Positions 1 to 64,000 of a stretch of DNA of 64,000 nt are shown here, in pieces. The notes below the pieces were generated by a model. It ran no database searches, was not told the DNA's origin, and was given only the letters and a program-made list of their open reading frames with translations. A program made the translations under genes and the position numbers. Numbering within the stretch: position 1 is the first letter of the stretch; each line of letters begins with the position of its first letter. The stretch is taken from positions 14,384,420 through 14,448,419 of the forward strand of contig OZ038387.1 of NCBI GenBank assembly GCA_964036045.1, written 5' to 3'. The DNA is from Eutreptiella sp. 'Long Island Sound 2002'. Taxonomy: Eukaryota; Euglenozoa; Euglenophyceae; Eutreptiales; Eutreptiaceae.

Positions 1-126
1 CAAAATACAGAGGTTCTGATTCCGCAGAAGGGAGGGAAACAACGTCACAAAGAGGCCTCAGCAAACCTGAGCCAAATGAGGCGTCCAGCCCAACGCTGCA
101 CAAGGATCCCGCTCTAAAAGTACAGA

Positions 127-130
<4 letters not shown>
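1..130 (+). mobile_element. 3' untranslated end of a non-LTR-type retroelement copy
   Basis: This stretch matches 40096-40225 base for base apart from three substitutions and has no indel. In the other copy it follows the stop codon of a zinc-finger ORF and runs into an (AC)n tract, and here it also runs into (AC)n. It is therefore read as the 3' end of an upstream element whose body lies outside the window. The near identity implies recent spread of this family. Confidence 0.75.

Positions 131-168
<38 letters not shown>
127..168. repeat. (AC)n microsatellite
   Basis: A pure AC dinucleotide run. It is the tail of the element ending at 130 and directly abuts the next, 5'-truncated element. 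The same arrangement recurs at 40223-40271. Confidence 0.95.
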
Positions 169-173
<5 letters not shown>

Positions 174-176
174 CAA

Positions 177-743
177 GTGGCGGACACGGGGCCAGAGAAT
201 AGGAGCCAGGAGCCACATACCATACGCTTCACACCACAACACGCGCGCACACGGCAACGCAGGCCGGAGACACACAAACGGCGGCGAAAGACGTGGGTGT
301 GCGAGGCACACGGACACCCATTGTGCAGAGCGTGCGCGCTGGCACACAGGGGAGCACGGTACTGTTGTGCCCGAGGGCACCAGGGGCACCCGCGGGTGCT
401 TGCGATGTGCCCCCCTGCCGCGGGGCGAGCCCCCACCCCACTGCGCCGCCTTGGGGCGCGCAGAGCCAGCCAAAGGACTCCAGGTCGGGGGGAGGGGGGA
501 CAACCCCCAGCCCCCAAGAGGCGCGTAACGCACACGCCGGTGAGGGGGGGGGGGGGGGCACACACCAGGGGCACCCGGCGCCCAGAGCCAGCCCCACCCC
601 CGGCGCACGGGGACGAAGCGACGGAGGGGAGAGACACCTCCCCAGGGCTGGCCCGCCGGGCAAACAAGCACGCCGGCCGGAGCGGCATGGGCGTGCAGGC
701 ACTGAGGTCTCATAACCCCGAGCCGCCAGAGGCTCTGGCCTAG
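177..743 (+). pseudogene. Retroelement ORF1-like zinc-finger protein, copy 1 (frameshifted)
   Basis: The frame from 177 has no ATG near its start and begins just after the (AC)n tract, so it looks 5'-truncated. Around residues 42-70 it carries one finger: C-x2-H, P-x-C-x2-C, an RG pair, then Y-CC-x2-GHQ-x-GHP. A proline- and arginine-rich region follows. The family's C-terminal tail (RHGRAGTEV) is present at about 680-712 but in another frame, so a frameshift has occurred, probably in the G run at 542-558. The reverse transcriptase begins 200 bp downstream, as at 48.1-49.3 kb, suggesting this is ORF1 of the same element. The function is presumably nucleic-acid binding, which is inferred only from the cysteine/histidine spacing. 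Confidence 0.6.
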
Positions 744-875
744 GCGAGGTTGACGACACTCAAGGGGGGCCAGTGCAGTCATGATGATTCTCATCAGATA
801 TCCTTTTTGGCACAGGCCCCCTCCGCTGGGCGCCCACCCTTGGACCCATGCAGGCCTTCCTCTTTAATATGGTAT

Positions 876-893
876 CCCCCCCCCCCCCCCCCC
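876..893. repeat. Poly-C run
   Basis: Eighteen consecutive C between the zinc-finger ORF and the reverse transcriptase. Similar C or G runs of 10-18 bases recur through 0.5-7.2 kb and elsewhere. Their exact lengths are doubtful in any assembly. Confidence 0.9.
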
Positions 894-927
894 GGGTACC
901 GTCACCCACACCAGGTTCGGGGGCACA

Positions 928-3795
928 GTGGCGGGAGTACGCTACATGCACTGCAGCTTCTTGAGGAATGTGGACTCGGTGGCTAGGGACACCATCCGCT
1001 ACGGGTCGTACAAAGGCAAGGGCCCGCTGCACCTGGCTGGGTCGCATCGGCCAGTTGCCGTGGAGTCCGACCTCATGCGCTCCTACTCGGGGGTCGGGCG
1101 CACAAGGCTCAACTGCACCCTGGAGCTGTCCGGCGCCCTTACACCCGACCTCTTCGCTTACCGCACAGCCGTTTCAGCCACCATGATGGTCCTGACGACG
1201 CGAGCGTCGGTGCTGCGAGCAATGGAATTATCTGGGGCATGCGCTGACGCTGAGTGGGACGAGTCGGACGCTTACTTGCGCAACCAACGGGAAGATGATG
1301 AAGAGCTGCTGCGCCTACTGCCGGGGGTTTGGAACTTTGGCACCTGGTGTGACGCGTTCTACTCGCGTCAGCGAATCCACCCGGTGACGGACGAGGGACT
1401 CGCCCCGTACTACAGCCCCGGCGAGGGCAGGGAGCAAGGAGACTCATTTGCAGGGAAGGGTTTTCAGGCTCTTCAGTGCGTCCTGAACACCTGCATGCTC
1501 ACAGGGGCAACCCTGTCCATCCCCGATGTCCTCCGGCCAGGGCATTCGCTGCCGATGGAGCACCAGGCCTACTCGGATGACCGGTGGTTCCAATCGGCCA
1601 CTATGGCACGCGTGGTGGCGCTGGTCACGCGATGCATGGACGTGTCTACGGCTGCCGGCGGGGTAGTTCACCCCTCCAAGCTGGCCTTCCACTACGTCCG
1701 CCTGGACGCCGCGGGTCCGCGCCTGGTTGAACGAGAAGTCGGACTTGCAGGCCTGTTGACGACCATGGAGACGCCAGAGGTGCTGCGGGTGCCAATCTTG
1801 GCTGAGCTCCCGCTGACGGCGGCCCTGGGGCGGTTCCTTCGGGCGCTCCGGCGGGCCTCGGCAGCAGCAACGCGACGCCGACTGCCACCCTTGCTGCGGC
1901 TGCGGGCCATGCTGGCATACGGGGTCTCCAGCGGAGACAACCTGCTGCGAGGCCTCCTAGTACCCGGTCGCAGCTTGGCTGCCCACCAGGTGCAGGTACA
2001 CAAGCCCTACCGCCGAGCGTTCTGCCTGCCCAAATGGACCCCGGTGGAGTTCCTGACGCTAGCACTCGAGGAAGGGGGCCCTGGGGCACCCAAGCTCAGA
2101 GATCGCTGCGAACTTCTGCTCCTGCAGTCGTACCTGCAGTCATCGTGGTCACGCAACGCCGCAGCGGCGTCCGCGGTGCACTACTTGGTCAGCACGCCGC
2201 CCATCCGAGGCTGGGATCATGAGGGCATCGCGCTCCAGGACGCCCTGCGCGACCGAGGGGTATACCTGACCGCCCTGCCGTCAGTCGTGGCTCCGACTGA
2301 GGCCCTGGAGTTCGGGTCCCTGGCGACCCTGAGCGGAGTGAACAGTGTGCAAATCTCCTACGACGGGGCGTACGTCGCAGGGGTGACGGCATGGGCCATG
2401 GTCATGTGGCACGACACCTTGGGTTACTTCTACGGCTGCGGGCGCGCGCTGCGGACCGCTGGTAGCGACGCCACTGTGGCCGAATGGATGGGGCGGTTGG
2501 AGGCCTTGCACGCCCTGGGACGCTGGGGTGGGACAGTTCACTTCGTGGCCGACTCCACCGGCACCCTAGCCTCGACGTACGACCGTGCCCCCGCAACAGG
2601 CACTTTGGTGGAGCCCTGGTACCGTGCGCTTGCTCCGCTGCGCGTCTCCAGCCCCTCCGTGGACGTGTGGGTCCCCTCCAGGCCCCGAGCCCAGCCACCG
2701 GCGCCTCAGCTCCTGAGCATGCACCGCGCGGCTCACGACCTGGCCCAGCGGGCAGCTCAGTGCCCCAGCAGCGCCACAGTGCCATGGCCGCACCTGCTGG
2801 CAGGCAGGGTCGTGGCGCACTGGCACGGAGCCCTGATCATCAACGTCAAGGAGGCTGCCCAGGAGCTGTACCAAACGGGCACTCGCCTAGACCTGTTGCG
2901 GAGGTACCCCGTAGCCCGCGTTCGCCCGTGGCACCCCTCCGTTCTGTGTGCCCTGCGCGCCGACGACCTCCCCTTGCTGCAGCTGTAGCGCATGACCCTG
3001 TTGCGCCTCATGGAGGTACGTCTTCCGCCACAGGGGTATGGCGCGTCGGACTGCCCGTTCTGCCACGGCCCGGCGCTGGACCTGGGCGCACACCTGGCGG
3101 GGGAATGCCGGGCCTATTACCTGATGCGCGTTGACATGTACCAGACCCTCCTGGGCCGCCTGGCACGGGTAACCGCCCTGCGACCTGCCCGCGGACGACG
3201 AGGACTAGCAGTCAGCGATGCCTCGGGGACCGAGTACTCTATCATAGACCCCGTACATCGCACAGCGGCAATGGAACCCCCCAGCGTGGACATCAGCCCG
3301 AGCGGCCGCGCACACGCGCAACCGATACTACCTTCAGCCGGACAAGACATCGACATCATCGTACAGGACGTCTTGGCAGCGGTGGCACACCCGGATCACA
3401 CACTACAGTGGGCCCTGGGGCGGTGTGGCCTGGAGCCCCCAGCAATTGGTACAGGGCAGTGGCTGTCTTTTGGGGACGAGGTCCTGCTGCAATATGTGTT
3501 ACGAGCGCTGGACCGGTGGGTGCTACGCATTCGATATGGGCTGCAGCAGCCACTACCGGCGCTAAGTGGGGTACTGGGGCATCAGGCAGCTGTGGTTCAT
3601 ATGTGTGTACATGCCTTAGATTTAGAATACAACGACATCCAGCTCACGGAGGCGGCAAGCGCCGCCCACGTGTACCTCATTGACACAGATCACGAGTGGG
3701 CAGTGCGCCACACTCACGCCGGACATCTGCACTCGACAGGCATAGCGCCGCGGAGGTCCGTCCTCTGGGACCCTCGGACACCGTGGACAGAATGA
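928..3795 (+). pseudogene. Non-LTR retrotransposon ORF2: reverse transcriptase, RNase H and CCHC (one in-frame TAG)
   Basis: The first 686 codons carry reverse-transcriptase landmarks in order: a motif-A-like WDESDAY (residues 110-116), motif-B-like GREQGD (167-172) and the motif-C catalytic AYSDD (214-218). An RNase H-like domain follows (about 470-640), with acidic residues D479, E519 or E525, and D542. A TAG at 2986-2988 interrupts the frame. After it the same frame stays open to 3795 and starts with a C-x2-C-x8-H-x4-C knuckle, the usual C-terminal zinc motif of LINE polymerases. No apurinic endonuclease domain is visible upstream, so the element is 5'-truncated. The stop probably arose by CAG to TAG mutation. 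This copy is presumed inactive. Confidence 0.75.
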
Positions 3796-4301
3796 AGCCC
3801 GACACCCGACTAGTGCCCGTGCATGCACCCAGGGGTGGGAGAGGGAGGACACGAGGCGGACGCGCGGGCCCCGCGGGGGGGGGGGGGGCAGGGCGCTAGG
3901 GCCAGCGCCGAGGGCGAGCCTCCGCGCCCACCCCTCCCCCGGGGCGGAACGCACCGGGGCGCCTCAGCCGGCGCGCACCGGCACAAAACAGAGGAGCACA
4001 CCGCGGACACACCACGGACGGGGAGGGGGGGAGAGCAAGGAGGTGAGAGCGACGAAACAAGGTACGGGCGGGCAAGGCGCCGCGCGCAACGCGGTGGACC
4101 CGGACGTGCCTGACAGAGCGGGAGCGCGCCAGAGCAGCACGCGCGAGCCCCGGTGCGCGTGGTTCATGCGACGTACAGCGTGTCACGCAGCCCCTGCCGC
4201 CCATGGCCTGCAGCCTACGGGGCCCTGGCCTAGCGCTGGGACATAGCGGCAGCAACCAACCAACCAACCAACCAACCCCCCCCCCCCCCCCACACACACA
4301 C
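3796..4301 (+). other. G/C-rich 3' region, then CAAC, poly-C and CA tracts
   Basis: No convincing coding frame. The segment is very GC-rich and ends in a (CAAC)n run at 4253-4277, a C run to 4290 and a short (CA)n to 4301. It is probably the 3' flank of the retroelement above, and possibly the seam with the next element. Confidence 0.45.
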
Positions 4302-4592
4302 ATCAGACACATCACAGGGCACAAAATCAGCGGTCTCCTATCTGAAATTGAGCCACTAGTGAACAGGCAGGTGGAACAGCATGACCTTCCTTTCATACAG
4401 GCCCTCCATGCCATGTTTGTAGCCATACTTGCGGCACGGAAGCTGCGGGACAAGCAGGCACCCAAACTCTTCCCCACAGTGCGCCCGTAGGCGCGCAGCG
4501 CATATCCCTACCATCAGCTGGCGGGCCCCATCCCCCCCCCCCCCCCGGCGCGCCCGGTATGCCTACACAACCCCACTGCACGCACCTGGCCA

Positions 4593-5007
4593 TGGGAAAA
4601 GCCCTTTTCTGGCAGACCTACCGGCTTGGCTGCGAGCGCTACAGTGGACAGATGACACAGACATAGTGTGCTTCATCAAGCTGGCGCTCGATTTTGAAGA
4701 GTACGCGGCACGCACCCTGCCGGCGGCACCCCAGGCTAAGTTTCAGGGACACACACTACCACTGCAAGAGAGGGCTAGGGTTCTGCGCGTGGCGCTATGC
4801 ACACTTCAAAGACCGGTCAAATCGGGCTCTCTCCACCTAGCCAAAGTCATAACACGCGCCACGTCATTAGTGCCGCTGGGCGGGCCGCCTGTGGCGGGCC
4901 TCAATCGCCGTCCATATTTTGCATGCCGTGACGCCATGCACAAGCACATCCAACTTTTGGCTTCCTACTGCGAGTCCACATGGACGCTGCGCGTGCACGC
5001 GCACTAA
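4593..5007 (+). CDS. Unrecognised ORF, possibly part of a mobile element
   Basis: About 138 codons of protein-like, non-repetitive sequence end at a TAA at 5005-5007. The open frame runs back to 4429 through a poly-C tract, and I place the plausible part after that tract. It sits between a microsatellite seam and a zinc-finger relic, so it may belong to the same retroelement. I see no domain I recognise. The sequence could also be remnant coding DNA. Confidence 0.3.
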
Positions 5008-5202
5008 TGCACACACACTGTACGAGTATCGTTGCAGAAAAACGGAGCAAGAAGTCGAGGAGGCGCGCCTGCAGCGAGCACTTACAGGTAGCTTGAACAC
5101 TGGGCTTATGCCCTCATCTTCTCTCTACGCCAAGGGGGGCGACAAATTTTGCGGGGGATTTTTACCCGGTTATGGGGGGAGGCAAAGCCGCCCAAGCCCC
5201 GT

Positions 5203-5778
5203 ACACAGTCACGCGCAGGCGAGCACCGCAACCAATGGCCCCGGCCACGTGTATCGCGGTCCCATGGTATCGGCACATGCATGCCCCGCCCACAGACTAC
5301 CGGCATGCGTAACATGTAAACGGCTCCGCTTGTCAGCGGCTCCATGCTGTGTCAAAGGCCACCACGCTCTAGGGTATGTAGACCGCAGACCACTGTCCAA
5401 GGTCTGCCCGACGCACCCTGATGCAGCGGAGGGGTACGGCACTGCTGCCAACAAGGACATTACAAGGTTAATACCCCGCACAAAGGTTTGGGCAAAAGGA
5501 CAGCGCCAGCCCCGGTAGGCGCCAACAAACGACCCCGGCTGCAATCCGCAGCCCCAGCACGTTCGCGGATGCATCCACGCTCACCACACTTACCCCCCAC
5601 ACCGCCAGCCCCCAAGCCACGGAGACCCAAATCCCCGATTCCCCCCTCCCCTCCATCCCCGCGGCCGCGGGGGATGCAAGTGGATGATGATGACACGGCA
5701 GTGGTGAGGACCCTGTTTTTCACGGGCCACGGGCGTGCATCATCGGATCAAAAAATACCGGTTGCATCACCGGGCTAA
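5203..5778 (+). pseudogene. Zinc-finger/GHGRA protein, copy 2 (frameshifted)
   Basis: Finger 1 (from 5282) has the family pattern C-x2-H-x4-C-x2-C-KRLR, then PCC-x2-GHH. After about 5425 the frame of finger 1 runs to a stop at 5518. The rest of finger 2 (GVRHCC-x2-GHYKV) and the proline-rich stretch continue in another frame to 5778, ending in the tail FFTGHGRAS. The segment holding the CPRC half of finger 2 is missing, so a deletion with frameshift has destroyed this copy. It is closely related to the ORF at 39480-40091. Confidence 0.6.
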
Positions 5779-5824
5779 ATATACCGGTTGCGTTGCTGCC
5801 ACATATGGGTCTCCCTCGTTAATA

Positions 5825-6514
5825 TTACAAGGGATGCCCCTCGTGATGGCGGCTGCACCAGTGCCACACCCCCCTGTGCCCCTTGCATGACTTGCATGCT
5901 GGGGCCCTGTGCTCATCGCACGGGGTCTGCATGGGGCGGCGCCGCGGCTGCCCCACCCTTTTTCCCCCCGCCCGCTGCGCCCTCTTCTGTGGGGGGGAGG
6001 GGGGTAGGGACTCTCCCTGATGCCCTGTAGCTGCCCCTGGGGAGGGGGGGGGGCTGCCCCGCCCGCGCGGCGGACGTCGCCGCCACGTCCCCCCCGGAGC
6101 CATCCCTTGTGGGCTGGGGGTCAATCGGCTTCTCCTGCCCCCCCCCCCCCTTGAAGAGAGGTCCGCTACCCCTGGGGGGCGGCCTGTGCCCACCCCGGGG
6201 GCCTGGACCCCCGCACGGGCCATTGTCAGCTGGCGCGAAATGTTCCCAAAAATGTCCGCTAGCCCTTGGGAAGAGGAGGGGGGGGAGATGGAGGGGGGGG
6301 AGGGGGACAGCCCCCCCCCCCCCCCCTTATTGCGGCCGCCCGGGCTACCTGCCAGCGCCTGCGGCACCTGCAGCCGACCCCCTGCTGCCCCCCCGTGCCC
6401 TGGCGCTCTCCCCGGGGGGAGTGAGGGGGGGGGGGGGGGCGGCAAGGGCCGCCGGAGCTTCCCCCGCCCATCCAACATGCCTGAGCCGCTCAGGCTGTGT
6501 GCCCCCCCCATCAA
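5825..6514 (-). pseudogene. Proline-rich ORF ending in a family zinc finger
   Basis: A 229-codon minus-strand frame, mostly proline/glycine/arginine because it crosses many C/G homopolymers. Its last 35 residues form a clear family finger: C-x2-H-R-x-P-x-C-x2-C, RG, WHWC-x2-HHEGHP. The finger is nearly the same as the relic at 49557-49650. The upstream part may not be real protein. The finger itself is real homology and is oriented opposite to the neighbouring elements. Confidence 0.45.
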
Positions 6515-6850
6515 GACGCGAGGGGGGGGGTCGGGAGGTTCCCCCGGGTGGCGAGGGGGGGGCTACAGCAACAAGCGGGCGTGTTGCCCTCCGGAGGGCC
6601 GGCGCTCGTGCCAGCCCCCGTGACCAGGGGCGAGGGGGGGGGCCAGCAGGGCAGGGGACGGCGGCGTCGCCCCGGGGTGGCACACAGGGCCCAGGTCAGG
6701 GCCACGGGAGGGCCTCCGAGGAGGGCACATAGCCACAAGATGGCGTCCTTCCGCCGCGCCGCGGCATACCGGGGGGCCGGGGGAGGGTTAGGGCAGGCTT
6801 CAGGCAGGCTCTACCCCGCTAACCCCTAACCCTCCCGTCGCAAGAGCGGC
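6037..6850. repeat. Region dense in poly-G and poly-C runs
   Basis: Repeated runs of 7-15 C or G with little other structure. Six-frame translation gives only glycine, proline and arginine repeats. Such tracts can form G-quadruplexes and are error-prone in sequencing. Confidence 0.7.
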
Positions 6851-6888
6851 CAGGACATAAATAGCCATCAACCCTCGTTAATATTACA

Positions 6889-8785
6889 ACACACACACAC
6901 ACACACAGACCCAGAGTCAGACTAGTAGCAGACAGACAGCCGAGGCAAAGTGTAACATGGTGACCCACGAACCAGCACAGTCCAGTGCACATGTGTATCA
7001 CACGTTACCTCAAGAACTGCCAAAAGCATCAACTGAATTTGAGTGAATCACCCCCGTTGCGGGGCAATTGGCAATTGGCGCACACACACAGGCCCCATGG
7101 CAGGGGACCAGGGTTTTGCTTCACCGGGGGGGGGGGGGGGTCCAGGGAAAGCCCCTGCCCCCCCGCTGGAACGTATGCAATACCCAGCATAAAGAAGTAT
7201 TGTTGGAAAATGACCCGTTGAGCACATGGAAATGACATCTCTTTGACCTCTACGCCAGAACCAATAAGTTGTCACAGTGCTCGATAGAAACTCATGCAGC
7301 AGGCAACGCAGTTTGCGGTGTTGCAATGCCATTCCGGTGCTACTGCCACACACTCGCACAGCATTGCCATTGGTGCACTCAAAAAAAGTGTGTAACATGA
7401 ACGTTATTGCATGCTTCTTGTGTCTTCCGTCTGGTGAGTCCCTTTTTAAACTGAAACTGAACAGCTGCACCAATCACATCTTTGCAATTGAGAGGGCGGC
7501 GGTTGGACCGGGGAGCCGAAATACGCAGGCAACGAGCACTGTGAATCTGTTAGACAATGAACACAGGGTTGACATGGAACAATGACGAACACTCTTTGAC
7601 ATGCGCCCAGGAGAAAAACTTTTTCATGTCACTGAAAAATGTTCCTAAAACCTAGGTTTTCAGCTGACAGGGGGGGGGGGGAGATCCAGGGGAGGGGGGG
7701 GGTCCAGGGGGGGGCCCCCCACCACTGCCAGAAAGAAGATTAAAGCAAAACCATGAGGTACCTCTTGCGTCGTGGGAAGGTTCACTGACCCCTGCAACAG
7801 TACCTGCCTTGATATTTCCCTACAGCCCCCCCCCCTTTCGAAAACAAAACTAAAGTCTGAAAGTGTGACGGAAACAACACCTACTGATGCTCTGACAAAG
7901 CGGGGAGGTTATTTATAAAAGGCACAGGAGGGCACGGTTCCAAAAGTTGCAGAAACAACACCGACTGTTGCTCTGACAGCGCGCTGTACTAGGCAGCAGG
8001 CAGCCGAAAGCGCCGGAGTCGGCCAGTCTGTCAACAATTTGTGGTCAGCTAATTGCAGCCAGCAATGTAGTGCCGGTGCTTGGTCTTTTTTTTTCCACTG
8101 AGGAACTTGGCGGGTATATGCCAGCGTTCCATGGTTGGCCGGCGGCAGATGACCAGTGACCAACGGCGGGCCCTTAATTGCCGTCGGTTGGCTAGGACAG
8201 CAGTCCATTGGCCGGTAACCACTTGGCAGGCGCTCTTTCACACGGCGAGGGGAGAAGGATCGGGAGGGAGAAACGGGTCACGAAGGAGCGCTCTGCTTTC
8301 GGGGCAATGGCCAGATGCAACGCTGTACAGAAGTGTTGCCGTGATTGCACCCGTTCACCTCATCTCTTGTGAAGCTAATGTCCACATCGTGCCCCGCCAA
8401 ACCCCCACCCCCAAGAAGTGACCAGGTCATACAAAAAAAAGACACTGCGCGGCACCCTATCAGCCTTCAAGGAACCGAAACTACGTTACTTGTAGACAGA
8501 GTCAAGCCCAGTCAATGGCCGCATTAACAATCAACATGATCGAATTTAAAGCTATGGCTGGATCAAAATGTTTTCCAATGGGAATGCCGTGCACGCAGTG
8601 CGCACGCAGTGCGAAGTTTTGGATGGCGGCAAATACTCGAACCTTAGTTTCGGCCCCTTTTCACAAGTTTTTGGTTCCGTACCAGGGTTTTTGTTTTAGC
8701 TTCCTAAGCATTTAGGATGTGGCATATTTGAATTGTCAACCATTTTTGCCCACTTTCAACCATTTCCCCCTATTTCCTCCCCCGC
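6889..8785. other. Intergenic stretch without a supported gene
   Basis: It begins with a short (AC)n run (6889-6906) and contains G runs at 7120-7140 and 7670-7720. A short direct repeat (about 30 bases around CAACACC-x-ACTG-x-TGCTCTGACA) occurs near 7870 and again near 7950. At 8120-8215 there is a patch related to the CCAACCG family. Base composition is lower in GC than the first 6.8 kb. No ORF here looks like a gene. Confidence 0.5.
8591..8612. repeat. Paired 11-mer site (copy a)
   Basis: GCACGCAGTGC occurs twice in immediate succession. It is the cleanest example of a dispersed site described in the findings. Other copies lie at 8796-8815, 9240-9261, 15584-15603, 50264-50285, 50998-51019, 58037-58058 and 58737-58758. 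Confidence 0.8.
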
Positions 8786-8904
8786 ATGGGCGTTAGCGCA
8801 CGGTGCGCGCCGGGCATCTTTGAGGGAGCGTTATTTTGGGCCTTCAACCTTCCGGTGCTATTGAGGAAACCGGGCCAATTATCCAATCCACGCTTTGTTG
8901 TGTG

Positions 8905-9135
8905 GCCAAGTGGGCTTTCTCTTGCTGCTGAACAGAGCATTGAAGTGGGGTCAAGAATCATGGATCCGGGGTTTGTACAAGTTGGACTTTGTGGAAGAAG
9001 GGCATGTTCAGGGTGTGCATGTGGGCTTTCCCTTGCCACTGAACAAAGCACTGAAGTGGGGTCAAGAAGCATGGATTTTGGGTTTGTCCCAATTGGACTT
9101 TATGGAAGGAGGACATGTTCAAAGTGGGCAAGTGG
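8905..9135 (+). repeat. 111-bp tandem duplication
   Basis: Two copies lie 111 bp apart, for example the word CATGTTCA at 9003 and 9114 and TGGGCTTTC at 8911 and 9022. The copies differ at a number of sites. A multiple-of-three period keeps frames open on both strands, but no start or family supports coding. Confidence 0.75.
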
Positions 9136-9714
9136 AAGGCAGCTTCGTTGTTCTCATGTGGCCTTTGCTGCTTCGCCGTGCTACTAGACAGATGACAGGT
9201 ATTCTTGGGTGAGTATCCTAGCCTCTGCATGCGCAGTATGCACGCAGTGCGCACGTAGTGCAAGAAGTTCCCCAATCTTCGCACGAGTACTTGTGCGCTG
9301 TGCGATGTCGGGGTCTGAATAATTGTGGTCTAAGGCATTCTTTTTCTCAGTGGCTGTAATAGGACGAATTTCGAAGCACGCAGGACAAAGTCCAAGCACA
9401 CACAATGACAAAGTTAACATCCCTGCCCATTCCAGCTGTTGTTCTAGACGACAACAGTGTTCCATTGGGAAGGGGGTGGGGTGGCTTATCTTGATAGAAA
9501 TCACTCCAAGTTTTGGGGCCTCAGCCTTACAGCGGGGCGGGGCTGGGGGGTCCAAATATGCTGAAGTGCTTTCTGAATTCAAGGGCTGCAGGGCATCAGC
9601 GGGGGGCACCCAAAACCCCTCTCCCCAAAATGGCTTTGCTTTGGCCCAGTGCACATGGGAAGCACAGGGAGAGGGACGGGCAGTAGGGCATGGAACGAGG
9701 CAATGCCTTCCTAG

Positions 9715-12700
9715 CATTTTTCTCGGATTCCTAATGTTTTCCTCGGGTTCCTAGAGCTTTTCTCGGGTTCCTAGAAATTTCCTCGGGCCCCTAGATGTTT
9801 TCTCGGGTTGCTAGAGTTTCCCTCGGGTTCCTAGAGTTTTCCTCCGGTTGCTAGAGTTTTCCTCGGCGGGCTACATTTTTCCTCAGGTTCGTAGAGTTTT
9901 CCTCGGGTTCCTAGAGTATTCCTCGGGTTCCTAACATTTTACTCGGGTTTGTAGACTTTTTCTTGGGTTCCTAGAGTTTTCCTCCAGTTCCTGGAGTTTT
10001 TCTCGGGTTACTAGAGTTTTCCTCGGGTTCCTACAGTTTTTCCGGGGTTCCTACAGTTTTCCCGGGGTTCCTAGAGTTTTCCTCGGGTTCCTAGAGTATT
10101 CCTCGGGTTCCTAGAGTTTTTCCCGGGTTCCTAGAGTTTTGCTCGGGCTCCCAGAGTTTTTCTCGGGTTCCTAGAATTTTCCTCGGGTTCCTAAAATTTT
10201 CCTCGGGTTCCTAGAGTTTTCCTCGGGTTCCTAGAGCCTTCCTTGGACTCCTAGAGTTTTCCTTGGATTCCTAGGGTTTTTGGGGGGTAGCTGGAGTATT
10301 CCCTGGTTCCTAGAGTTTTCCTCGGGTTTCTAGACTTTTTCTCCAGTTCCTAGAGGTTTCCTCGGGTTCCTAGAGTTTTCCTGGGGTTCTTAGAGTTTTC
10401 CTCTTGTTCCTAGAGTATTCCTCGGGTTCCTAGAGTCTTTCTCGGGTTCCTAGAGTTTTCCTCGGGTTCCTACAGTTTTCCTCTAGTTCCTAGCGTTTCC
10501 CCCGGGTTCCTAGAGTTTTCCTTGCGGTCCTAGAGTTCTACTCCTGTTCCTAGAGTTTTCCTCGGGTTCCTAGAGTTTTCCTTGGGTTCCTAGAGTTTTT
10601 CTCGGGTTGCTAGAGTGTTCCTCAGGTTCCTAGATTTTCCCTCGGGTTCCTTGAATTTGTCTCGGGTTCCTAGAGTTTGCCTCGGGTTCCTAGAGTTTTC
10701 CTCAGGTTCGTAGAATTTTTATTGGGTTCCTAGAGGTGGGAAGCACAGGGAGAGGGACGGGCAGCAGGGCAGGGAAAGAGGCAACGCCTTCCTAGCGTTT
10801 TTCTGGGGTTCCTAGAGTTTTTCTCGGGTTCCTAGAGTTTTCCTCGGGTTCCCAGAATTTTTCTCAGGTTCCCAGAGTTCTCATTCGGTTCCTAGAGTTT
10901 TCCTCGGGTTTCTAGAATTTCTCTTGGGTTCCTAGAGTTTTCCTCGGGTTCCCAGAGTTTTTCTCGGGTTTGTACAGTTTTCCTCGGGGTCCTAGAGTTC
11001 TCCTTGGGTTCCTAGAAATTTCTTGGGGTTCCTAGAGTTTTTCTCGTGTTCCTAGAGTTTTCCTCGGGTTCCTAGAGTTTTTCTCGGGTTTCTCGAGTTT
11101 TCCTCGGGTTCCTCGAGTTTTTCTCGGGTTCCTAGAGTTTTTCTCGGGTTGCTAGAGTTTTCCTCGGGTTCCTCGAGTTTTCCTCGGGTTGCTAGAGTTT
11201 TCCTCGGGTTGCTAGAGTTTTCCTCGGGTTCCTAGAGTTTTCCTCGGGTTCCTAGAGTTTTTCTCGGGTTTCTAGAGTTTTCCTCGGGTTGGTAGATTTT
11301 CCCTCGGGTTCCTAGAGTTTTCCTAGGGTTCTTAGGGTTTTCCTCGGGTTCCTAGAGTCTTTCTCGGGTTCCTAGAGTTTTCCTCGGGTTCCTACAGTTT
11401 TCCTCTAGTTCCTAGCGTTTCCCCCGGGTTCCTAGAGTTTTCCTTGCGGTCCTAGAGTTTTCCCCGGGTTCCTAGAGTTTTCCTCGGGTTCCTAGAGTTT
11501 TCCTTGGGTTCCTAGAGTTTTTCTCTGGTTGCTAGAGTGTTCCTCGGGTTCCTAGATTTTCCCTCGGGTTCCTTGAATTTGTCTCGGGTTCCTAGAGTTT
11601 GCCTCGGGTTCCTAGAGTTTTCCTCAGGTTCGTAGAGTTTTTATCGGGTTCCTAGAGGTGGGAAGCACAGGGAGAGGGACGGGCAGCAGGGCAGGGAAAG
11701 AGGCAACGCCTTCCTAGCGTTTTTCTGGGGTTCCTAGAGCTTTTCTCGGGTTCCTAGAGTTTTCCTTGGGTTCCCAGAGTTTTTCTCGGGTGTGTAGAGT
11801 TTTCCTCGGGTTCCTAGAGTTCTCCTTGGGTTTCTAGAGTTTTCCTCGGGTTCCTAGAGTTTTCCTCGGGTTCCTAGAATTCTCCTCGGGTTTGTACAGT
11901 TTTTCTCGGGTTCCTCGAGTTTTCCTCGGGTTCCTCGAGTTTTCCTCGGGTTCCTCGAGTTTTCCTCAGGTTCCTCGAGTTTTTCTCGGGTTGCTAGAGT
12001 TTTCCTCGGGTTCCTCGAGTTTTCCTCGGGTTCCTCGAGTTTTTCTCGGGTTGCTAGAGTTTTCCTCGGGTTCCTAGAGTTTTCCTCGGGTTCCTAGAGT
12101 TTTTCTCGGGTTTGTACAGTTTTCCTCGGGTTGCTAGAGTTTTTCTCGGGTTGCTAGAGTTTTCCTCGGGTTCCTCGAGTTTTTCTCGGGTTCCTCGAGT
12201 TTTCCTCGGGTTCCTAGAGTTTTTCTCGGGTTGCTAGAGTTTTCCTCGGGTTCCTAGAGTTTTCCTCGGGTTCCTAGAGTTTTTCTCGGGTTTGTACAGT
12301 TTTCCTCGGGTTGCTAGAGTTTTTCTCGGGTTGCTAGAGTTTTCCTCGGGTTCCTCGAGTTTTTCTCGGGTTCCTCGAGTTTTCCTCGGGTTCCTAGAGT
12401 TTTCCTCGGGTTCCTAGAGTTTTTCTCGGGTTTGTACAGTTTTCCTCGGGTTGCTAGAGTTTTTCTCGGGTTCCTAGAGTTTTCCTCGGGTTCGTCGAGT
12501 TTTTCTCGGGTTCCTCGAGTTTTTCTCGGGTTCCTCGAGTTTTCCTCGGGTCCCGAGAGTTTTCCTCGGGTTCCTCGAGTTTTCCTCGGGTTCCTAGAGT
12601 TTTTCTCGGGTTGCTAGAGTTTTCCTCGGGTTCCTAGAGTTTTCCTCGGGTTCCTCGAGTTTTTCTCGGGTTGCTAGAGTTTTCCTCGGGTTCCTCGAGT

Positions 12701-13853
12701 TTTCCTCGGGTTCCTCGAGTTTTCCCCGGGTCCCGAGAGTTTTCCTCGGTTTCCTAGAGCTTTCCTCGGGTTCCTAGAGTTTTTCTCGGGTTGCTAGAGT
12801 TTTCCTCGGGTTCCTCGAGTTCTCCTTGGGTTTCTAGAGTTTTCCTCGGGTTCCTAGAGTTTTCCTCGGGTTCCTAGAATTCTCCTCGGGTTTGTACAGT
12901 TTTTCTCGGGTTCCTCGAGTTTTCCTGGTTCCTCGAGTTTTCCTCGGGTTCCTCGAGTTTTCCTCAGGTTCCTCGAGTTTTTCTCGGGTTGCTAAGGTTT
13001 TTCTTCGGGTTCCTCGAGTTTTCCTCGGGTTGCTAGAGTTTTTCTCGGGTTGCTAGAGTTTTCCTCGGGTTCCTAGAGTTTTCCTCGGGTTCCTAGAGTT
13101 TTTCTCGGGTTTGTACAGTTTTCCTCGGGTTGCTAGAGTTTTCCTCGGGTTCCTAGAGTTTTCCTCGGGTTCCTCGAGTTTTTCTCGGGTTCCTCGAGTT
13201 TTCCTCGGGTTCCTAGAGTTTTTCTCGGGTTGCTAGAGTTTTCCTCGGGTTCCTAGAGTTTTCCTCGGGTTCCTAGAGTTTTTCTCGGGTTTGTACAGTT
13301 TTCCTCGGGTTGCTAGAGTTTTTCTCGGGTTGCTAGAGTTTTCCTCGGGTTCCTCGAGTTTTTCTCGGGTTCCTCGAGTTTTCCTCGGGTTCCTAGAGTT
13401 TTCCTCGGGTTCCTAGAGTTTTTCTCGGGTTTGTACAGTTTTCCTCGGGTTGCTAGAGTTTTTCTCGGGTTCCTAGAGTTTTCCTCGGGTTCCTCGAGTT
13501 TTTCTCGGGTTCCTCGAGTTTTTCTCGGGTTCCTCGAGTTTTCCTCGGGTCCCGAGAGTTTTCCTCGGGTTCCTCGAGTTTTCCTCGGGTTCCTAGAGTT
13601 TTTCTCGGGTTGCTAGAGTTTTCCCCGGGTTCCTAGAGTTTTCCTCGGGTTCCTCGAGTTTTTCTCGGGTTGCTAGAGTTTTCCTCGGGTTCCTCGAGTT
13701 TTCCTCGGGTTCCTCGAGTTTTCCCCGGGTCCCGAGAGTTTTCCTCGGTTTCCTAGAGCTTTCCTCGGGTTCCTAGAGTTTTTCTCGGGTTGCTAGAGTT
13801 TTCCTCGGGTTCCTAGACTTTTCCTTGGCTTCCAAGAGTTTTTCTCGGGTTCA
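9715..13853 (+). repeat. 20-bp minisatellite, about 207 units, with higher-order structure
   Basis: The consensus unit is TTTTCCTCGGGTTCCTAGAG. Variants include TTTTT-CTCGGGTTGCTAGAG, a CTCGAG-ending form and a TTTGTACAG-ending form. The array keeps its register for more than 4 kb with few indels. A 50-bp non-repeat spacer (GGGAAGCACAGGGAGAGGGA...) recurs near 9657, 10736 and 11657. A block at about 12432-12617 is repeated without amino-acid change at 13431-13616, 999 bp away. The 61-codon frames inside the array are by-products of the repeat, not genes. Confidence 0.95.
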
Positions 13854-13867
13854 ATCTACAAGCTACA

Positions 13868-14140
13868 ATGGCGGATTCCAAGGATTGTCAATTGGGTGGC
13901 AACAAGTCTCATGTGGCCCCTGGACTTGTGGATGGAAGTGGTGTTTGCACCGATGAATGGCTATCCCTCCCGGACACTGTCCATGGTCAATTGCGGCTGC
14001 GAGGAGGGCTGAGAGTCGGTGTCGATTGGGGCCGGTGTCTGGAAAGCAGGCTGGAAGGGGGCAGAAGTTTTCCTACTGATAATTGTTGGAAAACTATAGT
14101 AAAAAAAGGGGTACACCAGATTTGTCCAAATCGTGTGTAA
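13868..14140 (+). CDS. Weakly supported short ORF beside the minisatellite
   Basis: A 90-codon ATG frame begins 15 bp after the array and is not repetitive. I do not recognise it, it has no clear splice partner, and it may be chance. Confidence 0.2.
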   Translation: MADSKDCQLGGNKSHVAPGLVDGSGVCTDEWLSLPDTVHGQLRLRGGLRVGVDWGRCLESRLEGGRSFPTDNCWKTIVKKGVHQICPNRV

Positions 14141-14465
14141 AGTCACCCTTTTCAGCAATATCAGACTTCATGTGATGGTTTGGTGGGAGACCATTGACGG
14201 CCAAAGTCTGGGAAACAGGCTCATACGGGTCACCCTCTCTGGAGGCAGCCCGCACGTGTGCGTTGAAATGCCACACAAGGTGAAGGATGCGTTTTACCTT
14301 AGGCAAATTTAAGTGGGCTTGCCCATGATTACCCCCGGCAGGCAGTTGGGGTGAAGTAGGCCCACCAGATCGCCAACCGTTTTCATACTCAGTCCCCCGT
14401 CTTCCTGCTTCTGAAGGAGCCATGGAAGTGTTGTAGCGATCAAGGGCCCGGGCTGCCTGTGAGGG

Positions 14466-17400
14466 ATGAACCAGAGCACTCTGGTGGAGATATCCGTCCT
14501 CGAGGCCAAATGCGAGGAGCTGATGATGCGCATGGATGCACGCGCCACTGCAATCAGTCGTACAGGTGTTGCATCCGAGGGCCGCTGTGTCTGGGGGCTC
14601 GTGGGAGGGGGGGTCTGGCCAAAGACCCCAATTGGGCCCCCTATGGGGCCCCACCGGCTTTGTTGTTGGATTTCCTGGAACAAATAGGACCTTGGCTGGA
14701 AGTGCCTAGGCGGGGGCATATGGTATCTGTGATGGACCATCCTGGTGCCAATGGTTTACTCCCTTGTAAAATCCTTTTTTTCATCCCAATCCCACCACTG
14801 GCCCACAGCATTGAGGACTAAGCCATGTGCAGGCTTTTATGGGTTGGCTGAAAAATGGTGATTTTTGGGTGACTTTCGATGCCTGCCGTGCTGGGCCGCA
14901 TTGGGCCAGGCATGGGTCATAATTTGGTGACAATGGAAGTCGTTTAAACTCAGGCATGTACCACAAATCCGCCCCCCGCAGTGGTGCTCGGTGGCCCCCT
15001 AACGGTAACTAATAGCTGCTAGGTGACCTAAGGTGAGGGGGTATTGTACGGTGCACGTGCAATTCACGCACAGTGCATGTATTGGGGTTATTTCATGGGC
15101 CTACCCACCTAGTTTACAGGGCATTGCACGTACTGCACTGTTTTCCCTGATCATATCAACCGTGTCCCTTTTATGGCTTTTTGCAGGCATCACTGTCACT
15201 TGCACTCAATGGTAATACAGTGCCTGGCAGTGTCATCTCCCCATCTGAATGTTGGCAGTACATGAACACTGAGTACGACGCCGAAGGTCACTGTGTGTCT
15301 CACCCCATCGCACATGCTCATCAAGTCAAAGTTTGCGCGCTAAGTCCGTCCCGCTCCCAAGCTAGACACAGACCTTGAGGAACCTCAAGACCCCGATGTG
15401 GAAGAAATCCTGGTTGATCAAACAGTTTTCAAGAATGAACATCAAGCATCCAGGAGCCTCCAAGCATTTTCAACAAACACCCAGGAACTTGTAAACGGTG
15501 ACAACAAGCAGCCTAGAGGCCTCCAGGGTTCACCATTTTTAGGGGTTCTAAGGATTGACCATTTCCGTCTCTTCCAACATGTTACGCGGTGCGCGCACGG
15601 TGCCCGCCTGATGCATGTTCGGGGTGCAGGAACCACGGGGGGGGTGGCCGGGCCCGGTCCTTGTATGCGACACCCCCCCCCCCGGCCCCCCTGGGTTTTG
15701 AGAGATAGTGGTGTAGGCGCCAACGGCGCCGAAGTTTTTTTGTGCATGCTTCCCTTTCATCAAACCATCCATGTTTTGAGCGCCAGATTAGCAAGACGAG
15801 GCGCTAAACAAATGTCGTTTGTTGCGAAGTGAAAATCACCACAACCAGGACCGGTTGTAGTCGCCCCCCCGTGGCAGGAACTAACTCCTTGGGCCAAGCT
15901 TGCCGATCATTTGGTGACAATGGGAGTGCATGGATATCCAAGGGGAGTTCTGTAGCACCAAATGTGCAGACATATTGGGTTCCGGGGGGGGGCTGTGGAA
16001 GGGCTATGTTAGGGTCATATCAGCCCATTTGTATGGAAGGATCGGCAAGACACTAGGACCACTTCATGGTGCATTGTTAGCGGCCGCTGAGGAGCGCTGT
16101 GCACAGTGATCTGTCCACACGTTCACGCCGCCGCATCGCTTGGCAGGCACTGCTCAACAGGCGGCAGACGCAAACGACTGGAAGAAGGCAGAGCACGATG
16201 CCCTCGAGGACTGGAAGGCGGCCGAGTCCTTAGTTCTGAAGGAGTGGCGCGAGCGAGAGACCCTCGACCTGAGTGAGTGGAAGGTGTGCCCCCTGTCGCT
16301 GTGACTGCCCGTGCGACGGCGCCATTTCGTCCTCCACCCACGACACGACGGCTTGCTCCCCCGCGCCAATCATTTTGGCCCCATCCTGGTCCTCTCTCGG
16401 ATGCATGTGCGCCTCGTTCTCCCTCGTTTGGCAGCACCGGCTCTCTTGCCTCTTGCGGAGGCTGACACTACTCCCCAGTGCACCTCCGGCATGCCACAAT
16501 GTACACAGTCCTCAATGCCGGCGCTGTGGGAGGGCGCCTTGGTAGACTCGTGCTTTGCCTTGGGCTCGGCCATGAGGTGGATATCCTGAGGCGGTCTGAG
16601 GTTAGAGCATCATCATAAAGGCGCATCCTGGCGTTTGAGCTGCACTGTACTCCACTTGAATGGAGAAAAGAGGAGGGGTCGTATCGCTGCGCATGCCAAA
16701 CTGCGGTGAACACTGGGCACTAAGAAGGCATAATGCACAGGGCTTTTGTTGGGTGGGGTGGCCCTTGCATGGTTTGGGTTGGGGGAGGCCTCGCTTTGGC
16801 CACAGGCCTTTTTGTGGGTGTTGGTGGTGCTGTGAAATGACCAAGACAAGACAGGGGCCAAATCACGTGTTCCGAATGCTCATCCGGGAGGATTGGAGGC
16901 CCAACGGTGCGAACGAGATGGGCGGCCGCCGCGGTCGACAGCAGCGCGCCTGTGCCCCCGGTGGTCACACTTCCGATCGCCTCCTTCTGCGCAGGAGCGG
17001 GAGGTGCTGGCGAGCGCCTGGAGCCGCATCTCCATTGAAATGGCCAAACTCGCACAGAAGGACAAACGGACGCTGTTGGAGGTCGAGATCGAGAGCATGG
17101 TCTGTGCCAATGCCCATATCCGCTGCCCTCTGCCCCCCCACAGGCCCCACCCCCGAGCACAGCCAAGCGCGTTCCCCCAGACGTGCTAACCAGCAACCCT
17201 CCCTTACCTTTGGTGGCCCCCCAGCCCTCACGAGCTGCGGTGAGCGTGATGACCTCCGGCACGCCTCACCAGTCCTAAGACCCACAAAGCGGGTCCGGTC
17301 ATGTGGTCTGGCGGCTCGGCTCCACCTCGTGCATCATGTCTTGAACGGTGCACCCCCCACGCCCTCACACACACGCACAGTTTTTTTTCACTGTTCTCGC

Positions 17401-20400
17401 CGAGTTGCCTGTGCTACACAATGAAGATCCCACCCCCCGCCCCCACGCCCTTACCCGCCCACACCTGCAGCACGCCAGGGCGACAAAGGGAGGCGGCTCC
17501 GGCCCATGCCCGTCGCGCGCAGTCGAGCTTCGCCGGGCAACGAGGCCATGCGCGGGCGGGGGAGAGCGCAGAGCCTCGCTCGGCCGGGGGGTTCTGCCTC
17601 TACTATGTCCGGGAGGGGAGGGCTGGGCATAGCCCCAGGCCTGGGCTGGAACTTTCTTTGGCACGGGTGGTGCCCCCCCTCCAACACCCCCTTTAAGCAC
17701 AGCCCTGCATACCTCTCTGTGATGGGCCGGACCAGCCAGCAATGAGCCAGATGGCCTTTTCTGCAGTGGACCCCCCCTCTCCCCCAGAGCGGCACCCTTT
17801 TTGACCATCGCAGTTTCTCCCTCCTCACCACGATCCTGTCGCGTTACCTGCCCGTGCCCGTGCAAGGCTGCCGGAGGAGCACCGCTCCCCCCGTACGAGC
17901 GCGCGGCTCCGTTCCGCGAAGTGCCGCGGCGGACGCCGCCGGGGGGGCATGCTCCAGCGCTGGGCCCGCCGCACCGCTTGGGCGCCCAAGTGCGGCCGCG
18001 CGCGACGACGCAGCGCGGCGTCCCGCACGGCGCGCGGGGGCAAAAGGCACCGGCTGGAGCCGGGGGGCCGTCGGGTACAGTGGCACTGGTGCCGTCGGCC
18101 GGCCGCAGTCGCTAGCCAACAGACTGGCCCCCGGCGGTGAGTCCGCTGCTGGACTTTGGGTCGGCGCAGCCAACGCCGCCGGCCCCGAGGCAACACTGCG
18201 CGCCCCGGACCGGCGGGGGACGCCCGCCGCGCTCCCCCCGGAGGCGGGGTCCAGGGACGGTGCGCTGCAGCCGAGGGGCTTGTGCGTCACTCAAGGGGGA
18301 GCGTCCCAGCCCTTGCGCTCGTGCATGCCCCCACAAAGGGGCTTGAGGACCAGGGACTCCCCTCGCCCGCAGGGAATTGGTGGGCTTCGGCTTCCTAAAC
18401 CTGCGGCGGGGGGGGGGGGCTCCCTGTGCGGCTCTTTCTCCACCGTATTGCACACCCTCACGGCGACACGCCGGCAATGGACTCCCCCTCAGACCCTTTT
18501 ACACGTGTCGGGGCCGGGCAGGACCAGGCGGCAGGGCAGGGCAGCAGGGCGCCTGGGCCGGGCGCTGAGCCATGTGGGCCTTCCCCGGACCTACAGCCCT
18601 CTGCTGCAGCCGGGCTGACAGCCCCCGTCCCTCCCTCCCCTGACAGCCCTCCAAGGCACATGGGGTGGCTCGTGTGCCGTGCGTGTCTCCCCTCCCATCC
18701 CCTTTCACAGCAGCGTCCAGGACCATGATGGGCCAGTGCCTTCCTGGATACGGGCACGGGACACTCAGCTGACCTGCGTCCCTCTCATGTGCCATGCCGC
18801 TACGGGCACGCGCGATGGGGGGGGGGGGCGGTGTGGAGAGGATGGGAGGGTTTCGTGACTAACATCCCCCACTCTAACGAGCCCCTCGCACAAGCGGCTT
18901 GGACACTTAAAGGCACGATGCCGGGCGGCGGCCCCGAGGCGTGCCCGCGACCCCGCCCCCCCCCCCCCTCGAGCGCGCGAGGGCCATGGCGTTCCGGGGT
19001 GCGCCAAGCACAGCACAGGGGGGGTAAGGCATTGCTGCGCGCACCACTACGCGGGCCATGAGGTGTGCCGTCCCCGGGAGGCAACTCGCTAGGCATGGGC
19101 TTCGTCGTGCGGCTGTCGTAGGAGGCCCTCCCTGGGGAAGGGGGAGCGGAGGCGTCGTCCCGGCCCGTGGGCCCGGCATGGACGCGCTTCTCAGGACCCC
19201 AGGTGATCCCGCGGACCGGGTCCTTCTGACGCGCCGTGAAGCACAGGGGGGCGGGGGCTGGGCTAGAGCAGGTGACCCTCCCAGAGCACACACACGCAGA
19301 CGCACGCACGCACGCACGCACGCCAACGCACGCACGCACAAGCGCACACTATTTGTCCATCGTTTTGAACTTCTGCAGGAAATGCACTGCAGTGCACTCA
19401 TTGAGCGCGTGGACACTCGCGCTCATGGTCTATTGTATGCGCTCCGACCAGATCAGACCCGCCAAATGGAAGATTTCGAGGCTCACACGAAGCAGCAAAA
19501 GGGTGTGTCATCCGCTGTGTGCCGTGAATATCTCTCGGCCTCGTTGCTGATTGTGCCAACTCGGTGGGTTTTCAGGGGTTGGTGCCATTGTTGCCTCATT
19601 TCTGCCAAGTGAGTGTTCCGGAGGTGGGGATCTGTGGGGTATATTCGGAAAGCCCTTGAAAAGGGGTATTTGGAACACCCTGGATCTGGGTCTGCATGCT
19701 GTGCTGACGATATGTTTGAGAATTTCGTCCATTTTGGATGATGCTTGCTGCCTCTTTCTGTCAACAGGCAGCTACCATGTCCGCATACAAATTCGCTGTT
19801 GCTTCCCCCGATGCACCACAAAAGCCTCTGGTGCGTAAAAGGGCTCGCTCTGGGGGTGTGGAGTGGGTGTAGGTGACTCGGCACCGGCCTGGCAGCCAGG
19901 CAAAAAAGCCCCATGCAGCCGGTTCACAGCAACCTGCATGCACCCACAAGGAACACCAGATTTTGACCACTGCAGAGGCCGCTTCTTTTGCAAGTCAGAA
20001 TTGGGATCATAACAATGCATCCCACGAAGGCTTCACAACAGGAGTTTCTGGCCACATGCATTGACATTGATTTAGAGAGAAACGTCAAGCATGCACAGTG
20101 GCACAAGTACACTAGAAAGAGGGGCCATCAAACAACTTATTTTGTCCCTTCCGGGGCGCGTCGACAAATCTGCAAAACCCAATTTCTCCACTACTTCAAA
20201 ATATCACGCATAGTGTTGCAGTCCGTGGCCAAGGTCAAAGCAGCTGCGGCCATTGCCACCCCTTTGAGTCCCATGAAACGGCCTTTTTGCACAGATTCCA
20301 AAAAATATGCACATACTCCCCCCCCAAAAAAGGAACGATATTTCGCGCATTGGACGGAAAGTTCAGAAAACCTAGGAAAAATGCCAAAACCCACCGAGTT

Positions 20401-23400
20401 GGCACCAAACCAATGAGGCCGAGAGATATGTGGCGTGTGACTTGGGCATGTGCAATGGGACAATGTGTTCGAGCATGCGCCCAGTAGTGCCCACGCCCTT
20501 ATGAACAGTACCCTGATACCCTGGCCCCTTAAAACCTGCGTTAAGTGAGGTCCCCTCTCAGACGTCATGTGCATCCTTTTGCAGGTCACTCGCGTCAGGT
20601 GGAGCTGTGGCTGGAAATCCGGCGGCTGGAGGAGCTGGCCAAGCGGCAGCAGGTGTCACAGTCAGACCGACAGTTTGCAGGGTATGGGGTGGCTCAGTGT
20701 GCGCCGTGCAGGCTGCACCCCATGGGCAATGTTCCCAGTGCTGTGGTGCTGCAGTGCATTTCCTACCCTACACCACATGGCATCACAAAAATGCCTTGCA
20801 CAGACCCATTGTGGCACCCAAAACGGGGCCGCGAAACTCATTCAACAACTCATTTTCGACTCTGGGAACCCACTCTCCTCACGACAGTCGCCAAATGTGT
20901 TACATGTGCACAGGGCAGTGCGCACGGTGCACACGGTGCACGGTACAAATTGCAACGTTGTTGGGATGCAAATGGCCAAGGCGTCAAAGCTGGCAAAGAT
21001 GATTTCTCGCACCCATTTTCTGCTCCTGAAGCCTTGTGCTGGCATGTGCGACCACACCACTGGGCCAGTGGGTTCTTTAAATCTGTACACACTGCCCCAG
21101 AAGCCTGCTAAAATCTGCACTCTCATGCATGAAGGGACTAGGGGCAGTCAGTGGCGCTGGAAAGGAAGGTTGAAGAGCAAAACACGAGTTGTATAAGCCA
21201 TTTCCGGTCTGCCATTTTGGGTCTCCAACATGACCTCTAAGCGTGTCAGCTTGCCAAACAACAGCTTGCCAAAAGATGAGACTGCTCCTTTGTCGTTACG
21301 TTGGATGCATTTGGCAATCACAGTAGACATCCCACACCCTCAGACAGGCGCAACTGGCATTTGCTGCACCTGTATATTGGCCACTGTCTGGGCAACCATG
21401 GCCCACTTCTGTATTTTTGAGCCACTTTTTTCGCGTCTGCTTGCTGCCACCAGAAGCCTCTGGTGCATTTTGCTGGTAACACCACTTTGGTGACCGGGAC
21501 CCCAAACTGGTCGATCAGTGCGACAGGTGTACCATAATCTTAGCCATGGGTACTCGGCGAACTGGTCAGCGATCAAGATGTTTGTTGCTGTTGTCGACCA
21601 AGTTGCTGGGAGTACCGGCTATTTCAGCACTCACAAGATGTGAGCAAGTTTTCCCGGGCGCTTCTAAGTCGCTCGATGACAGCCATGGGTTGTAGAGAGT
21701 TGGGCTACATTTGCCTGTATGATGACCCCGCTCCGTGGGGTCCCAAGGCACTCACTTCACCACGCCACAATGCGTAGCAAACCTCAGTGTCACCCGACTT
21801 AACGGGTCTGCAACCTTTCCTTGAAATTGCCGGCAGAGTGAAGGGCATCTACAATGTCGCTCAGGAGCAATTTCTTGTGGTTGACTGTGCTGTTTTCACC
21901 GGATACGGCCGAGGGCCGCTTACCTCTGTCGCAGGTGGAGCGCATGCTGCAGAAGGGGGACCTGATTGTTGAGCTTGACGAGACCGCGCAGAAAGAACGA
22001 GAGGCCAAAGAGCAGCAGGAGGCGCAGGAACAGGCGGAACGCGAGAACCAGCAGAAAGAGGCGCGCGCGCGGCGAGCCAAAGAGAAAGAGAGGAAGAAGT
22101 TCACTGCCGGGATGCTCACGTTTCTGGCCTCAAGTGGCAAGAAGGCCGGGTCACGGCCGGGAACTGCGGGCTCCGTCGCTCCTGCAAAGGAGGCGCAGGG
22201 GCCCATGCAGCTGTCGTCCGCGCACCTCCTGTCCGACTGCATTCATAAAGGGAGGGTGTCGTTGGAAGTCCGCATCGCGCTGCTGGGGGTATGGCTGTTG
22301 GGGAGGAGACGGAGGGCAGGGCAGGGCATGGTCAGGACGCTACAGGGTTGGGAGGCGCCGGCACAGGGAAGGGGCCGGGTACGGTGTAGGTTTTGGTCGA
22401 GGGCAGCAGTCCGCTATTGGCATGCCTCAGACCTTTGCCCCATCGACCGGCCACTGACGCAGAACGGCACGCGCGCACGTATGCCCTTCACACACGCACA
22501 CATCCCCGGCATTCCACCGACAGGCCAACAACTACTACCCCTCAACTGCACCAACTCTCAGGGGCATCAGCACAGAGCAGCAGCATTGCACATGCCACAC
22601 ACGCGACAGAGGGTACAGAGGGCTCGCCGACTGTCCGGCCTGACAGTCGCTTGTCCGCCGAGCCGGTCTGTCCGCCGAAGACCACGTCCGGTTTAATCCG
22701 GTGAGCTCGCCACAGATGGTCCCCAGCGCCTCGGCCCGATGGACATGGGGTGGGCCAAGCAGACCCCACCCCTGGCACGCACCCGGGGCCCTCGCTTCCA
22801 GAGGCAGCGCTGCTCTGCACACCCCCTACGCATGAGCTTGCGTGGCGCACCGCCGTGTCCTCGCGGCTTCGCAGGCGTTTCGGTTTCTGAACGAATTCGA
22901 TTTGGCGCGCAGCTGTACCTTAGCGTCGCGGGAGTTCTATCAAATGCTCGCGGACGACCGCCTCATCAACGACCGCCGCCGCGACACTCTTCAGACTCTC
23001 GAAGGTTTGGCTGTTGTGGCGGGGGGCCCGCGTCCGAAGGTGCGGGGCCGCCGGAACGTCCTCTCGGGGCCCGCAATGGTCTGCGTCGCGGATCGAGGGC
23101 CCATTTTTGGTGGGAAGTGCTGCTGTTCGGGGGCCGTTGTGCGGCGACCCCCGGCGATTGAGGATGTGTCCGATGCGAAAACGCCAGACGCAAAGATTTA
23201 CCGAAGCCACCGCACCCCATGCCCCGCGCTCACGCACGCACAGCTCTGTCCTTCCTCTAAGCACAACGACCCCGTGTGACCCCTTTTTTTGTGGTGCAGC
23301 AGTCACACGAATGCGAGCCCAGGGTCCGTGGAACGACTCTGGAAGAGGGGCCGGGCGCGCATCAAAGACTGCCTTCCGCCCATCGAAGGCCTCGGCTCGA

Positions 23401-23570
23401 CGAGACACCAACTTCTTTTGGGTGCCCGGGGGCTGTTGCTTTATTTCTTGCTTCATGTCAAAGTGCCCGCGCCTGTTGCTACCGCTGCGCTGATATCCGC
23501 CATCCACTTGTTCGGGGACCTCGTTTCTGGGTTTTGGGCCATGCGTGCGCAAAGGGGAGGGGGCCCGTGA
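14466..23570 (+). CDS. Multi-exon helical protein with coiled coil, F-box-like segment and hydrophobic tail
   Basis: I assembled this from exons whose phases match: 14466-14565, 16147-16283, 16995-17099, 19379-19502, 20585-20681, probably 21837-21876, then 21935-22255, 22875-23004 and 23323-23570 (TGA). The product is about 433 residues. The N-terminal half is helical, with regularly spaced Trp-Lys/Arg pairs (DWKKAE, DWKAAE, EWRERE, EWKERE). An E/Q/R/K-rich coiled coil follows (about 215-255). An F-box-like segment comes next (LSSAHLLSDC ... FLNEFDLARS ... FYQMLADDRL), formed across the 22255/22875 junction. The C-terminus has a hydrophobic stretch of about 40 residues. The start is the first ATG after an in-frame TGA. 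The 40-nt exon and the 58-bp intron after it are the least certain. F-box proteins usually recruit substrates to SCF ubiquitin ligases, which would be an inference here. Confidence 0.55.
14830..15002 (+). repeat. Dispersed repeat, also at 57596-57765
   Basis: Both copies share GGGTTGGCTGAAAAAT, a GGTGAC block, and further along TTGGTGACAATGG or TCGGTGACAATGG, ending near a GTGGTGCT-x-x-TGGCCCCC motif. Partial copies occur near 15888-15937 and 58770-58815. The copy here lies in the first intron of the helical gene. Confidence 0.55.
19290..19352. repeat. (ACGC)n microsatellite in an intron
   Basis: Imperfect ACGC/CACG repeats lie just upstream of the acceptor of the exon at 19379-19502. Confidence 0.8.
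19526..20436. repeat. Inverted-repeat (MITE-like) insertion in an intron
   Basis: The left end (19526-19575, with ATATCTCTCGGCCTC and GCCAACTCGGTGGGTTTT) is the approximate reverse complement of the right end (20385-20436). The interior of about 800 bp codes for nothing I recognise. The whole lies inside the intron 19503-20584. A relative of its left 220 bp lies at 61135-61290, in or beside the EF-hand gene. Confidence 0.55.
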
Positions 23571-24159
23571 ATCCAGCTCGGGTCTGATGGAGTGAACCAG
23601 ATCAAAGAGAGCACTGCAACACGAGCGGTGATCCGCATTCATCCCTCGGTCTGGCGTGTGTTGTGCGTTCCTGCGTTTGTTTGGACATATTGAAGTGCCC
23701 CCACATGATTTTGGATTGTTTTTGTCCGCCCGCCTGAAATTTTCACACGTTGATTGGGTCGCTGTGCATCATCAGCATTTCCCAACCCCGGCGTACACTC
23801 ATAACGCCCCCCCGCCCACCTGCCGCTGCCGCTCAAGCAAAGCCCTGGGAGCGGCGGTCGCGCGTTCTTTTCCGCTTCTTCAAAGCGCCAAAAGCATGTG
23901 CCCTGCTGGTCCGCTGTCTAGAGTGTCACATGCGGCCGGGTGCACGTCTTCTTTGAGGGCCAGGGCAGTGGTTGTGGCAGAGAGGGTCGGCCTTCCCCTT
24001 CCCGGCCTGTGCTTGGCCTGGCGGTGACTGGGTCCCTCAGTCCTGCTCTTGTGTGTGGAGCGTGCCAGTCACGACCGGACGTTCTGCGATAGGGCGGCCG
24101 TCGAGGGCACACCAACGGACCGTGGCCCTGGCGAAACCTCCCCTGACATGACCTGTGTT

Positions 24160-24302
24160 TGGTGCACTTGTGCGATGTGCGGTGTATGCGTGTGTGGGTG
24201 TCGCAGTGCGCAGTGTGTGGACGGTGTGCGCTGTGCGGCGCGTGATGTGCGGTGTGCGGTGTGCAGAGTGCGGTGTGCTTTGTGTGGTGTGTGTTCCGGG
24301 TA
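24160..24302 (+). repeat. Degenerate GTGYG-type simple repeat
   Basis: G/T-rich strand with recurring GTGTGCGGTGTGC words and no fixed period. Confidence 0.7.
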
Positions 24303-24369
24303 GGGGTCCTGCGCATCTGATAACCCGACCGATCGATGGCCGGGCGACCCCCTACCCCCATTCACTGTC

Positions 24370-25050
24370 TACCGGGGAGGGGAAAATTCCGCGGGGGGAT
24401 TTTTCCGCGGGGAAAATTCCGTATTTCAATTTGGTGCGGAATTTTCCCCTCATTTTTCAAGGGGAGGTGCGGAATTTTCCCCGTGCGGAATTTTGTCCAT
24501 GTAAGCAACCGCTGGACCATTGGCTGAAGCTGGATTTACTTCCATGGGAGAACTATCATTGATAACTGCAAAGGCTTTGAAGGCCGCCAACGTTCTTGAA
24601 GAGCACAGCTTGCGAATTCTCGATCATTTGAAAAAACGTCGTGCATTGGGCGTTGTCCCAAAGGCAATCCCAGCTGATTTTATCGCAAAGCGTAAAGCAC
24701 GTGCGTAGTACATGTCCCATTTTACGTTTTTTTTGAGCAACACCCAGTCTTGTTCTATTTGTGTTCTTCGACGCAAAAACAGGATGCTCACCAAGCAAAC
24801 GCATATGGTGGAGTTCAACTCTTCGACAATTCAGACATATGCAGAATCATTGCTGGTTGCTTTGTTGTATTGTGTGTCTTTTGGGGATCGCAATACTAGG
24901 ATCCCCTTTGTTTGCAATGCACTCAAGATTTGGGAGGTGCGGAATTTTCCCCTTGATTTTTGGGACAGGTGCGGAATATTCCCCGTGCGGAATTTTCCCC
25001 TGCGGAAAAACCCCCGTACAGAATTTTCCCCTGCCCGGTACTTCTAGCCC
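24370..25050. mobile_element. AT-rich island bordered by GCGGAATTTTCCCC fold-back clusters
   Basis: About 430 bp of AT-rich DNA (24500-24930) sit in GC-rich surroundings. Left of it (24370-24500) and right of it (24935-25040) are clusters of GCGGAATTTTCCCC or its complement GGGGAAAATTCCGC, about four or five per side. The left cluster carries both orientations and can fold. Composition and borders suggest an inserted element. No transposase is visible. Confidence 0.5.
24520..24708 (+). CDS. Small basic ORF inside the AT-rich island
   Basis: 62 codons, Ala/Lys/Leu-rich and helical in character, ending at TAG. It starts at TTG in the open frame, with an in-frame TAA just upstream, so a spliced or non-ATG start would be needed. 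Codon use differs from the GC3-rich host genes. I do not recognise it. Confidence 0.3.
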   Translation: MAEAGFTSMGELSLITAKALKAANVLEEHSLRILDHLKKRRALGVVPKAIPADFIAKRKARA

Positions 25051-25785
25051 GAAAACCAGACACGCTTTGTAAGGAGGTTTCCGGAAGGAGGACCCTCCTC
25101 CTTCCTAAAGTCTAATCCCCTCACCCCATGTCAGCCACGCCTTCCCCGCTCTGCCCCGCCATGACAGCAGCCGGACGGCGGGAATTTAAAACAAAAATCC
25201 TGCATCCTGGGCACCCCCGTGTGCATACTGGGCAACGGCAAACAATTTCTGGGGTGGGGACATGGGCGCCGTGCTGTGTGGCTGTGGTGGGTTGTCGTTG
25301 CTTGATGTCATCCCACTTTTGGGGTCATCCCACTTTTGGATGCACCCGCCCCTGCCCTCACGTTCTTGCGACATAAAGCGTAAGTCCTGTTCAAGTTGTT
25401 CTCCACTGGCGAACCTGAGTACGTGAGGTACGTGAGGTGTGTTTCTCTGCATCGCCCCTAATGCGAGTAGCAGGCACATGTGATATGCATAGGCCGTCAA
25501 GAAACTTGAACGCGTTGACACGTGTGCTCGCTCATGCTTTTTGAAAACGGGGGGGGGCTGAGTTGGTACGATGGTGATATATTTGGGGCCTCACCAGCAG
25601 CAGTAGCGACAGCAGCAGTAGTTTCCTCTTCAGCGTCTGATTGATTTTGATAACGTGTTATGTGACGCCGTAGCTAATCCGTGTGACTGTGTGTCTGTCA
25701 TGCCCTACACCTCAAGTGCCGTTTCCAGTGAGGAGGCTCGACCCCCCGAGACCATGGGATGTACACAGCGGGTCGCTGATATGGC

Positions 25786-27968
25786 CTTTATGGTGAACCA
25801 CCCCCCCGTTTTGCAAAGTGCACCTCCTGCCCGGCCCTTGCAAACATCACTTGTGCCTTATGCGGCTCATGGCCCCTGCTACTTCCACTCTCAGACTTGG
25901 GAATTCAGTGCATTACAGTGCCTCGAGGCACGTACACCCTGGGCAAGCCCATGGGCATCGCGGTGGAGGAGGTTTCGTACATGGGCCAGAACACCAGCAC
26001 CGCGCCCTATTTCTGCGCTCAGCAGGAGTACACACAGGGCGAGGACGTGCTGCTTTGCTCCGACGTGGTGACGCTCGGCATGTGGGACAAGTTGGTGCAG
26101 GCGTATCCCCATTTGGAAGGCATTGTCACGGAAAACGACATCAAATTGTCCCGCTACAACGTCATCCACGGCTCTCTGTGTGGAAAGCGTGAGGCGACGG
26201 TTGTCCCCCTGTCTCTGAACACGTGCGGCCCCGGGATTTGGAGGCTCGAGCCGATCGACGGTGGAGGGCGTGGCTATGGCTGAATTCAAAGTGGGCAGCT
26301 ACCGGAGGGTACAAGGGCACTAGAGCGGCACGTGTCACCAGTGGAAATGGGGCTGAGGGGGTACCAATGGGGACTAGAGCCAAGGGGCGTTGGTGGGGAC
26401 CACGCCAGGGAGATGCTAATTCTGGTGAGGGCCCCTTTGGCCTGGTCCCCATCAATGCTGCCCTCGCCTATTCTGGCGTCGTGCTTATGAGTGCCCCCGC
26501 CCAGGGCTCGTCCTGTTCCTCTGGCACAGTCCCCTTTTTGTGCCTCTTTGCACTCCTCCCTGTTGATGCCCTTTTGGCCCTGTCCTCATTGGGGCCTCCC
26601 TGGCCGCGTCGCTGTGAGCAACCCCCTGGCCTGTCACTCCCAGGCTGTACCCTGCCCCCCTTGCAATCTCGCCCCCCGGGGGGGGAGGCCGTCACTTCAC
26701 CGTGCGTGGGGCCATTGTCTGGCTGTCCATTCCCCCGCGGAGCCGAGATGAGTGCGCACCCGCATTTCACAGGTCATCGAGAAGGACCTCGAGGAGGCGG
26801 ATCCGGCTCTGGAACTGCCGTACAAGACATGCGTCAAAATTGCCAAGGCACTGGGTGCCACCATCCCCACGTGGCAACAGTGGGAGGCGGCGGTGCGCGG
26901 CCCTCAGGCCTGGCTGTACCCCTGGGGCAATGACTTCGACCATGTCCGCATGGAGATCGAGGTGCCTGCCCCGCCCCCCTCTTGTGGCTCCGCCCTGAGC
27001 CCCAGCCTCCGCCCTGAGCAACTGGCTCAGGCCCTCTGGCACCGCCACACACCAACGGTGCATTATCAGGGCATTCCCTTTGGAAACGCGAGGGGGCCAT
27101 GTGCAGCTTCCCCGCTGCCTCCCCCTGGCAGTGACCACGCCAGGACACGCGGGGCCGGGCCTCGTGACTGCTCAGCACTGGAGGTGCGCGTGTTGCACAC
27201 ACCTGTGCGCCGCTGCAAACCGGACGCTATGAAGTGCCGCAGCGGCGCCGCAGTGGATGGCGGAGTTGATGGCCGTGTGCAGCGCCATCGGCCCGTAACT
27301 GCCGGGCGGTTGGAAGGTCGCCACCTCTGCAATAGGCGTGGGTCCTATTTGGTACGTGCGGCGAGATCTCACGGTGCGGCGCTAACAGAGAGCGCGTGAC
27401 GTGGACTCAGGCAGCGCGTGCGTCACGGGGAGCATGCGTGTGAACCACTGCTCAAGTTATCCTGACACGCTCGCACACTAACCGCAGTGTGTACACCTCA
27501 ACACACCTCAACATGTCACCCGCCTGTGGATGGGAAGGGAAAGCCGGTGTACGCACGCTGTACAACTACATGCACCGTTTCGACAGGCGCGGCTGGGGGG
27601 GCGAGGAGCTGACGCCCCTCCCTCGTCCCACCCCGGGGCCTAAGGAAAAGGACTCAATTAACAGGGACTATTATTTCCATTGGCGCCAAAAGCGCATTTG
27701 TTGGGCCAAACGATTCATCAACAGCTGCGGTGAGGACACCCCTGCGGGTGCCTGTGGGTGTGCGGGTGTTGGTGCCTCCGTTCTGCAGGTGATGATTCAC
27801 GGCTGGAGCGCCCCCAATCCCAATTACGGCAAAGCCAACAAAATGGGGCTGAAGGACACGGCGGCGGAGGTGCACAAGACCTTGGCCCTGAGCCGCCTCT
27901 GCGATTGGAGCATTTACGCGGGGGCCGTGTCCCCCCTGGGGCTGAAGGGCCTCTGCAGATTCGGCAAG
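25786..27968 (+). CDS. Formylglycine-generating-enzyme (FGE/SUMF1-like) domain protein, partial model
   Basis: Three coding blocks are visible. Block 1 (about 25786-26240) contains a VPRGTYTLG start resembling the FGE IPGGTFxMG motif and VVTLGMWDKL, where FGE has an EVTxxxY segment. Block 2 (26773-26961, AG/GT borders) has IPTWQQWEAAVRG and LYPWGNDFD, close to the family's LPTEAEWEYAARG...YPWG. Block 3 (27789-27968) has SPLGLKGLCRFGK at the position of NPFGLYDMxGNV. Blocks 2 and 3 join in phase 0. The junction between 1 and 2 is unresolved, and I could not place the C-terminal exon that would carry the active-site cysteine region. In known enzymes this fold oxidises a sulfatase cysteine to formylglycine. 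Catalysis by this divergent copy is unproven. Confidence 0.55.
27489..27729 (+). CDS. Possible exon of unknown affiliation
   Basis: An open, mostly GC3-rich frame with aromatic/basic sequence (YYFHWRQKR) ends at a good donor, GCG|GTGAGG. Its phase does not fit the following FGE exon, so it may be an alternative exon or a different gene. Confidence 0.25.
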
Positions 27969-28666
27969 GTACACCCCCCCCCTGCCCCCGGTCCTGGAGG
28001 GCCCTGGTCCCCAAAGTGGCTCTGATGGCACGACAGTCAGCCCTTCCACTCCCCCACAGGCCGAGGGCAGTGGGCACGGCTGGTGAACGCTTGGGGGGAG
28101 GGAGGCAGGGCCCTTGGCGCCCCGGAGCAAACGGCGCCTGTCACTGGAGCGGGGGTGCACCAGTCGGAGACCTGAGTGCCCATCGCGCGTCCCATTGCGT
28201 GTGCGGATCCGAGGGTCACCCGTACCGAGTGCCATGGAACGACCCCAAGGGCCAGTGCTGCGTCTCACAAACCTAAGCACACCCCCGCCCCCCCCGGGTC
28301 TCGTCCAACGGCGTTGTGTGTGTGGCGGGAAGATTCCCGAGAAGTCTCCAACGGTGGGCAGACCCCGTTTCCTGTAGGATCTCGGGCACGTCCCCTCTCG
28401 GCCCCTGCTCCTCCTGTTGCACACAGACAAAACCATGTGAAGGAGGGACCGTAGCAGTTTGAGGGATCAGTTCCGGATTCCCAGCAGGTCCACGATTTGA
28501 ATACACACCCCACGACCCACAGATCCGGGGGTCCCCGGTTGCACTCCCAAAGCCTCAGATCCGCTGCTCCGGCTCCAAGAAACGTCCACCGCTTTTCGGG
28601 TCGGACACTCCGTGCATTGCGCTCGCGCTGGGCAGTGCCGTCGCTACCGTTCTCCCTCTCCTGTCG

Positions 28667-28888
28667 ATGGGGAATGAGATGCCCTACTTTAGCGTGTCAG
28701 GCCGCATTGTTGGTCATAGGACTGCGCTCTGCAATTGGTGTCGCCACGTTTCTCAGGAATGGAACAGTGCAAACCATGACGTCCGTTGCTATTTGCCGGA
28801 AGATGTAGTGGAGACGCAGGTGCTTCGCAGCCTTTGTGACCTGCACTCCGTCAACGACGCACATTCCTGGGACACCCCCGTCCGGGAG
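28667..28888 (+). CDS. Possible first exon of an unrecognised gene
   Basis: ATG at 28667 is followed by 74 non-repetitive codons containing a C-x2-C-x2-H group and a later H-x3-C. The frame ends at a consensus donor GAG|GTATGC in phase 0. I could not find the next exon. It lies 700 bp downstream of the FGE-like gene on the same strand. Confidence 0.35.
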
Positions 28889-28946
28889 GTATGCTCTAAG
28901 CTCTGTGGGGAGGGGGGCCCACAGTTTTTGTTTTTGCGCGGTGCAT

Positions 28947-29400
28947 TCAGGACCGCCCCCAGGGACCGCTCGGGTTCCCGTCGAACCGCTGTCGGTTACC
29001 CCCAACCGACGTCAGTTATCGTCCAACCGTCGAGCTAGGGTTGATGGACGGCATTGTTTGCTCTAAGGGACCGCCCAAGGGGGGGCGTATTGCTGGATGT
29101 GGAAAATTCTGAGCCAGCATGGCGCAAAACGAAATGCATGGAAGGTGGCATCAGGTGCGTAGATCGCGTGGTCGAGGTTGCTGCGGGTTTTGCCGGATTG
29201 AACGGCATTTTGGCCGTGTCTATCGCCTTTTTGCCCGATTTATCGGCCCTGTCCGAACGGGCGTCAGGTGGTCCCAAGGCCACGGCAGTCCCTTTCCACG
29301 TGATTTTCTTGATAAGAACGGCCCCTTAAGCGTAGTTGTAGTTAATCATCCACCGCCAGCACCTAACTGCCAATCGCCGGCGGTTAACCGCCAATTTTTT
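28947..29400. repeat. CCAACCG-type and GGACCGCCC-type dispersed repeat fragments
   Basis: 28947-29080 contains GGACCGCCC twice, with CAACCG words between. 29316-29400 contains CCTTAAGCG and CGGCGGTTAACCGCC. Both resemble parts of the larger fold-back and array at 59819-60233. Confidence 0.45.
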
Positions 29401-31980
29401 GTTCATTATGCACCCGCGACGGATGAACGGTTATACGTCTTCTCTCTACTAGCGACAAACTTCACCTGCTTCATGGCGCGTTTGTTGGGGAGGCGTAAAT
29501 CAGCGAGTTTTTTTTTTTGCGTCAAGGACCTCCTGACAAAGGCAGAGGTGGGATGGTGGCGATGTCGTGTGGTGGGCCTGAGGCTCGAAGGGGAGGGCCA
29601 CAGGGCTGTGCCTTTTGCGCCCAGGAACTGCTCGCCAGCAACCACCGGTCCTTCAGCGGCCCCATGGGCTTTTGCCTACGGCCCCCCAAGTACTTCGGGG
29701 GTGGCCGACTGGCCCCGCGCGCCGCATTCCGCTTGGCCTTCCCCAACGCCAATCCCCAGCAATGAGCCCCGCGCCGCAGGGCCCATCGAACACCGCAGCA
29801 CCGCCCTCGCCCCAGAGGCCCCCCTCACCTCCTTCCGCCCGCAGCAGACGTCCCCGAGTGACTGGGCCTTGGGCCTCGAGCCCAGCCTTTCTCAGACCCG
29901 CGACTGAAGATGGAAGGCAAAGGGCAAGAGATGTACCAGCCCCCCCCCCCCCCTGTGCCCTGCGATGGGGCACTGCACTGTGGAATGCGATGGGACATGG
30001 AGGCCCCCGGCCACCCCCCTGACCGTTGTTGATACCGCGGGGCGTGGGGCGTGGGGCGTGGGGCGTGGGGCGCAGAATTTGTGAGGGCAAATTGCCACAG
30101 AAATGAACTCCGCGGAGCAATTTGTGGAATGTGTGTTTTCCTCTTTCGTTCTCAGTATTTGGGTGCATTTCCCCCGCAATTGTTTGGGGGTTTTGCTGAA
30201 TTCTATGAGGCACCCGAGAGGCACTTTGGTCGCACCCGCTGTGGCATGTCAATACCAAAGCTCTGTGCATTGTCGATCACCGCGTGCGCTGCTGAGGGCC
30301 GGGCTGCGTTCACGCATGTGCTGTGCCCTCTGTACAGTCATCACCATTTGAGCCAGCGATTCCATCAAATTTCGACGGGACCATTTGCGGAAAGACACCG
30401 TTCCCCTGAGGCGTCGCTGGGTTTTTTTGGGGGGTGGGGGTCGCGGGGGTGTGAGATGCTGCAGCAGAGCCTTATGCCCAGCAGCCGGGGGGTGTTTGGA
30501 TGCGGTTCACGCAGAGACCGCCCAGCCAGTCCGCAGCATCGGCATCCGGCAAAGGCCGGCACAGGGGCACCAGCACCGATTCTGGCACAAATTGCACCGG
30601 TCCTCATCCCGCCCTTTGGGAGAGTGCTATCTGAGTCTGCGCTGCGCAGTCCTGTGGCACTTGGACGCTGCCCTGTACAGCACCGCAGCGTGTGATGGTG
30701 TCTTGGCTGACGCAGCTCAGGTCAGCAGCAGGTGCGGCTCTGGATTGCACTGAGCTCTGCATTGCATTGTCGGTTGCTGGAAGATGCTGTGCTATGGCAC
30801 TCGCCTTTGCGTCTGGAGAGGGGTCACCACCGGGGCCTCTAGCGCATTGTTGTGTGGGGTCTGTACTTGTTGCATGTTTGCATTGGGGTCTTGAATGTGT
30901 GGCAGCCGGGCACGGGGATCACTGGCCTGGGACACAGCTACTGCACTGCACATTGCGTACTAAGCACTTGCCCTTCGTTGCCCTACACGGAATTGGGGAT
31001 AGAGAAATGCCAACAGAGAGGCCCCATGCAATTCACCGCTAACCTCTTTTGACTTCATGGGACTGCAGCTCGTCAGGACATGAGCACCTCCGCAGTACAA
31101 TGCGGCTCACTTTTGGCCTTTCCAAAGCCGCATTGTATCAGATCATGTTATTAAGAAAATCCCCAGAACCCCAGAGTCATGCTTTGCATGATCTGACCCG
31201 CATCGCACGTCTGTAGTAATTGCGCACACCATGCGCCTGTGCCAGACCCTATCTTAATGATTCCGGTGGAGAAAGGACTGCAACACACTCTTCCCATAGA
31301 ACTGAATGCCACGTTGGATGCATGCGTCCCGAGTGCTGGATGCTGCTGCCATTGTTGCTTGCACACTGCAGTGGAGCAATTGAGAGTGTGCGCGATTGCA
31401 CGTGTGCATGGTTGTGGGCGGATACGTTGGAGGTCGTGAGGGATTGATGGGGTTATTGAGTTAGTGCGTGATTGAGTGAATACATTGGCTTAAAGAAGTG
31501 TGAAGTGGGGAAGGGAGCGCTATGGATGGACCCACAGCCGCGCGGAAGGGCAGCACCAAACAAGGGTTGTGTACCCCAATCCGTCGGTTGAAAAATCCGT
31601 TCATTTTGCCCAGAAATCAGCACCCCAATCTGGTGCAGCAATGAGGACGAAGGCCCATGCCGCTGTCCTTTGCGTGCAAGCCAGGCAGCCCATGCCACAG
31701 CCTGGTGTACGAATTTCAGAGGACTGGATTTGGGTGCAGCGGTGTCTTTGTGTCATTTCTCCCATTCGGGGTGTTTGGTCGACCGTGGAAACCTGAATTG
31801 ATACCGCCTTCCGCCCCCCCCCCCATCGCCCAAGGGGGGGCACCTCCGTCGCACGCGGCAAAGACTGGGATCGTAAGAGGGTGCCTACGGTCACGATGGC
31901 GGGTGCAGAGTTGCCAAGACGAAGCTGACACACGGCTACGAGAAAGATAAACATCTGCTGAATAGTCGCTACACCTCATC
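29401..31980. other. Stretch without a supported gene
   Basis: It contains a 7-bp repeat (GGGGCGT, five copies, 30038-30073) and C/G runs at 29940 and 31815. Several frames of 60-260 codons are open, including 29119-29907, but none shows a recognisable domain, splice-compatible partner or consistent codon bias. Exons of the gene starting at 28667 could lie here. Confidence 0.4.
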
Positions 31981-31983
31981 TTT

Positions 31984-32460
31984 ATGCTAATTTACTTGCA
32001 ACGCGTGGAGAGCATGAATGAACTGACATCGACGGTCAACATGCAGCCAATCGGGCGGGTTCCACAAAAAAAGTGGCCTCTGGTGGCGACACCAACGAAA
32101 TCACTTCGGTGCGAAACTAATACGGTCTTTGCGGGTAGCGTAGCTTGCACAAAGCGTAGCTTGACCATAGAATGGACGATGGTCATCACACCCCAGAATC
32201 ACTCTGGCATTCGGCACAGTACAAGTAAATCGGACACACACCCCAGTGCAATAGAGCGCAGCTGGAACGCGCGCGCAGGGGCTGAACAAACCGAGTGTCG
32301 AGGGCTGGGGATAATGTCACAAACGGGGAACTCCAACCTGACGTCAGGCATTGACATGATCCAAAACGCGGTGTTGCGGATGCGAAATGCCCCAAGAGCA
32401 GATGCCCTCACACGGGCGATAGCCCTGGCAATCATCAGAGTTGCCGAATTGGGAGGGTGA
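31984..32460 (+). CDS. Unrecognised ORF upstream of the polycystin-like gene
   Basis: A 158-codon ATG frame ends in TGA, about 220 bp before the start of the polycystin-like gene. Composition is not repetitive, but GC3 is lower than in the neighbouring gene and no domain is visible. It may be chance or an upstream remnant. Confidence 0.25.
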   Translation: MLIYLQRVESMNELTSTVNMQPIGRVPQKKWPLVATPTKSLRCETNTVFAGSVACTKRSLTIEWTMVITPQNHSGIRHSTSKSDTHPSAIERSWNARAGAEQTECRGLGIMSQTGNSNLTSGIDMIQNAVLRMRNAPRADALTRAIALAIIRVAELGG

Positions 32461-32676
32461 CAGCAAGTGCGCATGAGCGCGGGGTCCGGCGAGAGCGAAT
32501 CCGGGCGAACGGATGCGCGTGCAGCGGGTGAGATCCACCCGGACTCGAGCCCTGCACTTCACCCGGGCATGCACTCGGCTGCCGCGCCCTTCCTTTTGCG
32601 TTGACTCTGCTCGTCGCCTCGAAAAAGAACGTGAAACCCGCTTCCGCATCGCACGCCTTGTGTTCTGGTGCCACAG

Positions 32677-35600
32677 ATGCCTCGGCCGTCATGGCCCGCC
32701 CACACACATCGGCCTCAATGCACGACCCTCTTCACGACCCGCCCCCTCTGTCTTCGCCTCCCGTTCTTCGCGGTGTTGGCGCTTCTGTGGCTCTCCGCCG
32801 GGGCCGACGGCGCTCCAGCCACCGTCCGTGTGCTGGACCTCCGCAGCGCAGCCGTGAAGGACTCGGGCGGCGAAGGCGTGTCAAGGCCCGTGACGAACCC
32901 CCCGTCCCCGCAGAACCTCCCGTGGTCCGCGTGCGGCCACTACACCGCCGCCGCGGACCCGCACTGGGCCGTCGATCTGGGCGCCCCCCGTCTGGTCGAG
33001 CGGGTGGTGCTCTACAACCGCAACGACTGCTGCCCCGAGCGCCTCGAGGGCGTGAGCCTGCGCCTGGGGCCCCGCTGGGACGCCCCCACCGCCAACCCCC
33101 TCGTCGCTTCGGGGCTCCGCGTCCCGCCGAGCGCCCCTCTGGTCGTGCACGCGCACCACAAGGGCCGGTACCTGAGCGTCGCACGCCCGGGGGCCTCGGG
33201 GCTCACCCTCTGCGCCATCGAAGTGCACTACTACGCGGAGGACTGCGCCGCCCTCGCGCTGCGGGGCGTCGCGCACGCCGCTTTCCAGTTCCTGAACGCC
33301 GACTACCGCGTCGACGGGGCGCACAACGGTCTGCCGGTGTACCGGGGCCCGGCGGCTGAGCAGCCGCAGACTGCCCCCGCGTGGTCCCACGCGTCGACGT
33401 CGCCCGCGGCGGGGGCGCAGATCGTGATCTGGAGGGAGGCCGCCGCCGGGGGCGTCTGGAACGTGGGGTGGGCGGTGGGGGACGGGAGTAGGCGGTACGG
33501 ATTTGTGACTGGCGTACCCCCCGGGGCCGCGTCGCCGTACGACGGCCGCGTGTTCCTGGCGTCGTCGTGGGACGGGCGGATTTACGCCAACGCGCCGGCC
33601 CCGGCCGCGGAGTTCGAGCACTGCCCCCAGTTCGAGGCCGTGTCCGGGGCGTACGCCTGCACCGTAACCGGCGCGGCCTGCCGCCGGGTCACGCGGTGCG
33701 TCGCGGCCGCCGCCGCGGACGTGCCCGGCGCCGCCTCCGGAATGCCTCTCGGCGCCCTCGGGGTCACGTGCTGCGACGGCGCCGGCCGCGGCAGCCGCCC
33801 GGACTGCCTCGCCTCCGCCACTCATCTGACGGCACAGCGCCACTGCGAGAGCCACGGGTTGGCGCTGTGCACGGCCGCACAGGTCCGGAGCGGGGCCGGG
33901 GAGGCGACCGGGTGCGCCTTCGATGAGGGGCTCGTGTGGACCGCCACGGCCTGCGATGGGCCGGTGTTGCTGGGCACCGACAAGTCCTGCGACGAATCCC
34001 TCGGGCTCGCGACGAGGCTTCTGCAGCGGCGGGAGGCGACACTTGGCGCATGCGAAACGGCGTGTCGCGGGGACCCCCGGTGCACGCACTTCACGTATTT
34101 CGGCGGCCTTTACGAGTGCCGCCTGTTCGAGGGCTGCTGCCCTCAGGACGCAATGTACGTCACCACCTCCAAACCCTCGGAGACGTACGCCCTCGGCTCC
34201 GCCTCGCGTCGGGCGTGCGCACGCCCGACGCAGGGCCGCACCGCCTCCCCGAGCCCCACGCACTCGCTATCGCACACGTCCTCTGGCACGCAGACAATCG
34301 GGCCCACACAGTCCCACTCGTGGACCCCCTCGGCGAGCCCCACGTCGGAGCAGACCGTAACGACGTCCCCAAGCGCTACGCCGCCCGCCTCGATGTCAGC
34401 CTCATGGACCGCTTCCCCCGCTCATACCCACAGCCCCACGGCCCCGGACACCCCGACCACTTCCGCAACCCCCACGCACACCCCCGGACCCACTCCCACA
34501 AGTCGGGCCACATCCACCGCCTCCCGCAGCCCTACCCCATCCCCCAGCCGCTCCCCGACCCCCACTGCCTCCACCCGCCCGTCGCCCACTCCTACCGGCT
34601 CCTCCACCGCGTCCGCTACGCGGGGCCCCAGCGCCACCCCTACGCCCACGTCCACCCGCACCTTCGAAGGCCTCACTCCCTCAAGCCCCATGGCCCTGCT
34701 CTTGGACATGCCGGTCGACCAGTTCGATGCTGCCGCCGCCGAGATCGTCCGAGCGGTCGTGGGGGAGCGCCTGGGCCTCCCCCGCCATCGAGTCCACATT
34801 CTGTCGGTGACCCCCGGGTCAACTGTGGTCGTGTTCCACGTGCTGGTGCCGAGTACCCGATCGGACGTGTGGGTGACTTCGAAGCTTCAGGGCGCGGAAC
34901 CGGCCCTGGAGGCGGCCCTCCGCACCCACGGCCTGGCCCACGCGGTCATATCTTACGTCCCGCGAGCTCAGACGTCGTGGACCCCATCCGCCGGGGCCGC
35001 GGCCACCGCCGCGTGCGCGTACCGGCACAGCAGCCAGGCCTTCGTCGTGGAGGCCGCGTCCGGGGCCTTTGGTCCCCTGTGGCCCTCGTCGGACCCGGCG
35101 GAGGCCGCGCGCGCCGACCCTGTGGCTGTCGCGGTGCGACTCCCGGCGCCGCAGACGTCCGTGGCCCGGCCGCTGCACGCGGACTTCACCGCTACCCGCG
35201 CCGACTGCTGCGTGTTCGACATGCACGTCACCGCGACCTGGCGCTTGCTGGCGCCCAACGGCACGCACGTTCTGGCGGCGCTGCAGGCGGCAGGGACTGC
35301 GCGAGTCCTGCACGGGTCGCGGCTGGTGGTGTCGCCGGGGGCGTTGGGGGCGGAGGCCGGGGTGTACACTGTGGGAGTGGAGGTGCGGCACACGGCCTCC
35401 GGCGCTGTCCTGGGCATCGGGCTCACGAATGTGACCGTGATGCCCACCCCCCCCCAGGGCACGGTCGCGGTCGTGCCTGAGGCCGGGCAGGCGTTGGGCA
35501 CCGCCTTCACGCTGAGGGCGTGCGAGGGCTGGGGCGACCCGGCGGTGCTGCGCGCGTGGGTGTTCACGGTCCGCTCCTCGGCCCTTGCCCGCCCCGTCAT

Positions 35601-36858
35601 CGTGGCGCGCAGCGCGTCATGCGAGGCCGTCACGCCGCTGCCGGTGGGCCTGCCCCTCGCGATCGAGGGCTGCGCGCGCGACGCGTACGGGGGTGCCGCG
35701 TGCGGCACCGCAACCGCGACGGTCCGGTCTGTGGATCTGGACGCGGGGGCTGTCCAAGCGTTGGTGGCGGACATTGGGGCGTTGGACGGGGCGGTGGCGC
35801 AGCTCGCGAGGGCGTCGATGCTGTTGCAGGCGATCCGGGAGATCCGGGACCGCGCGGAGCGACGCTGGCTCAAGGAGGCCCTTGCCCAGCAGCTGCGGGA
35901 CCTGGGCACCTGCGGTCCGCTCGTCCAGAGCGCCGACGACGTGCGGTCCTGTGCGGCCGTCACGGCAGACCTGGCGCAGGACGGCGCAACCGCCTCCGAT
36001 CGGCTGCGGGACGCGGCGGCCCAAATGGCAACCGAGGCGCTGCTGCAGGGCCTGGGTCTCGGGGTGCCCCTGGCGGACTTGGACGTGCAGACGGTCGCGG
36101 GGACGCTAAGCGGTCTCCTGGGCTCCGCCGTAGCGCACTCCCGCTTCGCCACGCGGATGGTGCGCCTTGTGGCCGCGGTGGCGGAGCGCGTGTGCGCGGC
36201 GGCCGCCGGTGCCGGGGACCCGACGCTGCGGGTGGAGACGGCGGCGTTCGGGATCGGCTGCTTCGGCCTGTCCTTCGCGGCGGCGGCCGGGGACACCGTC
36301 AACGTCTCGGGGGGCGTGGCGCTGGTCCTCGGCCCCGAGGTTGTCATGCAGGCCGCGGCGGCGCAGGCCCGCACCGTCGGCGTCACGGCGGTGCAGTTCG
36401 CGCAGGCGTTCCTTCCCAGCGATACGCAGGCCCTCGCCCCGACCACAGTGGCCGTGGTGCCTGCGCTGAGCGCGGAGGTCGACCCGCCCATTGTTCTTCG
36501 GTGGGCCACCGCTGGGACCGCCCTGCACTCGGCCCTTGTCGCCACCGGGGGAGATCCGCTCGCCTACGACCTGCGGTGCGTGTGGTGGGCCTGGGACGCG
36601 GCCGACGGAGGCACGTGGAACACCAGCGGCTGCACCACCGCAGTGCAAGGGGAGGCCGAGGTCGTGTGCAGCTGCTCGCACTTGACGGAGTTCTCCGTGG
36701 CGCTGGTGCCGAAGCCAAACGTTTTCACGGGCAGCGACGTCGCCGACATCGACGACAATGTGGCCGACTCCCCCGGCCTTGTCATAATGCAGGCGGCCCT
36801 GCTGCTGATCGCTGGGGTGTTGATGCTGCTGGGCTATGCTGTGGACAAGCGGTGCCAG
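32677..36858 (+). CDS. Exon 1: extracellular head, stalk, GPS and TM1
   Basis: ATG at 32677 is preferred over the non-ATG frame extension at 32668. The lectin-like part contains HWAVDLG and NRNDCCPERL, hallmarks of F-type lectins, whose family binds fucose and often Ca2+. Next come a Cys module with CESHGLALCT and VWTATAC, and an apple/PAN-like segment with cysteines around TYFGGLYECRLF. A stalk of TPSPS-type repeats suggests heavy O-glycosylation. The exon ends VDKRCQ at CAG|GTACAC, phase 0. Confidence 0.8.
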
Positions 36859-39800
36859 GTACACGGATGCAGGGCTCGCGAGGGTGTTGACGCTACTTGG
36901 GACTGCCTTATGTTAGGGCGGTCTTTAGGGACCCGGTTTTTTTGTTCGGAAATGACAACGACCATCTAGAACCCTCCACAAAATTGCAGCAGATATCCAG
37001 ACAAGGGGGGCCGCCTGGTTCAGAACCCGCACCCCCCCCAGGGTACCCCCACCACCAGGGACTACCACCCCCTGGGAAAGGTGCTATCTGGATGGGGCAG
37101 CCCTGCCACGGCCATACCAAGTGGAAGAAGGTATGCCCAAATGCTAGAGGCACTTGAGAGCAAACCTGAGATTGTGGAGCAACATGTCAAACAGCCAAAT
37201 GAGGTGACTACCCCATGTGTGGCCCACTTGGGTGTCCATGTGGTCTAGAACGTGCATTTCACCTTGAGGAAGTTTATTGTTTGTACATTGGTGGCGGCAT
37301 TGGCATGCAGTGATAGATACCGGGGGGGCTGCGGCAATTTGCTCCCTTGAAAGAAGCCCCCCAAATGGCCAAAATACTTGTTTGCTCTTTGTAGATGGCT
37401 CCTTGGCTCTTCCTGCAAGGTGTCCCACAATAGTGACATGGATGCCAACGGGATGGCAGACGCAGGGCGGCACACGGCTATGGAGGTGGTGTCGCTTTCT
37501 CCCAATTCAATTCCGCTTAATCACACAGGCCCAGTTCATCTGCAAGTATTACCCGCATCTCGCCCCCCGGCTTGTGGCCCCGCGCTCTTTCGTCGGGCGG
37601 TTGATCCACACCCACTTCGTCGCGACCGCCCTAAATCCCACGCCTGCGTCCGATCATGGCCCGGCGCAGGTCCCTGCTGCGCGGGAGACGCTCTGCGGCA
37701 TCGGCGTCGACGGATGGAAAGCAGTGAAGCGGAGACACAAGTACCTGGGCACCTTCTATCACCCCATCGGGACGCACTACACCACCCCGCAGCGCGTGGC
37801 CACCATCACGACCCTCGTGTTCACAGTCGGCGTGCTGGTGTCGTTCTGGTTCGACGTTGCCAGCTTCAACACGCCCGGTCGGGTCTTGCAGAAGCTCCTG
37901 CTCGCTTTCGTCAACCTGCTGCTGCTGGCCCCCCTCCAAATGCTGCTGCATCTTATGTTCGCCAACTCCAGGTCCTGCAGCGCCTGGCTGCGTGGGTGTG
38001 AGGGTGGCGATGGGTCGTGCTCACGTGTCTTCCTGAAGCCTCGTGGAGTTTGTTTGGGCATGTCCGTGTCCTTCTTCAGGCACAATTTGAGCTGCTGGTT
38101 CCGAAACCGCTGGAGCTGCAGTCGGAATTGACAAGAAGCGGTGGGGGCGTTTGCTCGGGAGGGGGGCGGGGGCACCCAACCCAGACCCCCTTTCAAGCGC
38201 AGGGCCGGGGGCAGGGGGAAGTGGAGGTGTGCTACGTCCCCCTGGCCTCCTTTTCCCATCAGCCCAGAAGAGGCTCCGCGGCAAACGGTAGTAATATGCG
38301 GCATTGTCCACGGGGACCGCACAGTCCAAAAGATGTGCGTGTCATCCGCGGAGTACGCGTGTGAGACACCAGGACACGCCTCAACAATGACTCGGCGTAT
38401 CCCGTTTTCCAACAAAGCGCACAATGCGCGTCGGATGTCGTGTGCATTGGGAATGCTCCGCCGCCCGGGAGTGGCGTTGGGGACGACAGACCGTGGGGAC
38501 GATGCGGTGGATCCGTGCGTGCGGCGTTGGACGTCGCGAGAGCCACGCCGCGGGTATCCGCTGTGCCTTGTGTGATGGATGACCCAACGCGGCGTGCGAT
38601 AAATGGTCCTCCGGCAGCCGAACACAAAACACAAGACTCTGACCGCAAGAGCTTAACTGAGAAGACAGACTGTCAGACTGTGGTCTGTCATGCCCACAAA
38701 AAATTGATGAGCACTGCAGCCTGTCGGAGGGGCCGCGACCTGTGTTTGAAAGAGAGGGAAGCCACAGGGTAGTGCAATGAGCGCCTCAAAACCAATTGGT
38801 GACAGTTATGATGTCGGTTGAGGAACACGATGCCTTTTCCTCTACTCCTACCTCTGCCGTTGCTGCAACATTTCCCTCTGTTTTTGCCTCTACCTCTGCC
38901 TATGCCTTTATCTTTACCTCTGCCAGCGCCTCTGCCTCCACTGCTGCCTCTGCCTCTGCCCTGGCCATAGCCTCTGCCTTTGCATTCACTTCTTCCTTTG
39001 CCTATGCCTTTCCCTTCGTCTCAATCTCTGTCTCTGCCTGTACATCTACCAACGGTCCGCAAATGGGTCCACTGATGTTGCTGCTCGGGTGCCTAACGAC
39101 ACACAATTCTGCCCCTCGCCTTCAACATAACTCTTGCTCATATTTACCGCCAACAAGAGGTTCGGGCGGGGCGCTACTGTCATTTATAGCAAAGGTAACC
39201 ATGGTGACTCGGGGGCTAATGTGCTTTAAACCACATAGCCCACCCTTGTTTGCTCGACTTGCCATTTTCTCAGCCATTTTGGTTCATTGACAAAAACAGC
39301 TTTCTACAACCCCGCTCACCCCCCACCCCAACCCCCGGTCGCAAGGCTCCTTGGGGATGAATTTGCGCCCATTATTTAAGTGAATAGGGTTAGGGGTGCC
39401 AGCTAGTCAACCCCGATGTGTGAGGGGGCACTGACACACGGGGGCACTGACACACACATACACACACACACACACACATGTGATCCCTGTGATAGGGGAT
39501 GGGAAGCTCCCACAGCGCCCCTACACCGGGACACGCAGGCGCGCGAACACACACAGGGCGCCACAACCGGCGCCGCCGGCTGATCCGTCTAAGTGCGCCC
39601 AGCACTCTGCTACCGCATGCACGACCTGCAAAAGACTTCGGCGCACAGCTGAAGCATGCTGTGCGCTGGGACATCACGCTGATGACCATATAGCACGCAG
39701 GCCGCAACTGCAGCTATGCCCACTGCATGGCCTGCCACCATGCCCGAGGTGTACACTCAAGCAAAGGGGAGTGCGCCACTGCTGTCAGCGGGGACACCAT

Positions 39801-40221
39801 AAAGTGTGCACCCCAGTGCCTGTGCGCCGGAAGCGCCCACTTACTACACAATCACAACTGCCCAACAAACGACCATGCCCGCAAGGGCCTGCACGTATCT
39901 CTACGGGTCTGCTGAGGTCCCCACACCAACCCCCCACCCCTCCAGCCCCCAAACGCAGGAGGCCGAAAACACCCCCCCCTCCGTCCCCACCAGCCCCAGT
40001 TCCACGGGGGCTGGAGGAGACCGTGGCCGAGGATGTCGCACGCCCGCTTTTCGTGACGAGGCACGGGAGAGCAAACACTCTGGATACCTAGCCAGCAAAA
40101 CACAGAGGTTCTGATTCCGCAGAAGGGAGGGAAACAACGTCACAAAGAGGCCTCAGCAAACCTGAGCCAAATGAGGCGTCCAGCCCAACGCTGCACAAGG
40201 ATCCACCTCTAAAAGTACAGA

Positions 40222-40273
<52 letters not shown>

Positions 40274-41171
40274 CTCCCCCCCTAGGGTCTCAACAAGCGA
40301 ATACCAGGGCAGGGTTTACAGCCTGCACTGAAGCTCTGCGAGCTGTCATGTTTACTCAGCCATTGCGAATCATCACAGACAGCAAGAACATTTATGATGG
40401 TGTTACGCTAAGCATGTAGCGATGGGCGCTGCGGCGATAGGTATCCAACCAAAACCTGCAGGATGCTTTGCGAACCTTGCTGCAATCTCACTCCACACCG
40501 ACCCATTGGAAGCACATCTATAGCCACGTGGGCATTTTTGGTAACAAGGATGCTGACACTTTGGCCAATAGTAGTAGGCTCCGTCACCCAGGCAGGCAGC
40601 AGTTCCTACAGGATCTCTGGGACCGCCATGGCCAACAGCCGGTCATTTTGGCTTCTTGATGCTTTCAGTCTCTTTCATTCCAACACTTGTACCTGCTTTC
40701 CCTAACACTGTGGTTGGTTGGTGGCCGATGTGGCTAGTAGGGGGGTGCCTGAAAGCTTGCTTATGCGCCCCCTCGAGGATTGCTCTACCCTGTAGCCTGT
40801 CTGTTTGTTCGTTGCGGTGTTTCCGCCGTTAACTGGTTTTGCGCCTTCTGCTGCGGGGGGGTACGGATCTACCTCTGATGCCATCAGAGTGCAGCAGCTT
40901 ACGGACCAGCGGTGCTATGATTGAGCCTCCCCCCCGTCTTCTTATGGATCGTTGGAGATGGGCCGTGGGGAGCGGTAGGGCACACAGGCATTCAATGTGT
41001 GTGTTGTTGTTGTGCAGTCGGGTTTGAGGGCAGGAGCCGTGGTTCGTGAGCGGCATCTGTATTTATGGTGGGAGCTGCCCATCCGGGCTGCCTCCCTATG
41101 GTTTGCAGTAGTGGTAGGAATATAGGATTGTTGAACCTCGCAGTTTGAGCATGATTGGAATAGGTACCATG

Positions 41172-41239
<68 letters not shown>

Positions 41240-44200
41240 GTCAGCCCCCAAAGGCGGCCGGGGCGACGTCTCACACAGGCGCCCCGGCTGACCCTCTGTG
41301 AATCTCGCACCCCCTGGGGCTTTGGGGGACATGCATTCGTACCGCCCATGTTGTCCATGCGAAGGGCCCAAAACCGCCCCGAAGAGAGGCAGGGTGGGCC
41401 TCAGTTCTCCCGTCAAAAAAGTGGCACAAAAGGCTGAATACCCCACTGTTCCCCCCGAAGTTTGACTAAACCGCTTGCAGGCACACTGCGAGACCCCCCC
41501 CCCACCCCCGCCGCCCGCCCCTTCCAGTGCTCAGCCTCGGCGTTTGCCGCTGCTCCTGCCTCCGCATTCCATGCTTTCGTGCCCATTGCCCCAGGTCCAC
41601 GTGGGTCATCCCAGGGCTGTTGCAGGAGCCCCTCCCCGAGTCGCCGCGGTGGTACCAGGAGGCCGCCCCCCCCGAGCGCTCCGGCGCGGGCCCTGGGACC
41701 CCCCAGTTTCTGACCCACCGGTCGGTCTGCACCGGGCGCTTCGATGACGTGATGCGCAAGGCCAAGAGCCAGGGCTCCTTCCGCAACACCGCCCTGCCCC
41801 AGTGGGTCCTCGCACACGTCCAGGCCCTGAATCACGGTGCCACGCTCGACAGAGAGGATGGGCTGCTGAGCCCCGCAGCCCGGACTTCCGCCCTCGGGCC
41901 CCGCCGTGACTCCGACACGTGGCGCCGTGACTCCGACACGTGGCACCCCCACGACTCTGACCGCCGGATGCCCCACGCTCCGGGTCCCCTCGACGGGACT
42001 GCACTCCGTCAAGACACTCCGAGCCACAGCGTTGCTCCGAGCCGTAGGCCCACTCCCACCCCGGCCCACGGTATGTGACTGGGCGTGTGCGATGTGGCGT
42101 GTGTGACTGGCCGCACGGCATGTGATAGCACTCTCTTCTCATCTCGTCTTCTTTTTTTGGGTCCAAAACCCGCGGTCTGGCGCATAGTTATGGCCCTCAG
42201 CCCGGGACTCTTTTTGGCGGGCACTTGTGACGTCCCATGCCACAGCAACTGTACTCGCACAGACATAGCCCCCCCCCCCCTTTTCCCCCGCTGCAGCACC
42301 GCATTGCCCTCGGGGCTGGGGCATCCCCAAGCCTCCCCTGGCCCTGGCATTCAGACAAATCCGAAGGGGCCCATTTCCCCCGGGGCCCTGCCGCTGCCGT
42401 AAAACCGTCCGCTGGGGCGATGCGCTCAGCGCAATGGGACACACAAATCCGGGGCAAATTGCAGTGGCAGGGCACTGCCGGGGTCACACGTGTAATGGCG
42501 GTGGATATAGTTCAAAGTAACAACACGCATTGTTTTTACACAATTTATACCCAAAGTAGAGTGAGGCTTGAGATCGGTACTTTCGGGAGAACAAACAGTC
42601 GGCACTGCGTGCGCCCTCGCCCCGGACACTGACCCCCCACACTGATCCCGCCCCCTGTGCAGATCTCAGTGCAGACCGTACCCTGAACCACGTGAATGTC
42701 AGCCTTCGCCTTGACCAACGCCCTCGAAGCATTGACCAGGATCCTGCCGCACGTCTCACTTCCCCCGCCTTGGGCGCCGCAGTTGACTGCGATGCAACTG
42801 GGGACCGGGACTCCAGCCCCAACTCCTCCTCCACCGCAGAACTGATCGAGCACATCCCGAACTCGAGCTCCACTGCCGAGCTCCTGCCCGATCCGATGGA
42901 CTCACTGGGGACGCCCACCTCCACAACATCACAGAGCCCCCCCAGGGTCGTCGCTGCCCCGCGGTGCCCCCCGCAGGACGGCGAGGAATACCTTCGGTCG
43001 GTGGCGGCGCGGTGCACACGGGACGAGCCGTTGCTGGCGGGCTTCGCACTGGTGCTGATCCGACAGCAGCGCCAGCAGGAGCCCTTCGAAACGCCCGAAG
43101 AACGCCGGTTGCTTCAGGACGGTTTCCGGCGGTTGTTTGAGGGGGCGCAGGGCCCGTCGCCCAAGCGCGCGGTGTTATGGCGCCTGATGCTCATCGCCAT
43201 CTGGGGCCAGCAGGGGCCGTGGGCCGTCCTGCTGCTGCGGGCCGCCCTCTTGGCCACGCACATCGACTTGGAGGTGGTGTTCGACCAGTGCCCCGGGTGC
43301 TTCGAGGTGGCCCTGCGGCAGGTCACGCTCATGGCCCCGCTGCTGCTGGACCGCCTGCAGTGCCCGCCGGTCGAGAGGGACGACCACCTGCAGCGGCTGC
43401 GGGACAGCCTCGCGGGTCTGCGCCGCGATTGGCACAACGTGTGGGTGCTCGGGCCCGCCGCCGACGCCGCCGTTGACGTGGTGGAGCCTACAGAAGCGCC
43501 ACCCCCCGAAGGCCCGTCGCCGACTTCAGGGCCCGGGGCCCGGGCCCGGGGCGCGTGCGACGGTGCGGGGCTGTGTGGCGCAGCGTGTGAGGCCCCCCGC
43601 GTCCAGACCGCCGTCGGGGGCAAGGCCCCCGCTACGGCCGTGCCGGGGGGGTCACCGGCGTCACACGTCGCGGCAGACGGCAGCCCCCACAAGGCCCCGG
43701 GCGATTGGACGTGGGTTCAACTCGGGCCTCGCGGGGACTGTGCCGCGAAGGGGCCGCCCGCCGGCCCCGGGCCCCCGCCCGCCCCTGAGCCACCCGACCT
43801 CCAACGACGCCGATCCGTCCCCGAATTCTCGCAAAGCCCCGCCCTCAAGTGCGGCGCAGTGGAGCCGCACGGCGGCGGGACGATGTCCGATGGGTCGCAC
43901 GTTCGGTTCCCCGGCCGACCTCTCGACACTCAACACCCCCTCACCAAAACGGCCGACAGTTTAGACCTCCGCAACGTCTGGACGACAACAGACGGAGGGT
44001 CCCTTCGCGCGTCCCTCTCGGCGTGTCCACACGATGCCCCCGATGCCGCGGCGGAGCGGGCCCAGCGCCGGCCGTCCACCCCCGAGCCCCACGCCAAACG
44101 CTCCAGTTGGTCCAATTTCGCCCGCGGCCTGCAGCCCTTGGCCCTCCCGGTCCGCGAACCCCGCCTTCAATGGCCCGGCCCCGTCCGGCACGGCCACAGC

Positions 44201-45676
44201 GGCCAGCCCAACTCCCCCGACAACGCCGCCGCCGCCGCCGCCGCCGCCGTCGCCGTGACGTCCTCCGTCGTGAAGGAGGTGCTGGTCACGGACCGCGGCC
44301 TCGACGTCCCGCGCCCGCCCCCCTCCCTCCCCCCGTGCCCCATCTGCCGCTGGGTCCAGGGCACCGACGCCGTGCTCCACGACGTCCCCCGGGCGGTCGC
44401 GTGCTTCGCGCTGGGGCAGCCCCCGGTGCCCCCGGCCCTCACGCAGGGGCTGCAGCAGCGGGCCTCCCCCTGGCCCCAGTTCTGGGCGCTGTTCCACGGC
44501 TGGTGGCACGGCGCGCCGGCCGTGCCGCGGGACCTGCGGGCCCTCGTCCGTGGCAACCGTCAGCGGTGCGCGCGCGACGTAGGCAAAGAGCTGCGGATCC
44601 GGCAGCTTCTGGGGGGCGGCGCGGCGGCCGCCGCCTCCAGACCGCATCGCCGGGCGCCGCTCCAGCCCAAGGACCGGGCGCCGGGCCCTGCACCCGCGGC
44701 GCTCCCCGTCCTGGCGCCCCCGTGTCCCCAGCATGAGGCGGCCGCGCTGGGGCCCGGGTGGGTGCCGGACCCGGGGCAGTGCGGCCCGAGCCCCGCGACC
44801 GGCCCCCGGCGCCTTGCGGGCGACTCGTCGGACACGGCCGCGGCCGCCACGCCCGTCCCCCTGTCCGTCACCGTCAACCCGCTCTTGGGCATGCCGGATG
44901 CGCTGTTCGTGGGGCCGACGGCCGGGGTGGCGCAGGCCAAGACAGGGTCCGTCCTCCGCCCCTTCCATACCGTCGAGCACGCCCTGCGGCACATCTGGAA
45001 GGGGCAGAGCCTCGTGCTCCTGCCAGGGGTCTACGCCCCGTTCAAGGTCCGCAACGTCGTCGCCACCGCCGCGCATCCCGTGCGGGTGCTGGCGCTGGGG
45101 CGCGTGCTCGTCGTCTGGCCGAAGGATGTACCCCGGCGCAAGCGGTCGCCGCTGATCAAAGTGCGCGGGTGCAATCACGTGGTCTTTGCGGGGCTGCAGC
45201 TGAAGGCGGAGGACGGGCTGGGGCTGGACATCGGGAGCGACTGCTGCAACGTCACGATGCGGGGGATGATCGTGGAGGGCAGCCACCGCTGCTACCGCCT
45301 CCCGGACGCGGAGTTCAACAACATTCGGTTCGTGGACTGCGTGTTTCACGAGAAGGAGCAGCAGTGCCTGAGCCGCGCCGTGCGCCGCTGCGAGGGGGCC
45401 CGACTGCCCCATTGGTACGCGAGGATCGGGTACGCCTTCTGTGCGCTGTGGATCGGGCTGTGCATTTTCCTGCAGCTCGCGATGATGGGGGCCATCAAGC
45501 GCACGAAGGACGAGGACCACGTCGGGATGATCGTGCTCTGGGTCTTGACGTTTGCAGTCGACATCTTCATCGTGCAGCCGATGATGTGGCCGCTCGAGTG
45601 GCTCCTCTTGGGGAAGCGCTTCGATCCCTCGTGGATCTTGAGTGAGCCGATGGGCATTGAGCTGGACCTGTCATGA
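32677..45676 (+). CDS. Polycystin-1-like REJ/GPS receptor with internal beta-helix, four exons
   Basis: The exons are 32677-36858, 37529-37971, 41595-42070 and 42663-45676. Junction phases are 0, 2 and 1, all introns are GT-AG, and the sum is 8,115 nt, giving 2,704 residues and TGA. Order: N-terminal hydrophobic signal (about 28-46); F-type lectin-like domain (50-190); Cys-rich modules; Ser/Thr/Pro stalk (about 520-670); REJ/GAIN-like region; GPS motif C1331-S-C1333-SHLT; TM1 (1368-1387); TM2 (about 1484-1505) and TM3 (about 1515-1538); a long cytosolic loop with a pectin-lyase-like segment (about 2440-2610); TM4 (2621-2645); TM5 (2656-2682). TM2-TM5 resemble polycystin-1, including the V-x-QP before the end of TM5. 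No PLAT domain and no six-TM channel block are seen. The likely role is as a surface receptor or adhesion protein. The exon joins are my inference from phase and splice signals. Confidence 0.75.
36859..37528 (+). other. Intron 1 of the polycystin-like gene
   Basis: GT...CACAG intron of 670 bp. At 36915-36960 it carries AGGGCGGTCTTTAGGGACC followed by a T run, a relative of the hairpin at 59819-59864. The exon 1 reading frame continues past the donor to a TAG at 36967, which would otherwise be mistaken for the gene's end. Confidence 0.7.
37529..37971 (+). CDS. Exon 2: TM2 and TM3
   Basis: Starts in phase 0 after CACACAG. It has a basic KRRHKYLGTFYHPIG stretch and then TM2 (ATITTLVFTVGVLVSFWF) preceded by TTPQRV, which corresponds to the polycystin-1 segment where S/T-R-x-QR precedes TM2. 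TM3 (LLLAFVNLLLLAPLQMLLHL) follows. It ends in phase 2 at TCCAG|GTCCTG. Confidence 0.75.
38835..39050 (+). repeat. Imperfect 6-bp-period pyrimidine repeat (CTCTGC/CTTTGC)
   Basis: CCTCTGCCTTTGCCTCTGCC-like words follow one another with 6-bp spacing. They code for an Ala/Ser/Phe repeat in one frame, which is a by-product. Confidence 0.8.
39480..40091 (+). CDS. Best-preserved tandem zinc-finger/GHGRA protein (retroelement ORF)
   Basis: 203 codons stay open from the end of an (AC)n tract to a TAG at 40089. There is no ATG in the frame, so the copy is probably 5'-truncated. Finger 1 (39594-39692) is C-x2-H-x4-C-x2-C-KRLR ... ACC-x2-GHH-x3-H. Finger 2 (39717-39808) is C-x2-H-x3-PC-PRC ... RGVRHCC-x2-GHHKV. 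A basic and proline-rich linker follows, then the conserved tail LFVTRHGRANT. Related copies lie at 177-743, 5203-5778, 48092-48589 and, as single fingers, at 5825 (minus) and 49557. Where it is followed by more of an element, the next ORF is a reverse transcriptase, so it is likely ORF1. A nucleic-acid chaperone role would be inference. Confidence 0.65.
   Translation: MIPVIGDGKLPQRPYTGTRRRANTHRAPQPAPPADPSKCAQHSATACTTCKRLRRTAEACCALGHHADDHIARRPQLQLCPLHGLPPCPRCTLKQRGVRHCCQRGHHKVCTPVPVRRKRPLTTQSQLPNKRPCPQGPARISTGLLRSPHQPPTPPAPKRRRPKTPPPPSPPAPVPRGLEETVAEDVARPLFVTRHGRANTLDT
40092..40225 (+). mobile_element. Retroelement 3' UTR (near-identical to positions 1-130)
   Basis: Follows the zinc-finger stop codon and leads into (AC)n at 40223. 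It has three substitutions against the copy at the window start. No reverse transcriptase lies between the zinc-finger ORF and this end, so the copy is an ORF1-only, non-autonomous derivative. Confidence 0.75.
40223..40271. repeat. (AC)n microsatellite
   Basis: Tail of the element above. The next retroelement fragment (RNase H relic) starts immediately after it. Confidence 0.95.
40294..40660 (+). pseudogene. RNase H domain fragment of a non-LTR retrotransposon
   Basis: One frame reads an RNase HI-like pattern: EALRAV, then IITDSKNIYDGV with the catalytic TDS, and SHVGIFGNKDADTLA, matching the family's HxGxxGNxxADxLA. TAG codons at 40417-40419 and 40438-40440 interrupt it. Codon use is AT-richer than in the ORF2 at 928, so it comes from a different element. 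Confidence 0.7.
41172..41236. repeat. (AC)n microsatellite
   Basis: About 64 bases of uninterrupted CA dinucleotides near the 3' end of intron 2. Confidence 0.95.
41595..42070 (+). CDS. Exon 3: start of the TM3-TM4 cytosolic loop
   Basis: Enters in phase 2 after TTGCCCCAG, completing the AG of exon 2 to AGG (Arg). It includes a segment with FDDVMRKAKSQGSF and a 21-bp internal duplication encoding RDSDTW twice (about 41908-41945). It leaves in phase 1 at CACG|GTATGT, a strong donor. Confidence 0.65.
42663..45676 (+). CDS. Exon 4: loop, beta-helix segment, TM4 and TM5, stop
   Basis: Acceptor CCTGTGCAG. Phase 1 entry gives GAT (Asp), so translation need not start at the GTG at 42692. The first part is Pro/Ser-rich with a helical block (about residues 1785-1880) and a C-x2-C pair (CPIC, about 2259). 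From about 44880 the pattern G-x2-G ... PFHTVEHAL ... GQSLVLLPGVY ... followed by short Val/Ile strands resembles a right-handed parallel beta-helix. TM4 and TM5 then follow, with a short tail to TGA at 45674. Confidence 0.7.
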
Positions 45677-48091
45677 TCCACCCCCCCCTCTCGGGGGTGG
45701 GGGTGTCCTTTTCTCCGCTCTCCTCATCTCTTTCTGCACATCGGATTTGTGGGTGCGGTAGGCACACAGTATTCGCATGGTGGCAGCACCTGTGCCTACC
45801 ACCGCCGGTCTATGTAGGGCGCATCAGGGCAGGGACGCATCACGCTCACGCACACCCCCCTATCCAAGGGATACATCACAGTGACGAGTCTGTTTCCTGC
45901 TTTTGCTTTCTCAGTCCCTCAGTCGCTGTGCAGCAATCCCATGGGGTTGTCCTGAGAACCGGCCCCTCTCTGAGGGGGCATGCACCCCCCCCCTTTTTGT
46001 AAAAACTGCTACATGGTGGGGCGGTTAAGTGCTTTTTTTTTTATCTCTGATGAGGATGCCCCAAGAGGGCAGAGGGATATTGTTCTAAAGACTCTGGGGA
46101 GGGGTCAAATTTGTATTGCCCCCGCGTTGCCATGCGACACCGTTCAGCTTTTCCCCAAACCCTCCGATTATACCCCAGCGCCGCGAAACCCACCCTTAAA
46201 ACCCCTCTTTTTTTCATTCTGGTCTGGACGGGATTTTAATCGCGTCATCTGATTCCCGAGAACCCTCCCCCCTCCTCCCTCTTCCTTCGGACGCGGCCTA
46301 ATATCGCGCATTGCAGTCTGTTCTGCAGCACCCCGCTTCACGGCCAGATACCCGTTGCCATGCCGTGTCCACTAAGTTGCATCGCCTTGCGGACTTCAAA
46401 GTGGAAGAGGTTCAATCAAAAGTGCAGGACGTCGCTCGAAGAAACCGGTCGGTGATGTGTCTGACGGTCGCAGCGGGTAAAGGTATGTGTCAGAGCTGTT
46501 GGCGTTATGAAGCTGGATGGGAGGCATATGCCCACCGCTAATAATAGAATCACGGGCGTTGGTGAAGCTCGATTGTGTTGTCAGTTTTCAGATGAAGTAA
46601 AGTCCGGGACCGCTGCCGGCAGTTGTTGTCGGCGGTTGGCCGGCAGCCTCCGATAGTTGGTGGTCGACCAACGACTGATTGACGGTGGTTGGCACTCGGT
46701 ATTTGATATTTAATAAAGAGAAATACAGTTTTGGTACGCCCTTTGGAAGTTCCTGCCCCCGCCCGCGCCTTCGGTCCCCGTCCACGGACATGGCGGGCGT
46801 GTGGGGGCTGCCTGGAAGATCGCAGGCTATGCCTCGTGCAGCAGTTGCGCCGTTCAGACCGTGGGCCATGAGGAGTTGAGCATGTTGCACACCCATCGTG
46901 GGCCGCATTGACAGGGGCTTAAGCACGATTCGTACCGTACCTTACCAGTGCAAGGGCATCATGTTCGCTGGGCACCGCCGGGACAGCGGCGTTGTGCCCG
47001 GGCAATAAATGGTGCACTGCCAACTTAACACAAGACAAGTGGGGGGCAGAGGGGGGGCTGGTTGCCGGCAGGTCCGAGGCCGCGCACCCCGCGTCCCAAG
47101 GGGCTGAAGCTGCGCCTGTGACCCGAGGGACAACTGTCCCACTCTAATATGGTTCCCATACGTCTGTGGACAAACGATACAGACAGTTTCCCAAACCGGT
47201 GCGGACACCTGGAAGTACCAGCCGCCTCGCCTGCTGAGCCATGGCAACTTCCCCGCCCCCAGAAACACTCGGTGCTCCAAACATTTGGAGTGCGAGGCAG
47301 CTTTGTCCAACCCGCCATATGTTTTGCTTTTCTGCCGTGCCTGTGCCCCGTCGGTACACGCCAAGCTTCCCGCGGATGGCACCGGTTTATCACACTCTCT
47401 GCACTCAGCTCTGTGGGGTCGCTTCGTCTTCCTGCGTCTGTGTGCACGCCGTCGTTTTATCCCCGTCACTGTGCTGCCCTGTGACATTGTATTGCTGACT
47501 GCGGTGTATGTCACAGGGCCGTGTGCAATGAGCTGCAACGCGGAGCAGCTTGCACCCTCTGTACACATACATTGTGCACTGTGCACTCTACATATACAAT
47601 GCTCTCGCAAAAGAAAGACAAACACCAACTGATTTGCATAACGATGTTGCCGGTTGCACTTTTAGGCCTTACTCTCTTTGCTTTATTGTAAGAATAGAAT
47701 TTGTGCTAACCTAGTCTTGCCTCCTGCGGTGTTCCCTCTCAGGGACACACTTTACCCGTGTGAAGTCACAGGTCACAATATGGAGACTGTATATTATGCT
47801 GACCAAGTGCGCCCTGTGGATGTGGCCCCTGTTGGGGGCTGCTGTACACGCCAAGCGCCGGAACACAAAAAAAAAGAAGCTTTGCTAACCTGCCTTTTGG
47901 AGATTGATATTCTCTCAAGCAGGACAGCATTGTCGACATAAAAAAGAGTCTGTGCACCAATGTCAACGCATTAAAGCCAAACCAGGTTTCTTTACCCCCC
48001 AAAACACGTTCGGACCCACAGAGGGTCAGAATGAGCAGTGGCGAGAGGCCAATAGGCACCGCCGAAGGCAAACAACCTAACACCGAGGTCT
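45677..48091. other. Intergenic stretch with one possible exon
   Basis: No clear gene. A possible exon lies at about 46331-46481: acceptor TTCTGCAG, a helical frame (KLHRLADFKVEEVQSKVQDV) and donor GTAAAG|GTATGTG in phase 1. A patch at 46600-46690 is rich in GGCGGTTGG words of the CCAACCG family in reverse orientation. The remaining ORFs are short and unsupported. Confidence 0.35.
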
Positions 48092-48589
48092 TGTGCCAAC
48101 CCCCACCTTACCTGCCATAGATTCCACAGAACGGCAGCAACATGCTGCTCTATGGGGCACCACACGCCAAGGTATGTGGCTCGCTTGCCCATGCTTTAGA
48201 GATGCTCTCAGCACAACCTGCCGCCATGCCCGAGATGCATGGTCACCAGGCGAGGCGTGTGCCACTACTGTGGCAGGGGTCACCACAAAGTGATTACCCC
48301 CAAGAAGCCGGCAGCACAGGCACGCCCCACGGAAAATTAGGGCCACTTGCCAAAGAAGAGACACGCCAACACCCAACGCCCGCACACACTCACAGGACAC
48401 GCTCGCTCTCCTCTCACACCAGGCACCCCTCAACCCTCGAAGAGGCGGCAAGCAGCCCCCCCCCCCCCTGGGGGCATGGATGAAGACGTGGACCCCCCCC
48501 CCCGTGCACTGTTCACACAGGGACATGGGAGAGCCAACATTGAACACACAAAAGGCTCGAGGGACTGTGAAGTCCTGATTCAGCGATAG
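48092..48589 (+). pseudogene. Zinc-finger/GHGRA protein, copy 3 (two in-frame TAGs)
   Basis: One frame reads a partial finger 1 (CHRFHRTAATCC-x2-GHH), a TAG at 48197-48199, finger 2 (PPC-PRC ... RGVCHYC-x2-GHHKV), a TAG at 48338-48340, a proline-rich part and the tail LFTQGHGRANIE, ending at TAG 48587-48589. The first TAG aligns with a Gln in the 39.5-kb copy. A reverse-transcriptase fragment follows within 100 bp, the same order as at 177-3795. Confidence 0.65.
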
Positions 48590-48680
48590 GGGCGGGCACA
48601 GCCGCATAGAGTTCCGACTCTAACGCAAGCACAGATGGGGCTGCCGCCCTCACGTTGCACGTGGGTCCCCCTCGGTAATA

Positions 48681-49264
48681 GTAACGGGGTATGTGGACGA
48701 CACGCAGGCCATCACCTTGGCCCCGGCGGCGGCCCCGATGGCGGAGGCCTAGGAGGTAACGGACCGCACGGCCGTGTGGATAACCGACACCGGTTAATCG
48801 GGCAACACAGCCAAGTCCACCTCGTGGCTTGTGCAGGAGCCACCCGGCGGGGTGGCGCCGCTCACGCTGGGCGGGGTGGCCATCCCGCTCTCGCCGGAGT
48901 TCCAGCAGTTGGGCGTGGGGCAACGTCTGGCGGCGGAGAAAGGCATGGGTCTGGTCCTACGCGGCCGCCTAGACAAGGGCCTGGCCATCATGCGCCGGGT
49001 GGGGTGTCTACCCACCTTCCTCATGCGTGAGGCGGCGCTGGGCGCCTTGGCCAACTCCGTGGCGTTGTATGGGGTGGAGCTAGCGACGTCGAGGGGCGCA
49101 CCCTGTCGGCGGCGGACACCCCGGCAGCCAAGGCGGTCTGGGGCCCCACACGGTGCTCGCGGGCCAAGGAGGCCCTGTGGGGCCTCCTGGCTAGGGGCTT
49201 TTATGTATTGCCCCTGTGGCGCATGCGATACCAGCGCCTGCTGTGGCTCGCCCGCCAGGCACCA
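48681..49264 (+). pseudogene. Reverse transcriptase fragment (LINE-type)
   Basis: The frame starts at the catalytic block GYVDDTQAI (YxDD), then TAG 48750-48752 and TAA 48795-48797. After the TAA comes SGNTAKSTSWLVQE, where LINE polymerases have a GQxxNxxKS-like segment. Farther on, ANSVALYGVEL fits the usual end of the palm. Near 49080 the frame shifts, and thumb-like sequence (AVWGPTRCSRAKEALWGLL) continues to a TAG at 49262-49264. It is clearly inactive. Confidence 0.65.
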
Positions 49265-49556
49265 CGCAGACCCTAGTGCAGGCGGTACTCGAGAGTCGGG
49301 ACCCGCCGCCCTCCAGGCAGCAGGCCGCCCACCAACTGGGCTGGCAGCGACGCGAAGGCTGGTGGCACTGGGACATGCCTGGACAGCCGACCCCGCACCT
49401 GGTGCAGGCGGACGAAGGCGACCTACGCCACCACGTGCGCAAGAGCTAGCGCTATCAGGCGTTCCGGGAGCTGGAGCGGCGGCGGCCGGGCAACTTCGGG
49501 GGGCTGGGCGGAGCCGCGCCACAGGCGCCCGGTAGCGGCGCCCCATGCTGGCCTTG

Positions 49557-49650
49557 TGCGACGCGCACAGGGCCCCCGCGTGCAAGTCATGCAGGGGGCA
49601 ACGGGGGGTGCGGCATTGATGCTCAAGGCACCACGAGGGGCACGCTTGAC
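49557..49650 (+). pseudogene. Relic of a family zinc finger
   Basis: C-x2-H-R-x-P-x-C-x2-C, RGVRH, then TGA (49617-49619) where the minus-strand copy at 5825 has Trp, then CSRHHEGH and a second TGA. The 5.8-kb copy is its nearest relative here. Confidence 0.55.
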
Positions 49651-50009
49651 TGGTGCCAGTGGCGGGAGGTGCGCGTCAGCGCACGCTGATTGGGATGGGG
49701 GGCCTGTGCGCGCCGTGCCCCCCCCCCCTCCCCCAGCAGCGACGAAAATAATGTGGAGGGGGTTAGAACGTCTGTTCCCCTTCAGTGATACCAAATTTTT
49801 CTTGGGCAGGCATTAAACAGGCGCCCGGAAGGACACCAGGCCCACCCTTGATGGCGTCTGCTTTTCATTCTGCATAGTGCACTGCCCAAAGCTCTTGAAA
49901 AGAATGGCTGCATGGAGTGGCAGTTTCCCACTGCATAACGTGGTTTCAGACTCAGCTAATCCACACTACGTGTCAGGTCCGCTACCACAGCCACTGTGGG
50001 ATCATTGTA

Positions 50010-50085
50010 GCACTGGACAGCTCTGAACCTTGATTCCGAGAGGTTATATCGAGTACTGTAGAGTGAGCAGGCTACACCAGCTCAT
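50010..50085 (+). repeat. Direct repeat flanking the transposase segment (left copy)
   Basis: AGCACTGGACAGCTCTGAAC and the following 60 bp recur, somewhat diverged, at 51314-51393. The two copies bracket the transposase-bearing segment. Confidence 0.7.
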
Positions 50086-50299
50086 CTTGTTTTGAGCCAA
50101 AAAAAAAAAGAATGGCTGCATGGAGTCCGTCGAACTTCGATTTCCGCACTACGTCCAGGGGGCCTGTTGCCAAGTAATGTAGGCGGCATGCAACGCTCAT
50201 CAAAGACGGAGGACGGGCCAAACCTCAGGGTGCAGGGCATATCATATCAAAGGGGGAACGTTAGCGCGCCGGGCGCGCGCCGGGCATCTTTTGTGACCC

Positions 50300-50611
50300 G
50301 TGCCCTACCGGTGGACTGTTGCCGTTGATATGTTGGGCAACATTATATGGATTTGCCCCTTGGCCCCCGGGACATCAGCAGATGTTTTGATTTGGGATGG
50401 GTATGGACCTTCTCGTACCCGAGGTGATTTCTTTGATTTCGAAGTTGGGGGCCATTATGGTGCTTATAAGGGCCGGATTCATGTCATTGTGCCATTCATT
50501 GGAAGAAAGAATGGCACTTTGACAGCCCGCCAACAATGTTACAATGACGTGCACGGGTGGTATAGGGCACGCATTGAGCAGCTGTTTGCTCGGTTGTGGC
50601 ACGCAAGATGA
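50300..50611 (+). pseudogene. PIF/Harbinger-type (DDE_Tnp_4-like) transposase fragment
   Basis: About 100 codons match the C-terminal half of a DDE transposase: a core strand (WTVAVDMLGNIIWICPL), PGTSADVLIWD, the segment GGHYGAYKGRIHVIVPF, and LTARQQCYNDVHGWYRARIE, where the family has N-x3-H/R...R-x2-vE. At the place where a D-x2-Y with catalytic Asp is expected the sequence reads Y-G-A-Y, so that acid seems lost. The N-terminal half with the first Asp is not found, and a paired 11-mer site sits just upstream at 50264. It is inactive or chimeric. Confidence 0.6.
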
Positions 50612-50892
50612 GGCAGAGGATGAGGCAGACCTGTGTGTGTTGTGTTGCTAGAACGCTCCACCATCGCAGTTTGTGATGAGTGTAAGGAGCACTATTGTAC
50701 TAAATGTATTGACACCCACAGTTGTGGGACCAATGTTATGATGCAGCTCTACTGTTCGCGATACCTCAATAACGCCTATCGCTTCTACTGGAGATCAATG
50801 CGGTTGTGCTATCCTACCCCCCCATTCTCCCAACTTGCTAAGGTGTTGACCAAGATCGCCCTTAAAGGAGCGAGAGTGGTACTGTGTACCCC

Positions 50893-51019
50893 AGTTTGCA
50901 CATTTCTTGAGCTGGGGCAGTTTGGGTCACCTAATTCTAAGGGCGTTTCCCAGGGGTGTGCTTGGGGGCTCTTCGGGGGGAACATAGTCTAAAAGTAGCG
51001 CGCCGGGCGCGCGCCGGGC
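50893..51019 (+). repeat. 127-bp dispersed repeat ending in a paired 11-mer (twin at 58632-58758)
   Basis: Both copies are 127 bp with no indel. The first 105 bp differ at about six sites. The last 22 bp differ much more: GCGCGCCGGGC twice here, versus an AGTGC-ending pair at 58737-58758. Confidence 0.8.
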
Positions 51020-51313
51020 AAACATTCCCCCAAAATCCCAGAGACTGCTTGCTGTTGCACCCAAGTCCCTTTTCAATCATTCCCCCACCCCCGCAATGCC
51101 GTACTGCTGTCATCCCACTCACTCACTACGGCCTGAAAACTCCTCCTGCTGGGATGGGTGCCCTCTACTGTAGGCACGGGCTCAATAGACATCCATCACT
51201 TGGAGCACTTGCAATTACTGGGGCCAGTGGGGGTTCCAAATATAGCGTTGCGTGTTTCTCACTGATAAGAACAATGTTTGTAGCCATGTTACTCCTCTCT
51301 ATGTGTCAGACCC

Positions 51314-51393
51314 GTAGCACTGGACAGCTCTGAACCTTGATTCCAAGAGGTTATCTCGGGTACCGTAAAATGAGCAGGCGGCGCCAGCTCAGC
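51314..51393 (+). repeat. Direct repeat flanking the transposase segment (right copy)
   Basis: Right-hand partner of 50010-50085. Next to it, GCCATGTTACTCCTCTCT is itself duplicated (near 51284 and 51392). Confidence 0.7.
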
Positions 51394-51498
51394 CATGTTA
51401 CTCCTCTCTGCTTTGGAAACCCAACTTACCAGGTTGCAATACCACCAACGCCTACAGGACCAACTGGCCACGGATGTCGAAGAACATGCACGTTGTAA

Positions 51499-52380
51499 GT
51501 GCTTTTTGGTTTGATGCATGTTTGGGTGGGAAGCGAGGCTGATTGTGCCACGAGCGAGTGGCAGGAGGACGGTTGTCTCGGCTGGGAGGAGTCGGCGGAA
51601 TGTAGGGTATGGTTTGCATGTGTGCGAGATGCACGGTGGCAATTTGCCATTATTTTGGTCCAGAGTGGAGGTGCTGATAAATTTTGCTTGTTGCCCGTAG
51701 TACAACGCCCAACCGGGAACCAGCCGAGACATGGTGCGCTATTCTGTAAATTCTGTAATCCAAGGTGCAAAACATCCTACAAACACCATCATGGCCAAAT
51801 AAGCTTCCTGAACACAAAAACATGGAGTTTATGCAAGTTCCAGGGGGCTTTGGCAACGCCCCTCCCAAAAATGTTGATGATTGTTCATGTCCAAATCCTG
51901 CTCAGTGAACAATTCATAGCCCTTGTTCCCCCGCCTTTGTGGTCCCCAGGTTGTGCTCTTCAAGGCTGCCGAGGGTGTCAGGGTTGGAATAACGACCCCT
52001 CACCATCACGGACGTTTTCTGTCTATGATTTGGATGATACCCTGAACCCCCTCCCCTTTGCTACCGCTCGGGTCCCTGGGCTGAGCCTTGCAGTCTTATC
52101 AAGAGTATCAAGGCTGGGAGGGTGGCACATGTACACCACAGTCTTTCGTTGCCTCTCCTCCACCCACTTCGTTTCCCATTGCCACCGTGCTTTTGGGTGG
52201 TTGATAGCTCCCCGTTTCTGGTCCTTACCACGTGTGCCCCTCTGCCATGCCTCCGAATCACTCCTTGTTTGTTCCACTGATCACCTGGAAACCATTCAGA
52301 ATCTGGCGGAGAGTCAGCAGCACTTTGGAGTCAACACCATCTCCTGCCAAGCTTCCGGACATTGTGTGGGCAAAGTCTGA
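51499..52380 (+). CDS. Unrecognised ORF, probably mobile-element derived
   Basis: 293 codons with AT-rich third positions, unlike the GC3-rich host genes. It includes a cysteine/histidine cluster (FCKFCNPRC ... HHH). It overlaps the next ORF in another frame. Position and codon use suggest a relic of a DNA-transposon protein, but no family is recognised. Confidence 0.3.
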   Translation: MLFGLMHVWVGSEADCATSEWQEDGCLGWEESAECRVWFACVRDARWQFAIILVQSGGADKFCLLPVVQRPTGNQPRHGALFCKFCNPRCKTSYKHHHGQISFLNTKTWSLCKFQGALATPLPKMLMIVHVQILLSEQFIALVPPPLWSPGCALQGCRGCQGWNNDPSPSRTFSVYDLDDTLNPLPFATARVPGLSLAVLSRVSRLGGWHMYTTVFRCLSSTHFVSHCHRAFGWLIAPRFWSLPRVPLCHASESLLVCSTDHLETIQNLAESQQHFGVNTISCQASGHCVGKV

Positions 52381-52798
52381 TGGGGGCATTTGGGGTTTGG
52401 GTCACTCTTTTGGAATTCGACCAAGGATCAAGTGGATGATGCATTCCTCAGTTTATTTCAGAGCGTGTGAACCCCTGTTGTCCATTATTTTTGGAAATGC
52501 TTGTTTGAAATTGTGTTTTCCCAACAATAATTTCTTGCTCGGTTTTGTGACATGTTCCAAACCTTTTGTTGCGTGCCATATTTCTTACCCTCAAGCCCCC
52601 TTACGCATCCATCGCATGTGGGCCATGCACACTGCCATGCGTAAGCAATCCCTTGTCCAAGCAACACTAAGTGTTGGTTCCATCAACTGGTGGCCATTTA
52701 CCATTGCTTGGGCAAAGCGGGGGGGGCGTTGGGTTCCGGTACAAGCTGAAGAGTATGTTGAAATATTTCAGCGCCTGCTGCTGGAGTTTAGGCGGTAA
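52232..52798 (+). CDS. Unrecognised ORF, probably mobile-element derived
   Basis: 188 codons ending in TAA, Trp-rich and non-repetitive (for example INWWPFTIAWAKRGG), with AT-rich codon use. It overlaps the end of the previous ORF by about 150 bp in a different frame, so one of the two may continue into the other through an indel. No domain recognised. Confidence 0.3.
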   Translation: MCPSAMPPNHSLFVPLITWKPFRIWRRVSSTLESTPSPAKLPDIVWAKSDGGIWGLGHSFGIRPRIKWMMHSSVYFRACEPLLSIIFGNACLKLCFPNNNFLLGFVTCSKPFVACHISYPQAPLRIHRMWAMHTAMRKQSLVQATLSVGSINWWPFTIAWAKRGGRWVPVQAEEYVEIFQRLLLEFRR

Positions 52799-52804
52799 AG
52801 GAAT

Positions 52805-53150
52805 TACTTTTGGGCTGTAGGGTGCGCTTGGCTGGGCCGAACCAGGCACAGCTGCACTGGGCTGTGCTTGGCTGGGCCACGCTTGGCGGAGCTGTGCTGT
52901 TCTGGTGTGGGTGGCGCGTGGCGGTGCTGGGCTGTGCTGTGCTGGACTGATGTGTGGTGGGCTGCACTGGGTAGACTCAGCACAGCTGGTCCGGGCCGGA
53001 CTGGGCTGTGCTGAGCTGTACTGAACGGGGCTGGACTGTGTTGGGCGGGGCTGGACTGGGCTCGGCTTAGCTGAGCTGTGCTGTGCTGTTGGGGGCGGAG
53101 CTGGACTGGGCGGGACTCCGTGGAGCCAGGCAGGGCAGGGCCGGGCGTGG
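52805..53150 (+). repeat. Degenerate CTGGGCTGTGCTG repeat
   Basis: About 340 bp of GGGCTGTGCTGxGCTG-like words with a 5- to 10-bp quasi-period. A shorter patch of the same kind lies at 53715-53812 on the far side of the array at 53.4 kb. Confidence 0.75.
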
Positions 53151-53394
53151 CCCTCACGGGTCCAGTTGCAGGGGTGCCACCCCAACCACATGCCCCTGCC
53201 GGTGACTGCCGCCCCCCCCCTCCCTACCTGCTCGAGAGAGAGGGATGGTTTGCGAGAACGCTGATCCCGCTTCAATGTGCTTGGGTGAAGTGTCACGCGA
53301 GTGTAAAAAAATTAATATCAAAAAGATAGAAAAAAATTCTTTTTTTTTGAGTGTCAGCGTGAGTGTCAATGGCGGTCAGATTGGTTTTTTTTTT

Positions 53395-53612
53395 CATCAG
53401 CACTCGTGTTGACACCCAAACAAAAAACCTGGGGGTACACTCGCGTTGACACTCAAAAAAAAATGGGGGTGCACTCGCGTTGACACTAAAAAAAAAAATG
53501 GGGGTACACTCGCGTTGACACTCCAAAAAAGAATGGGGGTACACTCGCGCTGACACTCAAAAAAAAACTGGGGGTACACTCGCGCTGACACTCGAAAAAA
53601 TTTAAAAACAAT
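53395..53612 (+). repeat. Tandem array of about 36-bp units with A-runs
   Basis: Five to six units of TGGGGGTACACTCGCGTTGA, then CACTC and 7-11 A. GTGTCACGCGAGTGT (53289) and GAGTGTCAGCGTGAGTGTCA (53350) on the left are reverse complements of the unit core, so the region can fold back. All frames translate to short-period peptides and are not genes. Confidence 0.8.
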
Positions 53613-54069
53613 TTTCCTCAGTGTCACATGAGTAACTCGCGTGACACTTGTCAACACTCGCGTGACATTTCTCCCAATGTGCTTTGGGCCATGTTCCGAG
53701 CGTGCAGAGTCCAAGAAGGCCTGGCTGGACTGGGCTGTGCTCAGCAAAGCCAGACTGGGCTGCGCTGGGCCGGTCTGGGCGGGGCCGGTCTGGGCGGGGC
53801 TTACGGGGGGCGGTGCCAGGCACAGTGCGCGCGCGGCGGGACCATTGGGGGTTGTGCTCAGAGTCCACACGCCCAGTCGTTCTGGTGCAGTCACAGTGCA
53901 CTCCAGAGGCCTCCAAGGGACAACATTCTGGGGGAGACCCGGCGCAGTGTGCGCCCGTTGCAGATGCCGCCGCTGCGCAGGGCACGTTTCGCTGCCCCAG
54001 GGGTCCGCCGTGTTGTTGCACCCGCTTCTGCAGGGGATTCAAATGGTTTGTGTTGCGTAGGCGCCATCA

Positions 54070-56466
54070 ATGGCCTATCAGCCACAAGCGACCGCAGTGG
54101 CCAACCCCTACAGGCCCGCCCCCCTGCCCCAATCCGCACGTCTCGGCGCTGCTGCTGCACCAGAAGCCTCCGCGCTTACCCCAACGCCCCAGGACGTCAC
54201 GCCCGCTGCCCCGGCCTCGGGCCGCTCCACGGGCTGGGGCCCGGCTATGCCCAGTTATTGTCCTGCACCCACGGCCGCGCCGTATGCGGAGGGGCAGCAG
54301 ATCCTGCTGGTCGGAGAGGGGAACTTCAGCTTCGCCAAGGCCCTCGCCGCCACGTTGAGTGACTCCAGCGGCATCGTCGCCACTGCTCTGGACCCGCAGG
54401 CGACGGTAGAGGACAAGTACGGCGAGTCTGCCTTGAGCCAGGTCCCGCGCTGGGGTCACTTGCAGCCCCCGTCACCCCCAACCGCCCCCTTAACAGAATG
54501 ACTGCCCTCCGCCCCCCGTCCGGATGCCTGTGTGCCTCCTCTTGCCACGCCCCTGGCCCAGGCTTGCGGTTGAGGGGAGGAGCGGTACCCGCCCCCCTCC
54601 CCCCCCAGTGCCTACCTCACTCACAAGGGACGGCTTCAGTCAGTAGCAGTGAGTGTATGGCCAGGCGGCCGCCAGGACTAGCCCACTGGGGAGCGGGCTC
54701 CGGCACGATTCGCCGGACCCGACCGCATCATCAATCAGCCCTACGGATGGAGAGCGTGTCTGCCTCTCGATGATTGTGCATTGCCACCGATTTCAGATGT
54801 TCCCCCCGGGTCCAACGAATGCCTTGTCCAACGAACACTTCCGCTCGGGCCGTAATTTTTTTGGAACCGCATGAAATAGGGACCGGGTTTGGGTAGCGAA
54901 TTGGTTCGGTACCGAACGGCGTGTCCAACGAAGAGTCCTGCCCGGACCGTATTTTTTGAGGCCTTTATTGTTCGGGGGGGGGGGCGGGTACTGCACATTG
55001 CTTGCGATTGTCGCTTCACTCTGAGGGGCCCCTGAGAACTAATGACTGGAATTGCCCCGAGGCGGGGCATTCAGTCACTACCTCGATTGCGCCCTTGCTC
55101 ACCGCCTGCTGCTCTCATACCTGCGGATGGCGGTCCGCATGGGTGTCCACGCTGCCTGCCCATGCCCAGACGGCGCCCACACTTCCACACCGCTCGGCAG
55201 GTGCGCGCTCTGGTGGACCGCGGAGCACAGGTGCTGTTTGAGGTGGACGCCACGTGCCTCTCACAATACCCCGAGCCACTGCCCGGCCCCTTCGATTTTA
55301 TCATCTTCAATTTCCCGCACACCGGCGAAGCGCAGCACGGCGTGTCCCACGAGCAGGTCAAGCGCTCCATTCAGAGCAATCAGGCCATGCTCAGCGCCTT
55401 CTTCGCCGAGGCGCTACCCCTTCTGAGGCCCAAGGGGCAGGTCCACGTCACCCTCAAGAACTGTTACCCGTACAGCGAGTGGCAGCTCGAGGCCCTGGCC
55501 CGGCAGGCGGGACTCCATCTGCAGGCCATTCTGCCTTTTGAGAAGGCAGACTGGCCGGGCTACAGCCACAAACGCACTGCCGGGGGCCGCAAGAAGGCGA
55601 AGGTGTCCATGACGGGCCCGCTGACGTACTGCTTCGGGAGGGAGGCCCCAGGGCGCCCTGTAGACCGGTCTTTTGTGCAGGGGCCCCAGGAAGAGCATGC
55701 GCCCGAGGCACTTGCGCAGGTGCGAGCTTACAATGCAGTGCATCTGACCGTTGGCACCAGTGCGGTTATGCCAGCACCAGCTGCCAGCACCAGCAATCCC
55801 TATGCTCGGAGGGGGCCACCTGCAATGGTTGGTCTGGATGCCAGTACAGCTGCGGCTGCAGAATCCCCTGCCAAGGTGCGAGCTTACAATGCAGTACATC
55901 TGCAAATTGTGCCCACTGCAGCAGTCCTGCCAGCACCAGCTGCCAGCACCAGCAATCCCTATGCTCGGAGGGGGCCACCTGCAATGGTTGGTCTGGATGC
56001 CAGTACAGCTGTGGCTACAGAATCCGCTGCCAAGGTGCGAGCTTACAATGCAGTACATCTGCAAAACGTGCCCACTGCAGCAGTCCTGCCAGCACCAGCT
56101 GCCAGCACCAGCAATCCCTATGCTCGGAGAGGGCCACCTGCAATGGTTGGTCTGGATGCCAGTACAGCTGTGGCTACAGAATTCCCTGCCAAGGTGCGAG
56201 CTTACAATGCAGTACATCTGCAAAACGTGCCCACTGCAGCAGTCCTGCCTGCACCAGCTGCCAGCACCAGCAATCCCTATGCTCGGAGGGGGCCACCTGC
56301 AATGGTTGGTCTGGATGCCAGTACAGCTGTGGCTACAGAATCCGCTGCCAAGGTGCGAGCTTACAATACAGTACATCTGCAAAACGTGCCCACTGCAGCA
56401 GTCCTGGTGGCACCAGCTGCCAGCATCAACAACCCCTGTGCACGAAAAAGATCAAGACTGCCGTAG
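54070..56466 (+). CDS. BMT5: BMT5-like (DUF2431) 25S rRNA uridine-N3 methyltransferase, two exons, repetitive tail
   Basis: Exons 54070-54441 and 55201-56466 join in phase 0 (CAG|GTCCCG ... GGCAG), giving 545 residues. ATG 54070 is the first after an in-frame TAG. Residues 1-75 are Pro/Ala-rich. Then comes the SAM-binding signature ILLVGEGNFSFAKAL (78-92), continued in exon 2 by VLFEVDATCL and FDFIIFNFPHTG (155-166), the family hallmark, and LRPKGQVHVTLKN. The family methylates a uridine of large-subunit rRNA in the nucleolus. From about residue 298 the protein consists of four 52/53-residue repeats plus a partial one, absent from the family core. I infer the core is functional and the tail is lineage-specific. 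Confidence 0.8.
55720..56430 (+). repeat. Coding minisatellite, units of 156-159 bp
   Basis: Units begin at GTGCGAGCTTAC at 55720, 55876, 56035, 56194 and 56353 (the last is partial). Units are nearly identical at the DNA level. Because 159 is divisible by three, long frames also stay open in a second plus frame (55751-56650) and on the minus strand (55414-56382). These are shadows. Confidence 0.9.
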
Positions 56467-59400
56467 GTGCAAGCGGAGCTTAGGTCGTGCAGGGCCACCA
56501 GCAAAGGCCCCTCTTCTCCGAAAGGGCGTCCGTGAATTGTATCCTGGCCTCTCTGCCCAATACCATGCCCCCCCCTGCCCCTCCCACAGGATAGATTCTG
56601 CCAGCCGTGCCCGAAGAAGAAGCACATGCCCGACAGAACCTCCACCATGAACTGGGCCAGCACACCCGTTGAGGTTCCTTGGCTGGCAGAAATCGGGGAG
56701 CTCACTATGGGGTGCTAAAACATGTACATGTGTGCCTTCGGCGTCGTCATGGGTTTAGTCCGTCAGTTAATCAGTTTTCGATTGCGGATTAGACCAGTGC
56801 GTTACGGGGGGCTGTCGGGCACAAGCAAAACTAAAGTTAACCAATTAACTATAGTTTTGCCTCAGCAGATTCAGTGTCGGGACCGTATATGATATTGGGG
56901 AGGACAGGTCAAGCCGGGTGTGAGTCATAACCCGGTCCGCTGCTATATTTTGCTCAGTCTTTGATGAAGCGGTACGCCAGTAGACCACTTTGCCCGCCCC
57001 ACTGTCGATGCAGCACAACCTAAACAGCAACAGTCGCCGAGGCATTCTGGCTACATCATGCTCAATTCAGGTGCCTATCTCTCATCTGTGCCCCGTTGCT
57101 GACAGCACGTTGCAAGTTTAGACAAGCACAAAACACATCAAAGCACCAGAATTTGGGCAAGGCACCGGACAGCTGATCACCGAGGGGAAGAAGAGTAAGA
57201 GATTTGTGTCATTGAAGTTGTTGATGTCAGTTTGGACTCTGTGTTGGAACAACAGGGCTGAAAATAGCGGCACCAATGTACGTCGCTTTTGTAGATTGCG
57301 TCACAAATCGCTGCAGTTGAGAGGCAGTTTGAGCTTGGGCGGCGGAGTTGGCCGTTGGCCGACAGATTTCCCCTGTGGTTCCTCTTGCTCTGAACGTGCA
57401 TACACAGACATGCAGATGGGATACACCACAAAGGTGTTGCATTGTGCATACACTTAGCAGCACGTACACGACAGATGTTGAAATGATACAATTATTTCAG
57501 TACACCCAACTTTTACGCAAATTTGCCTAGTTTTACAGCCTCAGGCACCATTTTTGTTTGTGTCTGCCCATTGTGGCCCCCCTCCTCGCTGTTTTCAGGC
57601 CGGCATGGGTTGGCTGAAAAATTGCGATTTCGGGGTGACGTCCAACAACCCTGGGGACCCTTGGGCCGTTGTTGGGTGATCATTCGGTGACAATGGGAGT
57701 GCGTATAAAGCCACGGGGAGCCGTGTGGCCCTCACGGTGGTGCTTCTTGGCCCCCCGGCAAGCGCCGTTTTGTGCCGCTTTGCACCGTGGTGGACAAAAC
57801 TTGGTTGAAATATAGCCACCACCGTGCGTCGATTCGGACCCAAGCCCCGTTCCACGTTTTTCTTCTACATGGACCCCCTAACCAATGACGGGGGTCCCGG
57901 ATGCTATCTCCAACTTTTGAAGATCGCCCCTCTCATGGGCCCCCTCCGGCGCAGACATGGCCGTTTTTGGTTGGGTGACAAATCGCGTTTTGAGGATGAT
58001 TTCCGACGACCTGCTGGGGCCCTTACGGGGTGCCTTAAGCGCAGTGCGCGCGCAGTGCAACTATTTGGGCGTCTGGCCGTACTGGAGACCATGCTTTGAG
58101 ATCATAGGGGCATCATTGTTACCCTGTTGCGTAGGTTTTGATGCTTTTTCCACATTGGGGATATAGCATTTTTGGATTTTCACCCAATTTCACCCATTTC
58201 CACCCTTTTTCACACTTTATTTGTATTTGCAAGGGCTATTTGGACCATGTCTTTGTGCAGGATACTACCCATCTCTTTGAATTGTGCTATGCCTGTGATT
58301 CCAAGCCAAGTCGCATTCGAATTCGCCATCAAATTCTCGTCCGGCCGGTCGCATCAACTTACGAGGGTTGGTGTGGCTGGTGAAGCGAAAGACCCGCGAG
58401 AGGGTGAGTAGTTCAACCCCGAATAATCTCGTAGCGGAAATTGCCTCCGCGGGGCTGTCGCCACAACGGTCGTCGTATTATGTCGACAAAGGTTTCAATG
58501 CACATACGAAATGAGGTACCCCCGGCCGCCTCCGCCTCCCCCTCTACATTAGAGGGTGTTGAGGGTGGCAAGCAACACACTGTTCATGGCTTTTCCAGGT
58601 GTGCATGATGTGTGTTATGTGAAGGCAAGGTAGTTTGCAACTTTCTTGAGCTGGGGCAGTTTGGGTCACCTAATTCTAAGGGCGTTTCCAAGGGGCGTGC
58701 CTAGGGGCTCTTCGGGGGGAACATAGTCTAAAAGTAGGGCGCAGTGCACGTGCAGTGCAAGGACTCCCCCTTAGGCCGTTGTTGGGTGATCAATTGGTGT
58801 GCGTATAAGCCCATGGTGAGCCATGTGCGCCGTTTTGGGTCTGTTTGCACTGTAATGGGGTGTGGCGACGGGGCATTCGGTCACTCTTCTCTGTTCGAGG
58901 TGCCTTGCCATAGAATCATAGAAGGCAATAGAATCTTCAATCTTTTTCAGAGAGTTGCACCGAAAGAAGCCCATGGTGCCTGAAAAAAGAGCTGGCTAGA
59001 GCAACACTGACACCGGCCCAGAGACTACAAAAGATGAAGTGTACAGATGCACTGCCACAAATACGCCTTGGAATGAGCGCTGTGCCCACGACCCCCCTTC
59101 AGCACGTAACGACCCTTTGTCTCTGCTGTACGCATGGACGTGATCCAAACGGCATGCCCCACATGTCCTACAGATCTACAACCCCCCGGCCGATGCGCTA
59201 AGGCAGGCAAAGTGTGATCAAGTGAAACCCCCCTGGTCGATGTGCTAAGATAGGCAAAGTGAGGTACACATTATATGGTATGCACTAGTGGACAAACTAT
59301 TTCTGCATCTGCCAGTGCATGTGTGACTTCAAACCGGAGCAGATCATTGTCCTGATGCAACAGATTGGGCAAACCACTGTTGAGGTGGACAATAAGCTGG

Positions 59401-59818
59401 CTCCTCTACGCTGCGCGTTTTGCATTCTCCAGTCTGCCATGGTGGGAGGCGAGGCAGACCTTATATGCGAAATGGAGCCACAGCCAGTAGCCGATGTGGA
59501 AGGCCGATGAAGGCCGAGGCAAAGCTGGTTGTGTCCAGAAACGGAGACTGTGCAACAAGCAGAAGATTGACAAATGTGTTGCTGAAAGGTGATATTCTGA
59601 GCAGGGTAGTTCCCAGTGAAGTTTTTTTCACCAACTCTGCTGTATGTCAGAACATATCAGCACTGCAGGGTGTGCTGGAGTTGTAGGTGCGCGAGAGATC
59701 AGCGTAGTCATCCCTTCACGTTGCCTTGGGGTTGCGTTGGGTGACCCCCTGCCAAATGCTATCATCATGCATACCTGCTGTCGCAGGTCAGAGATGCTCG
59801 CCAGGGGTACTGTGCCCA
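56467..59818. other. Intergenic stretch without a supported gene
   Basis: It contains the dispersed repeat at 57596-57765 (relative of 14830-15002), a paired 11-mer at 58037-58058 and the 127-bp repeat at 58632-58758. A palindromic patch (AACTAAAGTTAACCAATTAACTATAGTT-like) lies near 56830-56860. ORFs are below 100 codons. The one at 59319-59510 has Cys pairs but no recognised family. Confidence 0.45.
58632..58758 (+). repeat. 127-bp dispersed repeat ending in a paired 11-mer (twin of 50893-51019)
   Basis: Same length and well-conserved flank as the twin. The terminal pair here is GGGCGCAGTGC and ACGTGCAGTGC. Confidence 0.8.
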
Positions 59819-59864
59819 GGGCGGTCCTTAAGGAACCAGATTTTTTTTTGGTTAAGGACCGCCC
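59819..59864. repeat. Perfect 13-bp hairpin with T-rich loop
   Basis: GGGCGGTCCTTAA (59819-59831) and TTAAGGACCGCCC (59852-59864) are exact complements around a 20-base loop. A third arm, TTAAGGACCGCCC, lies at 60221-60233, closing the array between them. Confidence 0.85.
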
Positions 59865-59865
59865 C

Positions 59866-60150
59866 AAGGGACCACCAACCGCCCACTTCCAACTCCCACC
59901 AACCGCCAACCGCCACCAACCGCCAACCACCAACCGCCACCAACCGCCGCCAACCGCCAGCGGCGACCAACCACCAACCACCAACCACTACCAACCGCCA
60001 CCAACCACCAACCACCAACCACCAACCACCAACCACCAACCACCAACCGCCGCCAACCGCCGCCAACCGCCACCAAGCGCCACCAACCGCCCGTTGCCAA
60101 CTGCCAACCAAAATTCGCCGCCAACCGCCCACCGCCAACCGCCACCAACC
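59866..60150 (+). repeat. CCAACCGCCA/CCAACCACCA array
   Basis: About 285 bp of 7- to 10-bp quasi-repeats. The 376-codon open frame that runs through it encodes Pro/Thr/Asn/His repeats and is not taken as coding. Confidence 0.9.
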
Positions 60151-60504
60151 ATGGTTGGACACATAGAGTGCCCGCGGGCTTTTTTGGGAAAACTGTGTCA
60201 CGGAACACTTTTTTTTCCCGTTAAGGACCGCCCTGACTGTGGCTGCCGGAGCGCTGTGTACACACAGCTCTGTGCCCTGATTGCTTGCAATGCCACACCG
60301 TCTTCTGCCTGCGACTCCATGAAGCCCTCATTCCTGAAGTCCTGCAATGTGTCCCCAGGCGTCTCACGTTCAGGGGCTGTGGGGCCCGGTGGGGGGCACA
60401 GCAGGGCCCTACGCTTGTCTCTCACTCTTCGAAGGCTTGTTGCTGTTGTTTGTCTTGCGCGCGGCGGGGCTTCCCCCGGCCCAGCCCGTTCCGGTGGTGC
60501 TGCC

Positions 60505-62110
60505 ATGTCCCTGAGCATCGATGCGACGCACTCCGGCGGCGCCGCAAGCCACAGGCCGCGGCGAAGGGATTTCACTGGCATCATTCAGCCCGTGGAGCGG
60601 CTGCTTGCGTGGGAGAGGCAGGGCCGCGACGCCTGCCGACGCCTGCAGAGGCTAGTGAACTATGAGAAGCTGCACGGGCACTCGAAGCTCAACGACGTTT
60701 TTGAGGCGTATGACGCAGACAAGAGCGGGAGCCTCACCCCAAAAGAGTGGAACAAAGCCATGGAGGTCTGCTGAACCCCCCCCCCCCCGGGGGTGAAGGC
60801 ATTGGGCCCGTGAGGGACTATGGGATGCCCCGGGGGTTCAGGGACAGGGGGGGGGGGGTTGGCTGTTACAAAAGGAAAGCCCGGGACCGCCGCCCGCGGT
60901 TTGGTCGCCAATGCGCAGAGGACGATGTCAGAGGCCGCAAGATCCAAAATGGTTCACGGCGGCGTTTGTGAACAGCGGCGAGGGGGGGGGGGGGGCACAG
61001 CCCGCTTCGTGTACACAGCCTCACCCGGGATGGCGACGAACGACTGCTCGTTTTCCTTCTGTGCGGCAGGACCCTGGGCCTCAGCCCTTCTGGGGTGCTG
61101 TTGGGTCTCACACATCAGTGCACTGGCGCTGCAGCCCCACATATCTCTCGGGGACCCGTGCTTTGTTGTGCCCGCTGAGTGTCTTGTACGGGGGTATATT
61201 TGGAAGCCTTAGAACACCCCCCGTCTGCGTGCTGAACTGCCGGAATGATTGAGAATTCTGTCCTTTTTGGACGGTGCATCGTTCGCCAACAGCTGTGACG
61301 TCACTCACTGGGATTTTCGTTTGTCGCAAGGCGTTGTGGGCTGAGTTTGTTGGTTCCCTTCCGACCTCCTATTCTGAGGTCGAGTATCTCAACTCCTCCG
61401 GAGGCTATGTCCATATGCTCCGACGAAAGTGAGCCTTCGGTGTCATCCAGTGTCCCCCAGCCTCAGAGCTCTCTCTCAAGGTCCCCCGTGGCAGGATTCA
61501 GGCCATCGAAGGCGGTAGATCCTCAACCAACTGAGTTTGGTGCCCAACCCACGACGATTGCCTCATGACGGACTGCACTTTCTCACCGCTGGCGCTCTCC
61601 TGAGGTCCGAGCCTTTTGGAGGCCGGCCTTGGGTGCGTGGGTGGAGGGGGGCACCAGGGACAGCCCTGCATAGCCCCGGACGAAGCAAGTGGACGACGAC
61701 AAACGCCCCCCACCCCTTTTACCACGACCTCGCCCCAGCCCCCCCCCCCCCCCCCCGCAGCACAGGGCCCATTGTTTGCCCCGAACAAACAGGACCTCGG
61801 TGTGACCAGCGACGTGACCATTATGTCGGCCCTGTTCAACAACTTCGACGCCGACGGCGACGGGCACATCTCATACACCGAGTTCGTGAAGGGCTTCCGC
61901 GTGGACGACGAAAAGGAGCTCCCGCGGCTCGGCATCAAGCTGCGAGCCGAGTTTGCCCGGCACCCGGACGCAGTGTTCTTCCACCGCGTGTTCGGTGAGT
62001 TGGACGTGGACGCCAGCGGCCTCATCACGAGTGACGAGTTCCTGATGACCATGGACACGCTGGGCATCCGGAACCTGGACCACGCAGATGCCATTGCAAT
62101 CTTTCAGCAG
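60505..62110 (+). CDS. EF-hand calcium-binding protein, partial multi-exon model
   Basis: The first exon (60505-60765) starts at ATG and encodes 87 residues ending in an EF loop DADKSGSLTPKE (70-81), with a phase-0 donor GAG|GTCTGC. A later exon (61761-62110) after a C-rich tract and GCAG encodes two more loops, DADGDGHISYTE and DVDASGLITSDE, and ends in phase 0 at CAG|GTGGAC. This later exon needs a phase-1 partner, so at least one intermediate exon is missing. A short candidate after GCGGCAG near 61069 would supply an LGLSPSGVLL helix. A Ca2+ sensor or scaffold role is expected from the family. The 3' end is unknown, and the J-domain exon at 63.4 kb could belong to it. Confidence 0.65.
61135..61290 (+). 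repeat. Dispersed repeat related to the insertion at 19526
   Basis: It shares ATATCTCTCGG, GGGTATATT-x-GGAA, AGAACACCC-like and TGAGAATT-x-TGTCC words in the same order as 19530-19745. Confidence 0.45.
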
Positions 62111-63382
62111 GTGGACCCACAGCCCTCCCCTCGCCCGCCCCCCCCCCCCCTGCACGCCCGTGCTTGAAAACCTTCATCGAGCGCCCCCCCCCCCCCCCCA
62201 ATCGGCACTGAGGGGCCGTGCCAAAGATCCGCAGTTCCCACCCCAGAGCCTTGTTGGAGGCTGCAGTTTGGGGTGTGTTCAGATTTAGCCCCAGACCAAC
62301 CACTGCAGAGGCCTGTGGGACGGATTGCGGCAAAGATAGCGCCGGATTCCAAAAGTCGCTGAAACAGCATCCACGAAACCCTCAGGCAGGCCCGCGCTTG
62401 AAGGGGGCAGGGGGACCCCCCCCCCATCAACAGTGACTGTCACTTCCGCTCGAACCGCATCCTTCCAACACCAACCGCGGCTCCAACGGTTTTGTAAACC
62501 GCCACCTCGTGCTCCCCCCGAAACCGGTTTTCCAACCGCGGCCAACCGGTTTCACAAGCGTTTGCTGCACTGCCCTGTGGTTTCGCTTTCCTTTGGGCGC
62601 AGGGCTGTCCAGAGCATGCACCTGGGTCTTGACAAGGGGGAGGGGGTAGGGGGGCTTGGGCATGTGCAGTCGAGAGGACCCCGGTATGCCTCTCAGGGAG
62701 AGGCCAAGGGGCAGACATTGCGCCTGTGGACCTCTCGACCCCAGATCCCCTGAACCAACGGGTGCCTGGGGCGTGGGGGAGTGCCTTGCAGTACAATAGT
62801 CCACGGAGCGGACGCGGTAAGCGTGAGGTTCAGGCCTCTCCTCTTTGGAGTGTTGGAGCAGTTTGGCTGATGTATCGAGCATTGACCCCGACGCATCTGC
62901 GGACTGAGACCTGCGGATGTTTCGGGGCACGATTCCTATTTCTGAGGACCACACACAACCCCCTGGCGCACGATCTGGCGTGTTTTCAAGCATCGGTGAC
63001 ACACCTCGGGTGCGGGCTCTCGACCGTGGGGTGTTGAGGTGCGTTCGGAGGGTGTGGTTGTACTCCTGGTTGAGTAGAACCCCCGATTCTTGGGATTCGA
63101 ACCGGTCATGCATTTGGTTCATTTTCATGGACGAATGAATGTCGTTCCTTCGTTTTACCACCCCCTTGGCCATCACTTCCCACGGACAGCTCAGAGCCCC
63201 TGGTCCTGCAAACTGACGCGCCGCAGAATTTCAGCCGCATAACATTCCAGGAAGGCCAACAGGCGTGACAGCGCCAGGCTGCACTGGATTGTGCATCCTA
63301 TGGAGTGGCCTGAGCGGCATGGCACCTGCTCCGCAACGCACTCACACTGCGGAGTACGTGCTGTAGCGTTCTGCTTGTGCAC
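62111..63382. other. Intron or intergenic stretch before the J-domain exon
   Basis: C-rich at its start. No supported exon. The segment 63190-63262 has an acceptor-like start and an open frame (TDAPQNFSRITFQEGQQ) but no phase-compatible partner was established. Confidence 0.3.
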
Positions 63383-64000
63383 ATGATTCCACCGCCCTGC
63401 CCCTCCCCCCCCCTACACAAAAAGTGGGTGTTGCGGTTACATCCGGACAAGAACATGAACAACATTGCCAAAGCCACCCACCTGTTCAAAAGGTTGACCT
63501 CCGGCTACGAGGGATGGAAAAGTGCGCCCGGGGTGACACCGCCAAGGCCGGCGGAGGAACCACCCAACTACCAGTTCAACCCCACATACTTTCGATCCAA
63601 TTTGTGCAACAGCACAAGTTCGGCGGGGCAAACAGCCCCGGAGGAAGCGCCACCAAGTGCCAAAAACCCAGAAACGGAGGGCGATGGAGAGGGTTTTTGG
63701 TCTTTCTTGTGGGGAAGCAAAAGGCCCGGTCGTTCCGAACATGCGAGTGGAATGGGGGCTAGCCACGGTGAGGGTACACCGAAGGGCGCACCGCCACCGG
63801 GGTCGGGAACGCAACGGACCCGCCGCCTCTTGTTCCATGAGAAGTTCCGGTGGCACACGCACCACGTCCGCGCCATCCAAGCGGACCGGATCCTCGCTGA
63901 GAAAAGGAGGAGAGGGTGGTTCTCCGACTACCCCGAGGCAGGAAGCAACATGTACTTATTGGCACCAGACCAGGTGTACAAAGTGCGAGTGCTAGCCTCA
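63383..64000 (+). CDS. J-domain (DnaJ-like) protein, truncated by the window end
   Basis: The frame is open from ATG 63383, or from an exon start after ACACAAAAAG at 63424, to the last base without a stop: about 205 codons. It reads WVLRLHPDKNMNNIAKATHL and then FKRLTSGYEGWK, which matches helix II end, HPD loop and helix III of J domains. Helix I and most of helix II must be in an upstream exon. A Pro/Gly/Ser linker follows, then a basic block (RTRRLLFHEKFRWHTHHVRA) and a C-terminal part running off the window. J domains stimulate Hsp70 ATPase through HPD. The client or compartment cannot be told. Confidence 0.6.
   Translation, partial: MIPPPCPSPPLHKKWVLRLHPDKNMNNIAKATHLFKRLTSGYEGWKSAPGVTPPRPAEEPPNYQFNPTYFRSNLCNSTSSAGQTAPEEAPPSAKNPETEGDGEGFWSFLWGSKRPGRSEHASGMGASHGEGTPKGAPPPGSGTQRTRRLLFHEKFRWHTHHVRAIQADRILAEKRRRGWFSDYPEAGSNMYLLAPDQVYKVRVLAS

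Follow-up and report, generated by a model that had tools for sequence, protein, structure and literature searches.

The 64,000-nucleotide stretch of Eutreptiella DNA analyzed here (the window; G000:C10:14384420-14448419) contains a gene whose predicted product combines a GPS motif, five transmembrane segments (TMs) and, directly before TM4, a likely right-handed β-helix, and ends after TM5 without a channel (Table 1). This β-helix receptor arrangement is a feature of a large family rather than of a single gene, and we read the family as channel-less GAIN-5TM adhesion receptors, a variant of the PKD1/REJ kind. All family searches and counts refer to one genome, that of the window itself (2,280,300,865 bases in 2205 contigs, GC-rich), and genome match counts are lower bounds.

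Table 1. Features of the receptor gene in the window and the relatives encoded in a single frame
Feature	Position	Strand	Length or basis
Exon 1: signal peptide, F5/8-type C, PAN, Ser/Thr/Pro-rich stalk, GAIN region, GPS, TM1	32677..36858	+	open frame of 1444 aa
Signal peptide, hydrophobic stretch	32746-32811	+	within exon 1
Ser/Thr/Pro-rich (mucin-like) stalk	34228..34671	+	translation
GPS motif with HLT triad	36577..36708	+	Pfam GPS, 1.2e-9, over cut-off
TM1	36775..36834	+	hydropathy
Exon 2: TM1-TM2 linker, TM2, TM3	37529..37971	+	alignment with intronless paralogue
TM2	37796-37852	+	exon 2
TM3	37895-37960	+	exon 2
Exon 3: start of TM3-TM4 loop	41595..42070	+	TWVIPGLLQEPLPESPRWYQ aligned to the paralogue's SWEIPGIAGLPFPDPPKWYQ
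Exon 4: remaining loop, β-helix, TM4, TM5, stop	42663..45676	+	open frame
Loop conserved block 1, probably helical	43169..43285	+	kept in P0003
Loop conserved block 2 (W..G..........A...F), probably helical	44258..44512	+	W75, G78, A89 and F93 in 15/15 rows
Likely right-handed β-helix (pectin-lyase-like) domain	44897..45361	+	relatives' profile matches, low-confidence model
TM4	45437..45496	+	alignment, hydropathy
TM5 (frame ends 31 codons on)	45521..45580	+	alignment, hydropathy
TGA stop	45674-45676	+	exon-4 frame
Single-frame locus	C22:1.04M		3030 aa
Single-frame locus	C1:21.85M		3849 aa
Single-frame locus	C3:13.49M		6387 aa
Single-frame locus	C3:167.8M		1471 aa
Single-frame locus	C3:178.45M		4114 aa

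A family of receptors in one genome

Residues 667-1034 of the exon-4 frame, searched against the same genome, gave 39 matches at E <= 1, the window included. By our own grouping, at least 29 loci match at E <= 0.002: nine close loci, among them the window (17 rows), and 20 distant loci, whose 20 rows all have E <= 0.00122, with two further weak rows at E values of 0.38 and 0.67. At five loci (C1:21.85M and C3:13.49M being near copies of each other over the part compared), GPS, TM1-TM3, the β-helix, and TM4-TM5 lie in one uninterrupted frame, such that the domain order (GPS, TM1, TM2-TM3, long loop, β-helix, TM4-TM5, stop) is independent of any splice model.

Pfam GPS matches 31 places in the genome at E <= 0.001. 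Downstream of 23 of these, on the same strand and within 60 kb, lies a match to the C-terminal module (chance expectation, 0.016), with 18 lying within 20 kb and 9 within 5 kb. The other eight, e.g., C12:41598056 and C2:175156103, have no downstream module match within 60 kb and may be GPS genes of another kind or genes whose modules have diverged beyond detection. Conversely, 11 of the 39 rows for the module, from 8 loci and with both weak rows among them, lack a same-strand GPS match within 80 kb.

Three loci (C19:6.63M, 14.42M, and 15.41M) have an identical GPS-to-module spacing of 4344 bases, suggesting recent duplications of one gene. At L027, the stretch coding for TM4-TM5 occurs twice in tandem with differing ends (5592-5861 and 5819-6088), which may reflect a local duplication or an alternative final exon. 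The ratio of nonsynonymous to synonymous change among duplicates, with few changes underlying the values, is 1.68 in the GAIN region of L022/L023 and 0.59 in the older pair L017/L028.

Of two protein searches, the first returned no match, and the second returned P0001 (the window itself), P0002 and P0003, the latter two being loci of the same genome (100% and 99.9%); a profile protein search matched P0002 only. Because these searches limited candidate length, required shared 5-residue words and, in the second protein search and the profile search, scored only the best 7997 and 7991 candidates, absence elsewhere does not follow from them. Pattern searches gave 49 matches in viral_contigs and 9 in genome_contigs, none of which were confirmed.

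The heads of these proteins are variable. That of the window protein matches Pfam F5_F8_type_C_2 (3.7e-7) and PAN_1 (4.4e-5), both over cut-off, and that of C1:21.85M matches TSP1 (3.6e-14); in the N-terminal 478 residues of the C22 paralogue, no Pfam domain was found, and the label "WSC-like" for its two Cys-rich repeats there was withdrawn. The stalks are rich in Ser, Thr and Pro and are very long in C1:21.85M and C3:178.45M. Variable heads on long stalks would suit adhesion or recognition at a distance, a role suggested for the REJ/GPS protein of brown-algal male gametes (excerpts of PMC4700764).

Membrane segments and the missing channel

Pfam GPS scores over its cut-off in the window protein and in all four of the single-frame relatives scanned, in each case upstream of TM1, and the HLT triad is kept in five of five aligned rows. 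In the PDB, a profile of GPS and TM1 had 25 matches at E <= 1; the top 23 are adhesion GPCRs (best, 7.7e-10), and polycystin-1 does not figure among them. The matches stop at GPS and TM1. A five-row profile of TM2-TM3 matched, among PDB sequences at E <= 10, polycystin-1 alone (0.058, 0.072, and 0.072, all weak), aligning to residues 243-333 of 6a70_B. The preliminary description had placed the likeness to polycystin-1 in TM4/TM5, but the corresponding profile gave seven PDB rows with no polycystin-1 among them, so that the likeness moves to TM2-TM3, where it is weak. The best TM4-TM5 matches, a viral membrane protein (0.019) followed by the Mas receptor, were taken as hydrophobic chance. Kinship to polycystin-1 would accordingly be carried by the GPS and by the weak similarity of TM2-TM3.

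The five expected TMs were called by hydropathy in three of six proteins; one or two were missed in the other three, and weak extra candidates appeared in the loop of three proteins. After TM5, four of the six close rows in the TM4-TM5 alignment finish with LYSL and one or two further residues (the ends of the window and L018 differ), and the frames of the five distant rows likewise stop shortly beyond TM5, indicating that the stop is no accident of the window gene.

In the exon frames of the window, none of the Pfam PLAT, REJ, PKD repeat and channel models matched at E <= 1; four relatives likewise gave no PLAT match at E <= 0.01. In view of the lack of PLAT, REJ and channel matches, the protein is not, by sequence, a full PKD1/REJ member. 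Channel domains do exist in the genome, with PKD_channel matching 50 places at E <= 0.001, but none is seen joined to the GPS receptors: no same-strand PKD_channel match lies in the 100 kb downstream of any of the 31 GPS matches. Together with the stop after TM5, this supports the earlier claim that the channel block is missing.

Topology of the TM3-TM4 loop

Lysines and arginines follow TM1 in all six proteins (3 to 5 within 15 residues), and the charges around TM2-TM5 are ambiguous. The extracellular regions of polycystin-1 include its TM2-TM3 and TM4-TM5 loops (excerpts of PMC11458180), which puts the TM3-TM4 loop inside. From this topology and the charges after TM1, the β-helix is very probably cytosolic, as the preliminary description had it, although the location follows by analogy.

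The main alternative, that one TM is false or missed and the β-helix lies outside or in a lumen and acts there as a further domain for adhesion or sugar binding, a role that PbH1 repeats may have in fibrocystin, is improbable. Fibrocystin does carry its β-helices in the ectodomain (excerpts of PMC7226761 and PMC10487028), and the ambiguous charges, missed TMs and weak extra candidates in the loop would accommodate such a shift; however, TM2-TM3 aligns with the TM2-TM3 of polycystin-1, whose flanking topology is as given above. Sequons, summed over five proteins, are also rarer in the loop (8 in 3873 residues) than before the GPS (33 in 5432 residues), a comparison that is confounded by Ser/Thr content and that covers parts of the proteins, with L023 omitted because it nearly duplicates L022. 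For the window protein by itself, sequon density shows no clear difference between the two regions. A TPR-like reading of the conserved loop blocks was set aside, there being no Pfam TPR in the piece of L026 scanned.

The likely β-helix domain

The alignment of the domain has 16 rows, one from the window and 15 from elsewhere in its genome, so that 16 of the 29 loci are represented. The pattern V-x(9-10)-TGS-x3-P-x6-AL-x5-G-x4-LLPG-x-Y is invariant in all 16, including eight distant rows that are only 19 to 23% identical to the window, which is more than expected by chance. Five of the 16 rows match the NosD profile TIGR04247 (best, 5.8e-5; trimmed row, 5e-5), with scores far under the family cut-off of 300 bits, so that they favor the fold without placing the domain in NosD. 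The window copy itself has no β-helix match in Pfam and NCBIfam at E <= 10, and profile support for the earlier pectin-lyase-like β-helix assignment thus comes from the relatives and not from the window sequence. Pfam DUF1565 matches five of the 16 rows under its cut-off (best, 0.076; trimmed row, 0.059). The NCBIfam LIC10774 surface protein model, also matching 5 of 16 rows (best, 0.024) and 5 of 10 in a second scan, was not used as evidence for the fold, and stray matches to Pfam MLVIN_C, HCV_NS4a and DUF4896 were taken as chance.

A single-sequence AlphaFold prediction of 44849-45673 (pLDDT, 45.6) and its Foldseek comparison (best E value, 1.4) were uninformative. Structure comparison of a separate low-confidence model yielded β-helix neighbors, many of them polysaccharide lyases, epimerases and esterases. 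A PDB profile search with the C-terminal alignment returned 4mxn, a β-helix, with an E value of 0.39 and a mitochondrial protein with one of 0.94. The relatives' NosD matches and the neighbors of the model both favor the solenoid claimed originally, and the domain is likely a right-handed β-helix.

The enzymes among the structural neighbors raise the possibility that the receptor carries an active carbohydrate lyase or epimerase, which we consider very improbable: no acidic residue of the β-helix is conserved at 85%, arguing against an enzyme, and among the polar columns that do reach 85%, the window copy has Ala in place of an Arg and Asn in place of a His. Moreover, the best profile match is NosD, which is not known to be an enzyme.

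Splice junctions of the window gene

Joined, the four exons of the preliminary description are open throughout and encode 2718 residues before the stop. Two of the three junctions, 36858/37529 and 37971/41595, are backed by colinear alignment with the intronless paralogue at C22:1043692-1052781 (a single frame of 3030 aa); the third, 42070/42663, lies in poorly conserved sequence and gains no independent support from that alignment. The exon-4 open frame (42572-45676, + strand, 1034 aa) by itself holds the β-helix-like stretch, TM4, TM5 and the stop. The notion that exon 4 is a separate gene, the polycystin-like chain ending earlier and the join being an artifact of the model, draws on the 3.6-kb intron between exons 2 and 3 with its unusual donor, GTCCTG, and on the unconserved surroundings of junction 3/4, but is scarcely credible given that all parts share one frame in five relatives. 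Colinear alignment of the window model to one of these, the C22 frame, gives 41% across a 930-residue stretch that begins at the ectodomain's end and reaches the loop's start, and 38% across a 533-residue stretch that runs via the β-helix to TM5. One 21-base form of the dinoflagellate spliced leader had no exact match in the 2.28 Gb.

Comparison with known receptors and a proposed mechanism

Like polycystin-1 and the PKD1-REJ proteins, the window protein has a large ectodomain, a GPS adjoining TM1, and a weakly similar TM2-TM3, and its TM3-TM4 loop corresponds to one that is cytosolic in polycystin-1 (excerpts of PMC11458180). Unlike them, it has no PLAT, REJ, PKD repeat or channel, carries a β-helix in the loop, and ends after TM5. 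A six-TM channel is not universal in that group, since some SpREJ/REJ proteins have 1, 2 or 6 TMs, and human PKD1L3 also is without REJ (excerpts of PMC1934368). The GPS adjoins the first TM in adhesion GPCRs as well, but these have seven TMs rather than the five expected here, and the TM2-TM3 of the window protein resembles that of polycystin-1. An algal GPS protein, Ectocarpus Esi0130_0068, is male-gamete specific with six to seven predicted TMs; unlike the window protein, it has REJ, and the term "beta helix" does not occur in the paper describing it (PMC4700764).

NosD and pectin-lyase-like β-helix proteins are generally secreted or periplasmic. The window family resembles them in the relatives' profile match and the model's structural match, but its domain is short and belongs to a receptor, where it is flanked by TMs on both sides. 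Fibrocystin (PKHD1), a membrane protein that like polycystin-1 is linked to kidney disease, in its case polycystic kidney disease, has parallel β-helix repeats (excerpts of PMC7226761 and PMC10487028) but, unlike the window protein, has them in its ectodomain and has a single TM. Right-handed β-helices do occur in intracellular eukaryotic proteins, as in the CASH domains of FBXO11 (excerpts of PMC8825234), which differs from the window receptor in being a soluble F-box protein.

In the titles and opening abstract lines of the open-access literature retrieved for polycystin or GPS with protist or β-helix, no GPS-5TM-β-helix arrangement appeared, nor did any paper in that open-access literature combine "right-handed beta-helix" with "polycystin." The parts are known; their combination would be new relative to the open-access literature covered.

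We are confident of the anatomy of the proposed receptor: an adhesive head, a mucin-like stalk, a GAIN/GPS unit and five membrane helices that would equal the pre-channel part of polycystin-1, with a long, presumably cytosolic TM3-TM4 loop ending in the putative β-helix some 25 residues before TM4. That the whole is best explained as a channel-less relative of polycystin-1 seems to us reasonably probable. The head would bind a ligand or neighboring surface, as the F5/8C, PAN and TSP1 domains suggest. The later steps we offer quite tentatively, with rather more doubt than belief: the GPS, which has the motif, would cleave itself at HL|T with the pieces remaining together; pulling off or loosening the N-terminal piece would let a tethered peptide act on the five-TM block, by analogy to polycystin-1; and movement of TM4 would tilt the rigid β-helix, which would serve as a protein- or glycan-binding output platform and not as an enzyme. 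Any ion current would come in trans from separate polycystin-2-like channels.

To our knowledge, the role of the five pre-channel helices of polycystin-1 is poorly understood. A natural family with a GPS, five helices and a likely intracellular β-helix would allow the pre-channel block to be studied alone, and it would mean that a receptor carries, on what is likely its cytosolic face, a fold familiar chiefly from secreted enzymes acting on sugars. It is conceivable, though short of probable, that these proteins form a GAIN-5TM class in which the pre-channel five-helix block makes up the entire transducer, with a cytosolic β-helix fixed by TM4 as the signal output. If so, the pre-channel block can work without a channel, β-helices can act as intracellular effector platforms of receptors, and most GPS genes of the organism (23 of the 31 GPS matches) belong to this class.

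Other features of the window

Rfam and ARAGORN gave no match in the window. Positions 9708-13852 are occupied by a tandem array of a 20-bp unit (TTCCTAGAGTTTTCCTCGGG) in 207 copies with a strong AT skew, and positions 55769-56441 by a 159-bp tandem repeat (4.2 copies, 96% matches) that overlaps a 474-aa open frame at 55042-56466. Among 105 other open frames scanned in the window, two match a BMT5-like methyltransferase (best, 5.5e-34) and two match EF-hand_1 (best, 1.1e-11).
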